Assembly (NCBI GenBank): GCA_001003725.1
Contig: LCPR01000005.1
Location: forward strand, 82,891-146,890
Reading direction: 5' to 3'
DNA length: 64,000 bases
From: Candidatus Saccharibacteria bacterium GW2011_GWC2_48_9
GTDB taxonomy: Bacteria > Patescibacteriota > Saccharimonadia > Saccharimonadales > Saccharimonadaceae
Shown: piece after piece, positions 1 to 64,000 of the stretch
How the letters are laid out: each line of letters opens with the position of its first letter
Numbering within the stretch: position 1 is the first letter of the stretch
Notes under the pieces: model-generated
Told to the model about the DNA's origin: nothing
Database searches by the model: none
What the model saw: only the letters and a program-made list of their open reading frames with translations
Translations under genes and position numbers: made by a program

Positions 1-216
1 ATGAAGAATCGCACTGTCCTTATCATCGCGCACCGCCTCAGTACAATCGCACATGTCGATACTATCGTTACCCTGAAGAAGGGTAAGGTCGATGAAACAG
101 GCTCGCCCGCGCAGCTTGCCACGTCTGCCGGCATCTATGCCCAGCTTCTTGAGCTCCAGACGGCCACTACAGAGCAAGCGCGCAAAAAACTGGCAGAGTT
201 CGATATGGCGGGTTAG
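1..216 (+). CDS. ABC transporter ATP-binding protein, C-terminal end (truncated by window start)
   Basis: AHRLSTIAHVDTIVTLKKGKV matches the H-loop region of ABC exporter NBDs; runs off the left edge. Confidence 0.85.
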   Translation: MKNRTVLIIAHRLSTIAHVDTIVTLKKGKVDETGSPAQLATSAGIYAQLLELQTATTEQARKKLAEFDMAG

Positions 217-262
217 TCGCTCGTGGTATAATAATACAAGTAATATTTCAGAGAGGGAGACA

Positions 263-883
263 ATGGCAACATCGAAAGCGCAACGCATCGGGATCATTGT
301 GATCGCGGTGGTCATGACGGTTGGTACAATCGGCTCGTTTTTTATCATGATTTTGGCAAACGAAAATCAAGTAGCTGACCAGCAAAAAGAACAAGAGCAA
401 TATCAGCAGCAACTCAAGGAGTACGAAGAGCAAATGGCTGAAGCTCAAAAAGAGCAAGAAAAAGTGGCAAAACAATTATCTGCCGAGTATTACGATGACT
501 TCAAGCAATACGAATCACTGCCTGAGCCATTTGACGCAAGTAAGGTAAAGTCTCTTGTGAAAGATGATTTGAAACAGGGTAACGGCGAAACACTCGATGA
601 AAATACACGATACCGGGCGTATTACATTGGCTGGAATCAAGAAGGTAAAGTATTCGATGGCTCGATTGACGGGAGCGCGCTCAAAGCACCTCTAGAGGGC
701 GGTACGTCGCTTATAGAAGGTTGGGTACAAGGTGTGCAGGGGATGAAAATTGGTGGCGTACGTGTCATCTCTATTCCCGGTGACCTAGCAAAAGGCTTGA
801 CGCCAAGTGCAGACATCAAAGAAGGTGCGCCACTTAAGTTCGTCGTGATGGCTATACCACCTGCTAGTGAGACGGAGAGCTGA
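263..883 (+). CDS. FKBP-type peptidyl-prolyl isomerase, membrane-anchored
   Basis: Start moved to ATG 263 (SD gagaggga); N-terminal TM helix, then FKBP-like NTRYRAYYIGWNQEGKVFDGS...LIEGWVQGVQGMKIGGVRVISIPGDLAKG. Confidence 0.85.
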   Translation: MATSKAQRIGIIVIAVVMTVGTIGSFFIMILANENQVADQQKEQEQYQQQLKEYEEQMAEAQKEQEKVAKQLSAEYYDDFKQYESLPEPFDASKVKSLVKDDLKQGNGETLDENTRYRAYYIGWNQEGKVFDGSIDGSALKAPLEGGTSLIEGWVQGVQGMKIGGVRVISIPGDLAKGLTPSADIKEGAPLKFVVMAIPPASETES

Positions 884-890
884 TCTAACA

Positions 891-1826
891 ATGGATGATA
901 TTAAAGATGTCGTGATGGTGGGTGCTGGTCCTACGTCGTTGGCCGCGGCCATTTACACTACTCGCGAAGATATCGACACGACGCTTTACGAAAAAGCATC
1001 AATTGGTGGATTGGCTGCAATCACCGACCTCGTAGATAACTACCCGGGCTTCCCGGAAGGTATTGCAGGTATGAAGCTAGCGTCGCAACTGCAGGCGCAG
1101 GCAGAGCGCTTTGGTGCCAATATCGACTTTGGCGATATATCTGCAATCACTCGCGATGACGAAGCTATTACTCTCACTGTAGATGGCAAGCCGGTGAGGG
1201 CTAAGGCTGTACTCATCGCAACAGGTAGTGATTACAAAAAACTCGGTATACCAGGAGAAGCTGAATACTACGGTCGCGGTGTGCACTACTGTGCCACGTG
1301 CGACGGGGCGTTTTATCGTGACAAACAACTTGTGGTGATCGGCGGCGGCAACTCGGCTGTGCAGGAAGCCTTGTTTTTGACTCGTTTCACTACGCATATA
1401 GATTTGCTAGTACGCAGTACACTGAAAGCCAGTGAGGTGCTGCAGCATGAACTCCAAAAGTTCGTTGATGACGGCAAGATATCTGTTCATTACGGCGTAG
1501 TGCCAGAAGAGATTGTGACAGAAGACAATAAGGTAGTGCGGGTGACAGCAAAGAAAGCTGGAGAGTCTGTAGCATATCCTACAGACGGCGTATTCGTGTT
1601 TATCGGCTTAATGCCAAATACGGCGTTTCTCGAAAATTCGGGCGTCGAGCTAGATGAAGTTGGTCTGGTAAAAACCGACCTCAAGCTAGCAACGAACGTA
1701 CCTGGCATCTACGCTGCCGGTGACGTGCGAAGTGGCGCAACAATGCAGATAGCTAGTGCGGTGGGCGAAGGTGCAACTGCTGCACTTTCTATGCGCGAGT
1801 ATCTAGAAGCGCTTGAACGCGAATAA
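891..1826 (+). CDS. trxB: thioredoxin-disulfide reductase
   Basis: CATCDG redox motif, two dinucleotide-binding regions (VGAGPTS; VIGGGNSAVQEA), C-terminal YAAGDVR; start taken at ATG 891. Confidence 0.9.
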   Translation: MDDIKDVVMVGAGPTSLAAAIYTTREDIDTTLYEKASIGGLAAITDLVDNYPGFPEGIAGMKLASQLQAQAERFGANIDFGDISAITRDDEAITLTVDGKPVRAKAVLIATGSDYKKLGIPGEAEYYGRGVHYCATCDGAFYRDKQLVVIGGGNSAVQEALFLTRFTTHIDLLVRSTLKASEVLQHELQKFVDDGKISVHYGVVPEEIVTEDNKVVRVTAKKAGESVAYPTDGVFVFIGLMPNTAFLENSGVELDEVGLVKTDLKLATNVPGIYAAGDVRSGATMQIASAVGEGATAALSMREYLEALERE

Positions 1827-1828
1827 CT

Positions 1829-2518
1829 TTAGCCGCGTAATGCATCAATAATTCGACGTGGATAATCTGTGATTACCGCGTCGATTTGCTTTAGACGCAT
1901 CAGATGTGCACCACCCGGCCTATTGACTGTATATGCGTACGTAAAAACCCCAAGACGCTTCGCAATCGCGAGAGAAAGTAAACTCACGTAGAGTCGATGG
2001 AAACCTAAACCTGAAAATTTTAGGGAACGTTGATATAGCAGAAACGTGTATGGATTGTGGTCATGAAGGAGCGCCAATCGAGCATTTGACGAGTGACTGC
2101 GGACCGATCGCAGCTCCTTGATTTTAAATGACGATACTAAGCAATTATCCCACCCACTTTCTTGAGTGATGTAGTATTTTTCTAGAAGAGCTGCTACTGT
2201 TTCGCCACTACCGTGTGATTTGAGTTCGATATTGAGATATGTGCGTCCCCAGAAATTATCTAACACTTCGGTGAGTGTAGGAATAGGGTCTTTTGTTGTG
2301 ATAGCTAGTAGTTCTTGGTAGGTTGATGTATGTACAGAATGCATAGTACCACGGGTAAATAGTAGACGATCGTCGTGTATCACGATAGGTGTGCCATCTT
2401 TAGTGAGTCGTACGTCAAACTCTAGTCCATCCGCACCCTGTTCGAGCGCGTACTGCATGGCTTCAATGGTGTTGACGGTGCCTCGCCCTTTAGCGCCGCG
2501 GTGTCCTATAACAAGCAT
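1829..2518 (-). CDS. glycerophosphodiester phosphodiesterase
   Basis: GHRGAKGRGTVNTIEAMQYALEQGADGLEFDVRLTKDGTPIVIHDD, GDPD signature. Confidence 0.9.
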   Translation of the reverse strand: MLVIGHRGAKGRGTVNTIEAMQYALEQGADGLEFDVRLTKDGTPIVIHDDRLLFTRGTMHSVHTSTYQELLAITTKDPIPTLTEVLDNFWGRTYLNIELKSHGSGETVAALLEKYYITQESGWDNCLVSSFKIKELRSVRSHSSNARLALLHDHNPYTFLLYQRSLKFSGLGFHRLYVSLLSLAIAKRLGVFTYAYTVNRPGGAHLMRLKQIDAVITDYPRRIIDALRG

Positions 2519-2569
2519 GTGTATAGTATACTAGAGACAAGAGATAACTGACAGATAAGGAGTATATGT

Positions 2570-3100
2570 ATGGCAGACTTTAACCAAATTCTCACCCCAG
2601 GGCCGGTCGATGACGGCATCGTCAATGTGGTTGTCGAGATACCACAAGGTAGCTCGCATAAAATAGAATGGAATCGTGAGCTAGCGGTGATGCAGCTAGA
2701 TCGAGTAGAGCCGGCTATTTTCGCAAAGCCGACCAACTATGGCTTCATACCGCAAACGCTCGATGAAGACGGTGACGAGCTTGATGCATTGATTGTCACT
2801 AACGAGCCACTGCCAACGGGTATCTACTTAGAGGCTCGTATTATCGGTGTAATGAAATTTGCAGATGACAGTGAAGTCGATGACAAGGTGGTAGTGGTGC
2901 CTGCGGACGATCGTAATACAGGTAATGCAATACGCACTCTCGATGATCTTTCTCCGCAGCTGATCAAGCAAATCGAATTTCACTTTAATCATTACAAAGA
3001 CTTGAAGAAACCAGGTACTACCGTAGTCGAAAAGTGGGCAGATATAGACGAGGCAAAAGCTGTTATTCACGAGGCAATTGAGCGCTGGAACAACCGCTAA
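2570..3100 (+). CDS. ppa: inorganic pyrophosphatase
   Basis: Family I PPase: VEIPQGSSHKIEWN, YGFIPQTLDEDGDELDALI; SD aaggag upstream. Confidence 0.95.
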   Translation: MADFNQILTPGPVDDGIVNVVVEIPQGSSHKIEWNRELAVMQLDRVEPAIFAKPTNYGFIPQTLDEDGDELDALIVTNEPLPTGIYLEARIIGVMKFADDSEVDDKVVVVPADDRNTGNAIRTLDDLSPQLIKQIEFHFNHYKDLKKPGTTVVEKWADIDEAKAVIHEAIERWNNR

Positions 3101-3103
3101 TAT

Positions 3104-3514
3104 ATGCAAGATAGACGTTCAGTTAAGTTGCTACTTCATAACAACCAGGGGGAGTTTCTTGTGTTGCGAAGGAGTGATACGCACCCGACTATGCCTCGTG
3201 CATTTGATTTGCCGGGAGGCGATGTTGAGCCCGGTGAAACGGATCTTGTTGCGCTTGACCGTGAGATATCCGAAGAAATCGGACTCGTGTTCAACACGGA
3301 AGATGCGGTACACATCGGCTATGACGCCGAGTATGAGCCCGGCGAAGGCTTAATGACACGAGTGCTGTATATGCTCAAGATAGAGACCTCTCGTCCACTG
3401 GTGCGCCTGAGCTGGGAGCATGAGTCGTTTGATTGGGTGGACAAAGAGACGCTTCGAGGCTTTGAGCCGCCTTTTCAGGTGTTAGTGCGAACTGCCTTAG
3501 ATTTTTACCTATAG
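3104..3514 (+). CDS. NUDIX hydrolase
   Basis: Nudix-box-like GGDVEPGETDLVALDREISEEIGL. Confidence 0.9.
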   Translation: MQDRRSVKLLLHNNQGEFLVLRRSDTHPTMPRAFDLPGGDVEPGETDLVALDREISEEIGLVFNTEDAVHIGYDAEYEPGEGLMTRVLYMLKIETSRPLVRLSWEHESFDWVDKETLRGFEPPFQVLVRTALDFYL

Positions 3515-3517
3515 CTA

Positions 3518-5053
3518 CTAGTTGCGGCGTGAGGCCTTGTCGCGTATGATTGCCGCCGCGTGGGAGATGCCTTCGATAAGGCCTAGTTGCTTAAGATGAC
3601 CACGCAGCTTGCTCTTGGCGTGAGAAGTAACCACGAGCTCGAGCCATGCCTTTTTCGCCTGGGGAAGTTTTCGCGTGACTACTTCTACGACGTCACCGTT
3701 TTGCAGAGGTTTGTCGAACGCATTGATGTTGCCGTTAACCCTAAAACTATAGGCGTGTTTTCCAATGTCGCTATGCACAAGATATGCGAAGTCAAGCGGA
3801 TATGCACCTTCTGGTAAGTTATAAATATCACCCTTTGGGGAGTATACAAAGATACGATTGCCAAACAAGTCTATATTGAGCTGACTTTCACTGATATCTT
3901 CACCTTCGCGTAGCCGAGCTGCGACCTCCTGCATTTGGGTAATCCATTGTAGTTCCGCGGGTAACCCCCCGTTACCTCGTTTGTTTTTTGTATAATTCTT
4001 AGTAGCTTTATGTTCGTGATAATGAAAGCTTGCCGCAAGACCACGCTCTGCATAGTCGTGCATTTCCTGGGTACGAATCTGAAATTCAACAATCTGCTTA
4101 CTCGGCGTGATAACTGTAGTATGGAGGCTTTGATAACCGTTTGGTTTAGGTACGGCGATATAATCTTTGATGCGTGCGAGCATGGGTTGATACATGCTAT
4201 GGAGAATACCAAGTACTCGGTAACAATCTTCTTTGTTGTCGACAATAATACGAAGCGCCATAAGATCGTAAATGTCATCTATGTTGCCATCTACTTTTTT
4301 GAGTTTTTTGTACAAACTATATATGCTTTTGACTCGTCCATTCACCTCGAAATCAAAGCTATGCTTGGTAAGCTCTTTTTCTACTTCTGTCCTGACGGTG
4401 CCGAGTTTTCGCGTACTGCGCCCCAAGCGTTTACGCATCATTGATTGAAGATGTTTAAATTCCTGAGGATCGAGATAGCTGAAGGCGAGTTCTTCCATTT
4501 CCATGCGTACGCGCCCCATACCAAGTCTATCCGCCATAGGGGCAAACACTTCGAGTGTTTCGCGAGCAATTTTCAGCTGCTTGTCTGCTGGCATGTACTG
4601 TAGCGTCGACATGTTGTGTAGTCTGTCGGCGAGCTTGATGATGATAACGCGCACGTCTTGGCCGACCGCAATGAGAAGCTTCGAAAGGTTATCTTTTGTT
4701 TGAGGAAGGTAGCTTGAAAGGTCGCGCATGCCTGAACGCGCCTGAGATACCTTTGTCACTCCGTCCACGAGAAACGCTACGTCGCGTCCAAACAGGTTTT
4801 CTATCTCTTCAAGTGTTGCGTCGGTATCTTCTACAGTGTCGTGCAGTACGCCGGCAAGTACAGTGTCGACGTCCATGCCCCAGTCTATGAGACTATATGC
4901 TACAGAGAGGGGGTGTGTGATATACGCCGCCCCACTTTTGCGTTTTTGGCCGTGGTGGTGCTTAGTCGCGTAATCGATGGCATGCTCGAGCTCGAGGACT
5001 TGATTTTCCTCGTACACGCTTGTCGCGAACGTCATGATGTCACTTTTATGCAT
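3518..5053 (-). CDS. relA: RelA/SpoT family (p)ppGpp synthetase/hydrolase (HD, synthetase and TGS domains)
   Basis: HD motif HDTVEDT; synthetase KPNGYQSLHTTV; TGS-like IFVYSPKGDIYNLPEGAYPLDFAYLVHSDIG. Start placed at ATG 5053 because a -10 (TATACT) lies 9 nt upstream; the track start is 5098. Confidence 0.9.
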   Translation of the reverse strand: MHKSDIMTFATSVYEENQVLELEHAIDYATKHHHGQKRKSGAAYITHPLSVAYSLIDWGMDVDTVLAGVLHDTVEDTDATLEEIENLFGRDVAFLVDGVTKVSQARSGMRDLSSYLPQTKDNLSKLLIAVGQDVRVIIIKLADRLHNMSTLQYMPADKQLKIARETLEVFAPMADRLGMGRVRMEMEELAFSYLDPQEFKHLQSMMRKRLGRSTRKLGTVRTEVEKELTKHSFDFEVNGRVKSIYSLYKKLKKVDGNIDDIYDLMALRIIVDNKEDCYRVLGILHSMYQPMLARIKDYIAVPKPNGYQSLHTTVITPSKQIVEFQIRTQEMHDYAERGLAASFHYHEHKATKNYTKNKRGNGGLPAELQWITQMQEVAARLREGEDISESQLNIDLFGNRIFVYSPKGDIYNLPEGAYPLDFAYLVHSDIGKHAYSFRVNGNINAFDKPLQNGDVVEVVTRKLPQAKKAWLELVVTSHAKSKLRGHLKQLGLIEGISHAAAIIRDKASRRN

Positions 5054-5167
5054 AGTATGCATAGTATATCGTACATCCGTCTCAAAGTAGAGTTGCAACG
5101 CGGCTTGCGGATGCTATAATTATATCCAAAGCACTAATGTTTATAGAAGAGAGGGGCACATTCTATA

Positions 5168-6187
5168 ATGAGTCAGACAAAAATCGCAATTAATGGATTT
5201 GGACGAATCGGGCGCAACGCGTTCAAGATTGCATTTGAACGAGGTGACCTCGAGGTCGTAGCGATCAACGACCTGACCGACACAAAGACACTCGCGTATT
5301 TGCTCAAACACGATAGCAACTACGGTACGTATCATCATGAGGTGACGGCCGAAGACCAGGGCATTGTTGTTAATGGCAAGCATATTAAAGTACTTGCTGA
5401 GCGCGATCCATCGGTACTACCCTGGGGCGATTTGGGCGTAGAGCTCGTTATCGAATCTACAGGATTCTTTACCGATAAAGAAGGGGCGGAAAAGCATATT
5501 GTAGGCGGTGGAGCAAAGCGCGTCGTCATCAGCGGTCCAACAAAAAGTGATGGAGTCGATACAATAGTACTCGGCGCCAACGATGACAAGATACCTACGG
5601 CTACAGACGTCATCAGTAACGCAAGCTGTACTACCAATAGCCTGGCCGCAGTGATGGCAGTGCTCGATGCAGAGTTTGGTGTCGAGAAGTCACTGCTGAC
5701 CACAGTACATAGCTATACAGCCAGTCAGGCGCTACAAGACGCGCCAAAGAAAGACCTTCGTGAAGGTCGAAACGCCGCTGAAAATATGGTACCAACATCT
5801 ACTGGTGCCGCAATTGCGGTGACAAAAACACTCCCTCAACTTGAAGGCAAGTTTGATGGGCTGTCGATTCGCGTGCCGACACCGGTCGTGTCAATCAGTG
5901 ATGTTACGGCATTGCTAAGCCGCGATGTAACAGTCGAAGAGCTCAACGAGACATTTCGTAAAGCTGCCAAGGAGCCATACTACCAAGGTATTCTTGCGGT
6001 TAGCGACGAGCCACTAGTTTCTCGCGACTACATTGGTAATAGCAACTCGGGAACAGTCGACTTATTGCTCACAAAGGTTGTTGGCGGTAATCTCATTAAG
6101 ATTGCCGTATGGTATGACAACGAATGGGGCTATTCAAACCGTCTTGTTGAATTAGTTGCAGACGTTTCAAAATCAATCGAGCGCTAA
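5168..6187 (+). CDS. gap: glyceraldehyde-3-phosphate dehydrogenase
   Basis: INGFGRIGRNAFK, SNASCTTNSLA, WYDNEWGYSNR. Confidence 0.97.
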   Translation: MSQTKIAINGFGRIGRNAFKIAFERGDLEVVAINDLTDTKTLAYLLKHDSNYGTYHHEVTAEDQGIVVNGKHIKVLAERDPSVLPWGDLGVELVIESTGFFTDKEGAEKHIVGGGAKRVVISGPTKSDGVDTIVLGANDDKIPTATDVISNASCTTNSLAAVMAVLDAEFGVEKSLLTTVHSYTASQALQDAPKKDLREGRNAAENMVPTSTGAAIAVTKTLPQLEGKFDGLSIRVPTPVVSISDVTALLSRDVTVEELNETFRKAAKEPYYQGILAVSDEPLVSRDYIGNSNSGTVDLLLTKVVGGNLIKIAVWYDNEWGYSNRLVELVADVSKSIER

Positions 6188-6214
6188 AAGCATTGCTATG
6201 CAGTAGCGATAAAT

Positions 6215-6250
6215 GAATAAACCACCGTGTAAATATACGGTGGTTTATTC
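6215..6250. terminator. bidirectional intrinsic terminator between gap and DUF454 gene
   Basis: Perfect 14-bp inverted repeat GAATAAACCACCGT/ACGGTGGTTTATTC with 8-nt loop between convergent genes. Confidence 0.75.
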
Positions 6251-6655
6251 GTCGCTATGCGTAGTTGCGCCGGTCGGCTGCGAACTCGGAACGATGTACA
6301 TGAACACACTGCACGATAGCGCGACAAGGGCCAATATGAGTGCGAGCACCATGTTTTGGGTGAGTGCGGTGACAATAGCAAATGATAGCCATGCGCTACC
6401 CTGAGAAATGAATTTGACCCGGGGGGCAAGCGTACCCTCACGTTGAAAGCGATGAGACTCGCGAATTGCAAGCTTCAGGAGCGGAATGCGTGTAAACCAC
6501 CTATAGAGTCGCTTGCTGGATTTGGAGAATGCCCATAGTGCGATCAACACGAATACAGTGGTAGGGAGTCCAGGTAGCCATATGCCTATAATTCCCAGTC
6601 CTGTGCAGATGAGCCCAAGTAGCGCGTAGAGAATTTTTCTAACAATTTGTGGCAT
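6245..6655 (-). CDS. DUF454 (YbaN-like) small membrane protein
   Basis: LGLIGIW-like LGIIGIWLPGLPTTVFVLIALWAFSKSSKR, family-typical N-terminus. Confidence 0.8.
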   Translation of the reverse strand: MPQIVRKILYALLGLICTGLGIIGIWLPGLPTTVFVLIALWAFSKSSKRLYRWFTRIPLLKLAIRESHRFQREGTLAPRVKFISQGSAWLSFAIVTALTQNMVLALILALVALSCSVFMYIVPSSQPTGATTHSDE

Positions 6656-6768
6656 AAAACCTCATAGTAGTGAGATGTAATCGCATTACTCACCAGTATA
6701 AACCGCACTTGGTTTGCCTGCAAGTCTGACGCTTGCTACTGCGCTCGATAACGCTTATACTAAAGGAC

Positions 6769-7221
6769 ATGAAGATATTCCTTGGTTCCGACCACAACGG
6801 CTTTTATATGAAAGAAAAAGTGTTTGCCTACCTGGCAAAACGCGGATATGACGTCGAAGATGTCGGTGACAAAGAACTTGACCCAGAGGATGATTTTCCT
6901 CACTTTGCTCAAATGGCTGCACTTAAAGTACTTGGCGAAGATGACGCGGTAGAACCCCGTGCGATACTGCTATGCGGTGGTGGCCAAGGTATGGCTATGG
7001 CTGCAAATCGTTTTCGAGGTATACGTGCAAGTGTTATCTGGGACGATTATGAGGCGAAAATGACTCGCAATGACAACGACAGTAATGTGCTGTGTTTGCC
7101 GTCACGAGTACTTGAAAAAGAAGAACACGAATGGAAAGCAATTATAGATGTATGGCTGGAAACGCCATTCGCCGCTGCTCCGCGCTATAAAAGACGTAAT
7201 GCACAGTTAGATGAGGTATAA
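6769..7221 (+). CDS. rpiB: ribose-5-phosphate isomerase B / LacAB family
   Basis: MKIFLGSDHNGFYMKEKV, LCGGGQGMAMAANRFRGIRA; start moved to ATG 6769. Confidence 0.88.
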   Translation: MKIFLGSDHNGFYMKEKVFAYLAKRGYDVEDVGDKELDPEDDFPHFAQMAALKVLGEDDAVEPRAILLCGGGQGMAMAANRFRGIRASVIWDDYEAKMTRNDNDSNVLCLPSRVLEKEEHEWKAIIDVWLETPFAAAPRYKRRNAQLDEV

Positions 7222-7223
7222 AA

Positions 7224-7871
7224 ATGAGTAGTATCGCACCAGCAATTTTGGCAGAAAATGCCGAATTATATAAACAAGCAATCGACAAGATACAGCCGTT
7301 TGCGCAACGTGTCCATATAGATGTGAGTGATGGAAATTTTGCTCCAACTTTTACTGTTGGACTTAATGAGATCTGGTGGCCGGAGGGTTGGGAGGTTGAT
7401 ATCCATGCGATGGTGGCACAGCCAACAGAGCATCTGCAAACACTCGTACAGCTCAAGCCAAGCATGGTGATTTTTCATGTCGAGGCGGACGTGGCGCAAT
7501 TACCTTCTGTACTCGCGACACTCAAGCAGTATGACATTAAGGCAGGCATATCACTATTGAGGTCGACGGTCCCTTCTTCTGTTGCCTCGCTTATTGAACA
7601 GGCGGATCATGTGATGGTGTTTACGGGCGAGTTAGGAAGATACGGTGGTACCGCAAATCTCATGCAACTAGAAAAAGTTCGACTTATTAAGCAAATTAAC
7701 CCAGATGTAGAAATCGGCTGGGACGGCGGTGTTAATTTGGATAACGCCTATACACTCACGCAAGGTGGCGTAAATGTGCTAAATGTGGGTGGAGCGATTC
7801 AGAAAGCGGAAGACGCGGGTGTTATGTACGCTAAGCTTGTCGACGAGATAAATAAACAGGGAGTATTGTAA
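7224..7871 (+). CDS. rpe: ribulose-phosphate 3-epimerase family protein
   Basis: VHIDVSDGNFAPTFTVG, GWDGGVNLDNAYTLTQGGVNVLNVGGAI. Confidence 0.85.
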   Translation: MSSIAPAILAENAELYKQAIDKIQPFAQRVHIDVSDGNFAPTFTVGLNEIWWPEGWEVDIHAMVAQPTEHLQTLVQLKPSMVIFHVEADVAQLPSVLATLKQYDIKAGISLLRSTVPSSVASLIEQADHVMVFTGELGRYGGTANLMQLEKVRLIKQINPDVEIGWDGGVNLDNAYTLTQGGVNVLNVGGAIQKAEDAGVMYAKLVDEINKQGVL

Positions 7872-8728
7872 TGGGTCAACAATTAACCGTCTCGCAGCTT
7901 GAGGCAAAAGCAAATACTATTAGGCAAGATATTATCACGATGCTTGAAGCCGCGGGTAGCGGACACAGTGCGGGGCCACTCGGTCTTTCTGATATTTTCG
8001 CAGCGCTTTATTTTGACATTATGAACTACGACGCTAAGAATCCTGATTGGGAAAAGCGCGACTATTTCTTTTTGAGTAACGGACATACAGTGCCGGTCCA
8101 GTATGCAGCTATGGCAGAAGCGGGCTTTTTCGAAAAAGCTGAATTACAAACACTTCGTAAGCTTGGTAGCCGCTTGCAGGGCCACCCTGAGCGCACGAAG
8201 CTACCTGGACTTGAAAATACCAGTGGGCCGCTGGGTAGCGGGTTAAGTCAGGCATCTGGTGTCGCGTATGCGCTGCAGTATCTCGACCGCGAACCGCACC
8301 GTTTTGTATATACGGTGATGGGCGACGGCGAGCTCAACGAGGGCAATATATGGGAGGCAGCCATGTTTGCTGGTAAATATAAGCTCGCTCAGCTCATTGG
8401 CTTTATCGACCGCAATAACATTCAGATTGATGGTAACACAGAAGACGTCATGCCGCTTGAAGACCTACGTGGTAAGTGGGAAAGTTTCGGTTGGCACGTG
8501 CAAGAGGTTGATGGTCATAATATCGAAAGTATCATTGACGCGGCAAGTATGGCTCGCGCTATTAGCAATAAGCCAAGTGTCATCATCGCGCACACCATAC
8601 CGGGCAAGGGTGTTGACTTTATGGAATACGACTATCACTGGCATGGTGCACCGCCAAACCATGAGCAGGCAAAAGAGGCGCTTACAAAGCTACGAACCCT
8701 CAATGGCAAGATAAAGGCAGGAGAATAA
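7871..8728 (+). CDS. transketolase, N-terminal (TPP-binding) subunit
   Basis: GSGHSAGPLGLSDIFAALYF, MGDGELNEGNIWEA; split form. Confidence 0.92.
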   Translation: MGQQLTVSQLEAKANTIRQDIITMLEAAGSGHSAGPLGLSDIFAALYFDIMNYDAKNPDWEKRDYFFLSNGHTVPVQYAAMAEAGFFEKAELQTLRKLGSRLQGHPERTKLPGLENTSGPLGSGLSQASGVAYALQYLDREPHRFVYTVMGDGELNEGNIWEAAMFAGKYKLAQLIGFIDRNNIQIDGNTEDVMPLEDLRGKWESFGWHVQEVDGHNIESIIDAASMARAISNKPSVIIAHTIPGKGVDFMEYDYHWHGAPPNHEQAKEALTKLRTLNGKIKAGE

Positions 8729-8730
8729 AT

Positions 8731-9729
8731 ATGAGTTCATATCCACTACGAGATGATATTTTTTCTGAAAAACCGACAGAAGAACCGACGCGAGCAGGAT
8801 TTGGGCGTGGCCTCAAAAAAGCCGGCGAAGCAGATGAGCGCGTGGTCGCATTGTGCGCCGACTTGACAGAGAGCACACAGATGCATCACTTTAAGGCGGC
8901 ATTCCCTGAACGCTATATAGAAATAGGCGTCGCTGAACAGAATCTTGTGACTGTCGCGAGCGGACTTGCTCGTGCAGGAAAGATACCGTTTACAAGTAGC
9001 TACGCTGCTTTTAGCCCCGGGCGAAACTGGGAACAAATCCGCACCACAATTACGCTTAACGAGCAGCCTGTAAAAATAATCGGGTCTCATGCGGGCGTGA
9101 GCGTAGGGCCGGACGGTGCGACGCATCAAATGCTTGAAGATATTGCCTTGATGCGAGTACTACCTCATATGGTTGTTGTTGTGCCGGGTGATAGCGTTGA
9201 GGCTGAAAAAGCTACTCTTGCAATCGCTCAGAACGGTGAACCAAGCTACCTACGACTCGCACGCGAGAAGACACCAGTATTTAGCACGGACGACTCTCCG
9301 TTTACAATAGGTACGGCGTACGTGCTGCGCGAAGGCCGCGACGTAACGCTCTGCGGCACCGGTACTATGACTTTTCAGCTATTAAAGGCGGCTCAGCTGC
9401 TAGAACAACAGGGTGTATCTGCTGAGGTTGTCCATGTGCCAACTGTGAAGCCGCTTGACGAAACTGTTATCTTGGCGAGCGCACGCAAGACCGGGCGTGT
9501 GGTGACGGCAGAGGAAGCGCAAATTGCAGCTGGATTTGGCGGTGCTGTAGCTGAACTTTTGAGTGAAAAACTACCAACACCTCTCAAGCGTATCGGTATG
9601 CTCGATCGTTTCGGTGAGTCCGGGCAGCCAAATGAGCTTCTTGATTACTTCGGCTTAAACGCAGAGAAGATGAAGCCTGTTATTCAAGAATTTATCAACG
9701 CAACATCGCAGTACCACAGGGAGGGCTAA
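8731..9729 (+). CDS. transketolase, C-terminal (pyrimidine-binding and C-terminal) subunit
   Basis: ERYIEIGVAEQNLVTVASGLA, GPDGATHQMLEDIALMR. Confidence 0.92.
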   Translation: MSSYPLRDDIFSEKPTEEPTRAGFGRGLKKAGEADERVVALCADLTESTQMHHFKAAFPERYIEIGVAEQNLVTVASGLARAGKIPFTSSYAAFSPGRNWEQIRTTITLNEQPVKIIGSHAGVSVGPDGATHQMLEDIALMRVLPHMVVVVPGDSVEAEKATLAIAQNGEPSYLRLAREKTPVFSTDDSPFTIGTAYVLREGRDVTLCGTGTMTFQLLKAAQLLEQQGVSAEVVHVPTVKPLDETVILASARKTGRVVTAEEAQIAAGFGGAVAELLSEKLPTPLKRIGMLDRFGESGQPNELLDYFGLNAEKMKPVIQEFINATSQYHREG

Positions 9730-9730
9730 T

Positions 9731-10642
9731 ATGGGTCAAACAATCGGTCAGATACGAGACAATACCACGCGTGCGCGACATCTGTATCAGCGCTCAAAAC
9801 AGCAGCACTTTGCTGTGGGCGCTTTTAATGTCGACAATCAGGAGACGATGATCGCTATTGCGCTTGCTGCACAGAAGCTAAATTCACCGGTACTTATCGA
9901 GGTGAGCGACGGCGAAGTGAAGGCAATCGGACTACACAACATTCGTGATATGGTTGACAACTATAAGCAAGAATATGGTATCGAGGTGTACTTAAACTTG
10001 GACCACAGTCCTTCTGTCGACGCGTGTAAGCGTGCAATAGATGCGGGTTACGAGTTTATACATATTGATATTTCGCAGGCAGATCACAACGCGAGCGAAG
10101 AAGAGATTATCGCGAAAACGAAAGAAGTAGTTGAATATGCAAAATTTACAGGTGCACTTATCGAAAGTGAGCCGCACTACTTCGGCGGTAGTAGTAATGT
10201 TCACAATGAAGATATCGACTACGAAGAAATCAAGAAAACATTCAGTACACCAGAGGGTGCGCGTAGCTTCACTGAGGCAACCGGAATTGATACACTCGCA
10301 GTTGCTATCGGTAATTTGCACGGAAAATACCCCGTACCGAAAGAACTCGATCTTGAGCTACTCGAGCGTATTCGCGAAGTCATAGGCTGCGGTATCAGCC
10401 TACATGGCGGTAGCGGTACGCCGCTACACTACTTCGAAGATGCTGCTCGTATAGGCGTCAGCAAGATCAATATTAATAGCGATATGCGCTACGTCTTTCG
10501 CAAAACCCTTGAAAAAGTGCTTGCCGATAACCCCGACGAATACGCGGTAGTTAAACTTATGCCCGAAGTGTATGGCGCAGTTCAGGCGGTGGTAGAAGAA
10601 AAGATTAAAGCATTCGGTAGTGCTGACAAAGCCATAGTGTAA
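9731..10642 (+). CDS. class II fructose-bisphosphate (ketose-bisphosphate) aldolase
   Basis: AVGAFNVDNQETMIA, YLNLDHSPSVD, LHGGSGTP, INSDMR. Confidence 0.9.
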   Translation: MGQTIGQIRDNTTRARHLYQRSKQQHFAVGAFNVDNQETMIAIALAAQKLNSPVLIEVSDGEVKAIGLHNIRDMVDNYKQEYGIEVYLNLDHSPSVDACKRAIDAGYEFIHIDISQADHNASEEEIIAKTKEVVEYAKFTGALIESEPHYFGGSSNVHNEDIDYEEIKKTFSTPEGARSFTEATGIDTLAVAIGNLHGKYPVPKELDLELLERIREVIGCGISLHGGSGTPLHYFEDAARIGVSKININSDMRYVFRKTLEKVLADNPDEYAVVKLMPEVYGAVQAVVEEKIKAFGSADKAIV

Positions 10643-10735
10643 GCACGCTTGGCTACGGGCGTCGATAAGCATAGGCTGTATGGTATACTATGCTCAGAAA
10701 TGGGCGTCGTAACACAAGCAAAAAGGAATAATTAA

Positions 10736-11704
10736 ATGAACACACCAAAAATATTGGCTATTGGCAAAGCGACGCAAGACGTCTTCTTGAAAAGCGACGA
10801 GTTTAGTCCACAAATGGAAGGTAAGGTTGCGTATACGCACCTTCCGCTCGGTGTAAAAATGGAAGTAGAAGATATCGTGTTTGCGACTGGTGGAAACGCA
10901 AGTAATGTCGCCGTCACCTTGGCCCGTCAAGGCTTGCACAGCAGTTACATGTGGACGCTCGGGTATGACCCTGCATCGGAAACAGTGCTGCGCGACCTTG
11001 ATTCGGAGGGTGTAGATACATCTCACGTAGTGCGCCGCGACAAATACCGCGCGGGGTACTCTAACATTTTGATTGCTACAGATGGTGAGCGAACCATCCT
11101 CAATAACAAAGGCGTGTCTACAGATGCTCACGATGTGGATATTGATCTTGATGCAATAGCTGACGTAGATTGGGTGTACCCAACATCGCTAGCTCTGGGC
11201 GGTATTGATCTACTGCGCATCATTGTCGACCGAGCAGATGAAGCTGGGGTAAAGGTTATGCTCAACCCCGCTGGCCCGGAGCTTGCTGAGCCAAATAAGC
11301 TCAAGTCACTGCTCAGTAGTGTTGAGGTGCTGTGTGTCAATAAAGAAGAGATGCAAATGCTCGTTGACGGCGAATCGCTCGAAGAACTTGTGCGTCACGC
11401 GCTACACTATGTGCCAGTAGCAATTGTGAGCGACGGACCTCGTGGAGTAATTGCAAGTGATGGCAAAACTATTGTCACAGCGGGTATGTATGAAGACGTG
11501 CCGGTAGTGGATCGTACCGGCGCGGGAGACGCATTTGCGAGCGGATTCTTGAGTCAATGGGCTGCTGGTAAGAGTCTTCGTGACTCTGTGATATTTGCAA
11601 GTGCGAATTCAACATCTGTCGTGACGCAGTTCGGCGCAAAAGCCGGCATTTTGAGATCAAACGCGGATCTGCACGATATGCCTATCGAGGAAAAGCCGTT
11701 CTAA
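10736..11704 (+). CDS. PfkB family carbohydrate kinase
   Basis: VFATGGNASNVAVTLARQG and C-terminal DRTGAGDAFASGF. Confidence 0.9.
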   Translation: MNTPKILAIGKATQDVFLKSDEFSPQMEGKVAYTHLPLGVKMEVEDIVFATGGNASNVAVTLARQGLHSSYMWTLGYDPASETVLRDLDSEGVDTSHVVRRDKYRAGYSNILIATDGERTILNNKGVSTDAHDVDIDLDAIADVDWVYPTSLALGGIDLLRIIVDRADEAGVKVMLNPAGPELAEPNKLKSLLSSVEVLCVNKEEMQMLVDGESLEELVRHALHYVPVAIVSDGPRGVIASDGKTIVTAGMYEDVPVVDRTGAGDAFASGFLSQWAAGKSLRDSVIFASANSTSVVTQFGAKAGILRSNADLHDMPIEEKPF

Positions 11705-12162
11705 TGTCCAGAGCACTCATGACGCTACTTGGGCGACCTTCGGATAAGATGTTGGAAATATCTTTCGATGATTTAGAGAAGGCTACTGGTAAACAGGCTA
11801 TTGATGCACAATTGGTTGGCGATATACTCCATGCTGCGCATGGCACGATACGTGAACTGGGGCTAGAGGGAGACGTGACGGCCAAAGAGCTGTATCAAGC
11901 GCTGCGCGTTCACGAAGACATGCTCGATGATTCAACGGCATTTGTAGGCCTCGTGATAGACAAAGAGGTTGTTTCGTTGAATGCTCAAGATATCGCGCAC
12001 GATCATAGCGAAGCGGGGCGATTTGAGACGCGGAGTCTGGTGCATCTGCGCAAAAAACTGACCAGCGAAATAGTGAAACGATACACGGAGTGGGCTGCTC
12101 ATCCCGAGCTGCTCGAGCCAATTACGCGGCATATACAATTAACACACAAGGAGACAGTATGA
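11704..12162 (+). CDS. hypothetical protein
   Basis: 152-aa ORF overlapping both neighbours by a few bases (translational coupling); no recognised motif. Confidence 0.65.
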   Translation: MSRALMTLLGRPSDKMLEISFDDLEKATGKQAIDAQLVGDILHAAHGTIRELGLEGDVTAKELYQALRVHEDMLDDSTAFVGLVIDKEVVSLNAQDIAHDHSEAGRFETRSLVHLRKKLTSEIVKRYTEWAAHPELLEPITRHIQLTHKETV

Positions 12163-12767
12163 GGTATCAGATTTGCGTATCAGGCGCAGCGAGCGGAGAA
12201 ACGGTACAGGCGTCGCACCATCTCGCCTTCGAACTTGGCAAAGAAATTTCTCGGCGAGGTAAAACTCTTACAACAGGTGCGACTGTAGGTCTACCGCATT
12301 ATGCGGCCATGGGCGCAGTGAGCGTCGAAGGCAAAAGAGGGGTATCGATAGGCTTCTCTCCGGCAAGCTCGTTTCGCGAACATGTCGCCACGTACCGACT
12401 GCCAACCAAAGAATTTGATTATATCAATTTTACTGGCATGGAGTATGTAGGACGCGACGTGCACTTGGTACGCAGTAGTGATGCAATCATAACCGTAGGT
12501 GGTCGTATGGGCAGCCTCCACGAACTCTCTACAGCGCTAGAAAGCCGAAAGGTGTGTGGTGTGTTGCTTGGTAGCGGCGGGCTTGCGGATTACACAAAGA
12601 CGTTACTTGAAAATATTGAAGCTCCTGGCGCAAGGGATATTATTTACGAAACAGATCCTGCGACACTTGTTGAAAAAGTGATAGCACGACTCGATGAAAA
12701 ATATGCAGACTTCATCCATGATGCAGAAGATAGCCATGTGAGCGCAAAGCGTGCAGGACAAGGCTAG
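12159..12767 (+). CDS. LOG/SLOG-like nucleotide-binding protein
   Basis: ATG 12159 overlaps upstream TGA (ATGA); VGGRMGSLHELSTALE resembles the GGxGTxxE loop. Confidence 0.6.
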   Translation: MRYQICVSGAASGETVQASHHLAFELGKEISRRGKTLTTGATVGLPHYAAMGAVSVEGKRGVSIGFSPASSFREHVATYRLPTKEFDYINFTGMEYVGRDVHLVRSSDAIITVGGRMGSLHELSTALESRKVCGVLLGSGGLADYTKTLLENIEAPGARDIIYETDPATLVEKVIARLDEKYADFIHDAEDSHVSAKRAGQG

Positions 12768-12792
12768 CGACTCAGTGTTATACTAAGAGTCT

Positions 12793-14763
<1,971 letters not shown>

Positions 14764-14791
14764 CATTATATGCTACACTAGTGCATAGATT

Positions 14792-17268
14792 ATGCAACCA
14801 CAACAAAATTATCCTCAGTCGCCAATGCAGCCAGCTCCAGTTAAGAAACGCAGGAGCCTAAGTGGCTACGTGACGTGGGCAATTATTGCAGTCGCCTCCA
14901 TTTTGATTATTACGCTCATAGCATGGCTCGTGATTGTACTGATGGGTAAAACCAGCTCCGACACAGGTAAGACGCAAGCAGGGATGGCCGCAGTTTTAGA
15001 ACCTGCCGATATAGCGCCAGTCGAGCGAACTATACGCTCGCAACTAGGTGTGCAAGTTTCGTACAATGCTCGCGAGCTTGAAGGGTATGGATTTGCCGAA
15101 GATGTTACTTTTTCCGCATCGGACTTAGACGAGTCTCGCCCATATAGTGTGATGCGCGTAAGGCCAGTGGAAACTAGCCAGGCGACTCGTAGCGAGGTAA
15201 CACTTGAGTCACCCGAACTTCGCGTTACCTCGAGTACAAATGGATCCTACTGGGACAGTCTATCGAGTAAAAAGACGTATGCGGACTTGTCAAAAATTGA
15301 CATGCTTGTCAAAGAAACTGTTGCAGCAAGAGAAAAAGACAAAATGATAACTGCGTCTGATGCCGAAGTTGAAAATATTAACGATGTGGATTACCGTAAG
15401 GTCTCATTCACTTATACAAATGACCTGTATGGCGTGAAGACAGAGCGTAGAGAAGACTGTTATATGACCGTACAGAATGATCGACCATACGTTGCTTGCA
15501 TTAATAATATACGCGCCTCAAACTTTTCCGTTGTTCCGCAGCTAGAAAATGTGCTTGCAGGTGTGGTGTATGAAGGATTGGACACCGAGCTACTGGAAGT
15601 AGCTAGCAAAGAGGGTGAGCAAGACACAGCGACGCTTGATGGTGAAGACGATGAGCAGGTGGCAGCTAGTAATACAGAGAATATGCAAGCTTCCGTTCCA
15701 AAGCGAGATACAAATAAGGTTCAGTCATATTTAGCGGATACGCAAAACTTTAAAGTTATGGCTGCGAGCGCGCCATCTGTTGTGCGCGTCGGTGCGATTT
15801 ACTGTGCGGATATTAAGCTGTCACTGCCAAATGGAGGTGATGGCCCGACTCTTACGGGTGCCTGTGTCAATAAAGCCGGTTCTGGATTCTTTATATCTCG
15901 CGATGGTCTGGTGGCGACATCTGCAAGTGCTACCCAAGTGAAGCCGCAAGAGGCAATTGCCGCGTATATCACGAATGCACCTGATTCAGCTGCGGTGATA
16001 GTGCGCCTCGAGCGAGTTTTGAACTACCTCGTTGAAGCACGTGTATTGATGCAGACAGATGCCGATGCGTTAATTGCAGGAGTTGAAGAGCGTAATCAAG
16101 ATATTATAGATAAAGTAAATGCAATCAGTACTCGTATTGCGCCCGAGGATATAGCAATAACAGCTGAAAATTATTCTTATGCTGTGCAGCTAGCAGACCG
16201 ACCGATCGTCGTGAATCAAAATAGTAATGGATCTTCGGCTTTTGCCTTGACAGATACGGTCGTCGAAGCCGAAATTGAAGGCCAGCAATATTCGGCGGAT
16301 GTTAGCCAAGATAGTATTTTTAAAGGCGAACCTGTAGAAGAGGATACGACACTCTTAAAAGTTAAAAAAAGTGCAACATACCCAACGCTAAAACTTGGCC
16401 TATCTGGCGAAGGTGTTGGTGAAAAAGCAGTAATTAATGTTGTAGGTATGCCGATGTATGCATTTGGTACATTAGGTTCAGCTCAGTTCAGAGATACACC
16501 GCTTTATCGTTCAGGAGCAATAAATGAAACATTTAATGCGGAGGCCGGTCAAAAAGTCCGTTCCATTTCTACCTCGTCGCATGCAGGGTTTGCTGGTGCA
16601 CCTGCACTCGATCAACAAGGAAGTGTCGTTGGCATGGCTACCTATAACAACCTCAACTGTCCAGATAGAAAATGCTTTGGTAGTACGGTATTACGCGATA
16701 CGTCTGGTATAGCTGCACTCATAAAATCTCGTAATATTTCACTTGAGTCCGTAAGTCTGTCATCTGATGTATGGCGTTCGGCAATTGACGAGCTAGTGAA
16801 GGGCAACTACCGCCAGGCAACACAACTATTCGATCGCGCCGGTAGTCTGTATGCTCGGAACTCGCTTGCACCTAAATTTTCTGCATACAGCAAGTCGCAA
16901 TATGGATCGGCAAGCGATACATCGACTATGAATACTGTTGTTTCGGCGCTTAAGGTAATAATCCTGATAGCGGTTGGTATTCTCGTGTTACTCGCTATCT
17001 TCAAAACTGCGCTCAAGCTCTTTGTTCATCCGCACGCCGAGACGCAATACGGTGAAATGGCGGGTGGGCAGTACATCGACCGCAACCTCAGCCATATGCG
17101 CCGCCAACGACACAAGTGCCTCAACAGACACAGTGGCAACCCCCGGTGCAGCAGTATCCGCCACAACAACTTCAGCAGCAGTACGGTAATCCTTCGCAGC
17201 CACCAGCCCAGCAGACCAGTCCACCGTCACCAAGTGGCTATAGTCAGACACCTCCACCTCAAGTATAA
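14792..17268 (+). CDS. HtrA/trypsin-like membrane protein, apparently catalytically dead, P/Q-rich tail; frameshifted
   Basis: N-terminal TM, HtrA-like GSGFFISRDGLVATSA and GFAGAPALDQQGSVVGMAT, second TM near C-terminus. Frame 2 up to about 17056-17080; the P/Q-rich tail ending at TAA 17266-17268 is in frame 1. Confidence 0.7.
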
Positions 17269-17321
17269 AACTATCTTCTGCAGGCGTTTAATCTTCGTGA
17301 CATCTACGTTACAATGTATAT

Positions 17322-17615
17322 ATGACAAAAATATCTTTGCAAGATGTGCGTTCGTTGGCACAGCTAAGTGCTCTGCGTCTTACAGACGATGAGGCAGAGC
17401 GTTTAACGAGCGACATAGAACATATACTTCAGTACTTTGAACAGCTAAATGAGCTTGATACCGATGGCGTACCGGCTACTTATTATGGCATGGATCTTGT
17501 GAATAGCTCTCGGGCTGATGAGGTATCTGATACGCAGTTAAGTCGAGAAAGCTTGGTGGAGTTGTCTGAAGGCGGAAATATCGCCGGTCAAGTGATGGTT
17601 CCGAAGGTATTATGA
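17322..17615 (+). CDS. gatC: Asp/Glu-tRNA amidotransferase subunit C
   Basis: DVRSLAQLSALRLTDDEAERLTSDIEHILQYFEQLNELDT; immediately upstream of gatA. Confidence 0.9.
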   Translation: MTKISLQDVRSLAQLSALRLTDDEAERLTSDIEHILQYFEQLNELDTDGVPATYYGMDLVNSSRADEVSDTQLSRESLVELSEGGNIAGQVMVPKVL

Positions 17616-19006
17616 GCATGAACACTATTTCTCACTATAAACAAACAATACAAGAGCATTCTGCCGAATACGCAGTCCGTGAAGCGCTTGAGAGTGGGCG
17701 AAAAGATACGCACAACGTATTTATCAGCCTGTATGAAGAACGAGCACTTGCGCGCGCCCGACAAGTGGATGAAGGAACGGTGAGCGGGCGACTTGCTGGG
17801 GTGCCGTTTGTGGCAAAAGATAACTTTTTAACACTAGGCGGTGCGACGACTGCGGCAAGCCATTTTCTAGAAAATTTTCATGCTCCACTGCAGGCTACTG
17901 CTGTCGAGAAGCTTGAGGCGGAAGGTGCGATTTGCATAGGAAAAGTTAACCTCGATGCGTTTGCTCATGGTGGTAGTACAGAGAACTCGGCGTATGGCGT
18001 CACTAAGAACGCGCACGACACGGCGCGTGTTGCAGGCGGTTCTAGTGGTGGTTCGGCTGTCGCAGTGGCACTTGGTACGGTTCCCTTTGCGCTAGGCACA
18101 GATACAGGCGGCTCTATACGGCAACCGGCTAGTTTCAACGGTGTAGTTGGCATTAAGCCGACCTATGGCGCCGTGAGTCGCTACGGCGTGGTTGCGATGG
18201 CGAGTGGTACAGATACGATTGGTGTGCTCGCATCGACCGTGTCAGACACCGAGTTGCTACTCGAAGTTCTTAGCGGTCAAGATGAGCGCGATATGACTAC
18301 ATTACCGGATTATTTTATACCGCAAGACAAGCCTACTGGTAAAAAGATCGGTTTGATCAAAGAGTTTATGGCCGATGGAATTGACGAGGAAGTGAGCGCA
18401 CAAATTCTTAGTGCTGTTGAAAAATTACAGTCAGATGGGTATGAAATAGAAGAAGTGAGTATGCCGATGCTCAAGTATGCACTTGCGATCTACTACATTG
18501 TAGTGCCAGCTGAAATCAGCAGTAACCTGGCAAGGTACGACGGTATACGATACGGTACGCAAAAAGGCAACGACGGTAGTTTGCAGGATGTGTATGAAAT
18601 GAGTCGACAAGCTGGGTTTGAAGCGGAGAATAAGAGACGTATTATCATAGGTAGTTTTGTGTTATCAAGTGGCTCATTTGACGCCTATTACCAAAAAGCA
18701 CAAAAAGCACGTACGTTACTCATTCGCGAATTTAACGATCTTTTTGAGCGGTATGATGCTTTGATAGGCCCTGTCGCGCCAGAAACTGCATTCAAGATAG
18801 GGCAAAATACCGAGGATCCTCTTAAAATGTATCTAGAAGATGTCATGACAGTGCCGCCAAGTTTGGCGGGCTTACCTGCAGTGAGTGTTCCGGTTGGCAA
18901 GACCAAAGATGGACTTCCAGTTGGACTTCAGATTATCGGAAAACGCCGCGATGATGCACAAATATTAGCGGTTGCTCGTGACGTAGAGGCTCAGTATGGA
19001 CAATAA
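17612..19006 (+). CDS. gatA: Asp/Glu-tRNA amidotransferase subunit A
   Basis: Amidase signature GGSSGGSAVAVALGTVPFALGTDTGGSIRQPASFNGVVGIKPTYG. Confidence 0.97.
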   Translation: MSMNTISHYKQTIQEHSAEYAVREALESGRKDTHNVFISLYEERALARARQVDEGTVSGRLAGVPFVAKDNFLTLGGATTAASHFLENFHAPLQATAVEKLEAEGAICIGKVNLDAFAHGGSTENSAYGVTKNAHDTARVAGGSSGGSAVAVALGTVPFALGTDTGGSIRQPASFNGVVGIKPTYGAVSRYGVVAMASGTDTIGVLASTVSDTELLLEVLSGQDERDMTTLPDYFIPQDKPTGKKIGLIKEFMADGIDEEVSAQILSAVEKLQSDGYEIEEVSMPMLKYALAIYYIVVPAEISSNLARYDGIRYGTQKGNDGSLQDVYEMSRQAGFEAENKRRIIIGSFVLSSGSFDAYYQKAQKARTLLIREFNDLFERYDALIGPVAPETAFKIGQNTEDPLKMYLEDVMTVPPSLAGLPAVSVPVGKTKDGLPVGLQIIGKRRDDAQILAVARDVEAQYGQ

Positions 19007-19418
19007 CGTTGTACTACTAGCATTTTTTGCAGCTATATTGATAGTAGCTGGTATAGTGCTTGTGATTATTGTCTATACGAAGGGCGGGTCTTCGCTCAAT
19101 CAAGAGAAGTATCGTACAAAGTGGCTACAAATCGAGCATTCACTCAAAAAAGATCAGCCAGCAAGCTATCATTTATCCGTACTTAATGCTGATAAGTTGC
19201 TAGACTATGCCATGAAAGAAGCAGGCTATAAAGGTAAAACGATGGGTGAACGACTCAAAGCTGCGTCGCCTCGACTTACCAATCGCAACGCAACATGGTC
19301 TGCGCATAAGCTGAGAAACCAGATTGCGCACGAACAAGACGTCTCGGTTAGTTATGACACCACAAGGCGTGCGCTCGCAAGTTTTAAACAAGCACTCAAA
19401 GACGTAGGAGCAATTTGA
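18996..19418 (+). CDS. hypothetical membrane protein inside gatCAB operon
   Basis: N-terminal TM helix; overlaps gatA end and abuts gatB. Confidence 0.7.
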   Translation: MDNNVVLLAFFAAILIVAGIVLVIIVYTKGGSSLNQEKYRTKWLQIEHSLKKDQPASYHLSVLNADKLLDYAMKEAGYKGKTMGERLKAASPRLTNRNATWSAHKLRNQIAHEQDVSVSYDTTRRALASFKQALKDVGAI

Positions 19419-19419
19419 T

Positions 19420-20871
19420 ATGGTAAGCAAAGATATTTTAGATACATACGAAATGACGATTGGCATAGAGTGTCACGTACAACTTGCTACAAAAACTAAA
19501 TTATTTAGTCGTGCAAACAACGATGCACGCTCCGCGGAGCCGAATACTAACCTAGTGCCCATAGATTATGGGCTACCCGGCATGCTACCTGTGCTCAACT
19601 GGGAAGCTGTCCGTTTGGCGGTACGTGCCGGTAAAGCGCTCGGTAGTGAGGTTGCACTCGAAAGTCATTTTGACCGCAAACACTATTTCTATCCAGACTT
19701 ACCTAAGGGCTACCAAACTACACAGATGTATCGTCCTATTATCGGGTCTGGTAAGATTAGTGTTCCCGTAGAGGGCGGCGAAACTATTGATGTTCGTATA
19801 CATCATGCGCACATGGAAGAGGATGCCGGTAAACTGACGCACTACGACACCTACAGTTTAGTCGATCTTAACCGTGCGGGAACGCCACTTATAGAGATTG
19901 TGTCTGAGCCTGATATTCACTCTGCTGCAGCAGCTCGCGCGTACGCAACAGAACTGCATCTTTTAATGACATATGCCGAAGTCACGCGCGGCGACTTGTA
20001 TCACGGTAACATGCGCTTTGACGTGAATATTTCTGTGGCAAAAAAAGGCGCACCTCTTGGTACTCGAGCCGAAATTAAAAATTTGAATTCGTTTCGTAGT
20101 GTTGAGCGTGCTGCAGAGTACGAATTTACTCGCCAGGTCGAGCTCTTGGAGCAAGGCGATTCGATTGTACAGGAAACAAGGGGCTGGGATGATGAAAAGC
20201 AGCTTACTATCAGCCAGCGTAGCAAGGAAGATGCGCAAGATTATCGCTATATGCCCGATCCAGATATTCCTCCTATCGTTTTAACAAATGATGAGGTGGA
20301 GTCAATCCAAGCTGATATGCCAGCACTGCCTCAGGCGTATCGTGCCTCCTGGAAAGATCTCAAGATTGATTCATCGGTTGTGAATACACTACTCAGTGTG
20401 CGCCGTCATGCGGAGCTAGTACACGCGGTCCAGCTTCGGGCTGGCGACGAAGCCGCCGTACGCATTGCGAATTTGTTTGCGAGTGGACTCGGTAGCAATA
20501 CAGCAGGAGAGCAAGTAGCAGCAATGCACGAAGAGGTGTCGGCTGAAGAGTTGATTGTTTTGGCTGAGATGGTCCAAAAGTCTGAAGTATCTTCAAATGG
20601 CGCAAAAGAGATATTCAAGGCACTCTACCTAGGAGAGCATGACCCGCGTGCTATTGCTACGGCAAAAAGCTTGCTGCAGAACAGCGATACCGACGCTATC
20701 GCGGCGGTGGTCGACGAAGTACTGGCTGATCCCGCTTCTGCCAAGGTTGTTGCAGATATTCGAAGTGGCAACGACAAGGCTATCGGCTATTTAGTCGGGC
20801 AAGTGATGAAGAAGTCGGGTGGCCAGGCGAATCCCTCGCTTGCACAGCAATTGTTACGTGAGCGCCTATAG
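19420..20871 (+). CDS. gatB: Asp/Glu-tRNA amidotransferase subunit B
   Basis: TIGIECHVQLATKTKLFS, MEEDAGKLTHYD, LVDLNRAGTPLIEIVSEPD, YRYMPDPDIPP. Confidence 0.97.
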   Translation: MVSKDILDTYEMTIGIECHVQLATKTKLFSRANNDARSAEPNTNLVPIDYGLPGMLPVLNWEAVRLAVRAGKALGSEVALESHFDRKHYFYPDLPKGYQTTQMYRPIIGSGKISVPVEGGETIDVRIHHAHMEEDAGKLTHYDTYSLVDLNRAGTPLIEIVSEPDIHSAAAARAYATELHLLMTYAEVTRGDLYHGNMRFDVNISVAKKGAPLGTRAEIKNLNSFRSVERAAEYEFTRQVELLEQGDSIVQETRGWDDEKQLTISQRSKEDAQDYRYMPDPDIPPIVLTNDEVESIQADMPALPQAYRASWKDLKIDSSVVNTLLSVRRHAELVHAVQLRAGDEAAVRIANLFASGLGSNTAGEQVAAMHEEVSAEELIVLAEMVQKSEVSSNGAKEIFKALYLGEHDPRAIATAKSLLQNSDTDAIAAVVDEVLADPASAKVVADIRSGNDKAIGYLVGQVMKKSGGQANPSLAQQLLRERL

Positions 20872-21443
20872 TGGAGATTTTCGGCCGCAAGCCACTTATC
20901 GTGTACGTGAGTGGCGCGCCAGGCTCTGGCAAAACTACACTTGCTAGCAAAATAGCTACTGAGTTGTATCTTCCGCATATCTCCAGCGATTTAGTGCACG
21001 CAGGAGTGCGCTTAACAAAAGGTTCGCCAAACGACCGGCACGCATCGCTACATGATGTGTTTGTGCCCTTGCTGTTGCATATGGCGCGCGCCAACGTGAG
21101 CTTTGTAGTGGATCAAGTGTTACAACAGTCTTTTTCTGAGCGAGATATCATTGCTAAATTACGCGAGCATGCGCAGATCGTGAATGTTCATACTGTCTGC
21201 CATGAACCTATCGCTAGACATGCTGCAAGGGAACTCTCTCGCACAGACCGAGGTGTGTATATGAGTCCTATCGAAGTTGATTCAAGGGCGAATTATCACA
21301 AAAATAACCTTGGTGAGACGAGCCGACCACTTGAACTTACGCTGCCACAAATTATAATACAAACAGACGATGGCTATAATCCATCGTTTCCCGATATCAT
21401 AGCATTCATCGAACATCAGTATAGTAGAGAGGATATATCATGA
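20871..21443 (+). CDS. AAA/P-loop small-molecule kinase-like ATPase
   Basis: GTG start; Walker A GAPGSGKTTLASKIA. Confidence 0.7.
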   Translation: MEIFGRKPLIVYVSGAPGSGKTTLASKIATELYLPHISSDLVHAGVRLTKGSPNDRHASLHDVFVPLLLHMARANVSFVVDQVLQQSFSERDIIAKLREHAQIVNVHTVCHEPIARHAARELSRTDRGVYMSPIEVDSRANYHKNNLGETSRPLELTLPQIIIQTDDGYNPSFPDIIAFIEHQYSREDIS

Positions 21444-22324
21444 AAAAACCAACCAAAGCAATTATTTGCGCGGCCGGACTAGGTACACGATTTTTGCCTC
21501 AGACGAAGGCGATGCCAAAAGAAATGCTACCAATTATCGATCGCCCGGTTATTCAATTAATCGTAGAAGAAGCCGTGTCGGCTGGCGTGACGGAAGTAAT
21601 TATTGTCACTGGTAGTACGAAACGTGCTATCGAGGACCACTTCGATCGTAGTGATGAGCTAGAGGCCGAGCTTCGCGAAAAAGGAAAACATGACAAAGCC
21701 GATCAGATTAAGGCAGTTGCAGAGCTCGCAAATTTTGTATATGTTCGACAGAAGGGCACTCCTAAGGGCAATGCACGACCCGTATTGAACGCACAGCATT
21801 TGATAGATGATGACGAGCCATTCTTCGTGTTCTTTGCAGATGATTTCTTCCGTAGTGAGGTTCCCCGCGCCAAGCAGCTACTCGATGTGTACGAGGCAAC
21901 GGGAAAGTCGGTCATATCCCTTATTGAAGTTGATAAAAAAGATGCCGACAAATATGGCATGGCAGCTATCAAAGAAGAGGCAGCGGGCGGAGCTTACCAG
22001 CTAACGCAGCTTATCGAAAAGCCTGGTGAAGCGGCGGCGCCCAGTAACCTAGCGTCTGTTGGTGGCTACTTGCTGACCCCAGACATTCTGCCTATTATCG
22101 CGGACGAGAAGGTGGACAAAAATGGGGAGATTACTCTCGCTGACAGCATCAATGAACTGGCACAAAGAGACGAAGTCTATGGTCGCATTATAGACGGCGT
22201 GTGGCACGACACTGGCAATCAGCTCAAGTATATCAAGGCAGTAGTTGATCTTGCACTTGAGAGTGATGAGTACGGTGCTGAGCTTCGGACATATCTGCGC
22301 GGCCGTATCGACACTGACGCGTGA
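21440..22324 (+). CDS. galU: UTP--glucose-1-phosphate uridylyltransferase
   Basis: KAIICAAGLGTRFLPQTKAMPKEMLPIIDRPVIQLIVEEAV. Confidence 0.95.
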   Translation: MKKPTKAIICAAGLGTRFLPQTKAMPKEMLPIIDRPVIQLIVEEAVSAGVTEVIIVTGSTKRAIEDHFDRSDELEAELREKGKHDKADQIKAVAELANFVYVRQKGTPKGNARPVLNAQHLIDDDEPFFVFFADDFFRSEVPRAKQLLDVYEATGKSVISLIEVDKKDADKYGMAAIKEEAAGGAYQLTQLIEKPGEAAAPSNLASVGGYLLTPDILPIIADEKVDKNGEITLADSINELAQRDEVYGRIIDGVWHDTGNQLKYIKAVVDLALESDEYGAELRTYLRGRIDTDA

Positions 22325-22362
22325 TATACTAATAAGACATAAGTATAGCGGAAAGGACAAGT

Positions 22363-22605
22363 ATGGATGGAGCTTCGGGCGTACTGGTAATAATACTCGG
22401 TGTGACACTCGCAATCTTTTTGGTGCTGGCAGTGGTGCTCATGATACTACTGATTCGTGTGACGCAACAGATAAAAAGTATCACAGATACGGCTGAACGA
22501 ACTGTGACGAAGATGGAGAGTGCAGCGGGTAATGTATCTAAATTTACCAACCCACTCACGGTAGTGAGTATACTGAGGAAAACGTTGTTTCGTAAAAAAC
22601 GATAA
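22363..22605 (+). CDS. hypothetical small membrane protein
   Basis: Single N-terminal TM, good SD, paired with YtxH-like gene. Confidence 0.6.
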   Translation: MDGASGVLVIILGVTLAIFLVLAVVLMILLIRVTQQIKSITDTAERTVTKMESAAGNVSKFTNPLTVVSILRKTLFRKKR

Positions 22606-22615
22606 GGAGAATTAT

Positions 22616-22900
22616 ATGTCAAAAGGAAGTAAAGTAGCATTAGGCGCAGTAATCGGTGCTGTTTCGGGTATCGTAGCAGGAATCTTGACCGCTCCAAAGA
22701 GTGGTAAAGAAACAAGAGAAGATATTAAGAGAAAAGCTGAAGAGCTGAAAGATCAGGCACTTGATACTGCTGATGATGTGCGTGCAAGTGCAGAAGCAAA
22801 AGCACGTGAATTCGACGCAAAGGCAAAAGAGTTGCGCGATGCGGCCGAGAAAAAAGCTCGTTCATTGCACGATGAAGTCAAGAAAGAAGCTAACCGCTAA
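22616..22900 (+). CDS. YtxH-like protein
   Basis: GAVIGAVSGIVAGILTAPKSGKETREDIKRKAEELKD. Confidence 0.85.
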   Translation: MSKGSKVALGAVIGAVSGIVAGILTAPKSGKETREDIKRKAEELKDQALDTADDVRASAEAKAREFDAKAKELRDAAEKKARSLHDEVKKEANR

Positions 22901-22929
22901 TATTGCTTGTCGATATGTACAATAACTAC

Positions 22930-22957
22930 AACAGTCCCGTTCGCTTGGGGCTGTTTT
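22930..22957 (+). terminator. intrinsic terminator after ytxH-like gene
   Basis: ACAGTCCC-loop-GGGGCTGTTTTG. Confidence 0.6.
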
Positions 22958-22979
22958 GCTATGCTACAATAGAAGGTAC

Positions 22980-25900
22980 ATGGGAGCGGTAGAAGAGAGC
23001 ACATTAACCTCTGTTAAGGGCGCATTGGCACCTTCTGATTACGTGCACTTGCACAATCACACTCACCACAGTCTTTTAGACGGCTTGACGAAGATTCCTG
23101 CGCTTGTAGACCGAGTAAAAGATCTCGGCATGGAAGCGATTGCCATAACGGATCACGGAACCATGAGCGGAGCAATTGAGTTTTATAAAGCGGCAACTGC
23201 TGGTGAGATAAAGCCTATCATAGGTATGGAAGCATACGTCGCCGCGCGTAGCAGACACGACAGGGATCCGCAGAAAGATAAAGCCCGCTACCACTTGATC
23301 ATACTTGCTATGAACAATACTGGCTACCAAAACCTCATGAAGCTATCTACTCAGGCAAACCTTGAAGGTATGTACTATAAGCCACGTATCGATCACGAAC
23401 TTCTTGAGCAGTACAACGAGGGGTTGATTATTTTAAGTGCCTGTGCGAGCGGTGAAGTGGGTGAACAGCTCCGCTTTGATAATTACGAAGAGGCAAAGCG
23501 CATTGCTTCGTGGTATAAGTCTGTGTTTGGCGATAGGTATTATCTTGAGATGCAAGACCATGGTCACCCAGAGTGTCCGAGCAAGTGGGATGTGCAAGTG
23601 GGTATTAATGCACACTTAGAGAAATTATCTCAAGAGCTCGACATACCCTGTGTTGTTACAAGTGATGGGCACTATTTGGATCATAGCGACCAAGAAGCAC
23701 ACGAAATACTTCTTTGTGTTGGTACGGGCTCGTATCTTTCGGACGAAAAGCGAATGAGTCTAAAAGATTTCGAGTTGCATGTAACGGACCCTGCGGAAAT
23801 TATTGAGCGTTGGAGCCGGACAAATCCAGAAGCTGTCATAAACACGCGGCGCATCGCCGATAGGTGTAATGTGGAAATCGAGCTAGGAAAGATCTTGATT
23901 CCAAAATTTCCTACTCCCAATGGTCAGACCGAAAAAGAGTACCTCGACCAACTTGTGTATCGCGGCATGGCCATGCGATACGCCGAAAAGTCATCTGGAG
24001 AGGCCATTGCGTTAAAAAATGACGATATCAGAACATTGCTTAGTGACGCACAAAAAGAACGGCTCGATATGGAATTTGGTGTGCTCGACAAAATGGGCTA
24101 CAACGGCTACTTCCTGATCGTGCAGGACTTCATCAATTGGGGTAAAGATCAGGGTATCATTTTTGGCCCGGGTCGCGGTTCGGCCGCTGGTTCTATCATC
24201 GCCTACGCACTTAATATTACCGATTTGGATCCGTTAAAGTACGACCTACTATTCGAGCGTTTTCTTAACCCAGACCGCGTCTCTATGCCCGATATCGATA
24301 TCGATATCCAGGATACCCGCCGAGGAGAGGTGATCCAATACTGCGCCGACAAATACGGCCACGACCGAGTAACAAATATTGGTACATTTGGTACTATGGC
24401 TGCACGTGCTGCAGTGCGAGACGTAGCGCGCGTCTTACAGGTGCCATATGGTGACAGTGATCGTCTTGCTAAATTAATCCCGCCACCTGCACAAGGACGC
24501 CACATCCCTCTTGCGGTGAGTGTCAAAGAAGATGCTGACTTAAAGAAAGAGTACGAATCGAACCCGACTGCCAAGCGGGTGTTCGATTTCGCGATACGAC
24601 TTGAAGGTACTATGCGTTCACACGGAGTGCATGCGGCCGGTGTAGTAATCGCTCCCGAGGCGGTGGTCAACTATGTACCGCTTGAAATGGCACAAAAAGG
24701 CGTTGTGGCTACCCAGTTTCCGATGGGGCCTGTCGAAGAACTCGGCTTGCTCAAGATGGACTTTTTGGGCCTGTCGAACTTAACGATCATCAACAATGCG
24801 CTGCGTATTATTCGAAAAGTATATGAAACAGAAATCAATCTTTCGACTATTCCACTCGATGACAAGAAGACGTATGAGCTGTTTCAGCGCGGAGACACGA
24901 CAGGAGTGTTCCAGCTGGAGTCTGCGGGCATGAAGCGGTATCTGCGGGAGTTAAAGCCTACTGTCTTCGACGATATTATTGCGATGGTGGCGTTGTATCG
25001 ACCGGGGCCGATGCAGTTTATTGATAGCTTTATTAAGCGAAAACACGGCCAAGAAGAGATTACCTATTTGCATAGTGGCATGGAAAATTCGCTTAAAAAC
25101 ACCTATGGTATTTTGGTCTATCAAGAGCAGTTCATGCAGATATCGAAGGAATGGTGCGGGTTTACTGGTGGGCAGGCAGACACACTACGAAAAGCCGTGG
25201 GTAAGAAAAAGATCGATCTGATGCGCAAAGTAAAAGTTGAATTCGTCGACGGTGCTGTCAAACATGGTGGTGCAACTAAAGACGTTGCCGAGACATTCTG
25301 GGATCAGCTCGAAGAGTTTGCCAACTACTGTTTTAACAAATCACACGCCGCCTGCTACGGGTTGATATCGTATTGGACTGCATATCTCAAAGCTCACTAT
25401 CCAGATGCGTTTATGGCGGCTCTTATGACAAGCGACCAAGATGACACCGAACGACTTGCGATTGAAATGAACGAATGTAAACATATGGGAATAGAAGTGT
25501 TAAACCCCAATGTTAATGAATCGTTCGTGGAGTTCGCCGTGGTGCCAGGTAAAAAACAAATTCGTTTCGGTATGGCTGCTGTGAAAGGTGTTGGTGTCGG
25601 CGCGGTAGAAGAAATTCTGCGCGCTCGTGACATAGATAGGTTTGTGAGTATCGAGGACTTCGCGAAACGCGTGAGCACCAGTAAGTTTAACCGAAAAGCT
25701 TGGGAGTCGCTTATAAAAGCAGGCGGGTTCGATGAATTTAATGATCGCTCAGATCTACTCTACAATCTCGAGACCATACAGGCTTTCGCCAGTAAGGTAC
25801 AGAAAGAGGCAGCGAGCGGCCAGACTGATCTATTTGGCTTGATGGGTGATTCTGCGGCAAGTATACAGCCGACAGTCACGCTCCAGCAAGCTCCGCAGCG

Positions 25901-26699
25901 ACATACCGACAAAGAGCGTCTTATGTGGGAGCGTGAGTTGCTCGGCTTATATATCTCAGCGCATCCGCTCGACCCATATGCCACGTATCTAGAGGAGCAA
26001 ACTCAGCCGCTCACGCAGCTCGTGCCAGAGTACGACAGTCGCCGTATGACAGTTGGCGGTATCGTGAGTACAGTGCGGACTATCGTCACGAAGAGCGGCA
26101 CAAAGATGGCGTTTGTTGGTCTCGAGGACAAGTTCGGTGAAGGTGAGGTGATTATTTTTCCTAACCTCTACGAGCTTGTTGGTGCAAAGCTAGTGCAAGA
26201 TGCTGTGGTCAGAATATCTGGTAAAAATTCGGCACGAGACCGCGATGGCAATCTGGGCAATGAAAGTAAGATGATAGCTGATGAAATCGTAGTGCTGTCT
26301 GACAAAGACGCACAGGAGTATCAAACGACAGGTCGTAAGATGGATGGGCCAAAGATGAGTTCGCAGGTGAAAAAGGAGCGACGCACTGCATATAAGAACG
26401 GAGGGGTATTACCGAAAAAACAACCAGCTGCCGAGGCTGAAAAGCCTATTACGCCAATTCCCGTTGCCGCGCTACCTACGCGAAAGCTCTACGTTAACAT
26501 TAAGAATCCCGAAGACCACGAGGCTCTCATGAACCTTAAGTCGATTTGCAAAGAGTTCCCTGGTGTGACTGAGGTGGTATTAGTGCTTGGTGTAGAGAAG
26601 AAATCGGCCATACGGCTACCGTTCAAGATAGATGAGCATGGAGCCGTGATGGGGCGACTAGTGAAATCACTCGGTGAAGATGCTGTGGTGCTAAAGTAG
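22980..26699 (+). CDS. dnaE: DNA polymerase III subunit alpha
   Basis: PHP domain YVHLHNHTHHSLLDGLTK; GPGRGSAAGSIIAYAL; PDIDIDIQDTRR; start set to ATG 22980. Confidence 0.97.
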   Translation: MGAVEESTLTSVKGALAPSDYVHLHNHTHHSLLDGLTKIPALVDRVKDLGMEAIAITDHGTMSGAIEFYKAATAGEIKPIIGMEAYVAARSRHDRDPQKDKARYHLIILAMNNTGYQNLMKLSTQANLEGMYYKPRIDHELLEQYNEGLIILSACASGEVGEQLRFDNYEEAKRIASWYKSVFGDRYYLEMQDHGHPECPSKWDVQVGINAHLEKLSQELDIPCVVTSDGHYLDHSDQEAHEILLCVGTGSYLSDEKRMSLKDFELHVTDPAEIIERWSRTNPEAVINTRRIADRCNVEIELGKILIPKFPTPNGQTEKEYLDQLVYRGMAMRYAEKSSGEAIALKNDDIRTLLSDAQKERLDMEFGVLDKMGYNGYFLIVQDFINWGKDQGIIFGPGRGSAAGSIIAYALNITDLDPLKYDLLFERFLNPDRVSMPDIDIDIQDTRRGEVIQYCADKYGHDRVTNIGTFGTMAARAAVRDVARVLQVPYGDSDRLAKLIPPPAQGRHIPLAVSVKEDADLKKEYESNPTAKRVFDFAIRLEGTMRSHGVHAAGVVIAPEAVVNYVPLEMAQKGVVATQFPMGPVEELGLLKMDFLGLSNLTIINNALRIIRKVYETEINLSTIPLDDKKTYELFQRGDTTGVFQLESAGMKRYLRELKPTVFDDIIAMVALYRPGPMQFIDSFIKRKHGQEEITYLHSGMENSLKNTYGILVYQEQFMQISKEWCGFTGGQADTLRKAVGKKKIDLMRKVKVEFVDGAVKHGGATKDVAETFWDQLEEFANYCFNKSHAACYGLISYWTAYLKAHYPDAFMAALMTSDQDDTERLAIEMNECKHMGIEVLNPNVNESFVEFAVVPGKKQIRFGMAAVKGVGVGAVEEILRARDIDRFVSIEDFAKRVSTSKFNRKAWESLIKAGGFDEFNDRSDLLYNLETIQAFASKVQKEAASGQTDLFGLMGDSAASIQPTVTLQQAPQRHTDKERLMWERELLGLYISAHPLDPYATYLEEQTQPLTQLVPEYDSRRMTVGGIVSTVRTIVTKSGTKMAFVGLEDKFGEGEVIIFPNLYELVGAKLVQDAVVRISGKNSARDRDGNLGNESKMIADEIVVLSDKDAQEYQTTGRKMDGPKMSSQVKKERRTAYKNGGVLPKKQPAAEAEKPITPIPVAALPTRKLYVNIKNPEDHEALMNLKSICKEFPGVTEVVLVLGVEKKSAIRLPFKIDEHGAVMGRLVKSLGEDAVVLK

Positions 26700-26708
26700 T
26701 TAGCTCTA

Positions 26709-27203
26709 CTAGTGGCATGCGAGGTAATACAGTGCGATTCCCGCTGCCACACTGACGTTGAACGATTCTTTTTGACCCTCCATGGGAATCTCGATGAGCG
26801 TATCACACTGATCACGGTATTCTGGGTAGATGCCGTCGATTTCGTTTCCAAGAAATAATGCAACTTTTTCTGTTGGCCGATAGTCTGGTAGTAGTATTGA
26901 TCGCTCATCTTGCTCTAAGCCGACGATCGCATATCCGTCTGCCTGAAGTTGTGCGATTGGTGGTAATGCATACTGCTCGAACGGAACGGTCATCTCAGCT
27001 CCGAGAGCCGTTTTGTGAATTTGGCGTGTTATCTTATCGGCAAAGTGCGGTAATCTCGTGTCATCTTCAAGTGTTGGATATGGAGTGTAACCGCTAAATA
27101 TTAGCTTTTCAACGCCGAATCCATCGCAGGTACGTAAAAAAGCCCCTACGTTATGGGTAGAGCGGATGTTGTGGGCGATGAGGATAATTTTTCTTTTTGT
27201 CAT
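26709..27203 (-). CDS. SpoU/TrmH family RNA methyltransferase
   Basis: HNIRSTHNVGAFLRTCDGFGVEKLIFSGYTP, ALFLGNEIDGI, IPMEGQKESFNVSVAAGIALY. Confidence 0.93.
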   Translation of the reverse strand: MTKRKIILIAHNIRSTHNVGAFLRTCDGFGVEKLIFSGYTPYPTLEDDTRLPHFADKITRQIHKTALGAEMTVPFEQYALPPIAQLQADGYAIVGLEQDERSILLPDYRPTEKVALFLGNEIDGIYPEYRDQCDTLIEIPMEGQKESFNVSVAAGIALYYLACH

Positions 27204-27325
27204 AGTGTATATATAGTATGTGCCGTGCCAGTCTTTCCATCATAAAATGTTACGGCTATAAAAGCTAGTAATTCACGCAAAAGGTCATTGTTTAGCGTAA
27301 GCGTTTATATGCTATAGTAATAGCA

Positions 27326-28951
27326 ATGGACGAAAAAAAAATTCAAGAAACGCGTCGTGATCACGACGAAAAATCAACGCAAAAGCGTTCGACGATTCTT
27401 GGTCTGCAATATTTAGATACTCGTGAGATAGAACTTAATTTGCCACTTGCCATGGATGTGATTTCTATAAAAGAGATGCACATGAACAAGATGGTGCCAC
27501 TTGTCAAAGGAGATGAAAGTACCCAAACTCGGTTTGGTGTGACGAGTATCACTCCACAATCTATTATCAAGAAAATCGAAGGGGAATACGTCGAAGACGG
27601 TAGAAGCGTGCAGTTTCTACTGATTAGTCAATCGGGCTACAAGGTACTGATGAATCGCTTTGACCCTCCGAAAGAGGTTATCTATGATGATATTGAGATC
27701 GCGAAGGCTGGTGACAGTGAAACTATTGCTTCGGTATCTCAAACACTTAACTCCGTGGGCACAGACCTTGTATTCGATTACTTGATAGATCAAGCAGACA
27801 AGCTAGGCGCTTCCGACATTCACATAGAAAATCAGCGCACATTTATTCGTATTCGTATGCGTATCGACGGTGCATTGCACTCTGTAGCGAATCTTGAAAA
27901 AGATCGTTATCGTGTGCTCATGGCTGCACTGAGCTCTCGAGCAAATATCTCGACTGCCGCTACAACACCGCAATCTGGACACATGAACAAAGAGGTGACG
28001 CGTGATGGGGCTACGCATCTATTGAATTTGCGTATTGAGGCCGTGCCGACACTGTATGGTCAAGATGTGGTAATGCGACTCTTCAACTTTGACACAGCGC
28101 AGCTCAACCTTGATTTTCTGGGCATTGCCGAAAAAGAAATGAAAGAAATTAAAGAAATCGTTGGCCATCCGCGAGGCATGTTACTTATGGTGGGGCCTAC
28201 TGGTAGCGGTAAGTCCACTACTTTGTATAGTATTCTGAATGCTCTCAATAGCGATGACCGTAAGATCATAACGCTGGAAGATCCTGTTGAAAATACCATT
28301 CCGGGTATTACTCAAATTCCTATCGACACAACTGCTGGACATCATTTTGCCGATGGTCTACGCTCTGTATTGCGACTCGATCCAGATGTGGTGATGGTTG
28401 GTGAGATTCGTGACCAGGAAACGGCGAAGACGGCGATACAGGCATCAATTACGGGTCACCTTGTGCTCAGTTCATTTCACGCGAACTCTACCTCGGCGGC
28501 GTTTAGCCGTATGATTGATATGATTGGACAGAACCCTATATTTAGCTCGGCAGTTCGCTTACTAATTGCACAGCGCCTCGTGCGCAGGCTTTGGGACGAG
28601 AGTAAGGAAGAATATGAGCCGGACGAAGCAACTCGCGCATGGGTGAAAAAAACTCTCGAAGGTATACCTGCCGATACGCCCAATGTGCCGGATCTTGACA
28701 CGTTCAAACTCTGGAGGCCCGTGGCGACACCGGAAGTACCGTTTGGATTCAAAGGTCGTGTGCCGGTAATGGAGCAGATGGTCGTGAACCCGGAGATACA
28801 AAAATTCCTTCGCGGCGATGTGGTCGACGTGCATACAGAATCTATCGAAAAAGTAGCCCGTGAAAATGGCATGATTACTCTTATACAAGCTGGCGTGTTG
28901 GCTGCACTCCGTGGAGAGACAACACTCGAAGAAGTAAATCGATCGATATAG
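27326..28951 (+). CDS. pilB: GspE/PilB family type IV pilus assembly ATPase
   Basis: ASDIHIENQ, Walker A GPTGSGKSTTLYSIL, LRLDPDVVMVGEIRDQETAKTAIQASITGHLVLSSFH. Confidence 0.92.
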   Translation: MDEKKIQETRRDHDEKSTQKRSTILGLQYLDTREIELNLPLAMDVISIKEMHMNKMVPLVKGDESTQTRFGVTSITPQSIIKKIEGEYVEDGRSVQFLLISQSGYKVLMNRFDPPKEVIYDDIEIAKAGDSETIASVSQTLNSVGTDLVFDYLIDQADKLGASDIHIENQRTFIRIRMRIDGALHSVANLEKDRYRVLMAALSSRANISTAATTPQSGHMNKEVTRDGATHLLNLRIEAVPTLYGQDVVMRLFNFDTAQLNLDFLGIAEKEMKEIKEIVGHPRGMLLMVGPTGSGKSTTLYSILNALNSDDRKIITLEDPVENTIPGITQIPIDTTAGHHFADGLRSVLRLDPDVVMVGEIRDQETAKTAIQASITGHLVLSSFHANSTSAAFSRMIDMIGQNPIFSSAVRLLIAQRLVRRLWDESKEEYEPDEATRAWVKKTLEGIPADTPNVPDLDTFKLWRPVATPEVPFGFKGRVPVMEQMVVNPEIQKFLRGDVVDVHTESIEKVARENGMITLIQAGVLAALRGETTLEEVNRSI

Positions 28952-29034
28952 CTACATGACGACTTGGAAATATAGTGAAGCTATGCTATAGTTGGTAGTT
29001 GATTGTAGTTATAAAATAGTAAAGCGAGAGACAT

Positions 29035-29460
29035 ATGAGTTTTGCACTAATCAAGAAAGTGAACGACGAACAGAAAAAACACGCTGTTGTCGATGTTCGT
29101 AGCGGTGACACAGTACGTGTGCACCAAAAAATTAAAGAAGGTAGCAAAGAACGTATTCAGGTTTTTGAAGGCGTTGTTATCCGTACAGACAACAAAGATT
29201 CACACACGAGTCGTATTACTGTACGTAAAATTACTAGCGGTATCGGCGTTGAAAAAAGCTTCATGCTACACAGCCCATTGGTTGATAAGGTAGAAGTGAC
29301 GCGTCGCAGCAAGGTTCGACGAAACTACTTGAGCTTCCTACGTGATAGAAGCGGTAAAAGTGCTCGTCTCAAGGCTGTCAAATTTGACCGCGAGGCTATC
29401 AATACGGTTGCTGAAGCTCCAAAAGCCGAAGAACCAGCTATCGAAGAAGCCAAAGCCTAA
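29035..29460 (+). CDS. rplS: 50S ribosomal protein L19
   Basis: DVRSGDTVRVHQKIKEGSKERIQVFEGVVI, RRSKVRRNYLSFLRDRSGKSARLK. Confidence 0.95.
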   Translation: MSFALIKKVNDEQKKHAVVDVRSGDTVRVHQKIKEGSKERIQVFEGVVIRTDNKDSHTSRITVRKITSGIGVEKSFMLHSPLVDKVEVTRRSKVRRNYLSFLRDRSGKSARLKAVKFDREAINTVAEAPKAEEPAIEEAKA

Positions 29461-29487
29461 ATACCTCTAAGGTATCTGGTTTAGTAC

Positions 29488-29517
29488 ATAAAACATCCTC
29501 GCTCGGGGATGTTTTTC
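29488..29517 (+). terminator. intrinsic terminator after rplS
   Basis: AAAACATCC-TCGCTCGG-GGATGTTTTT. Confidence 0.8.
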
Positions 29518-29572
29518 TTGAAATTAGAGAGAACGTAGGCTGTATACGCGCACTGTACTACAATAGAAGTAT

Positions 29573-30535
29573 ATGATTCTTGGTATTGATGAAGTGGGAC
29601 GAGGACCTTGGGCGGGACCCCTTGTTGTAGGTGCGGTAGTACTTGGCGGTTGTGAGATCGATGGTTTGACGGATAGCAAGAAACTCTCGAAAAAGCGACG
29701 CGATGCACTTGATGTTGAGATTCGTGAAAAGGCGAGTGGCTACGGGCTTGGCTGGGTGCACGCACATGAGATCGATGATATCGGACTCAGTAGCGCATTG
29801 GTGCTCGCAACAAAGCGGGCTGTCGAGCAGGTGAAGGCACCATATCACGAGATTATCATCGACGGAACAATTAACTTTCTTGCAGCTACGTCAAAAGGCC
29901 GGTATGTGACAACAATGAAAAAAGCTGACCTGCTTGTGCCGAGTGTGAGTGCGGCATCAATCATCGCTAAAGTGGCGCGCGATACCTACATGTCGCAGCA
30001 GGACGAGATACACCCTGGGTATGGCTTTAGTAATCATGTAGGGTACGGCACGGCCGCGCATAGAGCCGCCATTAACAGCTGCGGGGTAACGCCACTGCAT
30101 CGATTGAGCTTTGCGCCACTAGCAAAATATCGCAACGATTCACCGCCGACTGCCTATGGGCAGGGTGTAGTAGTTAATGCGAAGACCACAGACACTACTA
30201 CGCGGATTGGTGATGAGGCGGAAGATGAGGCCGCTAACCATCTTATTCAACTTGGTCACGAGATCGTCGAACGCAACTGGAAAACGAAATACTGCGAAAT
30301 CGACATCGTGTCACGAAAAGATGAAGTTGTATATTTTACTGAAGTGAAATATCGTCGACAGCCCAACCAGGGTGGCGGCTTTGCAGCTATTACCTCAAAA
30401 AAGCTCAACCAGATGCGTTTTGCCGCGAAACTGTTTGCACATACTCATAAGATCACAGATACGCAACTTGCAGTATCTGCCGTTGCGCTTACCGGATCAC
30501 CGCCGATGGTGGAAGCATATATTGAATCCGTCTAG
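29573..30535 (+). CDS. rnhB: ribonuclease HII fused to YraN/UPF0102-like endonuclease domain
   Basis: N-terminal GIDEVGRGPWAGPLVVGAVVL (RNase HII); C-terminal GDEAEDEAANHLIQLGHEIVERNWKTKYCEIDIVSRKDEVVYFTEVKYR (YraN PD-D/ExK-like). Confidence 0.92.
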   Translation: MILGIDEVGRGPWAGPLVVGAVVLGGCEIDGLTDSKKLSKKRRDALDVEIREKASGYGLGWVHAHEIDDIGLSSALVLATKRAVEQVKAPYHEIIIDGTINFLAATSKGRYVTTMKKADLLVPSVSAASIIAKVARDTYMSQQDEIHPGYGFSNHVGYGTAAHRAAINSCGVTPLHRLSFAPLAKYRNDSPPTAYGQGVVVNAKTTDTTTRIGDEAEDEAANHLIQLGHEIVERNWKTKYCEIDIVSRKDEVVYFTEVKYRRQPNQGGGFAAITSKKLNQMRFAAKLFAHTHKITDTQLAVSAVALTGSPPMVEAYIESV

Positions 30536-30542
30536 CGTGGAT

Positions 30543-33059
30543 TTATAGCTGTTTAAGCGCAGCGATGACAGCAGGTTGATCGCGCGCAATCAGTTCGACC
30601 TTACCCTCAATTTCACTTATGCCGAGTTGAATTGCACGCGTGAGCGCAGGGATGTCTTGCTTTGGAGTAAAAAACTCCTTGTATTCGGCAAGTTGCTGCT
30701 TAGTAGTAAGGCCACCGGCACTATAACGAGGGTAGTCATCGTAGCTCTTGTCACCCCCAAAGGTCTGTTCGATCCACTGCCAGTTGTCGCGCATCCACTG
30801 CCACGCTTGCGCCCGCGATTCGCGCCCACGCACCAGATATACAAACCAGCGCGCTACATCTTGAGGTTTGATTATTTCGGTGTTCTTGATTGAAGCGAGT
30901 AGCAAATCAATTTTTTCGGCTACACGCGTACTGGTGATCCCGATGGCGATATCTTGTTTGAGCTCTGCACTCGAAGTGCTACGGTAACGTTCTAGCAATG
31001 AATCGACTATATGTCCGTCTCCATAGCGTGCAACTGAACTGATGACAAGCGCACGAAGCTCAGGATCGATCTCTTCTAGTGAGGTGGCCTCATAGATTGA
31101 TTGAGCGGTTGCAATTGCTTCAGTGTCCTCTCCATATAGCGTAAGACCTAAGATTGTACTGCGAAGTTTAGTTCTTTCCTCTGACTCGCCTTCCTGCGGC
31201 TGCCAACCGAGCTCTTTGTAAAGTGTTGAGGAGATATCTTTTGAAAACAGGCGTAACTTTTGCTCTGCTTCTGTATCGTCTTGTACAAACTTTTTGAGCT
31301 CTCCGAGTGCAAGCGATATGATATTCCAGACAGGTTCACTTGTCTCGTGTTTGTAGGCGTCCAGAAGTGGTAGTAGTTGATCGGACGCAAGTACCCCGCC
31401 GCGTGCGAGAAGTGTTGCTTCGTGCAAGAATTGAATTTTCGAAAGACTATCGATTGTGCCGTGCTGCACGGAGCCTACGATACGTGCAAAAAGCTCATTA
31501 TCGTAGTGGGTGATAAAGTGTGCTGTATCGCCGGAATTCAGCGCAAAAGCTGTGTCGGCAGGAACTGTGAAGGAGATGCTTTCTTCGGTTAGCAGCTCGG
31601 GTGCTGACTCTGTCGTAGCATTGAGAGGGATAGGCCACCTCGCACCCGTATTGGTATGGCTGCCGATAAAGAATTGTTCCTGCGATAGTGTCGCTTTACC
31701 GTCTGACAGAGAAGCGTGTACGACGGGATATCCAGGCTGAGACGTCCATGTATTCATCATCTCAACAATGTTTTTTCCGCTTGCGTTTGAAAGCGCCTGC
31801 CAAAGATTGTCGCCAATTGTGTTGTCGTATGAATACTCTTTAAAATACTGCGCGAGACCGCGTTGAAATGCATCTTCGCCAACAAAATGCTGTATCATGC
31901 GGAGTAGGCGAGCTCCCTTGGCGTAGACGATTGCTGGGTCAAATAAGGTGCTGATTTCGTCCGGATGATTGACGTCTACCTGTACCGCCTGTACTCCATC
32001 GAGCGCATCGCGTCTGAGTGCGGCAATAGACTCGTGTGTCGCAAAATCAAGCCAAATATTCCATTCTGGGTGTAGTGCGTCAACTGCCACGTATTCCATA
32101 AGCGTTGCAAAACTTTCATTGAGCCAGAGATCATTCCACCACTTCATGGTCACAAGATTGCCGAACCACTGATGCGCAAGCTCATGTGCAATAACGGTTG
32201 CAATGTATTGTCGACTTGAGATGCTGGTGGTGCGTGGGTCCGCGAGTAAGGCCATCTCGCGGTAGGTGATAAGCCCCCAGTTTTCCATAGCTCCAGAGCT
32301 AAAGTCGGGTAACGCGACATGGTCGGCCTTCGGTAGGGGGTAGGATGTGCCGAAATAATCGTTGTAAAACTCAATACTGCGTACGGCTATATCAAGAGGA
32401 AAATCTAGCGACGCGGTAGGTTGTGCATGTGTTGCCCAGATGTTCACTTCGACGCCGTCTTTGGTGGTGGCGGATTTTTTCTGAAGCTCACCTACGACAA
32501 AAGCAAGCAAATAGCTGCTCATTTTCGGGCTTGTTTGAAACTTCGTTACTAAACCCTCGGGCTCGTTTCGTTGCCATTCGATAGGCATGTTGCCAAGTAC
32601 TGACACGTCATTTTCGGTGGTGAGCGTCAGGTCGAACGTTGCTTTGGCCGCAGGTTCGTCAACACAAGGAAACACCTCGCGCGCATGATGGCTTTCGAAC
32701 TGAGTTGCAAGTAGCTCTTTTTTCTTGCCTTCAACTTCAAAATAGCACGGGTACAGGCCATGCATCGCATCGGTTATTGTGCCGGAAAATTGAATCACGG
32801 CGATATGCTCACCCGCGGTTATGGAGTTGCTTGTAATACGTAGCTCATCGTTGTCCTTTAGTTGCCACTCTGCAACCTGGCCATCAATGGTGGTCGAAGT
32901 AATGTCGAGGTCTTTTGCGTGAAGGGCTATGTGCGTACCATGTACGTAACCAGCGACGCTAACCGTGCCGTGGAAAGTACGGGCTGTGCGATCAAGAGTG
33001 AGTGATAAATCATAGTGTTCGGGTACGAATGAATCGAGTAGATGAGAAAAAGTTTGCAT
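30543..33059 (-). CDS. pepN: M1 family aminopeptidase
   Basis: GAMENWGLITYRE and HELAHQWFGNLVTMKWWNDLWLNESFA. Confidence 0.95.
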   Translation of the reverse strand: MQTFSHLLDSFVPEHYDLSLTLDRTARTFHGTVSVAGYVHGTHIALHAKDLDITSTTIDGQVAEWQLKDNDELRITSNSITAGEHIAVIQFSGTITDAMHGLYPCYFEVEGKKKELLATQFESHHAREVFPCVDEPAAKATFDLTLTTENDVSVLGNMPIEWQRNEPEGLVTKFQTSPKMSSYLLAFVVGELQKKSATTKDGVEVNIWATHAQPTASLDFPLDIAVRSIEFYNDYFGTSYPLPKADHVALPDFSSGAMENWGLITYREMALLADPRTTSISSRQYIATVIAHELAHQWFGNLVTMKWWNDLWLNESFATLMEYVAVDALHPEWNIWLDFATHESIAALRRDALDGVQAVQVDVNHPDEISTLFDPAIVYAKGARLLRMIQHFVGEDAFQRGLAQYFKEYSYDNTIGDNLWQALSNASGKNIVEMMNTWTSQPGYPVVHASLSDGKATLSQEQFFIGSHTNTGARWPIPLNATTESAPELLTEESISFTVPADTAFALNSGDTAHFITHYDNELFARIVGSVQHGTIDSLSKIQFLHEATLLARGGVLASDQLLPLLDAYKHETSEPVWNIISLALGELKKFVQDDTEAEQKLRLFSKDISSTLYKELGWQPQEGESEERTKLRSTILGLTLYGEDTEAIATAQSIYEATSLEEIDPELRALVISSVARYGDGHIVDSLLERYRSTSSAELKQDIAIGITSTRVAEKIDLLLASIKNTEIIKPQDVARWFVYLVRGRESRAQAWQWMRDNWQWIEQTFGGDKSYDDYPRYSAGGLTTKQQLAEYKEFFTPKQDIPALTRAIQLGISEIEGKVELIARDQPAVIAALKQL

Positions 33060-33091
33060 ATACCCATTGTAACAAAGTTAAATAGGAGTAT

Positions 33092-33814
33092 ATGAAACCA
33101 AATCTCAAAGTTCGCCGACTCGTTGTAGTACTTATCGTAGCGATAGTAAGCTTATCTTCCTTGGCATATGATATGGCCCAAGATGAATTGCTTGTAGTGC
33201 AGGAGCCACGTCATGCGCCCGATGCCCCAGCAAAGCAGGAGCTGTCGGATTCGCCCACCGCGCAGAGTATTTTAAGTAGTCTTGAGGTAAAGGGACGTGC
33301 ACCCAAAACAGGCTACGAGCGCGCGCAATTTAGTAGCGGATGGGGTAGGTTAGCCGAGTGCGATCTTCGCAATATTATATTGCGGCGTGATCTAGACGAC
33401 ACTCAGACGGATGACAACTGCAGGGTAGTGAGTGGTACGCTACAAGATCCATACACAGGTGCACAGATTGAGTTTACTAGGGGTAAGACGACGAGCGATG
33501 ATGTGCAGATTGATCATGTTGTAGCACTGAGTAATGCGTGGCAAACTGGCGCCCAGCAGCTGTCGAGCGAGCAGCGCCGTTCGTTTGCGAATGATCCGCT
33601 TAATCTTGTAGCTGTCGACGGCGCGGCAAATCAGCAAAAAAGCGATGGAGACGCGGCCACGTGGCTACCTGCAGACAAGTCGTTTCGCTGTCAGTACGTT
33701 GCCCGGCAGATTGCGGTAAAGCAAGCCTATTCTCTCTGGGTTACGTCTGCTGAAAAGTTGGCGATGGAAACGGTACTACGACGTTGTCCGGGTCAACAAA
33801 TTCCGGTTCAGTAA
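33092..33814 (+). CDS. secreted HNH endonuclease (DUF1524/GmrSD C-terminal-like)
   Basis: N-terminal signal/TM; IDHVVALSNAWQTGA...FANDPLNLVAVDGAANQQKSD, His-Me finger nuclease pattern. Confidence 0.8.
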   Translation: MKPNLKVRRLVVVLIVAIVSLSSLAYDMAQDELLVVQEPRHAPDAPAKQELSDSPTAQSILSSLEVKGRAPKTGYERAQFSSGWGRLAECDLRNIILRRDLDDTQTDDNCRVVSGTLQDPYTGAQIEFTRGKTTSDDVQIDHVVALSNAWQTGAQQLSSEQRRSFANDPLNLVAVDGAANQQKSDGDAATWLPADKSFRCQYVARQIAVKQAYSLWVTSAEKLAMETVLRRCPGQQIPVQ

Positions 33815-34352
33815 ATGCGTCTGGCTGGAACTCGCGTTCGATTGCTCTGGAGCCCATGGTACGTAGGTCTTGCTCTGTGTAGCGAATTCTATTAACGCCT
33901 CCATTGTAGCGGTATCGCGTAAGTAGCGCGTCGAAACTATTTGTGTCGGAGCTATCGATTGATAAAGAAGCTGACGCGCCGTTGCGGCGTGAACGCGCGC
34001 CGTATATGATAGAACGCGCGACGTGATCTACTAGTTGTATCGGCGATGTGTAGCTCTGGCTTTCGTCTGCGTACAGGTGTGTGAGCTCGAATGCAGAACG
34101 TCTGCTTTCGGGGTTAAGCGAGAATACTCGCTCCATATGCGCCATGCCGACGGGTGTGTTGTCAGGGGTTGTGGCAACGAATATCTGCTCGTTGCCACTG
34201 GAGTTTTCAATAATGTGGCCTATTGCCTTATGAAATGCTTTCGAACGAAATGCGGGATAGCTTTGAAACTGTTTGAGTGTGTCATACATGCCGCGAATTG
34301 CAGGTATGTCGTCGGCCGTAGCGAGCCTGGTGTGAATTCTTTCTGTTGTCAT
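33741..34352 (-). CDS. GNAT-like acetyltransferase (weak match)
   Basis: TRLATADDIPAIRGMYDTLKQF... and IFVATTPDNTPVGMAHMERVF; 3' end overlaps HNH gene antisense. Confidence 0.6.
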   Translation of the reverse strand: MTTERIHTRLATADDIPAIRGMYDTLKQFQSYPAFRSKAFHKAIGHIIENSSGNEQIFVATTPDNTPVGMAHMERVFSLNPESRRSAFELTHLYADESQSYTSPIQLVDHVARSIIYGARSRRNGASASLSIDSSDTNSFDALLTRYRYNGGVNRIRYTEQDLRTMGSRAIEREFQPDAFTEPEFVDPDNVVVPFPSPTFQQT

Positions 34353-34443
34353 GGTACGAAGTATAGTGCGCTATATTGACATATGACAAAAATATATTTA
34401 TTATGATCAATATTAGTACTAATTGTTTAGAATTGATCAGATA

Positions 34444-35076
34444 ATGATAACTGTCACCGATAGAGTCCGCAGCTGGGTACAGAGAAATCCGTCGTACGCG
34501 CTACATATGCGCCATGGTATCATCAACTACTCATCGCTTGCGCGGCGTATTAAGCCGGACATTGAGCATGATGTGGGCGAGCGCGTATCAGTAGAGGCCA
34601 TTACTATCGCGCTCAACAGGGTGGCAAAAACCTTGACTGACCAAGACGCTGTAGATTACAGCGCGTACTTAGGGGAGGTTTCGGTGCAGTCTGGGCTGGG
34701 GGTTTTGACTATTCCTCAGTCTGAGACGAGTATGGATCAGTTCTTTACTGCGGCGAAGAGATTGCACGAGCAAAATGAATACATGGTCTACACGCGAGGT
34801 TTATGGTATACGGCGTTGATCGGACGTACCGAAGTAATCGATGAACTTGAGACAGCCCTCCAGGGGACTGTAACCTCAAGGGATATCGTAGGTATTACTG
34901 TAAAACTGCGGATAGGACACTTACCGGTTCCAGGAGTGTGTGCGTATGTGCTACAAATTCTCGCAAATCGAGGTATAAACCTTGTCGAGGTGACTTCGTC
35001 ACACAATGAGCTGACTGTGTTCGTGCATAATAACCGCACTAGCGAAGCGGTCGCCCTTCTCGTTATGAATGACTAG
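34444..35076 (+). CDS. ACT-domain-containing putative regulator
   Basis: Internal VGITVKLRIGHLPVPGVCAYVLQILANRGINLVEVTSSHNELTVFVHNN is ACT-like; N-terminal segment is possibly winged-helix; start at ATG 34444 preferred to TTG 34423. Confidence 0.65.
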   Translation: MITVTDRVRSWVQRNPSYALHMRHGIINYSSLARRIKPDIEHDVGERVSVEAITIALNRVAKTLTDQDAVDYSAYLGEVSVQSGLGVLTIPQSETSMDQFFTAAKRLHEQNEYMVYTRGLWYTALIGRTEVIDELETALQGTVTSRDIVGITVKLRIGHLPVPGVCAYVLQILANRGINLVEVTSSHNELTVFVHNNRTSEAVALLVMND

Positions 35077-37082
35077 AATATTGTTTTAATAGAATCTTGC
35101 TGAATAGTCGCGTTGCTATTGGCTTGAACGAGTTTTTTAAACAGGTCCTGTGCATGTGACAGGTTCTCGGACTTACCGCTCCATGCTTGGATAACGGGCT
35201 CTTGTAGCGCGCGTGAATAGCTAAATGTGATTGGCCAGGCCTGCGCACCCTTGTTGGTGATAGCTTGCAGGTTATTCGTAGCCTGCAGTGGTTCTTGGCC
35301 ACCTGACAAGAATACGATTCCTGCGAGGTCGTGTGGAACATGGTGAGAGAAGACGTCTACCGTGGCCACCGCAACTGCTTCGGGCGATGACTGAGGCTGC
35401 TTGCTGCCAGCCAGTACCATACTGGTCTTGAGTAGCATTGCTTTTCGATGTACGCCAAGGAGTGCAAGCTCTTCAAACAGTGCATCGAGCACACGAGAGC
35501 TTACCGCTTTGGCGCGCTCTATGGTGAAATCACCTTCATGAACAATCTCTGGTTCAACAATCGGCACGATGCCGGCGTTTTGACAATCGAGCGCGTAGCG
35601 GGCAAGAGCATGCACGTTTGCTGCTATTGCCGCATCGCTCGGCAGAGTATCGGTTACGGTAAATGCTGCTCTCCATTTTGCAAAGCGAATGCCCATAGCG
35701 TAATATTCGGCGAGTCGCTCTGGTAGCCCGTCGAGTCCACTGGTGACTCCTTCGCCCTCAAAGCCCGGAAGTGGCACGATGCCTTTGTCGACTTTTACGC
35801 CAGGGATAATACCACGTGACTGTAGGAGCTCCGGAAACGGTGTGCCGTCGTCAGCTTTTTGCCGTGCTGTCTCGTCGAATAGAATAACGCCGCTGAGGTG
35901 GGTCTCGATACCAGGTGAGGTAAAGAAAAGCTGTCGGTATGTGCGACGAACCTCTTCGCTGTCGTCGATGCCGTATTGTTCGAATCGCTTGTGGATACTG
36001 CCACCGCTTTCATCGGCTGCAAATATTCCCTTGGGGTTCTCAACAAGCGATTGAGCAATTTCTTCGGGTGACTGCTCCGAAGAGCCAGATATGACAGTGG
36101 GAATATATTCTGCTGGAGCGTCTGCCAGAAGTTGCAAGATGTCATCCTTACTGAGTAGGCCTGCCTGGGCGCCAAGATGCTGACACACATTCATGCTGTT
36201 GATAGGTGCCCAGCTAAGGGCGGTCTCAAGACTCTCACCCTGAGCGAGAGCGGTTGTTATGGTTGAAGCAAATGCGTCACCGGCTCCCGTCCTGTCGAGT
36301 GGAGGCTTAGGATCAGGGTAGTTGGGGATGGAGATGATTTTCTTGCCATCTGAAGCATATGAGCCATTTGGGCCATCAGTTATGACTACGACCTCCGGCC
36401 CAAGATTGTGGAGCCCATCGAACAAGTCTTCGAGATTCTCTAGCGCGCGCCCAGTCACGTCAGCAGCCTCTTCTTTGTTCATACATACCATGTGTGAACG
36501 TGCGTACACCTCAGCCAGTTTTTCTGCACCCCATTTGAAATGGAATGTTCCAGGTTGAAACACAAGTTTTGTATCTGGGTGTTTGCCAAGATACTCGAGA
36601 AGTTCCATGTGAAGCTGCCAAGAGGCGCCATCGAGGGCACTAAGATAAATCCATTCGGGCACTTCATTCGGTTCTTGCCAGGTATAGTCGTACTTTTCAT
36701 TCTTAACTAGGATAGTTCGTTCTGCGCCGTATCGTAGGACATACCAGTAATTTGACTTTTCCCCTTCTGCGATTGAGATAGTCGATGTGTCGACGTGCTG
36801 CTCCTTAAGGTAGCCAAGCATATCTTGGCCAGGAGTGTCGTCGCCCATATACGCCATGAGGCCAGCATTAGCGCCTAGACGGGAGAATGCCACTGCTGCA
36901 TTAGGCGAGGGGCCGACCGCTTGCACGATATCAACATGATCATATGGCGGTTTGGTGCCGAAAGGGAGGATGAGTTTTTTATTGCCGTGTTCATCTGTAA
37001 TTACTTCGGCTTCGTCGTCTTTGAGCTTAATAAATGCATCGGTCACGATATCACCAATCGCCAATATATACGGTTTGTGCAT
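35073..37082 (-). CDS. PfkB family sugar kinase fused to class I fructose-bisphosphate aldolase
   Basis: Residues ~1-335 PfkB (DRTGAGDAFAS); residues ~345-669 class I FBA (GIFAADESGGSIHKRFEQYGID, GVILFDETARQ, GIVPIVEPEIVHEGDF, MLLKTSMVLAG, VFLSGGQEPLQATNNLQAI). Confidence 0.9.
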   Translation of the reverse strand: MHKPYILAIGDIVTDAFIKLKDDEAEVITDEHGNKKLILPFGTKPPYDHVDIVQAVGPSPNAAVAFSRLGANAGLMAYMGDDTPGQDMLGYLKEQHVDTSTISIAEGEKSNYWYVLRYGAERTILVKNEKYDYTWQEPNEVPEWIYLSALDGASWQLHMELLEYLGKHPDTKLVFQPGTFHFKWGAEKLAEVYARSHMVCMNKEEAADVTGRALENLEDLFDGLHNLGPEVVVITDGPNGSYASDGKKIISIPNYPDPKPPLDRTGAGDAFASTITTALAQGESLETALSWAPINSMNVCQHLGAQAGLLSKDDILQLLADAPAEYIPTVISGSSEQSPEEIAQSLVENPKGIFAADESGGSIHKRFEQYGIDDSEEVRRTYRQLFFTSPGIETHLSGVILFDETARQKADDGTPFPELLQSRGIIPGVKVDKGIVPLPGFEGEGVTSGLDGLPERLAEYYAMGIRFAKWRAAFTVTDTLPSDAAIAANVHALARYALDCQNAGIVPIVEPEIVHEGDFTIERAKAVSSRVLDALFEELALLGVHRKAMLLKTSMVLAGSKQPQSSPEAVAVATVDVFSHHVPHDLAGIVFLSGGQEPLQATNNLQAITNKGAQAWPITFSYSRALQEPVIQAWSGKSENLSHAQDLFKKLVQANSNATIQQDSIKTIF

Positions 37083-37188
37083 TGAGTCCCACCTCCTAGA
37101 GTGTTGCTAATTTCTTTTATAGCTATGGTATCACGCTTGTGGCAATAAATAAACAAAGGCAAGCAGTATGTGGTCAACGCATTAGTGT

Positions 37189-37217
37189 TTGACAAAGTTA
37201 CATCCAGCGCGTACTAT
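37189..37217 (+). promoter_or_regulatory. sigma70-type promoter of nusA
   Basis: TTGACA (37189-37194), 17-bp spacer, TACTAT (37212-37217). Confidence 0.8.
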
Positions 37218-37230
37218 AAAGGAGTACAAC

Positions 37231-37254
37231 TCCGGCCAGCAGGTCGGATTTTTT
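37231..37254 (+). terminator. candidate leader terminator/attenuator upstream of nusA
   Basis: TCCGGCC-AGCA-GGTCGGA followed by TTTTTT, between the promoter and the nusA start. Confidence 0.65.
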
Positions 37255-37283
37255 CATAGCTAAACAAAAGGAGTTTTATATAC

Positions 37284-38402
37284 ATGGAAGACATTAATCT
37301 TAAACAACTGCTTCTTGCGGTTCGTACAATCGCAGAAGAAAAAAACCTACCAGAAGAAACGGTGATGAGTGTTATTGAACAGTCAATCGCAGCTGCATGG
37401 CGTCGTGATAACGGTGAGCGTGAGCAGAATGTGCGCGCAGAGCTCAATACCGTAGAAGGAACGGCAAAGGTATACGTTGTGCGTGAAGTCGTCGAAGACC
37501 CAATCAACGACGCAATTGAACTTGATGTTGAAGAAGCCCAGAAGTACAAAGCAGGCGCGGTCGTAGGCGATGAAGTCGAAGAGATGTTCGAAGTGACGAA
37601 ATTTGGTCGTGTTGCAGCACAAACTGCCAAACAAGTGGTGTTGCAGCGTCTACGCGAAGCAGAGCGTGAAATCGTCCTCGAAGAGTACGAAGATAAGATT
37701 GGCACAGTCGTGACTGGTGTCGTGCAGCGTGTTGAGCCACGAGTAGTGCGCGTAGAGCTCGGGAAAGCTACGGGTATTTTGCCACATAGCGAACAAATAC
37801 AAGGCGAGTTCTACAGCGTTGGCGCGCGCATTAAAGTATTCATCAAAGATATCGAACGTGACAATCGTGGTCCTCAGTTGATTCTTTCTCGGGGTAACGA
37901 GGCGTTTATCGAATATTTGTTCCGTCAAGAGGTTCCAGAAATGGAAACAGGAGCAGTTGAAATCAAAGGTATCGCTCGTGAAGCTGGCCGACGCACGAAG
38001 ATCGCGGTTGCAAGCACTGTTCCGGGCGTTGACGCTGTCGGTACATTCGTTGGCGGACACGGTACTCGTGTTCAGGCTGTAATGAACGAAGTAGGCGATC
38101 AAGAGAAGATCGACATTGTGCCTTACGACGAGAACATCGATATGTATATTCGCAATGCACTTAGTCCGGCAGAGGTTGTTGGCCTTGATATTGACGAGGC
38201 TGATAAGCGAGTGAAAGTGTATGTGGCGGAAGATCAGCAGTCGATCGCTATCGGCCGTGGTGGACAGAATGTTCGCCTGGCTAGTCAACTGAGCGGCTAT
38301 GAACTTGATATCGAAGCGAAAGAAGTGACACCAACAGAGCCGAAATCTAAGAAGAACATCGAGGACAGTCTGCTTGATGCACTCGAAGGTTCTGACGAAT
38401 AA
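37284..38402 (+). CDS. nusA: transcription termination/antitermination protein NusA
   Basis: S1 domain GTVVTGVVQRVEPRVVRVELGKATGILPHSEQ; KH IAIGRGGQNVRLASQLSGYELDI; SD aaaggag. Confidence 0.95.
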   Translation: MEDINLKQLLLAVRTIAEEKNLPEETVMSVIEQSIAAAWRRDNGEREQNVRAELNTVEGTAKVYVVREVVEDPINDAIELDVEEAQKYKAGAVVGDEVEEMFEVTKFGRVAAQTAKQVVLQRLREAEREIVLEEYEDKIGTVVTGVVQRVEPRVVRVELGKATGILPHSEQIQGEFYSVGARIKVFIKDIERDNRGPQLILSRGNEAFIEYLFRQEVPEMETGAVEIKGIAREAGRRTKIAVASTVPGVDAVGTFVGGHGTRVQAVMNEVGDQEKIDIVPYDENIDMYIRNALSPAEVVGLDIDEADKRVKVYVAEDQQSIAIGRGGQNVRLASQLSGYELDIEAKEVTPTEPKSKKNIEDSLLDALEGSDE

Positions 38403-38429
38403 ACCCGAGCTTGCTTATTTAGAATATAC

Positions 38430-38456
38430 AAAACCGCTCCGCATGTGAGCGGTTTT
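38430..38456 (+). terminator. intrinsic terminator after nusA
   Basis: AAAACCGCTC-loop-GAGCGGTTTT. Confidence 0.75.
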
Positions 38457-38470
38457 GGTATAATGGAGGT

Positions 38471-38965
38471 ATGGGAATATTTGATTTTATGGGCAAAATG
38501 GCAAAAGGGGAGCCAATATTTGACGAAAATAACGCGCATCGGCAATCTACGGACACAGGCGCTTCTCAGCAGGTACCTACCGTAGATGCTATCCGTCAAA
38601 ACGGCCACAAAGTTATACCTGAAATCCGAGTAACGCGCCTTGTCTCTCGGCGCAACGGTTCGAATATGACGACGCACGTATGGTTGCAGAATGATGCGCC
38701 ATTTGCCGTAGAAGTACGTAGCTTTCGCGTCATGGGGCAGGCAACCTCGATGAACTACCGGCTTGAACCTGCTCAGGGCAGGGAAGTGAATATCTACAGT
38801 GGCCCTGTAGCTTCGCACGACGACGAAGACGACGCCTATGTCGACTACAGAATTGTGCAAAACGGAGATTACTTTCAGCAACATTTTCATGTTGAGTTCG
38901 ACCGCCAGTCGGATGGAATGTACCTACTGGAAGAATTGCACCCCGAGCACGTAAAAGATACTTAG
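38471..38965 (+). CDS. hypothetical protein
   Basis: 164-aa ORF with its own extended -10 (TGGTATAAT) 6 nt upstream of ATG. Confidence 0.65.
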   Translation: MGIFDFMGKMAKGEPIFDENNAHRQSTDTGASQQVPTVDAIRQNGHKVIPEIRVTRLVSRRNGSNMTTHVWLQNDAPFAVEVRSFRVMGQATSMNYRLEPAQGREVNIYSGPVASHDDEDDAYVDYRIVQNGDYFQQHFHVEFDRQSDGMYLLEELHPEHVKDT

Positions 38966-38992
38966 TTGGCACTCGCTTGACTCGAGTGCCAG
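38966..38992 (+). promoter_or_regulatory. CIRCE operator (HrcA site) upstream of clpC
   Basis: TTGGCACTC-N9-GAGTGCCAG, matching CIRCE TTAGCACTC-N9-GAGTGCTAA; overlaps candidate -35 TTGACT (38977) with -10 TATACT (39001). Confidence 0.85.
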
Positions 38993-39072
38993 AAAGCATG
39001 TATACTGAAAAGTATAAGATTATCGTATAATGTGAAGTAGCACACTTGCGGTTACAACACGGAGGAAACATT

Positions 39073-41516
39073 ATGTCTGATGAATTTGCAGAGTTTGTCG
39101 CCCATTTGACGGACAACGCCCGTACTAGCCTGTATCATGCAGATTCTATTGCCCGTGGCTATGGCAGTAAATTTATAGGTACAGAACATCTGCTGCTCGG
39201 TGTACTCGCGCAAGGTTCTAGTGTTGGTGCGAAGGTATTGGCCGATGCAGGGGTTACTCTCGATAAAGCCGAGGTCGCTTTAGGCTTAAAGCCGGTAGTG
39301 CAGGCGGTACACGTAGGGGTTAATACACTTAGCGAGACCGCAAAAGTGACGCTCCGTATGAGCTGGCAGGTCGCACAGGAGTACAATCAGGACTCGCTTG
39401 GCACAGAGCATATTCTACAGTACTGCTTGCCGATATGGGCGTTGACGTAGAGGCTGTATCTGGCGACCTCGAGTCGTTCTTTACGCGGCAGAACAATCTA
39501 GAGTCACAAGATATCGTCATAGAATCGGAAAAACAGCGACGAAAGCCAAGTATACTTGATACGTTTGGCGTTGATCTTACCGCGAAGGCGCGAGCCGGTG
39601 GATTAGACCCCGTGATAGGTCGCGATGCGCAGGTGGAGCGCATGGTGACAATACTGAGCCGCCGCACAAAAAACAATCCCGTGCTGATAGGTGAGCCGGG
39701 AGTTGGTAAAACGGCAATTGTCGAGGGACTTGCGCAAAGGATTGCAACCGAAGAGGTACCAGACCATTTGCTCGATAAGCGGATCGTGCAGCTCGACCTT
39801 GCGGCTATGATAGCTGGCACGAAATATCGTGGAGAGTTCGAGGATAGGCTGAAGAAGGTTGTTTTGGCACTCAAAGAACAACAACACTCGATTGTGTTTA
39901 TAGACGAGTTGCACTTGCTCGTAGGTGCCGGGGCAGCAGAGGGCGCACTCGATGCCGCAAACTTACTGAAGCCTGCACTCGCACGTGGTGAGATGCGCCT
40001 CATAGGGGCAACCACGCTCGATGAGTACCGTCGGCATATCGAAAAAGATTCAGCACTTGAACGACGTTTCCAGACGATTAAGGTGCCAGAGCCAAGTATT
40101 CGCGATACTATCGCTATTGTTAAGGGGCTACGACCGTACTACGAAAAACATCATGGAGTAAGCATGAGCGACGAGGTAATCGAAGATGCCGTGCATATGG
40201 CCGATCGTTACATCAAGGACAGGTTTATGCCCGACAAAGCTATCGACGTGATAGACGAGGCGGCAGCACTTATACGGGTGAAGCACGGCAAGAAGCCGAG
40301 CAAAATTCGCGATTACACCAGAGAGCTAAAGCAGCTGAATGAGAAAATGGAAGAAGCTGTGGCCAGCGAAGAGTATGAACGTGCGGCGCTTTATAAAACT
40401 CGCATAAGCCAACTGCAGTCACAGGTAAATGAGTTGCGTGAAGAGGCTGAGAAAAAATCACCCGTCAAGCTGCTAAGCGATGACGCGGCGCGCGCTGTAT
40501 CGGTAATGACGGGCATACCCGCTACTAGAGTTCAGAAAAATGAAGCCAGAATTCTGTCACAACTTGAAAAGCATTTGTCCAAGCAAGTTATCGGCCAAGA
40601 TGAAGCCGTAGCCAAGGTGGCGCGTGCGATTCGCCGTAGCCGTAGCGGAGTCGGTACCGATAAGCGACCGATCGGTTCATTTGTATTTATGGGTCCAACC
40701 GGAGTGGGCAAGACAGAGTTAGCTCGGGTGATAGCGCGCGAGGTATTTGGTAGTGACGAAGCACTTATCAAGATAGATATGAGTGAGTTTGCCGAAAAGC
40801 ACAATACATCGCGACTGCTTGGTGCGCCTGCAGGCTATGTGGGTTACGAAGACGGTGGCCATTTGACCGACAAAATACGACGACAGCCATATAGCGTCGT
40901 ACTATTTGATGAAATCGAAAAAGCGCATCCTTCGGTGTTCCATATGCTGCTGCAGCTACTCGAAGACGGTAAACTGACCGACGCTTCTGGCCGCACGGTT
41001 GATTTTACCAACACGGTGATTATTCTCACTAGCAACCTTGGTGCAGAAGCAATGCGACGAGAAGCAACACTCGGGTTCGACTTGAAAACTAAGCAAGATG
41101 AAAACGAACTCGATCAATTGCATGCCCGCAATGCCGCGTCGGCTCGAGAAGCGCTGGCTGATTTCATGCGACCAGAGCTTATTAATCGGTTTGACGGCAT
41201 TATCACATTCCGTGCACTGACCCGCAAAGAGGTGTCAAGGATATTTGACCGTCTTATAGATGAGCTAAGGGAGCGATTGGTGAAGAAGGGTGTTGCACTG
41301 GTCGTCAAACCGGCAGCAAAGCGTTTGCTCATAGACCATGGGTACGACCGCGACAATGGCGCACGGCCACTGAGGCGTGTTCTTGAGGATGAGTTAGAGC
41401 ACGAGATAGCCGAAGGCGTGATAAGTGGCGCATTTGCAAAAGGTGCCATAGTGACGGCGAGTACAAAACAAGGAAAAGTGGTGGTGGCAGGTGATTACGA
41501 GCACGCGTCGAAGTAG
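39073..41516 (+). CDS. clpC: ATP-dependent Clp protease ATP-binding subunit ClpC; apparent frameshift near 39417
   Basis: N domain in frame 39073-39450 (TEHLLLGVLAQG...SLGTEHIL); remainder 39435-41516 (GEPGVGKTAIVEGLAQ, GPTGVGKTELARVIARE, LTSNLGAEAM). Confidence 0.9.
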
Positions 41517-42507
41517 CGGTAGTGCCCCGGCGATAGTAAGCCTTATCGCGACTATACTGTTTTTGGCTGCGGCAGGTTGGCTATTTCTCAATCGCCAGTA
41601 TGTTCTTGACCAGATTGTCGTGTGGCAGTACTCGCCAACCAAAAGTATCGAACAGCTGGTAACAGAATCAGGCATGGGTGAAAAAGGAAGGTTCTATTTC
41701 TACGCTTCTCGTCCCGTACTCAGCGATGCATCGAGTTTTAACCAGGAGTGCAAGCGCCAAGAGGAAAGCAGTGCCATCTTAGGATGTTACAGCGGCAGGA
41801 AAATATTTATCTATGATATTGCCGATGAGCGACTGGCCGGTATTAAAGAAGTGACGGCTGCTCACGAGATGCTACATGCCGCCTATGAACGTATGCCAGA
41901 GGAGGAGAAGTCGCGCGTCAATTCGCTGCTCGACGTGGAGTACCAAAAAGTCCTCGCCCAGTCCGACGACGACGCACTGAAAGAAAGGATGGCATATTAT
42001 GCCAGAACTGAGCCGGGTGAGCATAATAATGAACTACATTCTATTATTGCGACAGAAGTAAAAACTGTGAGCTCAGGGCTCGAGGAACACTATGACACCT
42101 ACTTCGACGACAGGCAGAAAGTCGTCGCTCTGCATGGTTCATATAACTCAAAGTTTGAAGAACTGAGGCAAAGCTCTGAGCAGCTTAAGACTGAGCTCGA
42201 AACACTGTCCGATGATATTAACATCTCTTCTGATCAATATAACGCCGATATTTCTTCGCTCAACGCCGACATTGAACAGTTCAATGCACAAGCAGACACG
42301 GGAACTTACGCCACCGAAACAGAGTTTCAGGCTGCACGAGCTGCGTTGCTCTCGCGTGTCGATGAGCTGAAGCAGCGGCGAGAGGTAATAGATGTCAAAA
42401 TAGCAAATTACGAAGCAAAGAGACTCTCGTACAACAAAACAGTCGATGAATCGAACAGTTTAACGCGCTCACTTGATAGTAGCTTGGCCCCTGCGCCAAG
42501 TATCTAA
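41491..42507 (+). CDS. membrane-anchored coiled-coil protein with HExxH motif
   Basis: N-terminal TM; EVTAAHEMLHAAYERMPEEE; C-terminal coiled coil. Confidence 0.65.
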   Translation: MITSTRRSSGSAPAIVSLIATILFLAAAGWLFLNRQYVLDQIVVWQYSPTKSIEQLVTESGMGEKGRFYFYASRPVLSDASSFNQECKRQEESSAILGCYSGRKIFIYDIADERLAGIKEVTAAHEMLHAAYERMPEEEKSRVNSLLDVEYQKVLAQSDDDALKERMAYYARTEPGEHNNELHSIIATEVKTVSSGLEEHYDTYFDDRQKVVALHGSYNSKFEELRQSSEQLKTELETLSDDINISSDQYNADISSLNADIEQFNAQADTGTYATETEFQAARAALLSRVDELKQRREVIDVKIANYEAKRLSYNKTVDESNSLTRSLDSSLAPAPSI

Positions 42508-42527
42508 GTAGGGTATACTTGTGATAT

Positions 42528-43883
42528 ATGGCAAAGCCAAAACAACAATTTGTGTGCCAGCAGTGTGCAGCAACGTATTCAAAATGGATGGGACGCTGTG
42601 AGAACTGCGGCGAATGGAATACGCTTGTCGAACAAGCACCCGTGCAAGCGGGCAAGTCTGCTGTAGATCGCAGTAGCGCGAGTGGTTCGGTGTTGGCCGC
42701 TCAAACGCTGGGCTCTATCGACCCAGAAGAGCGTATAGGCCGCTTAGCGACTGGTATTGCTGATTTGGATACGGTGTTAGGCGGTGGTGTGCTCCCTGGG
42801 GGTGTGACACTGCTAGCTGGTCAACCGGGTATGGGTAAAAGTACGCTTTTGCTGCAAGTTTCGGCACACATCGCGAAAAGCCATAGCGTACTGTATGCCA
42901 GCGGTGAAGAATCTGCACATCAAGTAAAGCAGCGGGCGGAGCGTCTTGGCGCGCACGGAGAAGAGCAGCTGGGATTTGTCTCTTCTACGAGTGCAGATGA
43001 TATTGCTGCGACCATAAGAAGCGGTAAGTACCAGCTAATCGTCATCGACTCAATCCAAACATTAAGTCTCGCTGAGATAAGTTCTGCACCCGGAACGGTC
43101 AGTCAGATTACCAATAGCAGCAATGTGGTGATTCGCGCCGCCAAAGAGACAGGCGCAGCGGTGATACTGGTGGGGCATGTGACGAAAGAAGGTTCTATTG
43201 CCGGGCCTAAGGTACTTGAGCACCTGGTAGATGTCGTGTTGCAATTCGAAGGTGATAGATATGGTGGATTCAAGCTTGTGCGAGCTGTCAAAAATCGCTA
43301 TGGTTCAACTAACGAAGCGGCAATCTTTGAAATGGATGAAAAGGGTTTGAGGGTAGTTGAGAATCCCTCGGCCGCACTGCTTGCAGAACGCCGCGACGAA
43401 GATGGGTCGGTTGTGCTTGCGACACTTGAGGGCAATCGCCCACTACTGGTAGAGATTCAGGCGCTTGTCAACCCGACGAGTTTCGGGTATCCTAAGCGTA
43501 CAGCCTCGGGGTTCGATCTCAACCGTCTCAATCTTTTGATCGCAGTGTTAGAGAGACGCACTAAGTTAAAATTATCTGACAAAGATGTCTATATCAATGT
43601 CGTTGGCGGCATGAAATTGAGTGACCCGGCTGCAGACTTGGCAGTGTGTATGGCGATTGCTAGTGCGGCAGCTGGCCGTAAGCTTGCAAAAGGCACGGTC
43701 GTGTTTGGTGAAGTTGGACTTGGCGGAGAGGTTCGTTCGGCAAAGGGTGTCGACAAACGCATCGCTGAATCAAAAAAACTAGGCTTTACGCATGCGCTAG
43801 CACCGGCGCAGTATAAGCCTAATGTATTTATAAAAGAAGTTGCAGATATGCGCTCGGCACTAGTCGAGTATCTGCAAAAGTAG
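42528..43883 (+). CDS. radA: DNA repair protein RadA
   Basis: Zn finger CQQCAATYSKWMGRCENCGEWNTL; GQPGMGKSTLLLQ; KNRYGSTNEAAIFEM. Confidence 0.97.
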   Translation: MAKPKQQFVCQQCAATYSKWMGRCENCGEWNTLVEQAPVQAGKSAVDRSSASGSVLAAQTLGSIDPEERIGRLATGIADLDTVLGGGVLPGGVTLLAGQPGMGKSTLLLQVSAHIAKSHSVLYASGEESAHQVKQRAERLGAHGEEQLGFVSSTSADDIAATIRSGKYQLIVIDSIQTLSLAEISSAPGTVSQITNSSNVVIRAAKETGAAVILVGHVTKEGSIAGPKVLEHLVDVVLQFEGDRYGGFKLVRAVKNRYGSTNEAAIFEMDEKGLRVVENPSAALLAERRDEDGSVVLATLEGNRPLLVEIQALVNPTSFGYPKRTASGFDLNRLNLLIAVLERRTKLKLSDKDVYINVVGGMKLSDPAADLAVCMAIASAAAGRKLAKGTVVFGEVGLGGEVRSAKGVDKRIAESKKLGFTHALAPAQYKPNVFIKEVADMRSALVEYLQK

Positions 43884-43890
43884 GAGAAAA

Positions 43891-44844
43891 ATGGATTACA
43901 TTATCATAATCATTGCACTTATTGTGCTCGCACAGACGAGTTATCTTTCGTATCGTCTAGTGCTCAAGGAAAGTCGTGTAGCGCGCCAAAGTATCTATGT
44001 GGATACATCTGTGCTAATTGACGGCCGTATACTCGCGATAGCGCATGCTGGATTTATTCCGGGTGAGCTCGTGATACCTCGCAGTGTGCTGCGAGAACTG
44101 CAAACACTTGCCGACGGCTCGGACAATGATAAGCGCCTGAAAGCGCGTAAAGGCATGGACTTAGCGCGTGAGTTGCAGGGCATCGAAACAATCTCAGTAC
44201 GTATTCAGCAAGACGGCGCGGCGCTAGAAGGGGTTGACGAACGTTTAATTGAACTAGCTAAGAAGCATCATGCGAGCATTTGTACTATCGATTTCAACCT
44301 CAATAAGGTTGCACAGGTGGAGGGTATCGCAGTACTCAACATTAACGAGCTTGCAAAAAACATACGTTCAGTGCATATGCCAGGTGAACGGTTAGTGATC
44401 GACCTTGTAACGCATGGGCAAGACAGTCATCAGGGCGTTGGCTACCTCGATGACGGTACAATGGTGGTGGTAGAAAACGCCTCCAAATTTGTTGGCACTA
44501 AGAAAGAAGTTGAATTTATTCGCTTGTTACAGACAGACGCTGGCAAAATGATGTTTGCACGCCTCGCTGGCAGCAGGTCTGGCGTAGGTGCAGGTGGTGC
44601 AAAGAAGCTAGACAAGCAGCCTGTACGGCGCCTTATCTCTCGCAAAACGACTGGCCGTAAAGCTCCGGCTGCACCGGCTGAGTCCACGGTGGCTGCCGTG
44701 ACTGAGCACAATTCCGCTCCCGCTGCGCCGCCGACACCTGTCGCAACTAAGCAACCGAGAGTGAGCAAAAAGCCTTCACGTGAGCGTAATAATTCGCGCA
44801 AAACAAATGAAGATTCGCTGATGGACCTTATAAATAAGCAATAA
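43891..44844 (+). CDS. PIN/TRAM domain protein (YacL-like)
   Basis: YVDTSVLIDGRILAIAHAGFIPGELVIPRSVLRELQTLAD; TRAM GYLDDGTMVVVENASKFVG. Confidence 0.88.
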   Translation: MDYIIIIIALIVLAQTSYLSYRLVLKESRVARQSIYVDTSVLIDGRILAIAHAGFIPGELVIPRSVLRELQTLADGSDNDKRLKARKGMDLARELQGIETISVRIQQDGAALEGVDERLIELAKKHHASICTIDFNLNKVAQVEGIAVLNINELAKNIRSVHMPGERLVIDLVTHGQDSHQGVGYLDDGTMVVVENASKFVGTKKEVEFIRLLQTDAGKMMFARLAGSRSGVGAGGAKKLDKQPVRRLISRKTTGRKAPAAPAESTVAAVTEHNSAPAAPPTPVATKQPRVSKKPSRERNNSRKTNEDSLMDLINKQ

Positions 44845-44867
44845 ATAGTTAGCACATCTGGCGCATT

Positions 44868-44897
44868 AAAAATACACACCGATCGGTGTGTATTTTT
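44868..44897. terminator. bidirectional intrinsic terminator
   Basis: AAAAATACACACCGATCGGTGTGTATTTTT between convergent genes. Confidence 0.85.
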
Positions 44898-44911
44898 ATT
44901 AGCTCTAGGCT

Positions 44912-47602
44912 TTAATCATCTTTCGGCTTATATTCGCGCGAACCTGAGCCAGTATACAGTGCTTGATCTTCAACGGTAGCGGTAATGCTCTGAGAGCCGT
45001 TTACGGTTGCAGTTGTGCTATAGCTTCCGCTGCCACCAACAGGAACTTCCGCCACAAGGTTGCCGCCGACTTGTATCCTCAGGACACTGAGCGCATGAGT
45101 ACCCTGAGTGACATTGGCGATTATCTCGACTTGATTGCCATCTGACTTGCCGACCGTAACATTGACCGATGGCTTCACGTCCTCACACCTATGTATATCG
45201 TCATCTTTTGATGCGTCATAGCCGTCTGGCGCGATGTAGGCAGGTTGCTTGGTGATAGGGTCTGTCGTTTTAAGGACGTCCATTTCTATACGAGCTGCAT
45301 CGGGCGTACAGTCAATTGCCTTTTTCTTTGATACTTTATCGAACGTTAACTTTTCACTCGTACGCCCAGCATTCTGGTCGAACCATGATGGGTAGATATC
45401 GCGGCGACCATTTACTACCATGTCTTTAATCCCCTCAGGGCGATCAACTTGTTGGTTGGGCTGCCACGCGCCATCAGGTTGGTACACTTGGGTGTGCACA
45501 GCTTCAGTGTAGTCGTGAGAGACGCGCCGTACGACGCTGTTGTCGCTAGAGGTGAGTGGACGTCCGTCGTGATTACCCATCCATACGCCTGTCGCTACGG
45601 CTGGAGAGTAATTCATTAACCATGAGTCTTTAGCTTGTCCGCTACCATTTTCGGTCGTGCCTGTTTTAGATGCCGTCCATACGTTCGGAACAACAAACCC
45701 GAAACCAAATGCTTGTGATCCGAATGTAATAGTACGAGCCTGTGCGTCACTCAAGATACTCGATATCATATATGCAACCTGCGGGTCGACTACTTGTTTT
45801 GGCTTCGGGTCTTCCCATTTTTTTAGTACTTCGTTGGAAGAATTACGGACCTCTAGCACGTAGCTGATTGGCTTGTATGCACCTCCTCTGGCAAGTGAGG
45901 CGTATGCATTGGTGTGTTCGACTTGCCGAACGGTACAGCCCCCGCCGATTGCCGCAGAAAGACCAGCGTTATTGTTGTCAGTACAGTAGGAAAGGTCGCC
46001 TAGTGCACGTGTCGTAGCGAGTGCATCTTCGACTCCTGCGATATGCATAGCTTTGACAGCAGGGCGGTTGAGTGAGCCGGCGAGCGATTGCCGAATAGTA
46101 ACGTTTCCATATGTTTGATTCGTGTAATTATGTACTGTACAGGTGCCAATGAATCCTGCGCAATAGAGCGAGTCTATGTTCTCGTCACGAAGAATTGAGC
46201 CAGGTGCGTAATTGATGCCCTCTCGTTGCTTGAATAGCGGCGTGAAATCGGAGATCGGCTTGATGCTTGAACCAGGCTCTAGTGGTGATGTTGCACTGTT
46301 TTGCTGACCATAGCCTTCTTGTTGATAGTTGATACTGCCGACCATTGCAATCACTTGGCCGGATTTTGTATCTACTGATGACAGTGAAATGTTGTCGGCT
46401 CCGTACCCCGGAAGCATACCAGCTCCCGTAGCTACTGCTCGCTCTGCAGCTTCTTGTGCACGAAGGTCTAAGGTTGTCTTGACTGTAAGTCCACCTCGCC
46501 CGACCGTTGCTTTACCTAGTTCTGCTTCGAGTTGCTTGCGCACTTCTAGCACGAAATGCGGTGCCTTGATGTTCTCGCCGCTTTCAACCACGGGCTTTAT
46601 TGACGCGAGTATATCGACTTTTTTAGCTTTGTCGAGCTCATCTTGTGATATTTTGCCAGTATCATACATAGCATCGAGCACCTTGTGTTGACGAGCGATG
46701 AGTGCTTCGTGACCGGCTTCGTTGTACGGGTCGTAAAGACCCGGCTGGTTTGGAATTGCGGCAAGAAGTGCAGCCTCGCTAAGGTCTAGCTTCTTTGTTG
46801 TTTTGCCGAAGTACGTTTGCGCGGCACTTTCTACGCCGTTGCGACGTCCCCCGTAAGGCGACTCATTGAGATAGAGCGTCAGTATCTGATCTTTATCGTA
46901 CATTCGTTCAACTTCAATTGCCAATATGACTTCTTTAATTTTGCGAGGAATACCTCCGAGGCCACGTTCTTGTGCTTCATCGGCGAAGAAGACCTGCTTG
47001 ACCAATTGCTGAGTCAATGTCGAGCCACCCTGGGTGCTGCCTCCACTGGCGTTATTGAACGCTGCGCGCACAAGACCTGTTGGGCTGACGCCATGGTGTG
47101 TATAAAAGTCCCTATCTTCGATGGCGATGGTTGCTTCTTTTACGTACTCATTGATTTGGTCACTTTTGATGACTTGTTTATAATTGCCATCGCCCTTGTC
47201 TTCCCAGAGAGGTTGGTTGTTGCGATCAAGGTATCGTGTGACTGTCGTCTGAACGCGCTTATCGATCTCACTCGGTCGGATATAGGCAAGGTCACGTCTG
47301 TAATAGGCGAAGAGTGAACCAACCGTAAGTACACCCAAAAGCACCATCACGCCGGTGATTTTAAGTGCCATCATGCCACCTTTTCGACTGAACCAATAGT
47401 TCGCTACGCGACGAGGATGCATGCGGTAAAGCGTTCGCTTAATAGGGTGTTTCGGTAGGGTTGCTAAATATTCTGCGCGTTTGCGTGCTTTTAGATCTTT
47501 TTTCGTCTTGTGTTTATGCGACAAATTCGCATAGAGACTCATCTTGCGTGGTGATTTCTTTGTCACAATCCAGTCTTTCCCATAAGCAGTATTACGTTCC
47601 AT
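44912..47602 (-). CDS. class A penicillin-binding protein (transglycosylase/transpeptidase)
   Basis: GT51 IAIEDRDFYTHHGVSPTGLVRAAFNN, GGSTLTQQLVKQ; transpeptidase EPGSSIKPI, ASKTGTTENG. Start placed at ATG 47602 rather than track 47695. Confidence 0.92.
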   Translation of the reverse strand: MERNTAYGKDWIVTKKSPRKMSLYANLSHKHKTKKDLKARKRAEYLATLPKHPIKRTLYRMHPRRVANYWFSRKGGMMALKITGVMVLLGVLTVGSLFAYYRRDLAYIRPSEIDKRVQTTVTRYLDRNNQPLWEDKGDGNYKQVIKSDQINEYVKEATIAIEDRDFYTHHGVSPTGLVRAAFNNASGGSTQGGSTLTQQLVKQVFFADEAQERGLGGIPRKIKEVILAIEVERMYDKDQILTLYLNESPYGGRRNGVESAAQTYFGKTTKKLDLSEAALLAAIPNQPGLYDPYNEAGHEALIARQHKVLDAMYDTGKISQDELDKAKKVDILASIKPVVESGENIKAPHFVLEVRKQLEAELGKATVGRGGLTVKTTLDLRAQEAAERAVATGAGMLPGYGADNISLSSVDTKSGQVIAMVGSINYQQEGYGQQNSATSPLEPGSSIKPISDFTPLFKQREGINYAPGSILRDENIDSLYCAGFIGTCTVHNYTNQTYGNVTIRQSLAGSLNRPAVKAMHIAGVEDALATTRALGDLSYCTDNNNAGLSAAIGGGCTVRQVEHTNAYASLARGGAYKPISYVLEVRNSSNEVLKKWEDPKPKQVVDPQVAYMISSILSDAQARTITFGSQAFGFGFVVPNVWTASKTGTTENGSGQAKDSWLMNYSPAVATGVWMGNHDGRPLTSSDNSVVRRVSHDYTEAVHTQVYQPDGAWQPNQQVDRPEGIKDMVVNGRRDIYPSWFDQNAGRTSEKLTFDKVSKKKAIDCTPDAARIEMDVLKTTDPITKQPAYIAPDGYDASKDDDIHRCEDVKPSVNVTVGKSDGNQVEIIANVTQGTHALSVLRIQVGGNLVAEVPVGGSGSYSTTATVNGSQSITATVEDQALYTGSGSREYKPKDD

Positions 47603-47688
47603 TATAGCAAACAATCCCGCCGATAAAATCTTTATTTCTGCTACAATTAATGTTGATATACATAAACTATAAAAACCGAGGAAATACC

Positions 47689-48903
47689 GTGACACTTTCA
47701 GAGGAGCTTACATGGCGAGGGTTCGTAAATCAAACCACATTTAACGACATCACTGCGTTGGATACTGAGCCTCGCAAATTGTATTTTGGTGTAGACCCAA
47801 GCGGACACGGTATGCAAATCGGCAATCTGGCAAGCGCCATGATGTTGCAGCATATGGCCAAGCATGGACACAAAGTCTATATGCTCATAGGGGGTGCAAC
47901 TGGTATGATTGGCGATCCTGACGGTAAGCTTGATGAGCGTGACCTTAAAGCGGTGGATGAAATTGCAGGTAACAAAGCCGAAATCGCCCGCCAGTACACA
48001 CAAGTGTTCGACGGTCTTGATATTGAGATTGTTGATAATTTTGACTGGTTTAAAAATATTAATTACTTGTCATTTCTCCGTGACGTTGGCAAGCATGTGC
48101 CAATGAGCATGATGCTCGGACGAGAATTTATCCAGACGCGACTCGGCGAGGGCGGAAGCGGCATTAGCTACGCGGAGTTTAGCTATTCTTTGATACAGGG
48201 CTACGACTTTTTGCATCTTTACCGCGAGCATGGTGTGACGCTTCAGGTGTGCGGAGCAGACCAGTGGGGAAATTCTATTGCTGGTGTCGACATGGTGCGT
48301 CGCATTGAGGGTGGAGAAGCGCACGTACTTAGTGCCCCGCTCATCATAAATCGGGCAACTGGGCGTAAGTTTGGTAAGAGCGAGGGCGGTACCGTCTGGC
48401 TAGACCCAGAGCTCACTAGCCCGTATAAGTTCTACCAATTTTGGCTCAATGTCGATGACGAAGGGGTGATCGAGTATATGAAGGTATATACATTACTCAC
48501 TAAAGAGGAGATAGAGGGCATTGCGACAGAACAGCAAGTCGCGCCTCATCTGCGCACTGCTCAGAAAGCGCTCGCATGGGAAGTAACAAAGCTCGTGCAC
48601 GGCGAAGCGCGCGCTCACGCGGCGCGACAAGCGACCGCGGTGCTATTTGGCGGCGAACCATTCGACGCTTCAAACGACTCTGTCGTTGAAACACTCAAGG
48701 CTGAACTTCCAACTGCATCGATCGGCAATGCCGCGACGGATATTCTCTTGAGTACAGAAGTAGCCGATAGTAAAGGCCAGGCGCGCCGGCTTATCTCTGG
48801 AGGTGCAATTTCTATAAATGGTGACAAAATTCAAGAAGATAGCGTCGTCGATGCAGTGAGCCTTATGAAAAAGGGTAAAAATACATTTATTTTGGTGGTG
48901 TAG
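47689..48903 (+). CDS. tyrS: tyrosyl-tRNA synthetase
   Basis: YFGVDPSGHGMQIGNLASAMML, GRKFGKSEGGTVWLDPE, C-terminal S4; GTG 47689 with SD gagg preferred. Confidence 0.95.
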   Translation: MTLSEELTWRGFVNQTTFNDITALDTEPRKLYFGVDPSGHGMQIGNLASAMMLQHMAKHGHKVYMLIGGATGMIGDPDGKLDERDLKAVDEIAGNKAEIARQYTQVFDGLDIEIVDNFDWFKNINYLSFLRDVGKHVPMSMMLGREFIQTRLGEGGSGISYAEFSYSLIQGYDFLHLYREHGVTLQVCGADQWGNSIAGVDMVRRIEGGEAHVLSAPLIINRATGRKFGKSEGGTVWLDPELTSPYKFYQFWLNVDDEGVIEYMKVYTLLTKEEIEGIATEQQVAPHLRTAQKALAWEVTKLVHGEARAHAARQATAVLFGGEPFDASNDSVVETLKAELPTASIGNAATDILLSTEVADSKGQARRLISGGAISINGDKIQEDSVVDAVSLMKKGKNTFILVV

Positions 48904-50064
48904 GTGGCAAATAAGCTTCTCGGTATACGCCAACGGCTTTATAGCCAAAGCTTTACGATAGGAGTAATCGTGGTCGTGCTGATTGTAGCGGCGTGTCTTG
49001 CGGCTTGGCTTACGCCATATCGTGCCACCCCTGAGACTCCATTTGCGGTTGAAGAGCAGACTTATGGTTCGTTTGTACGTGCCGAGGTGATGAAGGTGAC
49101 TGGCGACTCCGGCCAGGCCCGCATACTCGACGGCGATCAGGAGAATCAAAACGTACAGGTGAAGTTCTACAATGATCAGCCTCGCGTGGGTACTGTGGTG
49201 CTGATACCCGAGCAGACTCAAGTGGACGAAGCAAGCACTGTCACCGACGTATGGCGTATGCCAGCACTTATAGCGTTGGTTGCCGCGATGATAGTATTAG
49301 TTGTTATCATTGGGGGTCGGCAAGGTGCCCTCAGTATTATCGGCTTAGGTATTAGTATTGCGGTGGTTGCGGGCTATCTGATACCACAGGTCCTTGCTGG
49401 CCATAACGCACTGGTTGTATCGTGTATTGCAGCGTTTGCCATCGCGACGATATCTATACTCGTTGCGCACGCGTTGCGCTGGCGTACTATTATTTCGCTG
49501 TTGAGTATCTATGCGGTGCTGGGTTGCGTAGTCTTGTTTGCAGTGTTCGCCGGGTGGTATACCAGCTTGACTGGTATTTACGACGAAACATCAAGCCTTC
49601 TTGGGATCGGCGCTGCGCGATCAATCGATATGTACGGTATTTTGATAGGGGGAATTATCATCGCAACGCTCGGTGTGCTCGATGATGTTGTGACGACACA
49701 GGTTGCGGCCGTGGATGAGCTATATAAACTAAAGCCACGAGCAGGCTGGAGAGAGCTATTTACTCGAGGCATGTCGGTAGGACGTGAGCACCTTAGTGCA
49801 CTTGTTAATACTTTGGCGCTCGCTTACGTGGGCGTTGCCTTACCAACCATTCTTATTTTATCGCAATCGGTTTCAACAAGTGAGCAGGGCTTATTGAATT
49901 TGAACTATGAATATATCGCTATTGAGATAGTTCGAACTGTTGTTTCAAGCATTGGGATTATCATGGCTATACCGCTGAGCACGGGATTAGCGGCGCTGTT
50001 GGTTGGCAAAAAGCAACGCGTTCTTGGTATACTAGAAAAAGTTAAACCTAATCTTCGGAGGTAG
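48904..50064 (+). CDS. YibE/F family membrane protein
   Basis: Multi-TM; DEASTVTDVWRMPALIALVAAMIVLVVIIGGRQG, GVLDDVVTTQVAAVDEL; GTG start. Confidence 0.85.
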   Translation: MANKLLGIRQRLYSQSFTIGVIVVVLIVAACLAAWLTPYRATPETPFAVEEQTYGSFVRAEVMKVTGDSGQARILDGDQENQNVQVKFYNDQPRVGTVVLIPEQTQVDEASTVTDVWRMPALIALVAAMIVLVVIIGGRQGALSIIGLGISIAVVAGYLIPQVLAGHNALVVSCIAAFAIATISILVAHALRWRTIISLLSIYAVLGCVVLFAVFAGWYTSLTGIYDETSSLLGIGAARSIDMYGILIGGIIIATLGVLDDVVTTQVAAVDELYKLKPRAGWRELFTRGMSVGREHLSALVNTLALAYVGVALPTILILSQSVSTSEQGLLNLNYEYIAIEIVRTVVSSIGIIMAIPLSTGLAALLVGKKQRVLGILEKVKPNLRR

Positions 50065-50065
50065 C

Positions 50066-51853
50066 ATGACGATCGACACTGAACTGTTGCGACAGCACGT
50101 ATCTAAGGCGGCATATGATAACATTTCACTTTGGCTACATGAACCAAAATACATTCAGTACACAGCAGAGATCGAGCAGCTCATTCGAGACGAACGCTGG
50201 AAAGAGCTCGAAGATAGTTTCTTTAAAGTGCTGGAATTTGGTACTGCAGGTCGTAGGGGTACGGTAGGGGTTGGTTCAAATCGCATTAACCGTGTCACCA
50301 TAGGCGAAAGCACTCAGGCGTTGTGTCTGTATGCTGTCGAGTTCGACGAAGCGGCGCGCGAGAAGGGTATTGTGATCGCGTGCGACACGAGACTAAGCTC
50401 GCCAGAGTTAAGTCGTATTGCTGCAGAGGTATGTGCAGCCAATGGGTTTAAGACTTACGTATTCGATAGTTTTCGCTCAACGCCAGAGTTGAGTTTTGCT
50501 GTGCGTCATCTCGGTGCTGTTGCCGGTATCGTCATCAGTGCGAGCCACAACCCGCCGGCTGATAATGGATTTAAGGCATACTGGAGTGATGGCGGCCAGT
50601 TGGTAAGCCCGCACGATAAAGGTGTACTTGCGAAAGCTGCCGAAATCCATATCATCGAATCGGTAGATTTCGACGAGGCGGTTTCGGCTGGTGATATCGT
50701 CATCATTGGTGACGCCGTCGACGAGGCGTATATTGCTGCAGCTGCACATGAGACGGTGGGCCAGGCGAGAGATCTAAAAATTATATACTCACCACTGCAT
50801 GGCACGGGGCAAACAAATGTATTGCCGGTGTTGAAACGAGCTGGATTCAACGATATTAGCCTTGTTGAGGAACAGATGGTACCAGACGGCAGCTTTCCGA
50901 CTATCCCAAGCGGCAAGCCGAACCCCCAAGAAATTAGCGCCAACGAGATGGCCGTGGAAAAACTTATAGCAGAGCAGGGCGATATTGTTATTACAAACGA
51001 CCCAGACGCTGATCGTGTAGGTGTTGTAGTGCTGCACGAGGGGAAGCCTATATATCTCAATGGCAATCAGGCGACAGCCCTTGCGGCAGACTACGTACTC
51101 CGCAAGCTCAGTGAGAAAGAAGAACTCACATCGCAACACTACCTTGCCAAGACCATCGTTACTACAGATTTACTGCAGGCACTCACAGATAGTTACGAGG
51201 TAACATTGTACGGTAATCTGCTTGTCGGGTTTAAATACATTGGTGAGCTGATTGCACAGAAGCAAGATAGCGAGGAAGTGTTTGTGCTTGGTGGTGAAGA
51301 AAGCTATGGGCTGCTCAAGGGTACTTATGCTCGTGATAAAGACGGCGCGTCGGGTGCACTTACACTTGCAGAAGCTGCCGCGGAACTCAAGCAGACTGGC
51401 AAAACGCTCTATACTCGACTATTAGAGCTATTTGTTGAGCACGGCATATATGAAGAAGCGCTGGTCGACGTGCAGTTTTCGGGTGCCGATGGATTTGAAG
51501 CCATGCAACAACTTATGAGCAAATTAAAAACCGTGACACCTGAGTCTCTTGCTGGTCATACTGTTTCTGCGGTACAGGATTATACTACGCTGCAGCGAAA
51601 AGAGAGTGATTCTGGTAAGGTGACTGACATAGACTGCATAAACGGTAACGTGCTCGTATTTGAACTTGGTGACGCCAGACGACGAGTTACGGTGCGTCCA
51701 AGTGGTACCGAGCCAAAAATAAAGTTGTATGTCCAGTGGTATGAAGCTACGTCCGCACGCACCAGCGAAGAGGCCGAAGAAGCCTACGAAACGCTAAAAA
51801 CGACTCTCGACGAGTTTATGGCTCAGTTGAAAGCGCAAATTCTTACGGCATAA
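50066..51853 (+). CDS. phosphoglucomutase/phosphomannomutase
   Basis: FGTAGRRGTVGVGSNRIN, VISASHNPPADNGFKAYWSDGGQ, TNDPDADRVGVVV, RPSGTEPKIKLYVQWY. Confidence 0.95.
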   Translation: MTIDTELLRQHVSKAAYDNISLWLHEPKYIQYTAEIEQLIRDERWKELEDSFFKVLEFGTAGRRGTVGVGSNRINRVTIGESTQALCLYAVEFDEAAREKGIVIACDTRLSSPELSRIAAEVCAANGFKTYVFDSFRSTPELSFAVRHLGAVAGIVISASHNPPADNGFKAYWSDGGQLVSPHDKGVLAKAAEIHIIESVDFDEAVSAGDIVIIGDAVDEAYIAAAAHETVGQARDLKIIYSPLHGTGQTNVLPVLKRAGFNDISLVEEQMVPDGSFPTIPSGKPNPQEISANEMAVEKLIAEQGDIVITNDPDADRVGVVVLHEGKPIYLNGNQATALAADYVLRKLSEKEELTSQHYLAKTIVTTDLLQALTDSYEVTLYGNLLVGFKYIGELIAQKQDSEEVFVLGGEESYGLLKGTYARDKDGASGALTLAEAAAELKQTGKTLYTRLLELFVEHGIYEEALVDVQFSGADGFEAMQQLMSKLKTVTPESLAGHTVSAVQDYTTLQRKESDSGKVTDIDCINGNVLVFELGDARRRVTVRPSGTEPKIKLYVQWYEATSARTSEEAEEAYETLKTTLDEFMAQLKAQILTA

Positions 51854-53886
51854 TGAACCTGTCATTGCCGCTGCGTGAGCTAGGTGGAGTTGGTGAAAAA
51901 ATTGACGAATCTTTTCGACGAGTTGGGCTTCGCACGGTAAAAGACCTTATACACTATTTGCCAAGAACCTACGATGACTATACGCAGCAGAGCGCTATCG
52001 CTGATTTGCGACCCGGCAAAGCTACTGTGATAGCCAGGGTCGAATCTACTGAGACGCGCACAGTGAGGCGTGGTATGCGCATCACAACGGCAACACTTGT
52101 CGACGATACAAGTAAGATTAAAGCGGTATGGTTCAATCAGCCGTACCGTGCAACGCAGCTCAAAAAAGAAGAGCGATATATGTTTACTGGCACTTTCGAG
52201 TTTAGTTATAACAGATACCAGCTAACTAATCCCGCGGTCGAACAAGCAAAAGTTCTTGAACAGCAGGCAGGTGAAAAAATCGTGCCTGTGTATCGTTCAA
52301 TCAAAGGTATCAAGCCGCAACTGATGAAGAAATTGATCGCAAGCCTTCGGCCGACGATCACTATGCTGGGCGAAACATTGCCTGCGAAAGTAATAGAGTC
52401 GCAGGGGCTGATGAGCAACTCACAGTCGCTAATGGCGTTGCATTTTCCAAGTTCGCAACAAGAAATTGCCGTAGCGAAAGAGCGCGTAGGATTTGAGGAG
52501 TTGTTTCAATTGCTACTCGCGAGTCAGCTCAACAAGCAAGCCAATACACGCCTAGCCGGCTGGAAGATACCGTTCGATGTAACTGCTGCGAAGAACTTTG
52601 TGGACGGATTGCCTTTTGCGCTCACCGACGCGCAACGGAGGGCAGCATGGCAAGTTATTCAAGATTTTGAATCCGAAATACCTATGAACCGGCTATTGCA
52701 GGGCGATGTAGGATCGGGGAAGACGGTGGTAGCAGGATTTGCTGCGCGACAGGCAGCTCAAGCTGGCTATCAGTCTGCGCTCATGGCACCAACGGAAATA
52801 TTGGCCTCGCAGCATGCTGAGACACTGCGCGTGCTACTTGCGCCATTTGGTGTGGATGTCGGTTTATTAACGGGAAGTGTGAAAGGAAAGGCGCGTACAG
52901 CGCTTCTAGCACGCATCGAGTCTGGTGAGGTAGACGTTGTGATTGGTACGCACGCACTGATTCAGAATAAAGTTGTCTACCATAAGCTTGGTTTTGTAGT
53001 GATCGATGAGCAGCATCGGTTTGGTGTTGCTCAGCGTCAAGCGTTACTAGAGAAGTCGGCGCGCATGCCACACTTACTTGCCATGACAGCGACGCCGATA
53101 CCTCGTAGCTTGGCGTTGACTGTATACGGTGAACTTGACGTGTCGGTGCTCGATGAGCTGCCCGCTGGTAGAAAACCGATCGAGACAAAAATATGGGCTC
53201 CAACGAACACCGAAAAACTTTACGCACAGGTCGATAGTGAAATCGGCAAAGGGCGTCAGGCGTATATTATCTGTAGTCTCATCGACGAAGACCCGGAGAA
53301 CGACGTAAAGAGCGTCGAGGCTGAACACAAAAAGCTCAAGAGTACTATTTTTCATCATCGACGAGTAGGGTTGTTGCATGGCAAATTAGCTCCAGCCGAA
53401 AAAGAGGCGGTGATGCAGCTTTTTGCCGATGGCGAGCTGGACATCCTTGTGAGTACAACAGTGGTCGAGGTCGGAGTTAACGTACCGAATGCAACCGTGA
53501 TGATTATTGAAAACGCGGATAGGTTCGGCCTCAGTCAACTACATCAGCTGCGTGGACGCGTGGGTCGTAGTAGTCATCAGAGCTATTGTTTTCTCGTGAT
53601 GAGTGATAGTGCTAAGCCATCGGCGCGGCTTCGGGAAATCGAAAAGTCTCAAGACGGCTTTTATTTAGCCGAGGTAGACTTGCAGCTACGTGGCCCTGGT
53701 GAAATTTACGGTCGCTCTCAGCATGGTGCACTCAACCTACAGGTTGCAAGCCTTGGCGACACAAAACTAATAGCCCGTGTACAGATTGCGGTACGCGAAT
53801 TTCTAGCTTCTGGCGATGATTTGGTACAATATAAACAGTTGGCAGCGCAGGTGGAGAAAAACCAGCGGCTTACCACTCTAAATTAA
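51853..53886 (+). CDS. recG: ATP-dependent DNA helicase RecG
   Basis: RLLQGDVGSGKTVVAGFAA, MAPTEILASQHAE, VIDEQHRFGVAQR, GRVGRSSHQSYCFL. Confidence 0.97.
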   Translation: MNLSLPLRELGGVGEKIDESFRRVGLRTVKDLIHYLPRTYDDYTQQSAIADLRPGKATVIARVESTETRTVRRGMRITTATLVDDTSKIKAVWFNQPYRATQLKKEERYMFTGTFEFSYNRYQLTNPAVEQAKVLEQQAGEKIVPVYRSIKGIKPQLMKKLIASLRPTITMLGETLPAKVIESQGLMSNSQSLMALHFPSSQQEIAVAKERVGFEELFQLLLASQLNKQANTRLAGWKIPFDVTAAKNFVDGLPFALTDAQRRAAWQVIQDFESEIPMNRLLQGDVGSGKTVVAGFAARQAAQAGYQSALMAPTEILASQHAETLRVLLAPFGVDVGLLTGSVKGKARTALLARIESGEVDVVIGTHALIQNKVVYHKLGFVVIDEQHRFGVAQRQALLEKSARMPHLLAMTATPIPRSLALTVYGELDVSVLDELPAGRKPIETKIWAPTNTEKLYAQVDSEIGKGRQAYIICSLIDEDPENDVKSVEAEHKKLKSTIFHHRRVGLLHGKLAPAEKEAVMQLFADGELDILVSTTVVEVGVNVPNATVMIIENADRFGLSQLHQLRGRVGRSSHQSYCFLVMSDSAKPSARLREIEKSQDGFYLAEVDLQLRGPGEIYGRSQHGALNLQVASLGDTKLIARVQIAVREFLASGDDLVQYKQLAAQVEKNQRLTTLN

Positions 53887-53888
53887 AC

Positions 53889-54704
53889 ATGTATTCAGGA
53901 ACAACATTTCGAAATAAATCCGGTAGACTCATGGGTGTGCACCAGCGCATTGACAGAGTTGCTAGGCGTCATATCGTAACCCATGTACCACATGAGGTTA
54001 ACTTTCCGCTGTACCGCGATATAGTGCATTTCGAGGGGCTCAACGGACCCGATGGCATCAAGCGTAAAAGCCCCGCGCAGGATGAGCCGTGGCACTATAT
54101 CAATCCAGATGACCCCACAGACACGAATCTCCTTGAAATGATAGATGATCACATCGAAAACATGGCCGAAGCATTACGGACAGACAATTACACTAGGGTT
54201 GCATTCGAGGCTGCATGGATGGCGCACGCTATCACAGATGGCCTTACGCCAGCGCATCATTTTCCGCTCGAAGAAAAGCTTGAGCAGCTGCGGGGCGAGG
54301 GCATAGAGACTCGTACCTCCACCAAAGAAAAGATTGTACTGCCAGGCGAAACCCCGCGGCATAAGATTAAAAACAATTGGGAGTATTGGGGCGCCAAAGG
54401 TGTCATGACGACACATTTCAGCTTTGAGCTTGGTGTTGCTACTACGTTGTCAGGTGCGCGACTCGACGGTATTCATAGGTTTGATGTCGGTGATATTGCT
54501 CAGCTTGAAGAGCATGGGTTTCGCGAGTTGTTTTTGCATATATTACACGATATTCACTCCATGGGCATGTACGAAGAGTTTCAAAAAAAGGGGTGGACAA
54601 GACATCTTGCGCGCGAAACGAAACACGAGCTAGTGCCACTCATTATAAAAGCCGTGTGTACGGGCTGGTATAGTGCTATTTTGAAGTCGCAGGCAGCCAA
54701 GTGA
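53889..54704 (+). CDS. hypothetical protein, zinc-dependent phospholipase C / P1-nuclease-like
   Basis: AAWMAHAITDGLTPAHH resembles the H-x3-D-x4-P-x-H pattern of that superfamily; weak. Confidence 0.5.
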   Translation: MYSGTTFRNKSGRLMGVHQRIDRVARRHIVTHVPHEVNFPLYRDIVHFEGLNGPDGIKRKSPAQDEPWHYINPDDPTDTNLLEMIDDHIENMAEALRTDNYTRVAFEAAWMAHAITDGLTPAHHFPLEEKLEQLRGEGIETRTSTKEKIVLPGETPRHKIKNNWEYWGAKGVMTTHFSFELGVATTLSGARLDGIHRFDVGDIAQLEEHGFRELFLHILHDIHSMGMYEEFQKKGWTRHLARETKHELVPLIIKAVCTGWYSAILKSQAAK

Positions 54705-55261
54705 GAGTCCGTGTCATAGCGGGTAAGTATGGTGGTCGCATGCTCGATGCCCCTCGTGGCCGCACCACGCACCCCATGGGTGAGCGTATCCGTGGTGCAA
54801 TGTTTAATGGTCTGATGTCTGAACTTCCTGGCGCCTCGGTGCTCGATGCCTACGCTGGTACAGGTGCGATAGGCCTAGAAGCGCTTAGTCGCGGCGCACA
54901 GACGGTTGAGGCGGTAGAGTACAATCGGCTAGCGCAGAAGGTTATTAGTCGCAATGTCGAGCTGCTTGGGTTAGAAGATGACGATAACTATAGACTATAC
55001 CGTGGGCGCATGGCATCGTACATCTCAAATCATCCCGATGCCAAATTTGATATTATTTTTGTTGACCCCCCGTACTATGAGATAAATCAGCACTTATCCA
55101 CAATTGAGCGACTTTTTGGACTACTCAAACCTACAGGGCTTATGGTATTATCAAAACCAGGTAATAGTGAGAGCCTGGTGCAACCAAACGGAATTGTTGT
55201 GGTGGACAATCGTAGTTACGGAGACGCACATCTCATTTACTACCGACAAAGAGGCGCTTAA
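54701..55261 (+). CDS. rsmD: 16S rRNA (guanine966-N2)-methyltransferase
   Basis: RVIAGKYGGRMLDAPRGRTTHPMGERIRGAMFNGL, LDAYAGTGAIGLEALSRGA, FVDPPYYE; GTG start overlapping upstream TGA. Confidence 0.95.
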   Translation: MRVRVIAGKYGGRMLDAPRGRTTHPMGERIRGAMFNGLMSELPGASVLDAYAGTGAIGLEALSRGAQTVEAVEYNRLAQKVISRNVELLGLEDDDNYRLYRGRMASYISNHPDAKFDIIFVDPPYYEINQHLSTIERLFGLLKPTGLMVLSKPGNSESLVQPNGIVVVDNRSYGDAHLIYYRQRGA

Positions 55262-55275
55262 TAGCGTCTTTTTGT
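55252..55275 (+). terminator. terminator overlapping the rsmD stop codon
   Basis: AGGCGCT-TAAT-AGCGTCTTTTTG. Confidence 0.6.
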
Positions 55276-55396
55276 TATCCTATAAGAACTAGCATAGTCT
55301 AAGAGTACCCTGTGTATATAGGGTACTCGTGAAGAGCACGAATGTATGGCAACGCTATAGATGCGTAGCGCACACGGAAATTTTGACAAAATAAAA

Positions 55397-55415
55397 ACAT
55401 CGGTCAAACCGATGT
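55397..55415. terminator. terminator downstream of tRNA-Leu(UAG) on the minus strand
   Basis: ACATCGGT-CAA-ACCGATGT; minus-strand read-out ends in TTTTTA. Confidence 0.65.
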
Positions 55416-55422
55416 CTTTATT

Positions 55423-55507
55423 TGGTACGGATGAAAGGACTTGAACCTTCACGCCCGGAGGCACTAGCTCCTAAGGCTAGCGTGTCTACCAATTCCACCA
55501 CATCCGC
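55423..55507 (-). tRNA. tRNA-Leu (anticodon UAG)
   Basis: Minus strand GCGGATGTGGTGGAATTGGTAGACACGCTAGCCTTAGGAGCTAGTGCCTCCGGGCGTGAAGGTTCAAGTCCTTCATCCGTACCA; loop CTTAGGA; encoded CCA. Confidence 0.95.
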
Positions 55508-55638
55508 GTAGTTGCTTGGTTCCACTTTTGTAAAAAGTAGCTTATATATAGTATCACAACTGTAGTTGAGTACAAAATAACGAACGCCTATAGACAATTA
55601 TGCTATCATAGAGGTAAAGCTTAGAATAGAGGACGGTA

Positions 55639-57288
55639 ATGAGCAAGATTTCCCAGTACCTGAACGAACATTTACTCGGCGATACGACGACGAGCACTGC
55701 AGTGCGTCGCATCCTATCTACCGATAGCAGTATGTTGGCTATGATGCCAGACGTGGTCGTATATCCAAGAGTAACCAATGACATCCGCAAGGTCTTACGT
55801 TTCACGTATCAACTTGCACAAAAAGGCCATGCTATTAGCGTAGTCTCACGTGGCGCCGGTACCGACCAGACCGGTGCAGCTATCGGCCAAGGCATTGTGT
55901 TGAATACGACGGCACACATGAACACAATTTTGGAGTTCGACGGCAAGCAGCGTCTTATTCGCGTGCAACCAGGAGCAAATTTTGGTGCAGTTAATACCGC
56001 CCTTAAACTCCAGGGCTGCTTTATACCCGCCTACCCGGACTCGGCCGAGTACAGTACGATTGGTGGCGCGGTTGCAAACAATGCCAGCGGCCGTCTTTCT
56101 GGACAACACGGTGCTATCGATGAAAGTGTATCAGAGCTAGAGGTTGTGTTGGCAAACGGAGATGTTATTCAAACGGCTCGCGTGAGTAAGAAAATATTGA
56201 GCAAAAAGAAAGGCTTACAAACGCTAGAGGGCGAGATATATCGTGCTGTCGATAATCTCATTACTGACAACCAGGCATTGATTGATGACCAACTGAACAC
56301 GAGTGTAATTGATAATTCGGGGTACGCAGCACTTCGCAAGGTAAAGCAAAAGAACGGTTCGTTCGACCTCACACCATTGTTTATCGGTAGTCAGGGTACT
56401 TTGGGAGTGATATCGGAAATGATCATGAAAGCTGAGTTCTTCAATACTCACGATTCTTTTGTGGCGGCACTCTTGCCAGACGCACATAGCTTCATTGACT
56501 TTATCGATGAACTTCGCGCTGTTGCGCCAGATATTCTAGAAATATACGATGCAATGCTTGCGAAACAGGCACACGTACACGGTAAGCGTTATCAGCTCAT
56601 GAGCAAAGCTGCAGAGCAGAGTGTTGAGTTGACGACTGGCGGCGTAGTACTGTGTGGGTTCCGCGACTTTAGTGAACGAGTACGTAAGAAGAAAATCAAG
56701 AAAGTTGCGAAGTTGGTGCAGAAGCATGGTGGTATATCCCAAGAAGCATTCACGCCAGAAGCATTGGCTGAAGTAAGTGCGCTCAGGGGCTTACCGCACG
56801 CGGCTGTATATTCAGATGAGAAAAATAATGTAGTGCCTTCGCTATTTCGTGGTGTATATATCCCACACGGTAGGTTTGAAGAATGTCTACAATCTCTGCG
56901 GCTACTAGAAAAAACATCGGGTGTGACTTTGCCATTTAGTGGCTATGCGACAGATGGTGTATATAATTTCTGGCCACAGTTTACCTTGCGCTCTGCTGCG
57001 GAGAAGCAAAAGCTACTTAAGCTATACGACACATTTACAAATGTCATATACGATCACGGTGGGTCTATCGTTGCAGAAGCTGGAGAGGGGCGACTAAAAA
57101 TGCCATTTATACAAAAGCACACAGACCCGAACGTCTCCAAGATGTACGCAGATTTACGGGCAATTTTTGACCCATATGGTACGCTGAACCACGGCGTAAA
57201 GCAGCCTACCGAACTACGGAGCGTTGTAGCGCACCTGCGACCTGGCTACGAAGGTGTTGACGAAGCAGGCTACTCGAGTCCTAGCTAG
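55639..57288 (+). CDS. FAD-binding oxidase (GlcD/D-lactate dehydrogenase-like)
   Basis: VVSRGAGTDQTGAAIGQGIVLNT, GCFIPAYPDSAEYSTIGGAVANNASG. Confidence 0.88.
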   Translation: MSKISQYLNEHLLGDTTTSTAVRRILSTDSSMLAMMPDVVVYPRVTNDIRKVLRFTYQLAQKGHAISVVSRGAGTDQTGAAIGQGIVLNTTAHMNTILEFDGKQRLIRVQPGANFGAVNTALKLQGCFIPAYPDSAEYSTIGGAVANNASGRLSGQHGAIDESVSELEVVLANGDVIQTARVSKKILSKKKGLQTLEGEIYRAVDNLITDNQALIDDQLNTSVIDNSGYAALRKVKQKNGSFDLTPLFIGSQGTLGVISEMIMKAEFFNTHDSFVAALLPDAHSFIDFIDELRAVAPDILEIYDAMLAKQAHVHGKRYQLMSKAAEQSVELTTGGVVLCGFRDFSERVRKKKIKKVAKLVQKHGGISQEAFTPEALAEVSALRGLPHAAVYSDEKNNVVPSLFRGVYIPHGRFEECLQSLRLLEKTSGVTLPFSGYATDGVYNFWPQFTLRSAAEKQKLLKLYDTFTNVIYDHGGSIVAEAGEGRLKMPFIQKHTDPNVSKMYADLRAIFDPYGTLNHGVKQPTELRSVVAHLRPGYEGVDEAGYSSPS

Positions 57289-57332
57289 TTGAAAAAAGTT
57301 ACAGAACACAGTAAAGTAAATGATGGAAATAA

Positions 57333-57419
57333 GCACGAGTGGCGGAATTGGTAGACGCGCTAGCTTCAGGTGCTAGTGTCCGCAAGGACGTGGAGGTTCA
57401 AGTCCTCTCTCGTGTACCA
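57333..57419 (+). tRNA. tRNA-Leu (anticodon CAG)
   Basis: GCACGAGTGGCGGAATTGGTAGACGCGCTAGCTTCAGGTGCTAGTGTCCGCAAGGACGTGGAGGTTCAAGTCCTCTCTCGTGTACCA; loop TTCAGGT; encoded CCA. Confidence 0.96.
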
Positions 57420-57486
57420 TGACAACAGCATCGCATCTGCGGTGTTTTTGTTTTGAACACATCTTTTCCTGGGGTATACTATATAT

Positions 57487-57699
57487 ATGACAAAACGATT
57501 ATATCGATCGCAGGCTGACAGGAAAATTGCGGGAGTATGCGGAGGGCTTGGAGAATACTTTGGAGTTGATCCAGTGATTTTTCGTGTTATTGGTGTACTC
57601 TTATTGTTACCGGGTGGATTACCTGGCTTCATACCGTATGTAATCCTATGGCTTATAGTACCGAAAGATCCTCGACAATCATCTATTGCCGCGTCTTAG
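57487..57699 (+). CDS. PspC domain protein
   Basis: KRLYRSQADRKIAGVCGGLGEYFGVDPVIFRVIGVLLLL. Confidence 0.93.
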   Translation: MTKRLYRSQADRKIAGVCGGLGEYFGVDPVIFRVIGVLLLLPGGLPGFIPYVILWLIVPKDPRQSSIAAS

Positions 57700-57700
57700 T

Positions 57701-58147
57701 CTAGCTGAGGCCAACTAGCAGAACAAGAAATATCATAGCGTACAGTACATCTAGTGACCACGCCCAGGGTCGTTCGCCCCACTGAATCTTTGCAGAAAAT
57801 GCAAAAAACATGCGCGCAGCTTTGTGTGAAACTTTAAGATAATAGTTGAATATCCATAAAAAGTCAGGAAGCGTAGAGAAAACGACGCCCACGACAATGA
57901 GCAGCGCTTTGTCTGGATGGAGCGCTAGCGCTAGCGCGAGAAACGCGATACACAGAAGCGCATCAATCACTAGTATCTTGTGAAACCTCCTCGAGCCTAC
58001 CGTAGCCGCGTCGTCTCGTCCATAGTGCGGAAATGTATCAAGCACAAAATGCAAGGCGAATGCAATTAAAGGCACATATGCGACGTATTGCGGCGGCGTT
58101 AAAATAGCTACCAGCGAGCCCGATAGCACATGATTAAACCCTAGCAT
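57701..58147 (-). CDS. hypothetical integral membrane protein
   Basis: Multi-TM ORF with HFVLDTFPHYGR and STLPDFLWIFNYY. Confidence 0.65.
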   Translation of the reverse strand: MLGFNHVLSGSLVAILTPPQYVAYVPLIAFALHFVLDTFPHYGRDDAATVGSRRFHKILVIDALLCIAFLALALALHPDKALLIVVGVVFSTLPDFLWIFNYYLKVSHKAARMFFAFSAKIQWGERPWAWSLDVLYAMIFLVLLVGLS

Positions 58148-58691
58148 CTATTTCCTTGTTGCGTTCAAAGGTGAGTGCATGGTGCCGGCTGTAGCGAGCA
58201 TGGTTGCGCGTGGGCGTGAACACCCAAAATTTCAAGCCTACATACGACCATACTGCAAAAAACAGCCCACTGAGTATAAGTGCTACATAGTGCTCATATC
58301 CGTCGATCGAAGGCTGCACGCCAATCAGCATGCGTCCAATGACAGTGACTAATACGATATTTAGTAGAAAGTTGAAGCTCATAAACACAACAAATCGTGC
58401 GATTTGGCTATTGGTTTTACCGCTTTGCGATGAACCGAATACCCATGCACGATTGATCACAAAAAATACAATGTGAGCGAGGGCGCTGCCGACGACCATA
58501 CCAATGAGGGGGTGTATTGCGAGTACACTTTGGGCGATAAACGTGCCTACGATTGCACCAACAAAAAGTACGTTTCCTGCAACCTGTAATTTGATAAACT
58601 GCACGGCAGATCGTACGAAAGACCGAGAGTGTGTGATACCTGCCATAGTATGTACTAGTATACCACGTATGCTTACCTGATCTGGTACCAT
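58134..58691 (-). CDS. GtrA family membrane protein
   Basis: VQFIKLQVAGNVLFVGAIVGTFIAQ, FFVINRAWVFGSSQSGK, LKFWVF; start at 58691 preferred. Confidence 0.8.
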   Translation of the reverse strand: MVPDQVSIRGILVHTMAGITHSRSFVRSAVQFIKLQVAGNVLFVGAIVGTFIAQSVLAIHPLIGMVVGSALAHIVFFVINRAWVFGSSQSGKTNSQIARFVVFMSFNFLLNIVLVTVIGRMLIGVQPSIDGYEHYVALILSGLFFAVWSYVGLKFWVFTPTRNHARYSRHHALTFERNKEIDARV

Positions 58692-58697
58692 AGGGCT

Positions 58698-59300
58698 ATG
58701 ACACAGCATGGAATGCCACCTCACCCCCAGCCTTGGCCGTTAGATAAACGGTATGATAAGCAGCTGCTTGCAGCTGGAGACAAGCGTAATGTAGCGGATA
58801 AATATCGATATTGGACGATTGAGGCAATACGCGACGACCTGCGTGAATCATCGGCGGGTTGCGAAATTGCGATAGAGAACCTGGAGAGGGACTTTAATAT
58901 GGGGACGATTGTTCGTAATGCCAATGCATTTAACGTGAAGACGCTTCATATTATCGGCAGACGACAGTGGAATAAGCGGGGCGCGATGATGACAGATGTA
59001 TATTTGCAGCTTGAGTATCATGCGACTGTGGCTGATTTTTTGCAAGCGACAGCCGGCAAAAGCTACGTGGCGGTAGATAATACCGAAGGGGCAGTTGCTT
59101 TACACGACGTGGCCTTGCCGCGTAGTGCAATCTTGGTATTTGGCAGTGAGGGGCAGGGTATATCCGACGATCTTCTTGGTAAATGTACTCTTCACGTTGA
59201 AATAGAGCAATTTGGTAGTACGCGTTCTATAAATGTGGGTGTGGCATCTGGTATACTAATGTACAAGTGGGCTGAGCAACATATTCTTTCAACAACCTAA
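58698..59300 (+). CDS. SpoU family RNA methyltransferase
   Basis: IAIENLERDFNMGTIVRNANAFNVKTLHIIGRRQWNKRGAM, ILVFGSEGQGIS, SINVGVASGILMYKW. Confidence 0.92.
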   Translation: MTQHGMPPHPQPWPLDKRYDKQLLAAGDKRNVADKYRYWTIEAIRDDLRESSAGCEIAIENLERDFNMGTIVRNANAFNVKTLHIIGRRQWNKRGAMMTDVYLQLEYHATVADFLQATAGKSYVAVDNTEGAVALHDVALPRSAILVFGSEGQGISDDLLGKCTLHVEIEQFGSTRSINVGVASGILMYKWAEQHILSTT

Positions 59301-59376
59301 CGGTGAGTGTGTTTATTGACATAAGCACAATTTTGTGATAGTGTGTAAGTAGTAAGTTAATGGAGTGAGGTGTCAA

Positions 59377-60675
59377 ATGCGAGGTATACGAAATATTTGA
59401 AATACGTTTCGTCATGTGCGAAGTAACAGAGCTTTTGTAGCGGGTTTCTTTGCGATGGCGTCAATGGTCACTGGTGTCGGTGTGCACCAGTTCAACCAAA
59501 CGGCTGCAGAGGCGGCAGATGATTGCGGAACAAACTCTATTGTCACGAGCGGAACTCATGGTTACGAGGACATCACTCGCCATTACAACGCAAATACATG
59601 TGGTGATTTTCGTGCAATTTTTGACCACTATTGGGTCAAGCCGACAGTGCAGCCGGGTGATCGTTTGATCAACGGTGTTGCGAATAACCGCGGAGAAATT
59701 GTTGCCGACGGTCGCGTCGTAGCAAATAACGCGGCGAGTATCGGACGACATCCCATTAATCATAGTCAGCCAATCTCTATCGCTGGTAAAACGTACTATC
59801 AGACCTCGCACGTAGGTGGACAAGCATTTGCAAATCCAGGCGGTTCACTTGATGTGTTAGTTGTGCTGGACAGCGCGGGTAATTTTAAATACTCTGTTAT
59901 CAAAGCTTGCGGCAACCCCATTTACGCAACGCCAGTTCCACCACCAAAACCTCCCGTCAATGATATCCAGGTGTGTGAACTTGCTACCAAAGAAGTAATT
60001 ACTATCAAGGAAGACCAGTTTAATCCTTCGCTCCACTCTAAAAATCTCGACGACTGTAAGGAAGTAAAGATTCAGGTCTGTGACCTAGACACTAAGACTA
60101 TCATTACTATCAATGAAGATCAGTTCGATGCGAATAAGCATTCAAAGAATCTAGAAGATTGTAAAGAGGTCCTGATTCAGGTCTGTGAGCTCTCTACGAA
60201 ATCGATTATCACTATCAATGAAGATGACTTCGATACTACAGTGCACAGCAAAAACCTCGAAGACTGTAAAGATGTATTGATTCAAGTATGTGACCTAGAC
60301 ACTAAGACTATCATTACTATCAATGAAGATCAGTTCGATGCACAAAAACACTCGGAGAATCTAGAGGATTGTAAAGCTCCAGAGAAGCTCGTTGTATGTG
60401 AGCTGAGTACCAAAAAAGTCATCACTATCAATGAAGATCAGTTCGACAGTGCTAAACATTCGACTAACCTTAAAGATTGTGAGTCGAAGTGTCCAATCCC
60501 TGGTAAAGAGCACTTGCCAGTCGACAGTGCGATGTGCGAAGAGCCTGTAAAAACTCCACCAACTCCACCTGAACTACCCAAGACAGGTGCGGGTGACGCA
60601 ATAGGCGCTGGAGTTGGCCTATCGGCAATGGGTATCGCAGCTTATTATTTTGCAGCGAGCCGCCGACTATTCTAG
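59377..60675 (+). CDS. secreted LPKTG surface protein with five ~35-aa Cys repeats; in-frame TGA at 59398
   Basis: ATG 59377 with SD GGAGTGAGG; MRGIRNI*NTFRHVRSNRAFVAGFFAMASMVTGVGVHQFNQTAAEA; C-terminal LPKTG + TM + RR. GTG 59416 is the alternative start after the TGA. Confidence 0.75.
59968..60483 (+). repeat. tandem ~105-bp coding repeats (five units)
   Basis: Unit (I/V)QVC(E/D)LxTKxIITINEDQFDxxxHSKNLEDCKxx; units 2 and 4 share an identical 53-bp segment (60079-60131, 60289-60341). Confidence 0.9.
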
Positions 60676-60694
60676 TAGACAATATTCTACTCAA

Positions 60695-60721
60695 CAAAAC
60701 CGTCCCGCAGGGCGGTTTTTG
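60695..60721 (+). terminator. intrinsic terminator after surface protein gene
   Basis: AAAACCGTCCCGCAGGGCGGTTTTT. Confidence 0.8.
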
Positions 60722-60941
60722 TTATATGAGGTGCATGTGGTACGATATGGGCATGATGTATACAGCCAATCGTCATTCGCATCTTTTGCCGAACCGAATC
60801 GGTTAGTTTACTTTTCCAGAATCGTAACTATAGCTAGCCGAACATCGTTTCGGCTATTTAATTGGATAACGAGGTGTACGTAGCAGCGAAGTTGCTTAAC
60901 CTTGCAAATAACAGGTAAAGATGATAGGATACAATAAAATT

Positions 60942-62282
60942 ATGTCGACATTATCAACTCAGCCATACAAAGGCACCCGAGACTATTACCCTGCGGACAA
61001 GCGGGTGCAGAACTATATATTTGCAACCTGGCGTAAGGTAGTGGAAAGGCACGGGTACGAAGAATACGCTGCGCCTATGTTAGAGCCGCTGGAGCTTTAT
61101 ACAGCCAAAAGCGGACAGGAACTTGCCAGTGAGCAAACCTATACATTTACCGACCGAGGAGATCGAGTCGTGGCTATACGACCAGAGATGACGCCAAGTA
61201 TTAGTCGCATGGTGGCCGCACGGCGGCAGGAGCTTGGCTACCCCGCTCGGCTGTATAGTATCGCAAATTTCATGCGCTACGAACGACCTCAACGTGGACG
61301 CGAGCGAGAGTTCTGGCAACTAAATACCGATATATTTGGCGTAGAGGGCGTGCACGCTGAATCAGAGATTATCGGTCTTGCCTATGACGTGGTCAAGGCC
61401 TTCGGCGCAAGTGATGACATGTTTGTCCTGCGGGTTAACAACCGCAAATTGATTAATTATATGATGAGCCAATATCTTGGCCTTGATGCAGTGCAATCTC
61501 ACTTAATGGTAAAGCTGTTTGATCGTAAAAATAAGATTCCGGCAGAAACATTTCGCGACCAGGCCATTGATATCCTCGGTGAAGAATACTCAGGGGAGGG
61601 CGTAAGAAAAATCGCTAAACTGATTGCCGCCAAATCTATGGCCGACTTGCCGGAAGAGCTTAAGCAGAGTGATGCGGTGGTGGAAGTGCAAGAGTTATTT
61701 ACGCTATTGAAAAGTGCTGGTGTGCAAAACGCTGTCTTCGATATCACACTTATGCGGGGACTGGATTATTACACTGGAACTGTTTTTGAAGTGTTTGATA
61801 CCCACCCCGACAATAATCGCTCAATGTTTGGCGGTGGACGCTACGACGGACTTGTTGGGTTGTTCGGCGTTGAGGCGGTGCCGACGGTAGGCATGGCTCC
61901 TGGTGCGACGATGTTCCAGCATTTTCTAGAGTCACACAAACTCTTGCCAGTGCTTAGCTCTACGACAGACGTATGTATAGTCGTGCCGAGCCAGGAAGGC
62001 CTAGAAGGTGCACTGAACTTTAGTAGAAAACTTCGTGAAGAAGGCGTGAACGTAGAAGTTGATATAACCGGTCGCAAGATCGATAAGCAAATAAAATCCG
62101 TACTAAAGAAAAATGTTCCATTTATGATTTTTGTTGGCAATGAAGAAATCAAAGATGAATTGTACGTATTAAAAGATATTGCTTCGGATACAGAAGAAAG
62201 ACTGAGTTTTGAAAGAGTCGTTTCAAAAGTGAGAGCTCGCCGCGGTGCGCAGCAAGATGACGAATTTGCGTTTTTCGAATAA
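60942..62282 (+). CDS. hisS: histidyl-tRNA synthetase
   Basis: KGTRDYYPADKRVQNYIF, IRPEMTPSISRMVA, LMRGLDYYTGTVFEV; start at ATG 60942. Confidence 0.96.
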   Translation: MSTLSTQPYKGTRDYYPADKRVQNYIFATWRKVVERHGYEEYAAPMLEPLELYTAKSGQELASEQTYTFTDRGDRVVAIRPEMTPSISRMVAARRQELGYPARLYSIANFMRYERPQRGREREFWQLNTDIFGVEGVHAESEIIGLAYDVVKAFGASDDMFVLRVNNRKLINYMMSQYLGLDAVQSHLMVKLFDRKNKIPAETFRDQAIDILGEEYSGEGVRKIAKLIAAKSMADLPEELKQSDAVVEVQELFTLLKSAGVQNAVFDITLMRGLDYYTGTVFEVFDTHPDNNRSMFGGGRYDGLVGLFGVEAVPTVGMAPGATMFQHFLESHKLLPVLSSTTDVCIVVPSQEGLEGALNFSRKLREEGVNVEVDITGRKIDKQIKSVLKKNVPFMIFVGNEEIKDELYVLKDIASDTEERLSFERVVSKVRARRGAQQDDEFAFFE

Positions 62283-62346
62283 ATAGCGGCCTGCCTCAAA
62301 TGCTTACGTTTTTACTCGCATGAGTAAACTGCTATACTAGTAGTGT

Positions 62347-63630
62347 ATGAAGTATTCCACAAAACACCTAGCAGACACAAAAGTCGAACTCACTATTACT
62401 GTTACTCCCGAGGAGTTGAAGAACGCAGAGCTTGTTGCTCTTAATAAAATATCTCAAGAGATTAAAGTACCTGGTTTTAGGAAGGGTAAAGTGCCTGCAA
62501 GTGTTGCGGCAAAGCATGTTGACGCCAATGATCTCGCACAGCACACTTTGGAAAACGCATTGAGTCGTGCGGTTGCCGACGCCTTTACAGAGTCAGGCTT
62601 ACAGGCACTCGACCGTCCAGAGGTTGAAGTAAAGAAGTTTGTACCCAGTACTGAGCTTGAGTTTGTGGCTACCTGCGAAATTCTACCAAAGATCACACTC
62701 GGCGACTATAAAAAACTCAGCGCCAAGGCCGCTAAGGTGAGTGTCACTAAAAAAGACATCGATGAAATTACTGCTCGTGTCAAAAAAGGCTATGCAGAAA
62801 AGAAATCCGTCGACCGCAAGGCGCAAAACGGTGATGAAGTTACCATTGACTTTGTAGGTAAAAAGGACGGCGTCGCATTTGATGGCGGCTCTGCCGAAGG
62901 CCATGAAATTGTTCTTGGTTCAAACAGTTTTATTCCTGGTTTCGAAGATGGAATTGTCGGCCACAAGATTGGCGATGAATTTGACGTAGAACTTGAGTTC
63001 CCAAGTCACTATCATGTCGAAGACCTTAAAGGCGCAAAAGTTGTCTTCACGGTAAAGCTCAATGACATAAAAGAAGTGATCGAACCTGAGCTAACCGATG
63101 AATTAGCTGCAAAGGCCGGGCCATTCAAAACTGTCAAAGAGCTTGAGGATGATATCAAGCGTGAGTTGACAAATCAAAAGCAGCAAGAAGCCGACGACAA
63201 ACTCAAAGACGCGCTTGTTACTGAGCTTGTAGAGAAGAGCGAAGTACCAGTACCGGATATTCTGATCCAAGATCAAATGCGCTCTATCGAACAAGATATG
63301 GTTCAAAACTTGATGCAGCGTGGATTGACGCTAGATATGTACCTAGCGGAGAAAGACTTCAGGGACAAAGATGCCTGGTTAGAGAGTGAAGTCAAAACTG
63401 CGGCGGTTAACCGCGTGAAAGCGGGACTTGTACTTGCAGATTTGAGTAAAGTACTAAAGATAGAAGCATCGCAAGAAGAGCTGCTAGAGAAAATGAACCT
63501 ACTCGGTCAACAATACCCGTCTGAAGACTTACGCAAGCAGCTCAAAACTCCAGAAGCACAGCGTGACATTGCGAATCGCTTGCTTACTGACAAGACAATC
63601 GACAAGCTCGTTGAATTAAATACGAAATAA
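62347..63630 (+). CDS. tig: trigger factor
   Basis: VPGFRKGKVPASVA; FKBP GDEVTIDFVGKKDGVAFDGGSAEGHEIVLGSNSFIPGFEDGIVGHKIGDEF. Confidence 0.95.
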   Translation: MKYSTKHLADTKVELTITVTPEELKNAELVALNKISQEIKVPGFRKGKVPASVAAKHVDANDLAQHTLENALSRAVADAFTESGLQALDRPEVEVKKFVPSTELEFVATCEILPKITLGDYKKLSAKAAKVSVTKKDIDEITARVKKGYAEKKSVDRKAQNGDEVTIDFVGKKDGVAFDGGSAEGHEIVLGSNSFIPGFEDGIVGHKIGDEFDVELEFPSHYHVEDLKGAKVVFTVKLNDIKEVIEPELTDELAAKAGPFKTVKELEDDIKRELTNQKQQEADDKLKDALVTELVEKSEVPVPDILIQDQMRSIEQDMVQNLMQRGLTLDMYLAEKDFRDKDAWLESEVKTAAVNRVKAGLVLADLSKVLKIEASQEELLEKMNLLGQQYPSEDLRKQLKTPEAQRDIANRLLTDKTIDKLVELNTK

Positions 63631-63639
63631 TTGTATACT
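63611..63639 (+). promoter_or_regulatory. candidate promoter of terminal small-ORF unit
   Basis: TTGAAT (63611-63616), 17 bp, TATACT (63634-63639); -35 lies in the tig 3' end. Confidence 0.6.
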
Positions 63640-63789
63640 CAACGTATCTCTCGGCCCTAGAGAGGACAAAGCATCACGATCTACACTTGGTATGAATCGC
63701 GCGTAGCGTTGCTACTCGCTAACCTTGGCTTTACAAACTACCCGCCAGGCAGTTCCTGCGGATAAGGTGACATCGAACAAAGGAGAGGT

Positions 63790-63897
63790 ATGTTCACAAG
63801 TAAGTGGCTACATCGACTGGGCAGGTGCTATAAGGCGAAGATGGGCTACCGCTGCCGCGGCGGCGGTGCCTACGCCGAGTGTGGAGGTGATCGATGA
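63790..63897 (+). CDS. small ORF, 35 aa, unknown
   Basis: SD AAAGGAGAGG; MFTSKWLHRLGRCYKAKMGYRCRGGGAYAECGGDR; stop overlaps next start (ATGA). Confidence 0.45.
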   Translation: MFTSKWLHRLGRCYKAKMGYRCRGGGAYAECGGDR

Positions 63898-64000
63898 TCA
63901 AGGTCTGCCGCCAGGTTTTGCTCATGATTCGCGAGGATCGCGCATTGGCGCGACACAGCCCGCCAGAACACAATCCGCGGCTCGATGGTGCTGATGTGTC
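63894..64000 (+). CDS. ORF of unknown function, truncated by window end
   Basis: Perfect SD GGAGGTGATC 63883-63892; MIKVCRQVLLMIREDRALARHSPPEHNPRLDGADV... Confidence 0.5.
   Translation, partial: MIKVCRQVLLMIREDRALARHSPPEHNPRLDGADV

Follow-up and report, generated by a model that had tools for sequence, protein, structure and literature searches.

A PfkB-type sugar kinase fused to a class I fructose-bisphosphate aldolase in Saccharibacteria, a candidate bifunctional enzyme for products of transketolase

The window, the whole stretch of 64,000 nucleotides analyzed here, originates from a member of the Saccharibacteria, which are ultra-small bacteria, with a genome of 1.07 Mb. Its minus strand carries at positions 35073 to 37082 a gene for a 669-aa fusion of a PfkB-type sugar kinase with a class I fructose-bisphosphate aldolase (FBA). 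A previous sequence-only reading had located the open reading frame at exactly these positions, but the strand is the minus strand, and a plus-strand reading of the region is ruled out by stops throughout. The AGGAGG at 37092 to 37097 (minus strand), 9 nt upstream of the ATG, is a strong ribosome-binding site. The kinase domain comprises residues 1 to 328 (36099 to 37082, from PF00294 of Pfam and the fold model) and the aldolase domain residues 339 to 669 (35076 to 36068, from Pfam, NCBIfam, and alignment), connected by a short linker of residues 329 to 338 (36069 to 36098, which contains no start codon), all on the minus strand. On the plus strand, a gene for a 217-aa DUF7523/ACT-domain protein (34423 to 35076) and the fusion gene share 4 bases at their 3' ends, and two congeners keep the gene, too. 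Next to the fusion, relatives also conserve a protein of 240 aa (33092 to 33814, plus strand) that has a GmrSD C-terminal/HNH nuclease domain and, apparently, a signal sequence at its N terminus.

A search for the same fusion elsewhere, as proposed by the sequence-only reading, identified a whole-length fusion in each of the four genomes that make up the genus (81 to 83% identity) and a partly decayed one of 54% identity in a genome from another genus (G034). Neighbors common to these fusions are NusA and the genes for the HNH nuclease and an aminopeptidase. No stop or frameshift separates the domains, a possibility that had been raised before, and the three congeners hold the same unbroken frame. 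In four of five homologues, the 45 codons that precede AADES, a motif of the aldolase, contain no in-frame ATG, GTG, or TTG, and a TTG at codon 316 is the only such candidate in this span of the window fusion; due to this lack of a plausible internal start, it is unlikely that the aldolase half is made separately. Within the genus, dN was 0.08 to 0.11 for the kinase and 0.14 to 0.17 for the aldolase, with synonymous sites near saturation (Nei-Gojobori), which indicates that both halves are under purifying selection, the kinase half being the more conserved one. An artifact of assembly or gene calling, or a fused frame yielding two proteins, might be considered because some of the assemblies are drafts, and nothing else was found in favor of it. 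The frame shared by four congeneric genomes and a related genus, the conserved neighborhood, the selection, the absence of an internal start near the aldolase boundary, and the predominance of frames of 590 to 700 aa among the listed class I aldolase matches of the family (f1) rule it out, and its probability is negligible. A PF00274 match was present in 218 of the 394 genomes of this family, mostly from two genera. Among plasmid records, no match covered 80% of the fusion protein, and the best of the matches listed hit the aldolase half only.

The aldolase half agrees with the earlier claim of a full class I enzyme. PF00274 (Glycolytic, class I FBA) matches residues 340 to 660 with an E value of 2e-112, and the NCBIfam equivalog for class I FBA, NF033379, gives 421.8 bits, over its cut-off of 250. 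The Schiff-base Lys552 (35427 to 35429, minus strand) aligns with K229 of rabbit aldolase, and D357, K430, K469, R471, E510, E512, S593, and R624 align with D33, K107, K146, R148, E187, E189, S271, and R303 of the rabbit muscle enzyme, respectively, so that all catalytic residues checked are in place. The equivalog score, the Schiff-base lysine, and the acid/base residues together assign the domain to the class I FBAs. Structure prediction, which had also been proposed, modeled both halves confidently (AlphaFold2). The whole chain reached a pLDDT of 89.6, with a pTM of 0.60 that leaves the mutual placement of the halves open, and comparison of the aldolase with solved structures of class I FBAs gave TM-scores of 0.86 to 0.94, normalized to the length of the target.

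The kinase half belongs to the PfkB/ribokinase-like kinases, with PF00294 at residues 59 to 307 (E value of 3e-35, 122 bits versus a cut-off of 25.8) and the GAGD motif. The catalytic aspartate, whose loss on alignment would have counted against the sequence-only reading, is present: DRTGAGD at residues 263 to 269 (36276 to 36296, minus strand) supplies the ATP anion hole and the catalytic Asp269, and the other PfkB motifs, N61 and N202xxE205, are intact as well. GAGD, N202, and E205 are kept in all 62 related intact kinases. K44 (36951 to 36953, minus strand, from the alignment) is invariant in these 62 kinases and in 31 of 31 paralogues, is missing from decayed copies, and aligns with K27 of Escherichia coli PfkB (Pfk-2); ribokinase and KDG kinase have no equivalent. 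A search of the literature for a paper on the fructose-6-phosphate (F6P) contacts of Pfk-2 found none, so the correspondence of K44 and K27 derives from the alignment, and it may be taken as weak evidence for the explanation preferred below. No kinase equivalog of NCBIfam passes its cut-off. The best scores are those of ribokinase and IolC, 6-phosphofructokinase II (PRK10294) gives 18.2 bits versus a cut-off of 353, and the 1-phosphofructokinase (1-PFK) score is far under its cut-off. An AlphaFold2 model of the kinase alone (pLDDT of 94.3) matches ribokinases with an E value of about 1e-22 and has the ribokinase-like fold, and the closest solved folds are ribokinase, a nucleoside kinase, and the sulfofructose kinase YihV at 16 to 21% identity, not Pfk-2. 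These nearest structures yielded nothing specific for the identification of a substrate. The specificity of a PfkB kinase is not readable from its sequence, and the substrates proposed below are derived from the context of the genes.

About 24 kb away from the fusion gene, a pentose phosphate operon is located on the plus strand of the window. It starts with the ribose-5-phosphate isomerase RpiB (6733 to 7221, PF02502), followed by the ribulose-phosphate 3-epimerase Rpe (7224 to 7871, PF00834), a split transketolase (7871 to 9729, N part 7871 to 8728 and C part 8731 to 9729; PF00456, PF02779, and PF02780), a class II FBA (9731 to 10642, PF01116), a second PfkB kinase, K2, with 34% identity to the fused kinase (10736 to 11704, PF00294), and a 152-aa protein (11704 to 12162) without a Pfam family above cut-off. 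Since the class II FBA adjoins a second PfkB kinase, the fusion is neither the sole aldolase nor the sole kinase candidate. By homology, the 152-aa protein corresponds to the N-terminal extension of about 170 aa that the orthologous kinase of related genera (54 to 69% identity) carries instead of an aldolase. The operon of these genera has the order RpiB-Rpe-TktN-TktC-FBA(II)-K2-[extension::kinase]. Because the operon in the window ends in a free homologue of the extension, the kinase seems to have parted from a former partner and joined the class I aldolase at a distant site, a sequence of steps that we infer from the gene orders, and the 152-aa protein is probably the part left behind.

The partnership with an aldolase extends beyond the fusion, and orthologues of the kinase exist across the Patescibacteria, mostly next to an aldolase gene. 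Elsewhere in the order, other families have the kinase unfused and adjoining a class II FBA, and 74 of the 78 class II FBA genes in Saccharimonadales have, at a distance of at most 1.5 kb and on the same strand, a PfkB kinase of the fused-kinase group (K1) or of the K2 group. Among the Parcubacteria, the orthologous kinase (42 to 49% identity) faces a class I FBA in head-to-head orientation at three loci (L074, L082, and L084) and is beside a different class II FBA-like gene (30 to 37%) at others (L072, L075, L078, L079, L081, L083, L085, L086, and L090 to L092), and these pairs are often accompanied by transketolase, Rpe, and RpiB. The partners being different types of aldolase, the kinase seems to follow the reaction and not a single aldolase family. 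Several further arrangements were observed. In one genome (G081, L038), a class I FBA at 1438 to 2508 replaces the class II FBA between the transketolase C part and K2, which is a swap of unrelated aldolases at the same operon site. A diverged class I-type aldolase of 252 to 314 aa with a weak PF00274 match exists in several relatives, for instance at L044 (78 to 1043) and L048 (205 to 1155), both on the plus strand and, as judged by eye, near a fructose-1,6-bisphosphatase-like open reading frame. Repeated or broken FBA and K2 frames at L099 (2020 to 7622, record UBA6025) are perhaps assembly errors.

The sequence-only reading had seen no canonical PfkA in the window, and this holds for the whole host genome (PF00365) and for 98 of the 101 genomes of the set. 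Transaldolase (PF00923) is missing from the host genome as well and from 92 of the 101 genomes, and transketolase, Rpe, RpiB, the class II FBA, and an isomerase of the PGI/PMI type (PF10432) are present in the host. All 54 genomes with the intact kinase have transketolase and none of the 15 genomes without transketolase has the intact kinase, counts that ignore shared descent; the presence of K2 shows no such link. Transketolase without transaldolase or a fused-type kinase occurs in 28 relatives, and since 27 of these have only K2, this second kinase may do the same job. A comparison of PGI has little weight because the isomerase types differ between genomes (PF00342 versus PF10432).

The origin of the fusion was addressed with a tree of aldolases (81 rows). 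Every fused aldolase, together with the bare class I aldolase of a genome without transketolase (G055), falls into a single clade (100/99) that excludes the aldolases of other Patescibacteria. Within it, the intact fusions form a branch of their own (100/98), and the grouping of the decayed copies as one clade reaches a support of only 92/62. This tree would be explained by one fusion event, after which the kinase decayed in several genera and was lost entirely from G055, an order of events that is tentative. With the fused aldolases in one clade, independent fusions in different genera are unnecessary, and a fusion ancient to all Patescibacteria is ruled out, as class I FBAs outside the family are found alone in frames of about 290 to 405 aa.

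Decay was assessed in 35 PfkB::aldolase proteins from other genera. With the K1 profile, 34 of the N-terminal domains scored more than 20 bits, up to 62, compared to no more than 20 bits with the K2 profile and 3 bits with the E. coli set, and judged by these profiles the decayed domain is a derivative of the K1 group. None of the 35 keeps Asp269, N61, or GAGD, which are kept in all 62 intact kinases. In close pairs, dN/dS of the decayed domain was about 0.02 to 0.19 (Nei-Gojobori; approximate, with many high dS values), which indicates that the domain is kept by selection, and it evolves faster than its aldolase. The kinase of G034 shares only about 41% identity with the other ones, compared to 64 to 67% for its aldolase, and has lost K44, R122, and E205 with GAGD retained; by these residues, this fusion is a transitional form between an active and a dead kinase. 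The dead-kinase fusions are therefore of interest as a natural series from an active enzyme via the intermediate G034 to a retained pseudoenzyme. Within 1.5 kb on each side, the neighbors of decayed fusions are unlike those of the intact fusion. All six dead-kinase genomes in the 101-genome set have no transketolase and kept the aldolase, a gene of the PGI family remains in five of the six, and K2 adjoins Rpe in these genomes. One genome, G005 (L031 and L049), combines a dead-kinase fusion with canonical PfkA and is one of the three genomes of the set with PfkA.

The explanation that fits best, and that is considered probable although far from certain, is a bifunctional enzyme in which the kinase phosphorylates a product of transketolase and the fused aldolase cleaves the resulting bisphosphate. 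The PfkB-fold domain would use ATP to phosphorylate C1 of a ketose phosphate that transketolase provides, sedoheptulose-7-phosphate (S7P) and/or F6P, neither of which needs to exclude the other. The class I aldolase would then split the 1,7-bisphosphate into dihydroxyacetone phosphate (DHAP) and erythrose-4-phosphate or the 1,6-bisphosphate into DHAP and glyceraldehyde-3-phosphate, and the enzyme would stand in for both phosphofructokinase and transaldolase. It may have originated when the kinase of the transketolase/aldolase cluster shed its N-terminal partner of about 150 aa before joining the aldolase. Gene context supports the view that the product of the kinase is what the fused aldolase cleaves; the substrates, the use of ATP, the order of events, and a direct hand-over between the active sites are what we infer from the data above. 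Because the kinase tracks transketolase and transaldolase is missing, a role in sedoheptulose-bisphosphate (SBP) metabolism is suggested instead of or besides one in glycolysis. The SBP pathway is a transaldolase-free non-oxidative pentose phosphate pathway, and the host has its set in terms of gene content: transketolase, kinase, and FBA without transaldolase. In place of transaldolase, cellulolytic clostridia, Entamoeba, and an E. coli talAB mutant use phosphofructokinase and FBA with SBP as the intermediate, and since the clostridial phosphofructokinases accept both S7P and F6P, F6P may also be a substrate of the fused kinase (PMC7029132). A more specific version, an S7P/F6P 1-kinase::bisphosphate aldolase whose kinase half became a selected non-catalytic pseudokinase after the loss of transketolase in relatives, is put forward more tentatively; the pseudokinase may act on the aldolase, for example, in regulation or assembly.

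Alternatively, the fusion may couple consecutive steps of glycolysis only, as an F6P-specific 6-phosphofructokinase joined to FBA. This was the proposal of the sequence-only reading, of which the architecture has stood, and the F6P-specific kinase is possible but incomplete as an explanation, given that the kinase tracks transketolase. The absence of PfkA from the host and nearly all of the set, the FBA as partner, the PGI/PMI gene of the host, and the FBA-adjacent, glucose-induced PfkB proposed as the missing phosphofructokinase of Nanosynbacter lyticus (PMC12815258) agree with it. A glycolytic phosphofructokinase, however, would be expected to persist in the dead-kinase genomes, where the kinase decayed after the loss of transketolase while the aldolase and mostly the PGI-family gene remained, and the gene clusters of the kinase include transketolase, Rpe, and RpiB, which leaves this alternative rather unlikely. 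Loss of the kinase with transketolase and not with the aldolase is expected if it phosphorylates a transketolase product. Still less probable is a kinase for a free sugar or another substrate, such as ribose, ribulose, tagatose-6-phosphate, fructose-1-phosphate, or a deoxy sugar, with the aldolase in a different branch and the fusion serving shared expression or stability. The nearest folds and the best, albeit sub-threshold, NCBIfam scores of the kinase would fit such a substrate, but not its repeated partnership with different FBP aldolases, its strict co-occurrence with transketolase, or the canonical class I FBA, over its NCBIfam cut-off, to which it is fused. The bifunctional enzyme acting on transketolase products remains the preferred explanation. 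In the sugar use of these bacteria, the textbook form of the bypass requires transaldolase, which most genomes of the set lack. For this missing step, a kinase linked to FBP aldolase by fusion and by recurrent gene pairing is a direct candidate, and the question can be tested on one purified protein.

Compared to known enzymes, the fusion shares with the class I FBAs of PF00274 and NF033379 the whole domain and every catalytic residue checked, and adds the N-terminal kinase domain. With E. coli Pfk-2 and 1-PFK (FruK) it has the PfkB fold, the GAGD aspartate, and NxxE in common, and the lysine K44 with Pfk-2, but it belongs to another subfamily by its NCBIfam scores and has DRTGAGD where Pfk-2 has STVGAGD. 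According to their family names, NF047869 (myo_kin_aldol) and NF041633 (trifunc_aldol) also join a PfkB-type kinase to an aldolase of the same pathway; they use other aldolase families and sugars in inositol and KDPG metabolism, and the window protein reaches 16.9 versus 600 bits and 24.4 versus 700 bits with them, respectively. Plant FLN1 and FLN2, PfkB-type proteins in a complex with a perhaps non-catalytic role, are a loose precedent for the decayed kinases, but they are part of the plastid RNA polymerase complex and not fused to a metabolic enzyme (PMC3409070). The SBP pathway of cellulolytic clostridia and Entamoeba likewise replaces transaldolase by phosphofructokinase and FBA via sedoheptulose-1,7-bisphosphate, with a PPi-dependent kinase of the PfkA superfamily as a separate protein (PMC7029132), whereas the use of ATP by the window kinase is presumed from its fold. 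In N. lyticus TM7x, a Saccharibacterium without PfkA, the putative PfkB-type phosphofructokinase TM7x_02415 adjoins the FBA TM7x_02420 in an operon, but as separate genes with no fusion described (PMC12815258). Among open-access papers, none was found that describes a fusion of PfkB with class I FBA or the relatives with a dead kinase. Kinase::aldolase fusions of other pathways are already known, a PfkB-type phosphofructokinase beside FBA has been proposed for N. lyticus (PMC12815258), and the PfkB::class I FBA fusion would be, within the open-access literature, a new form of this association.
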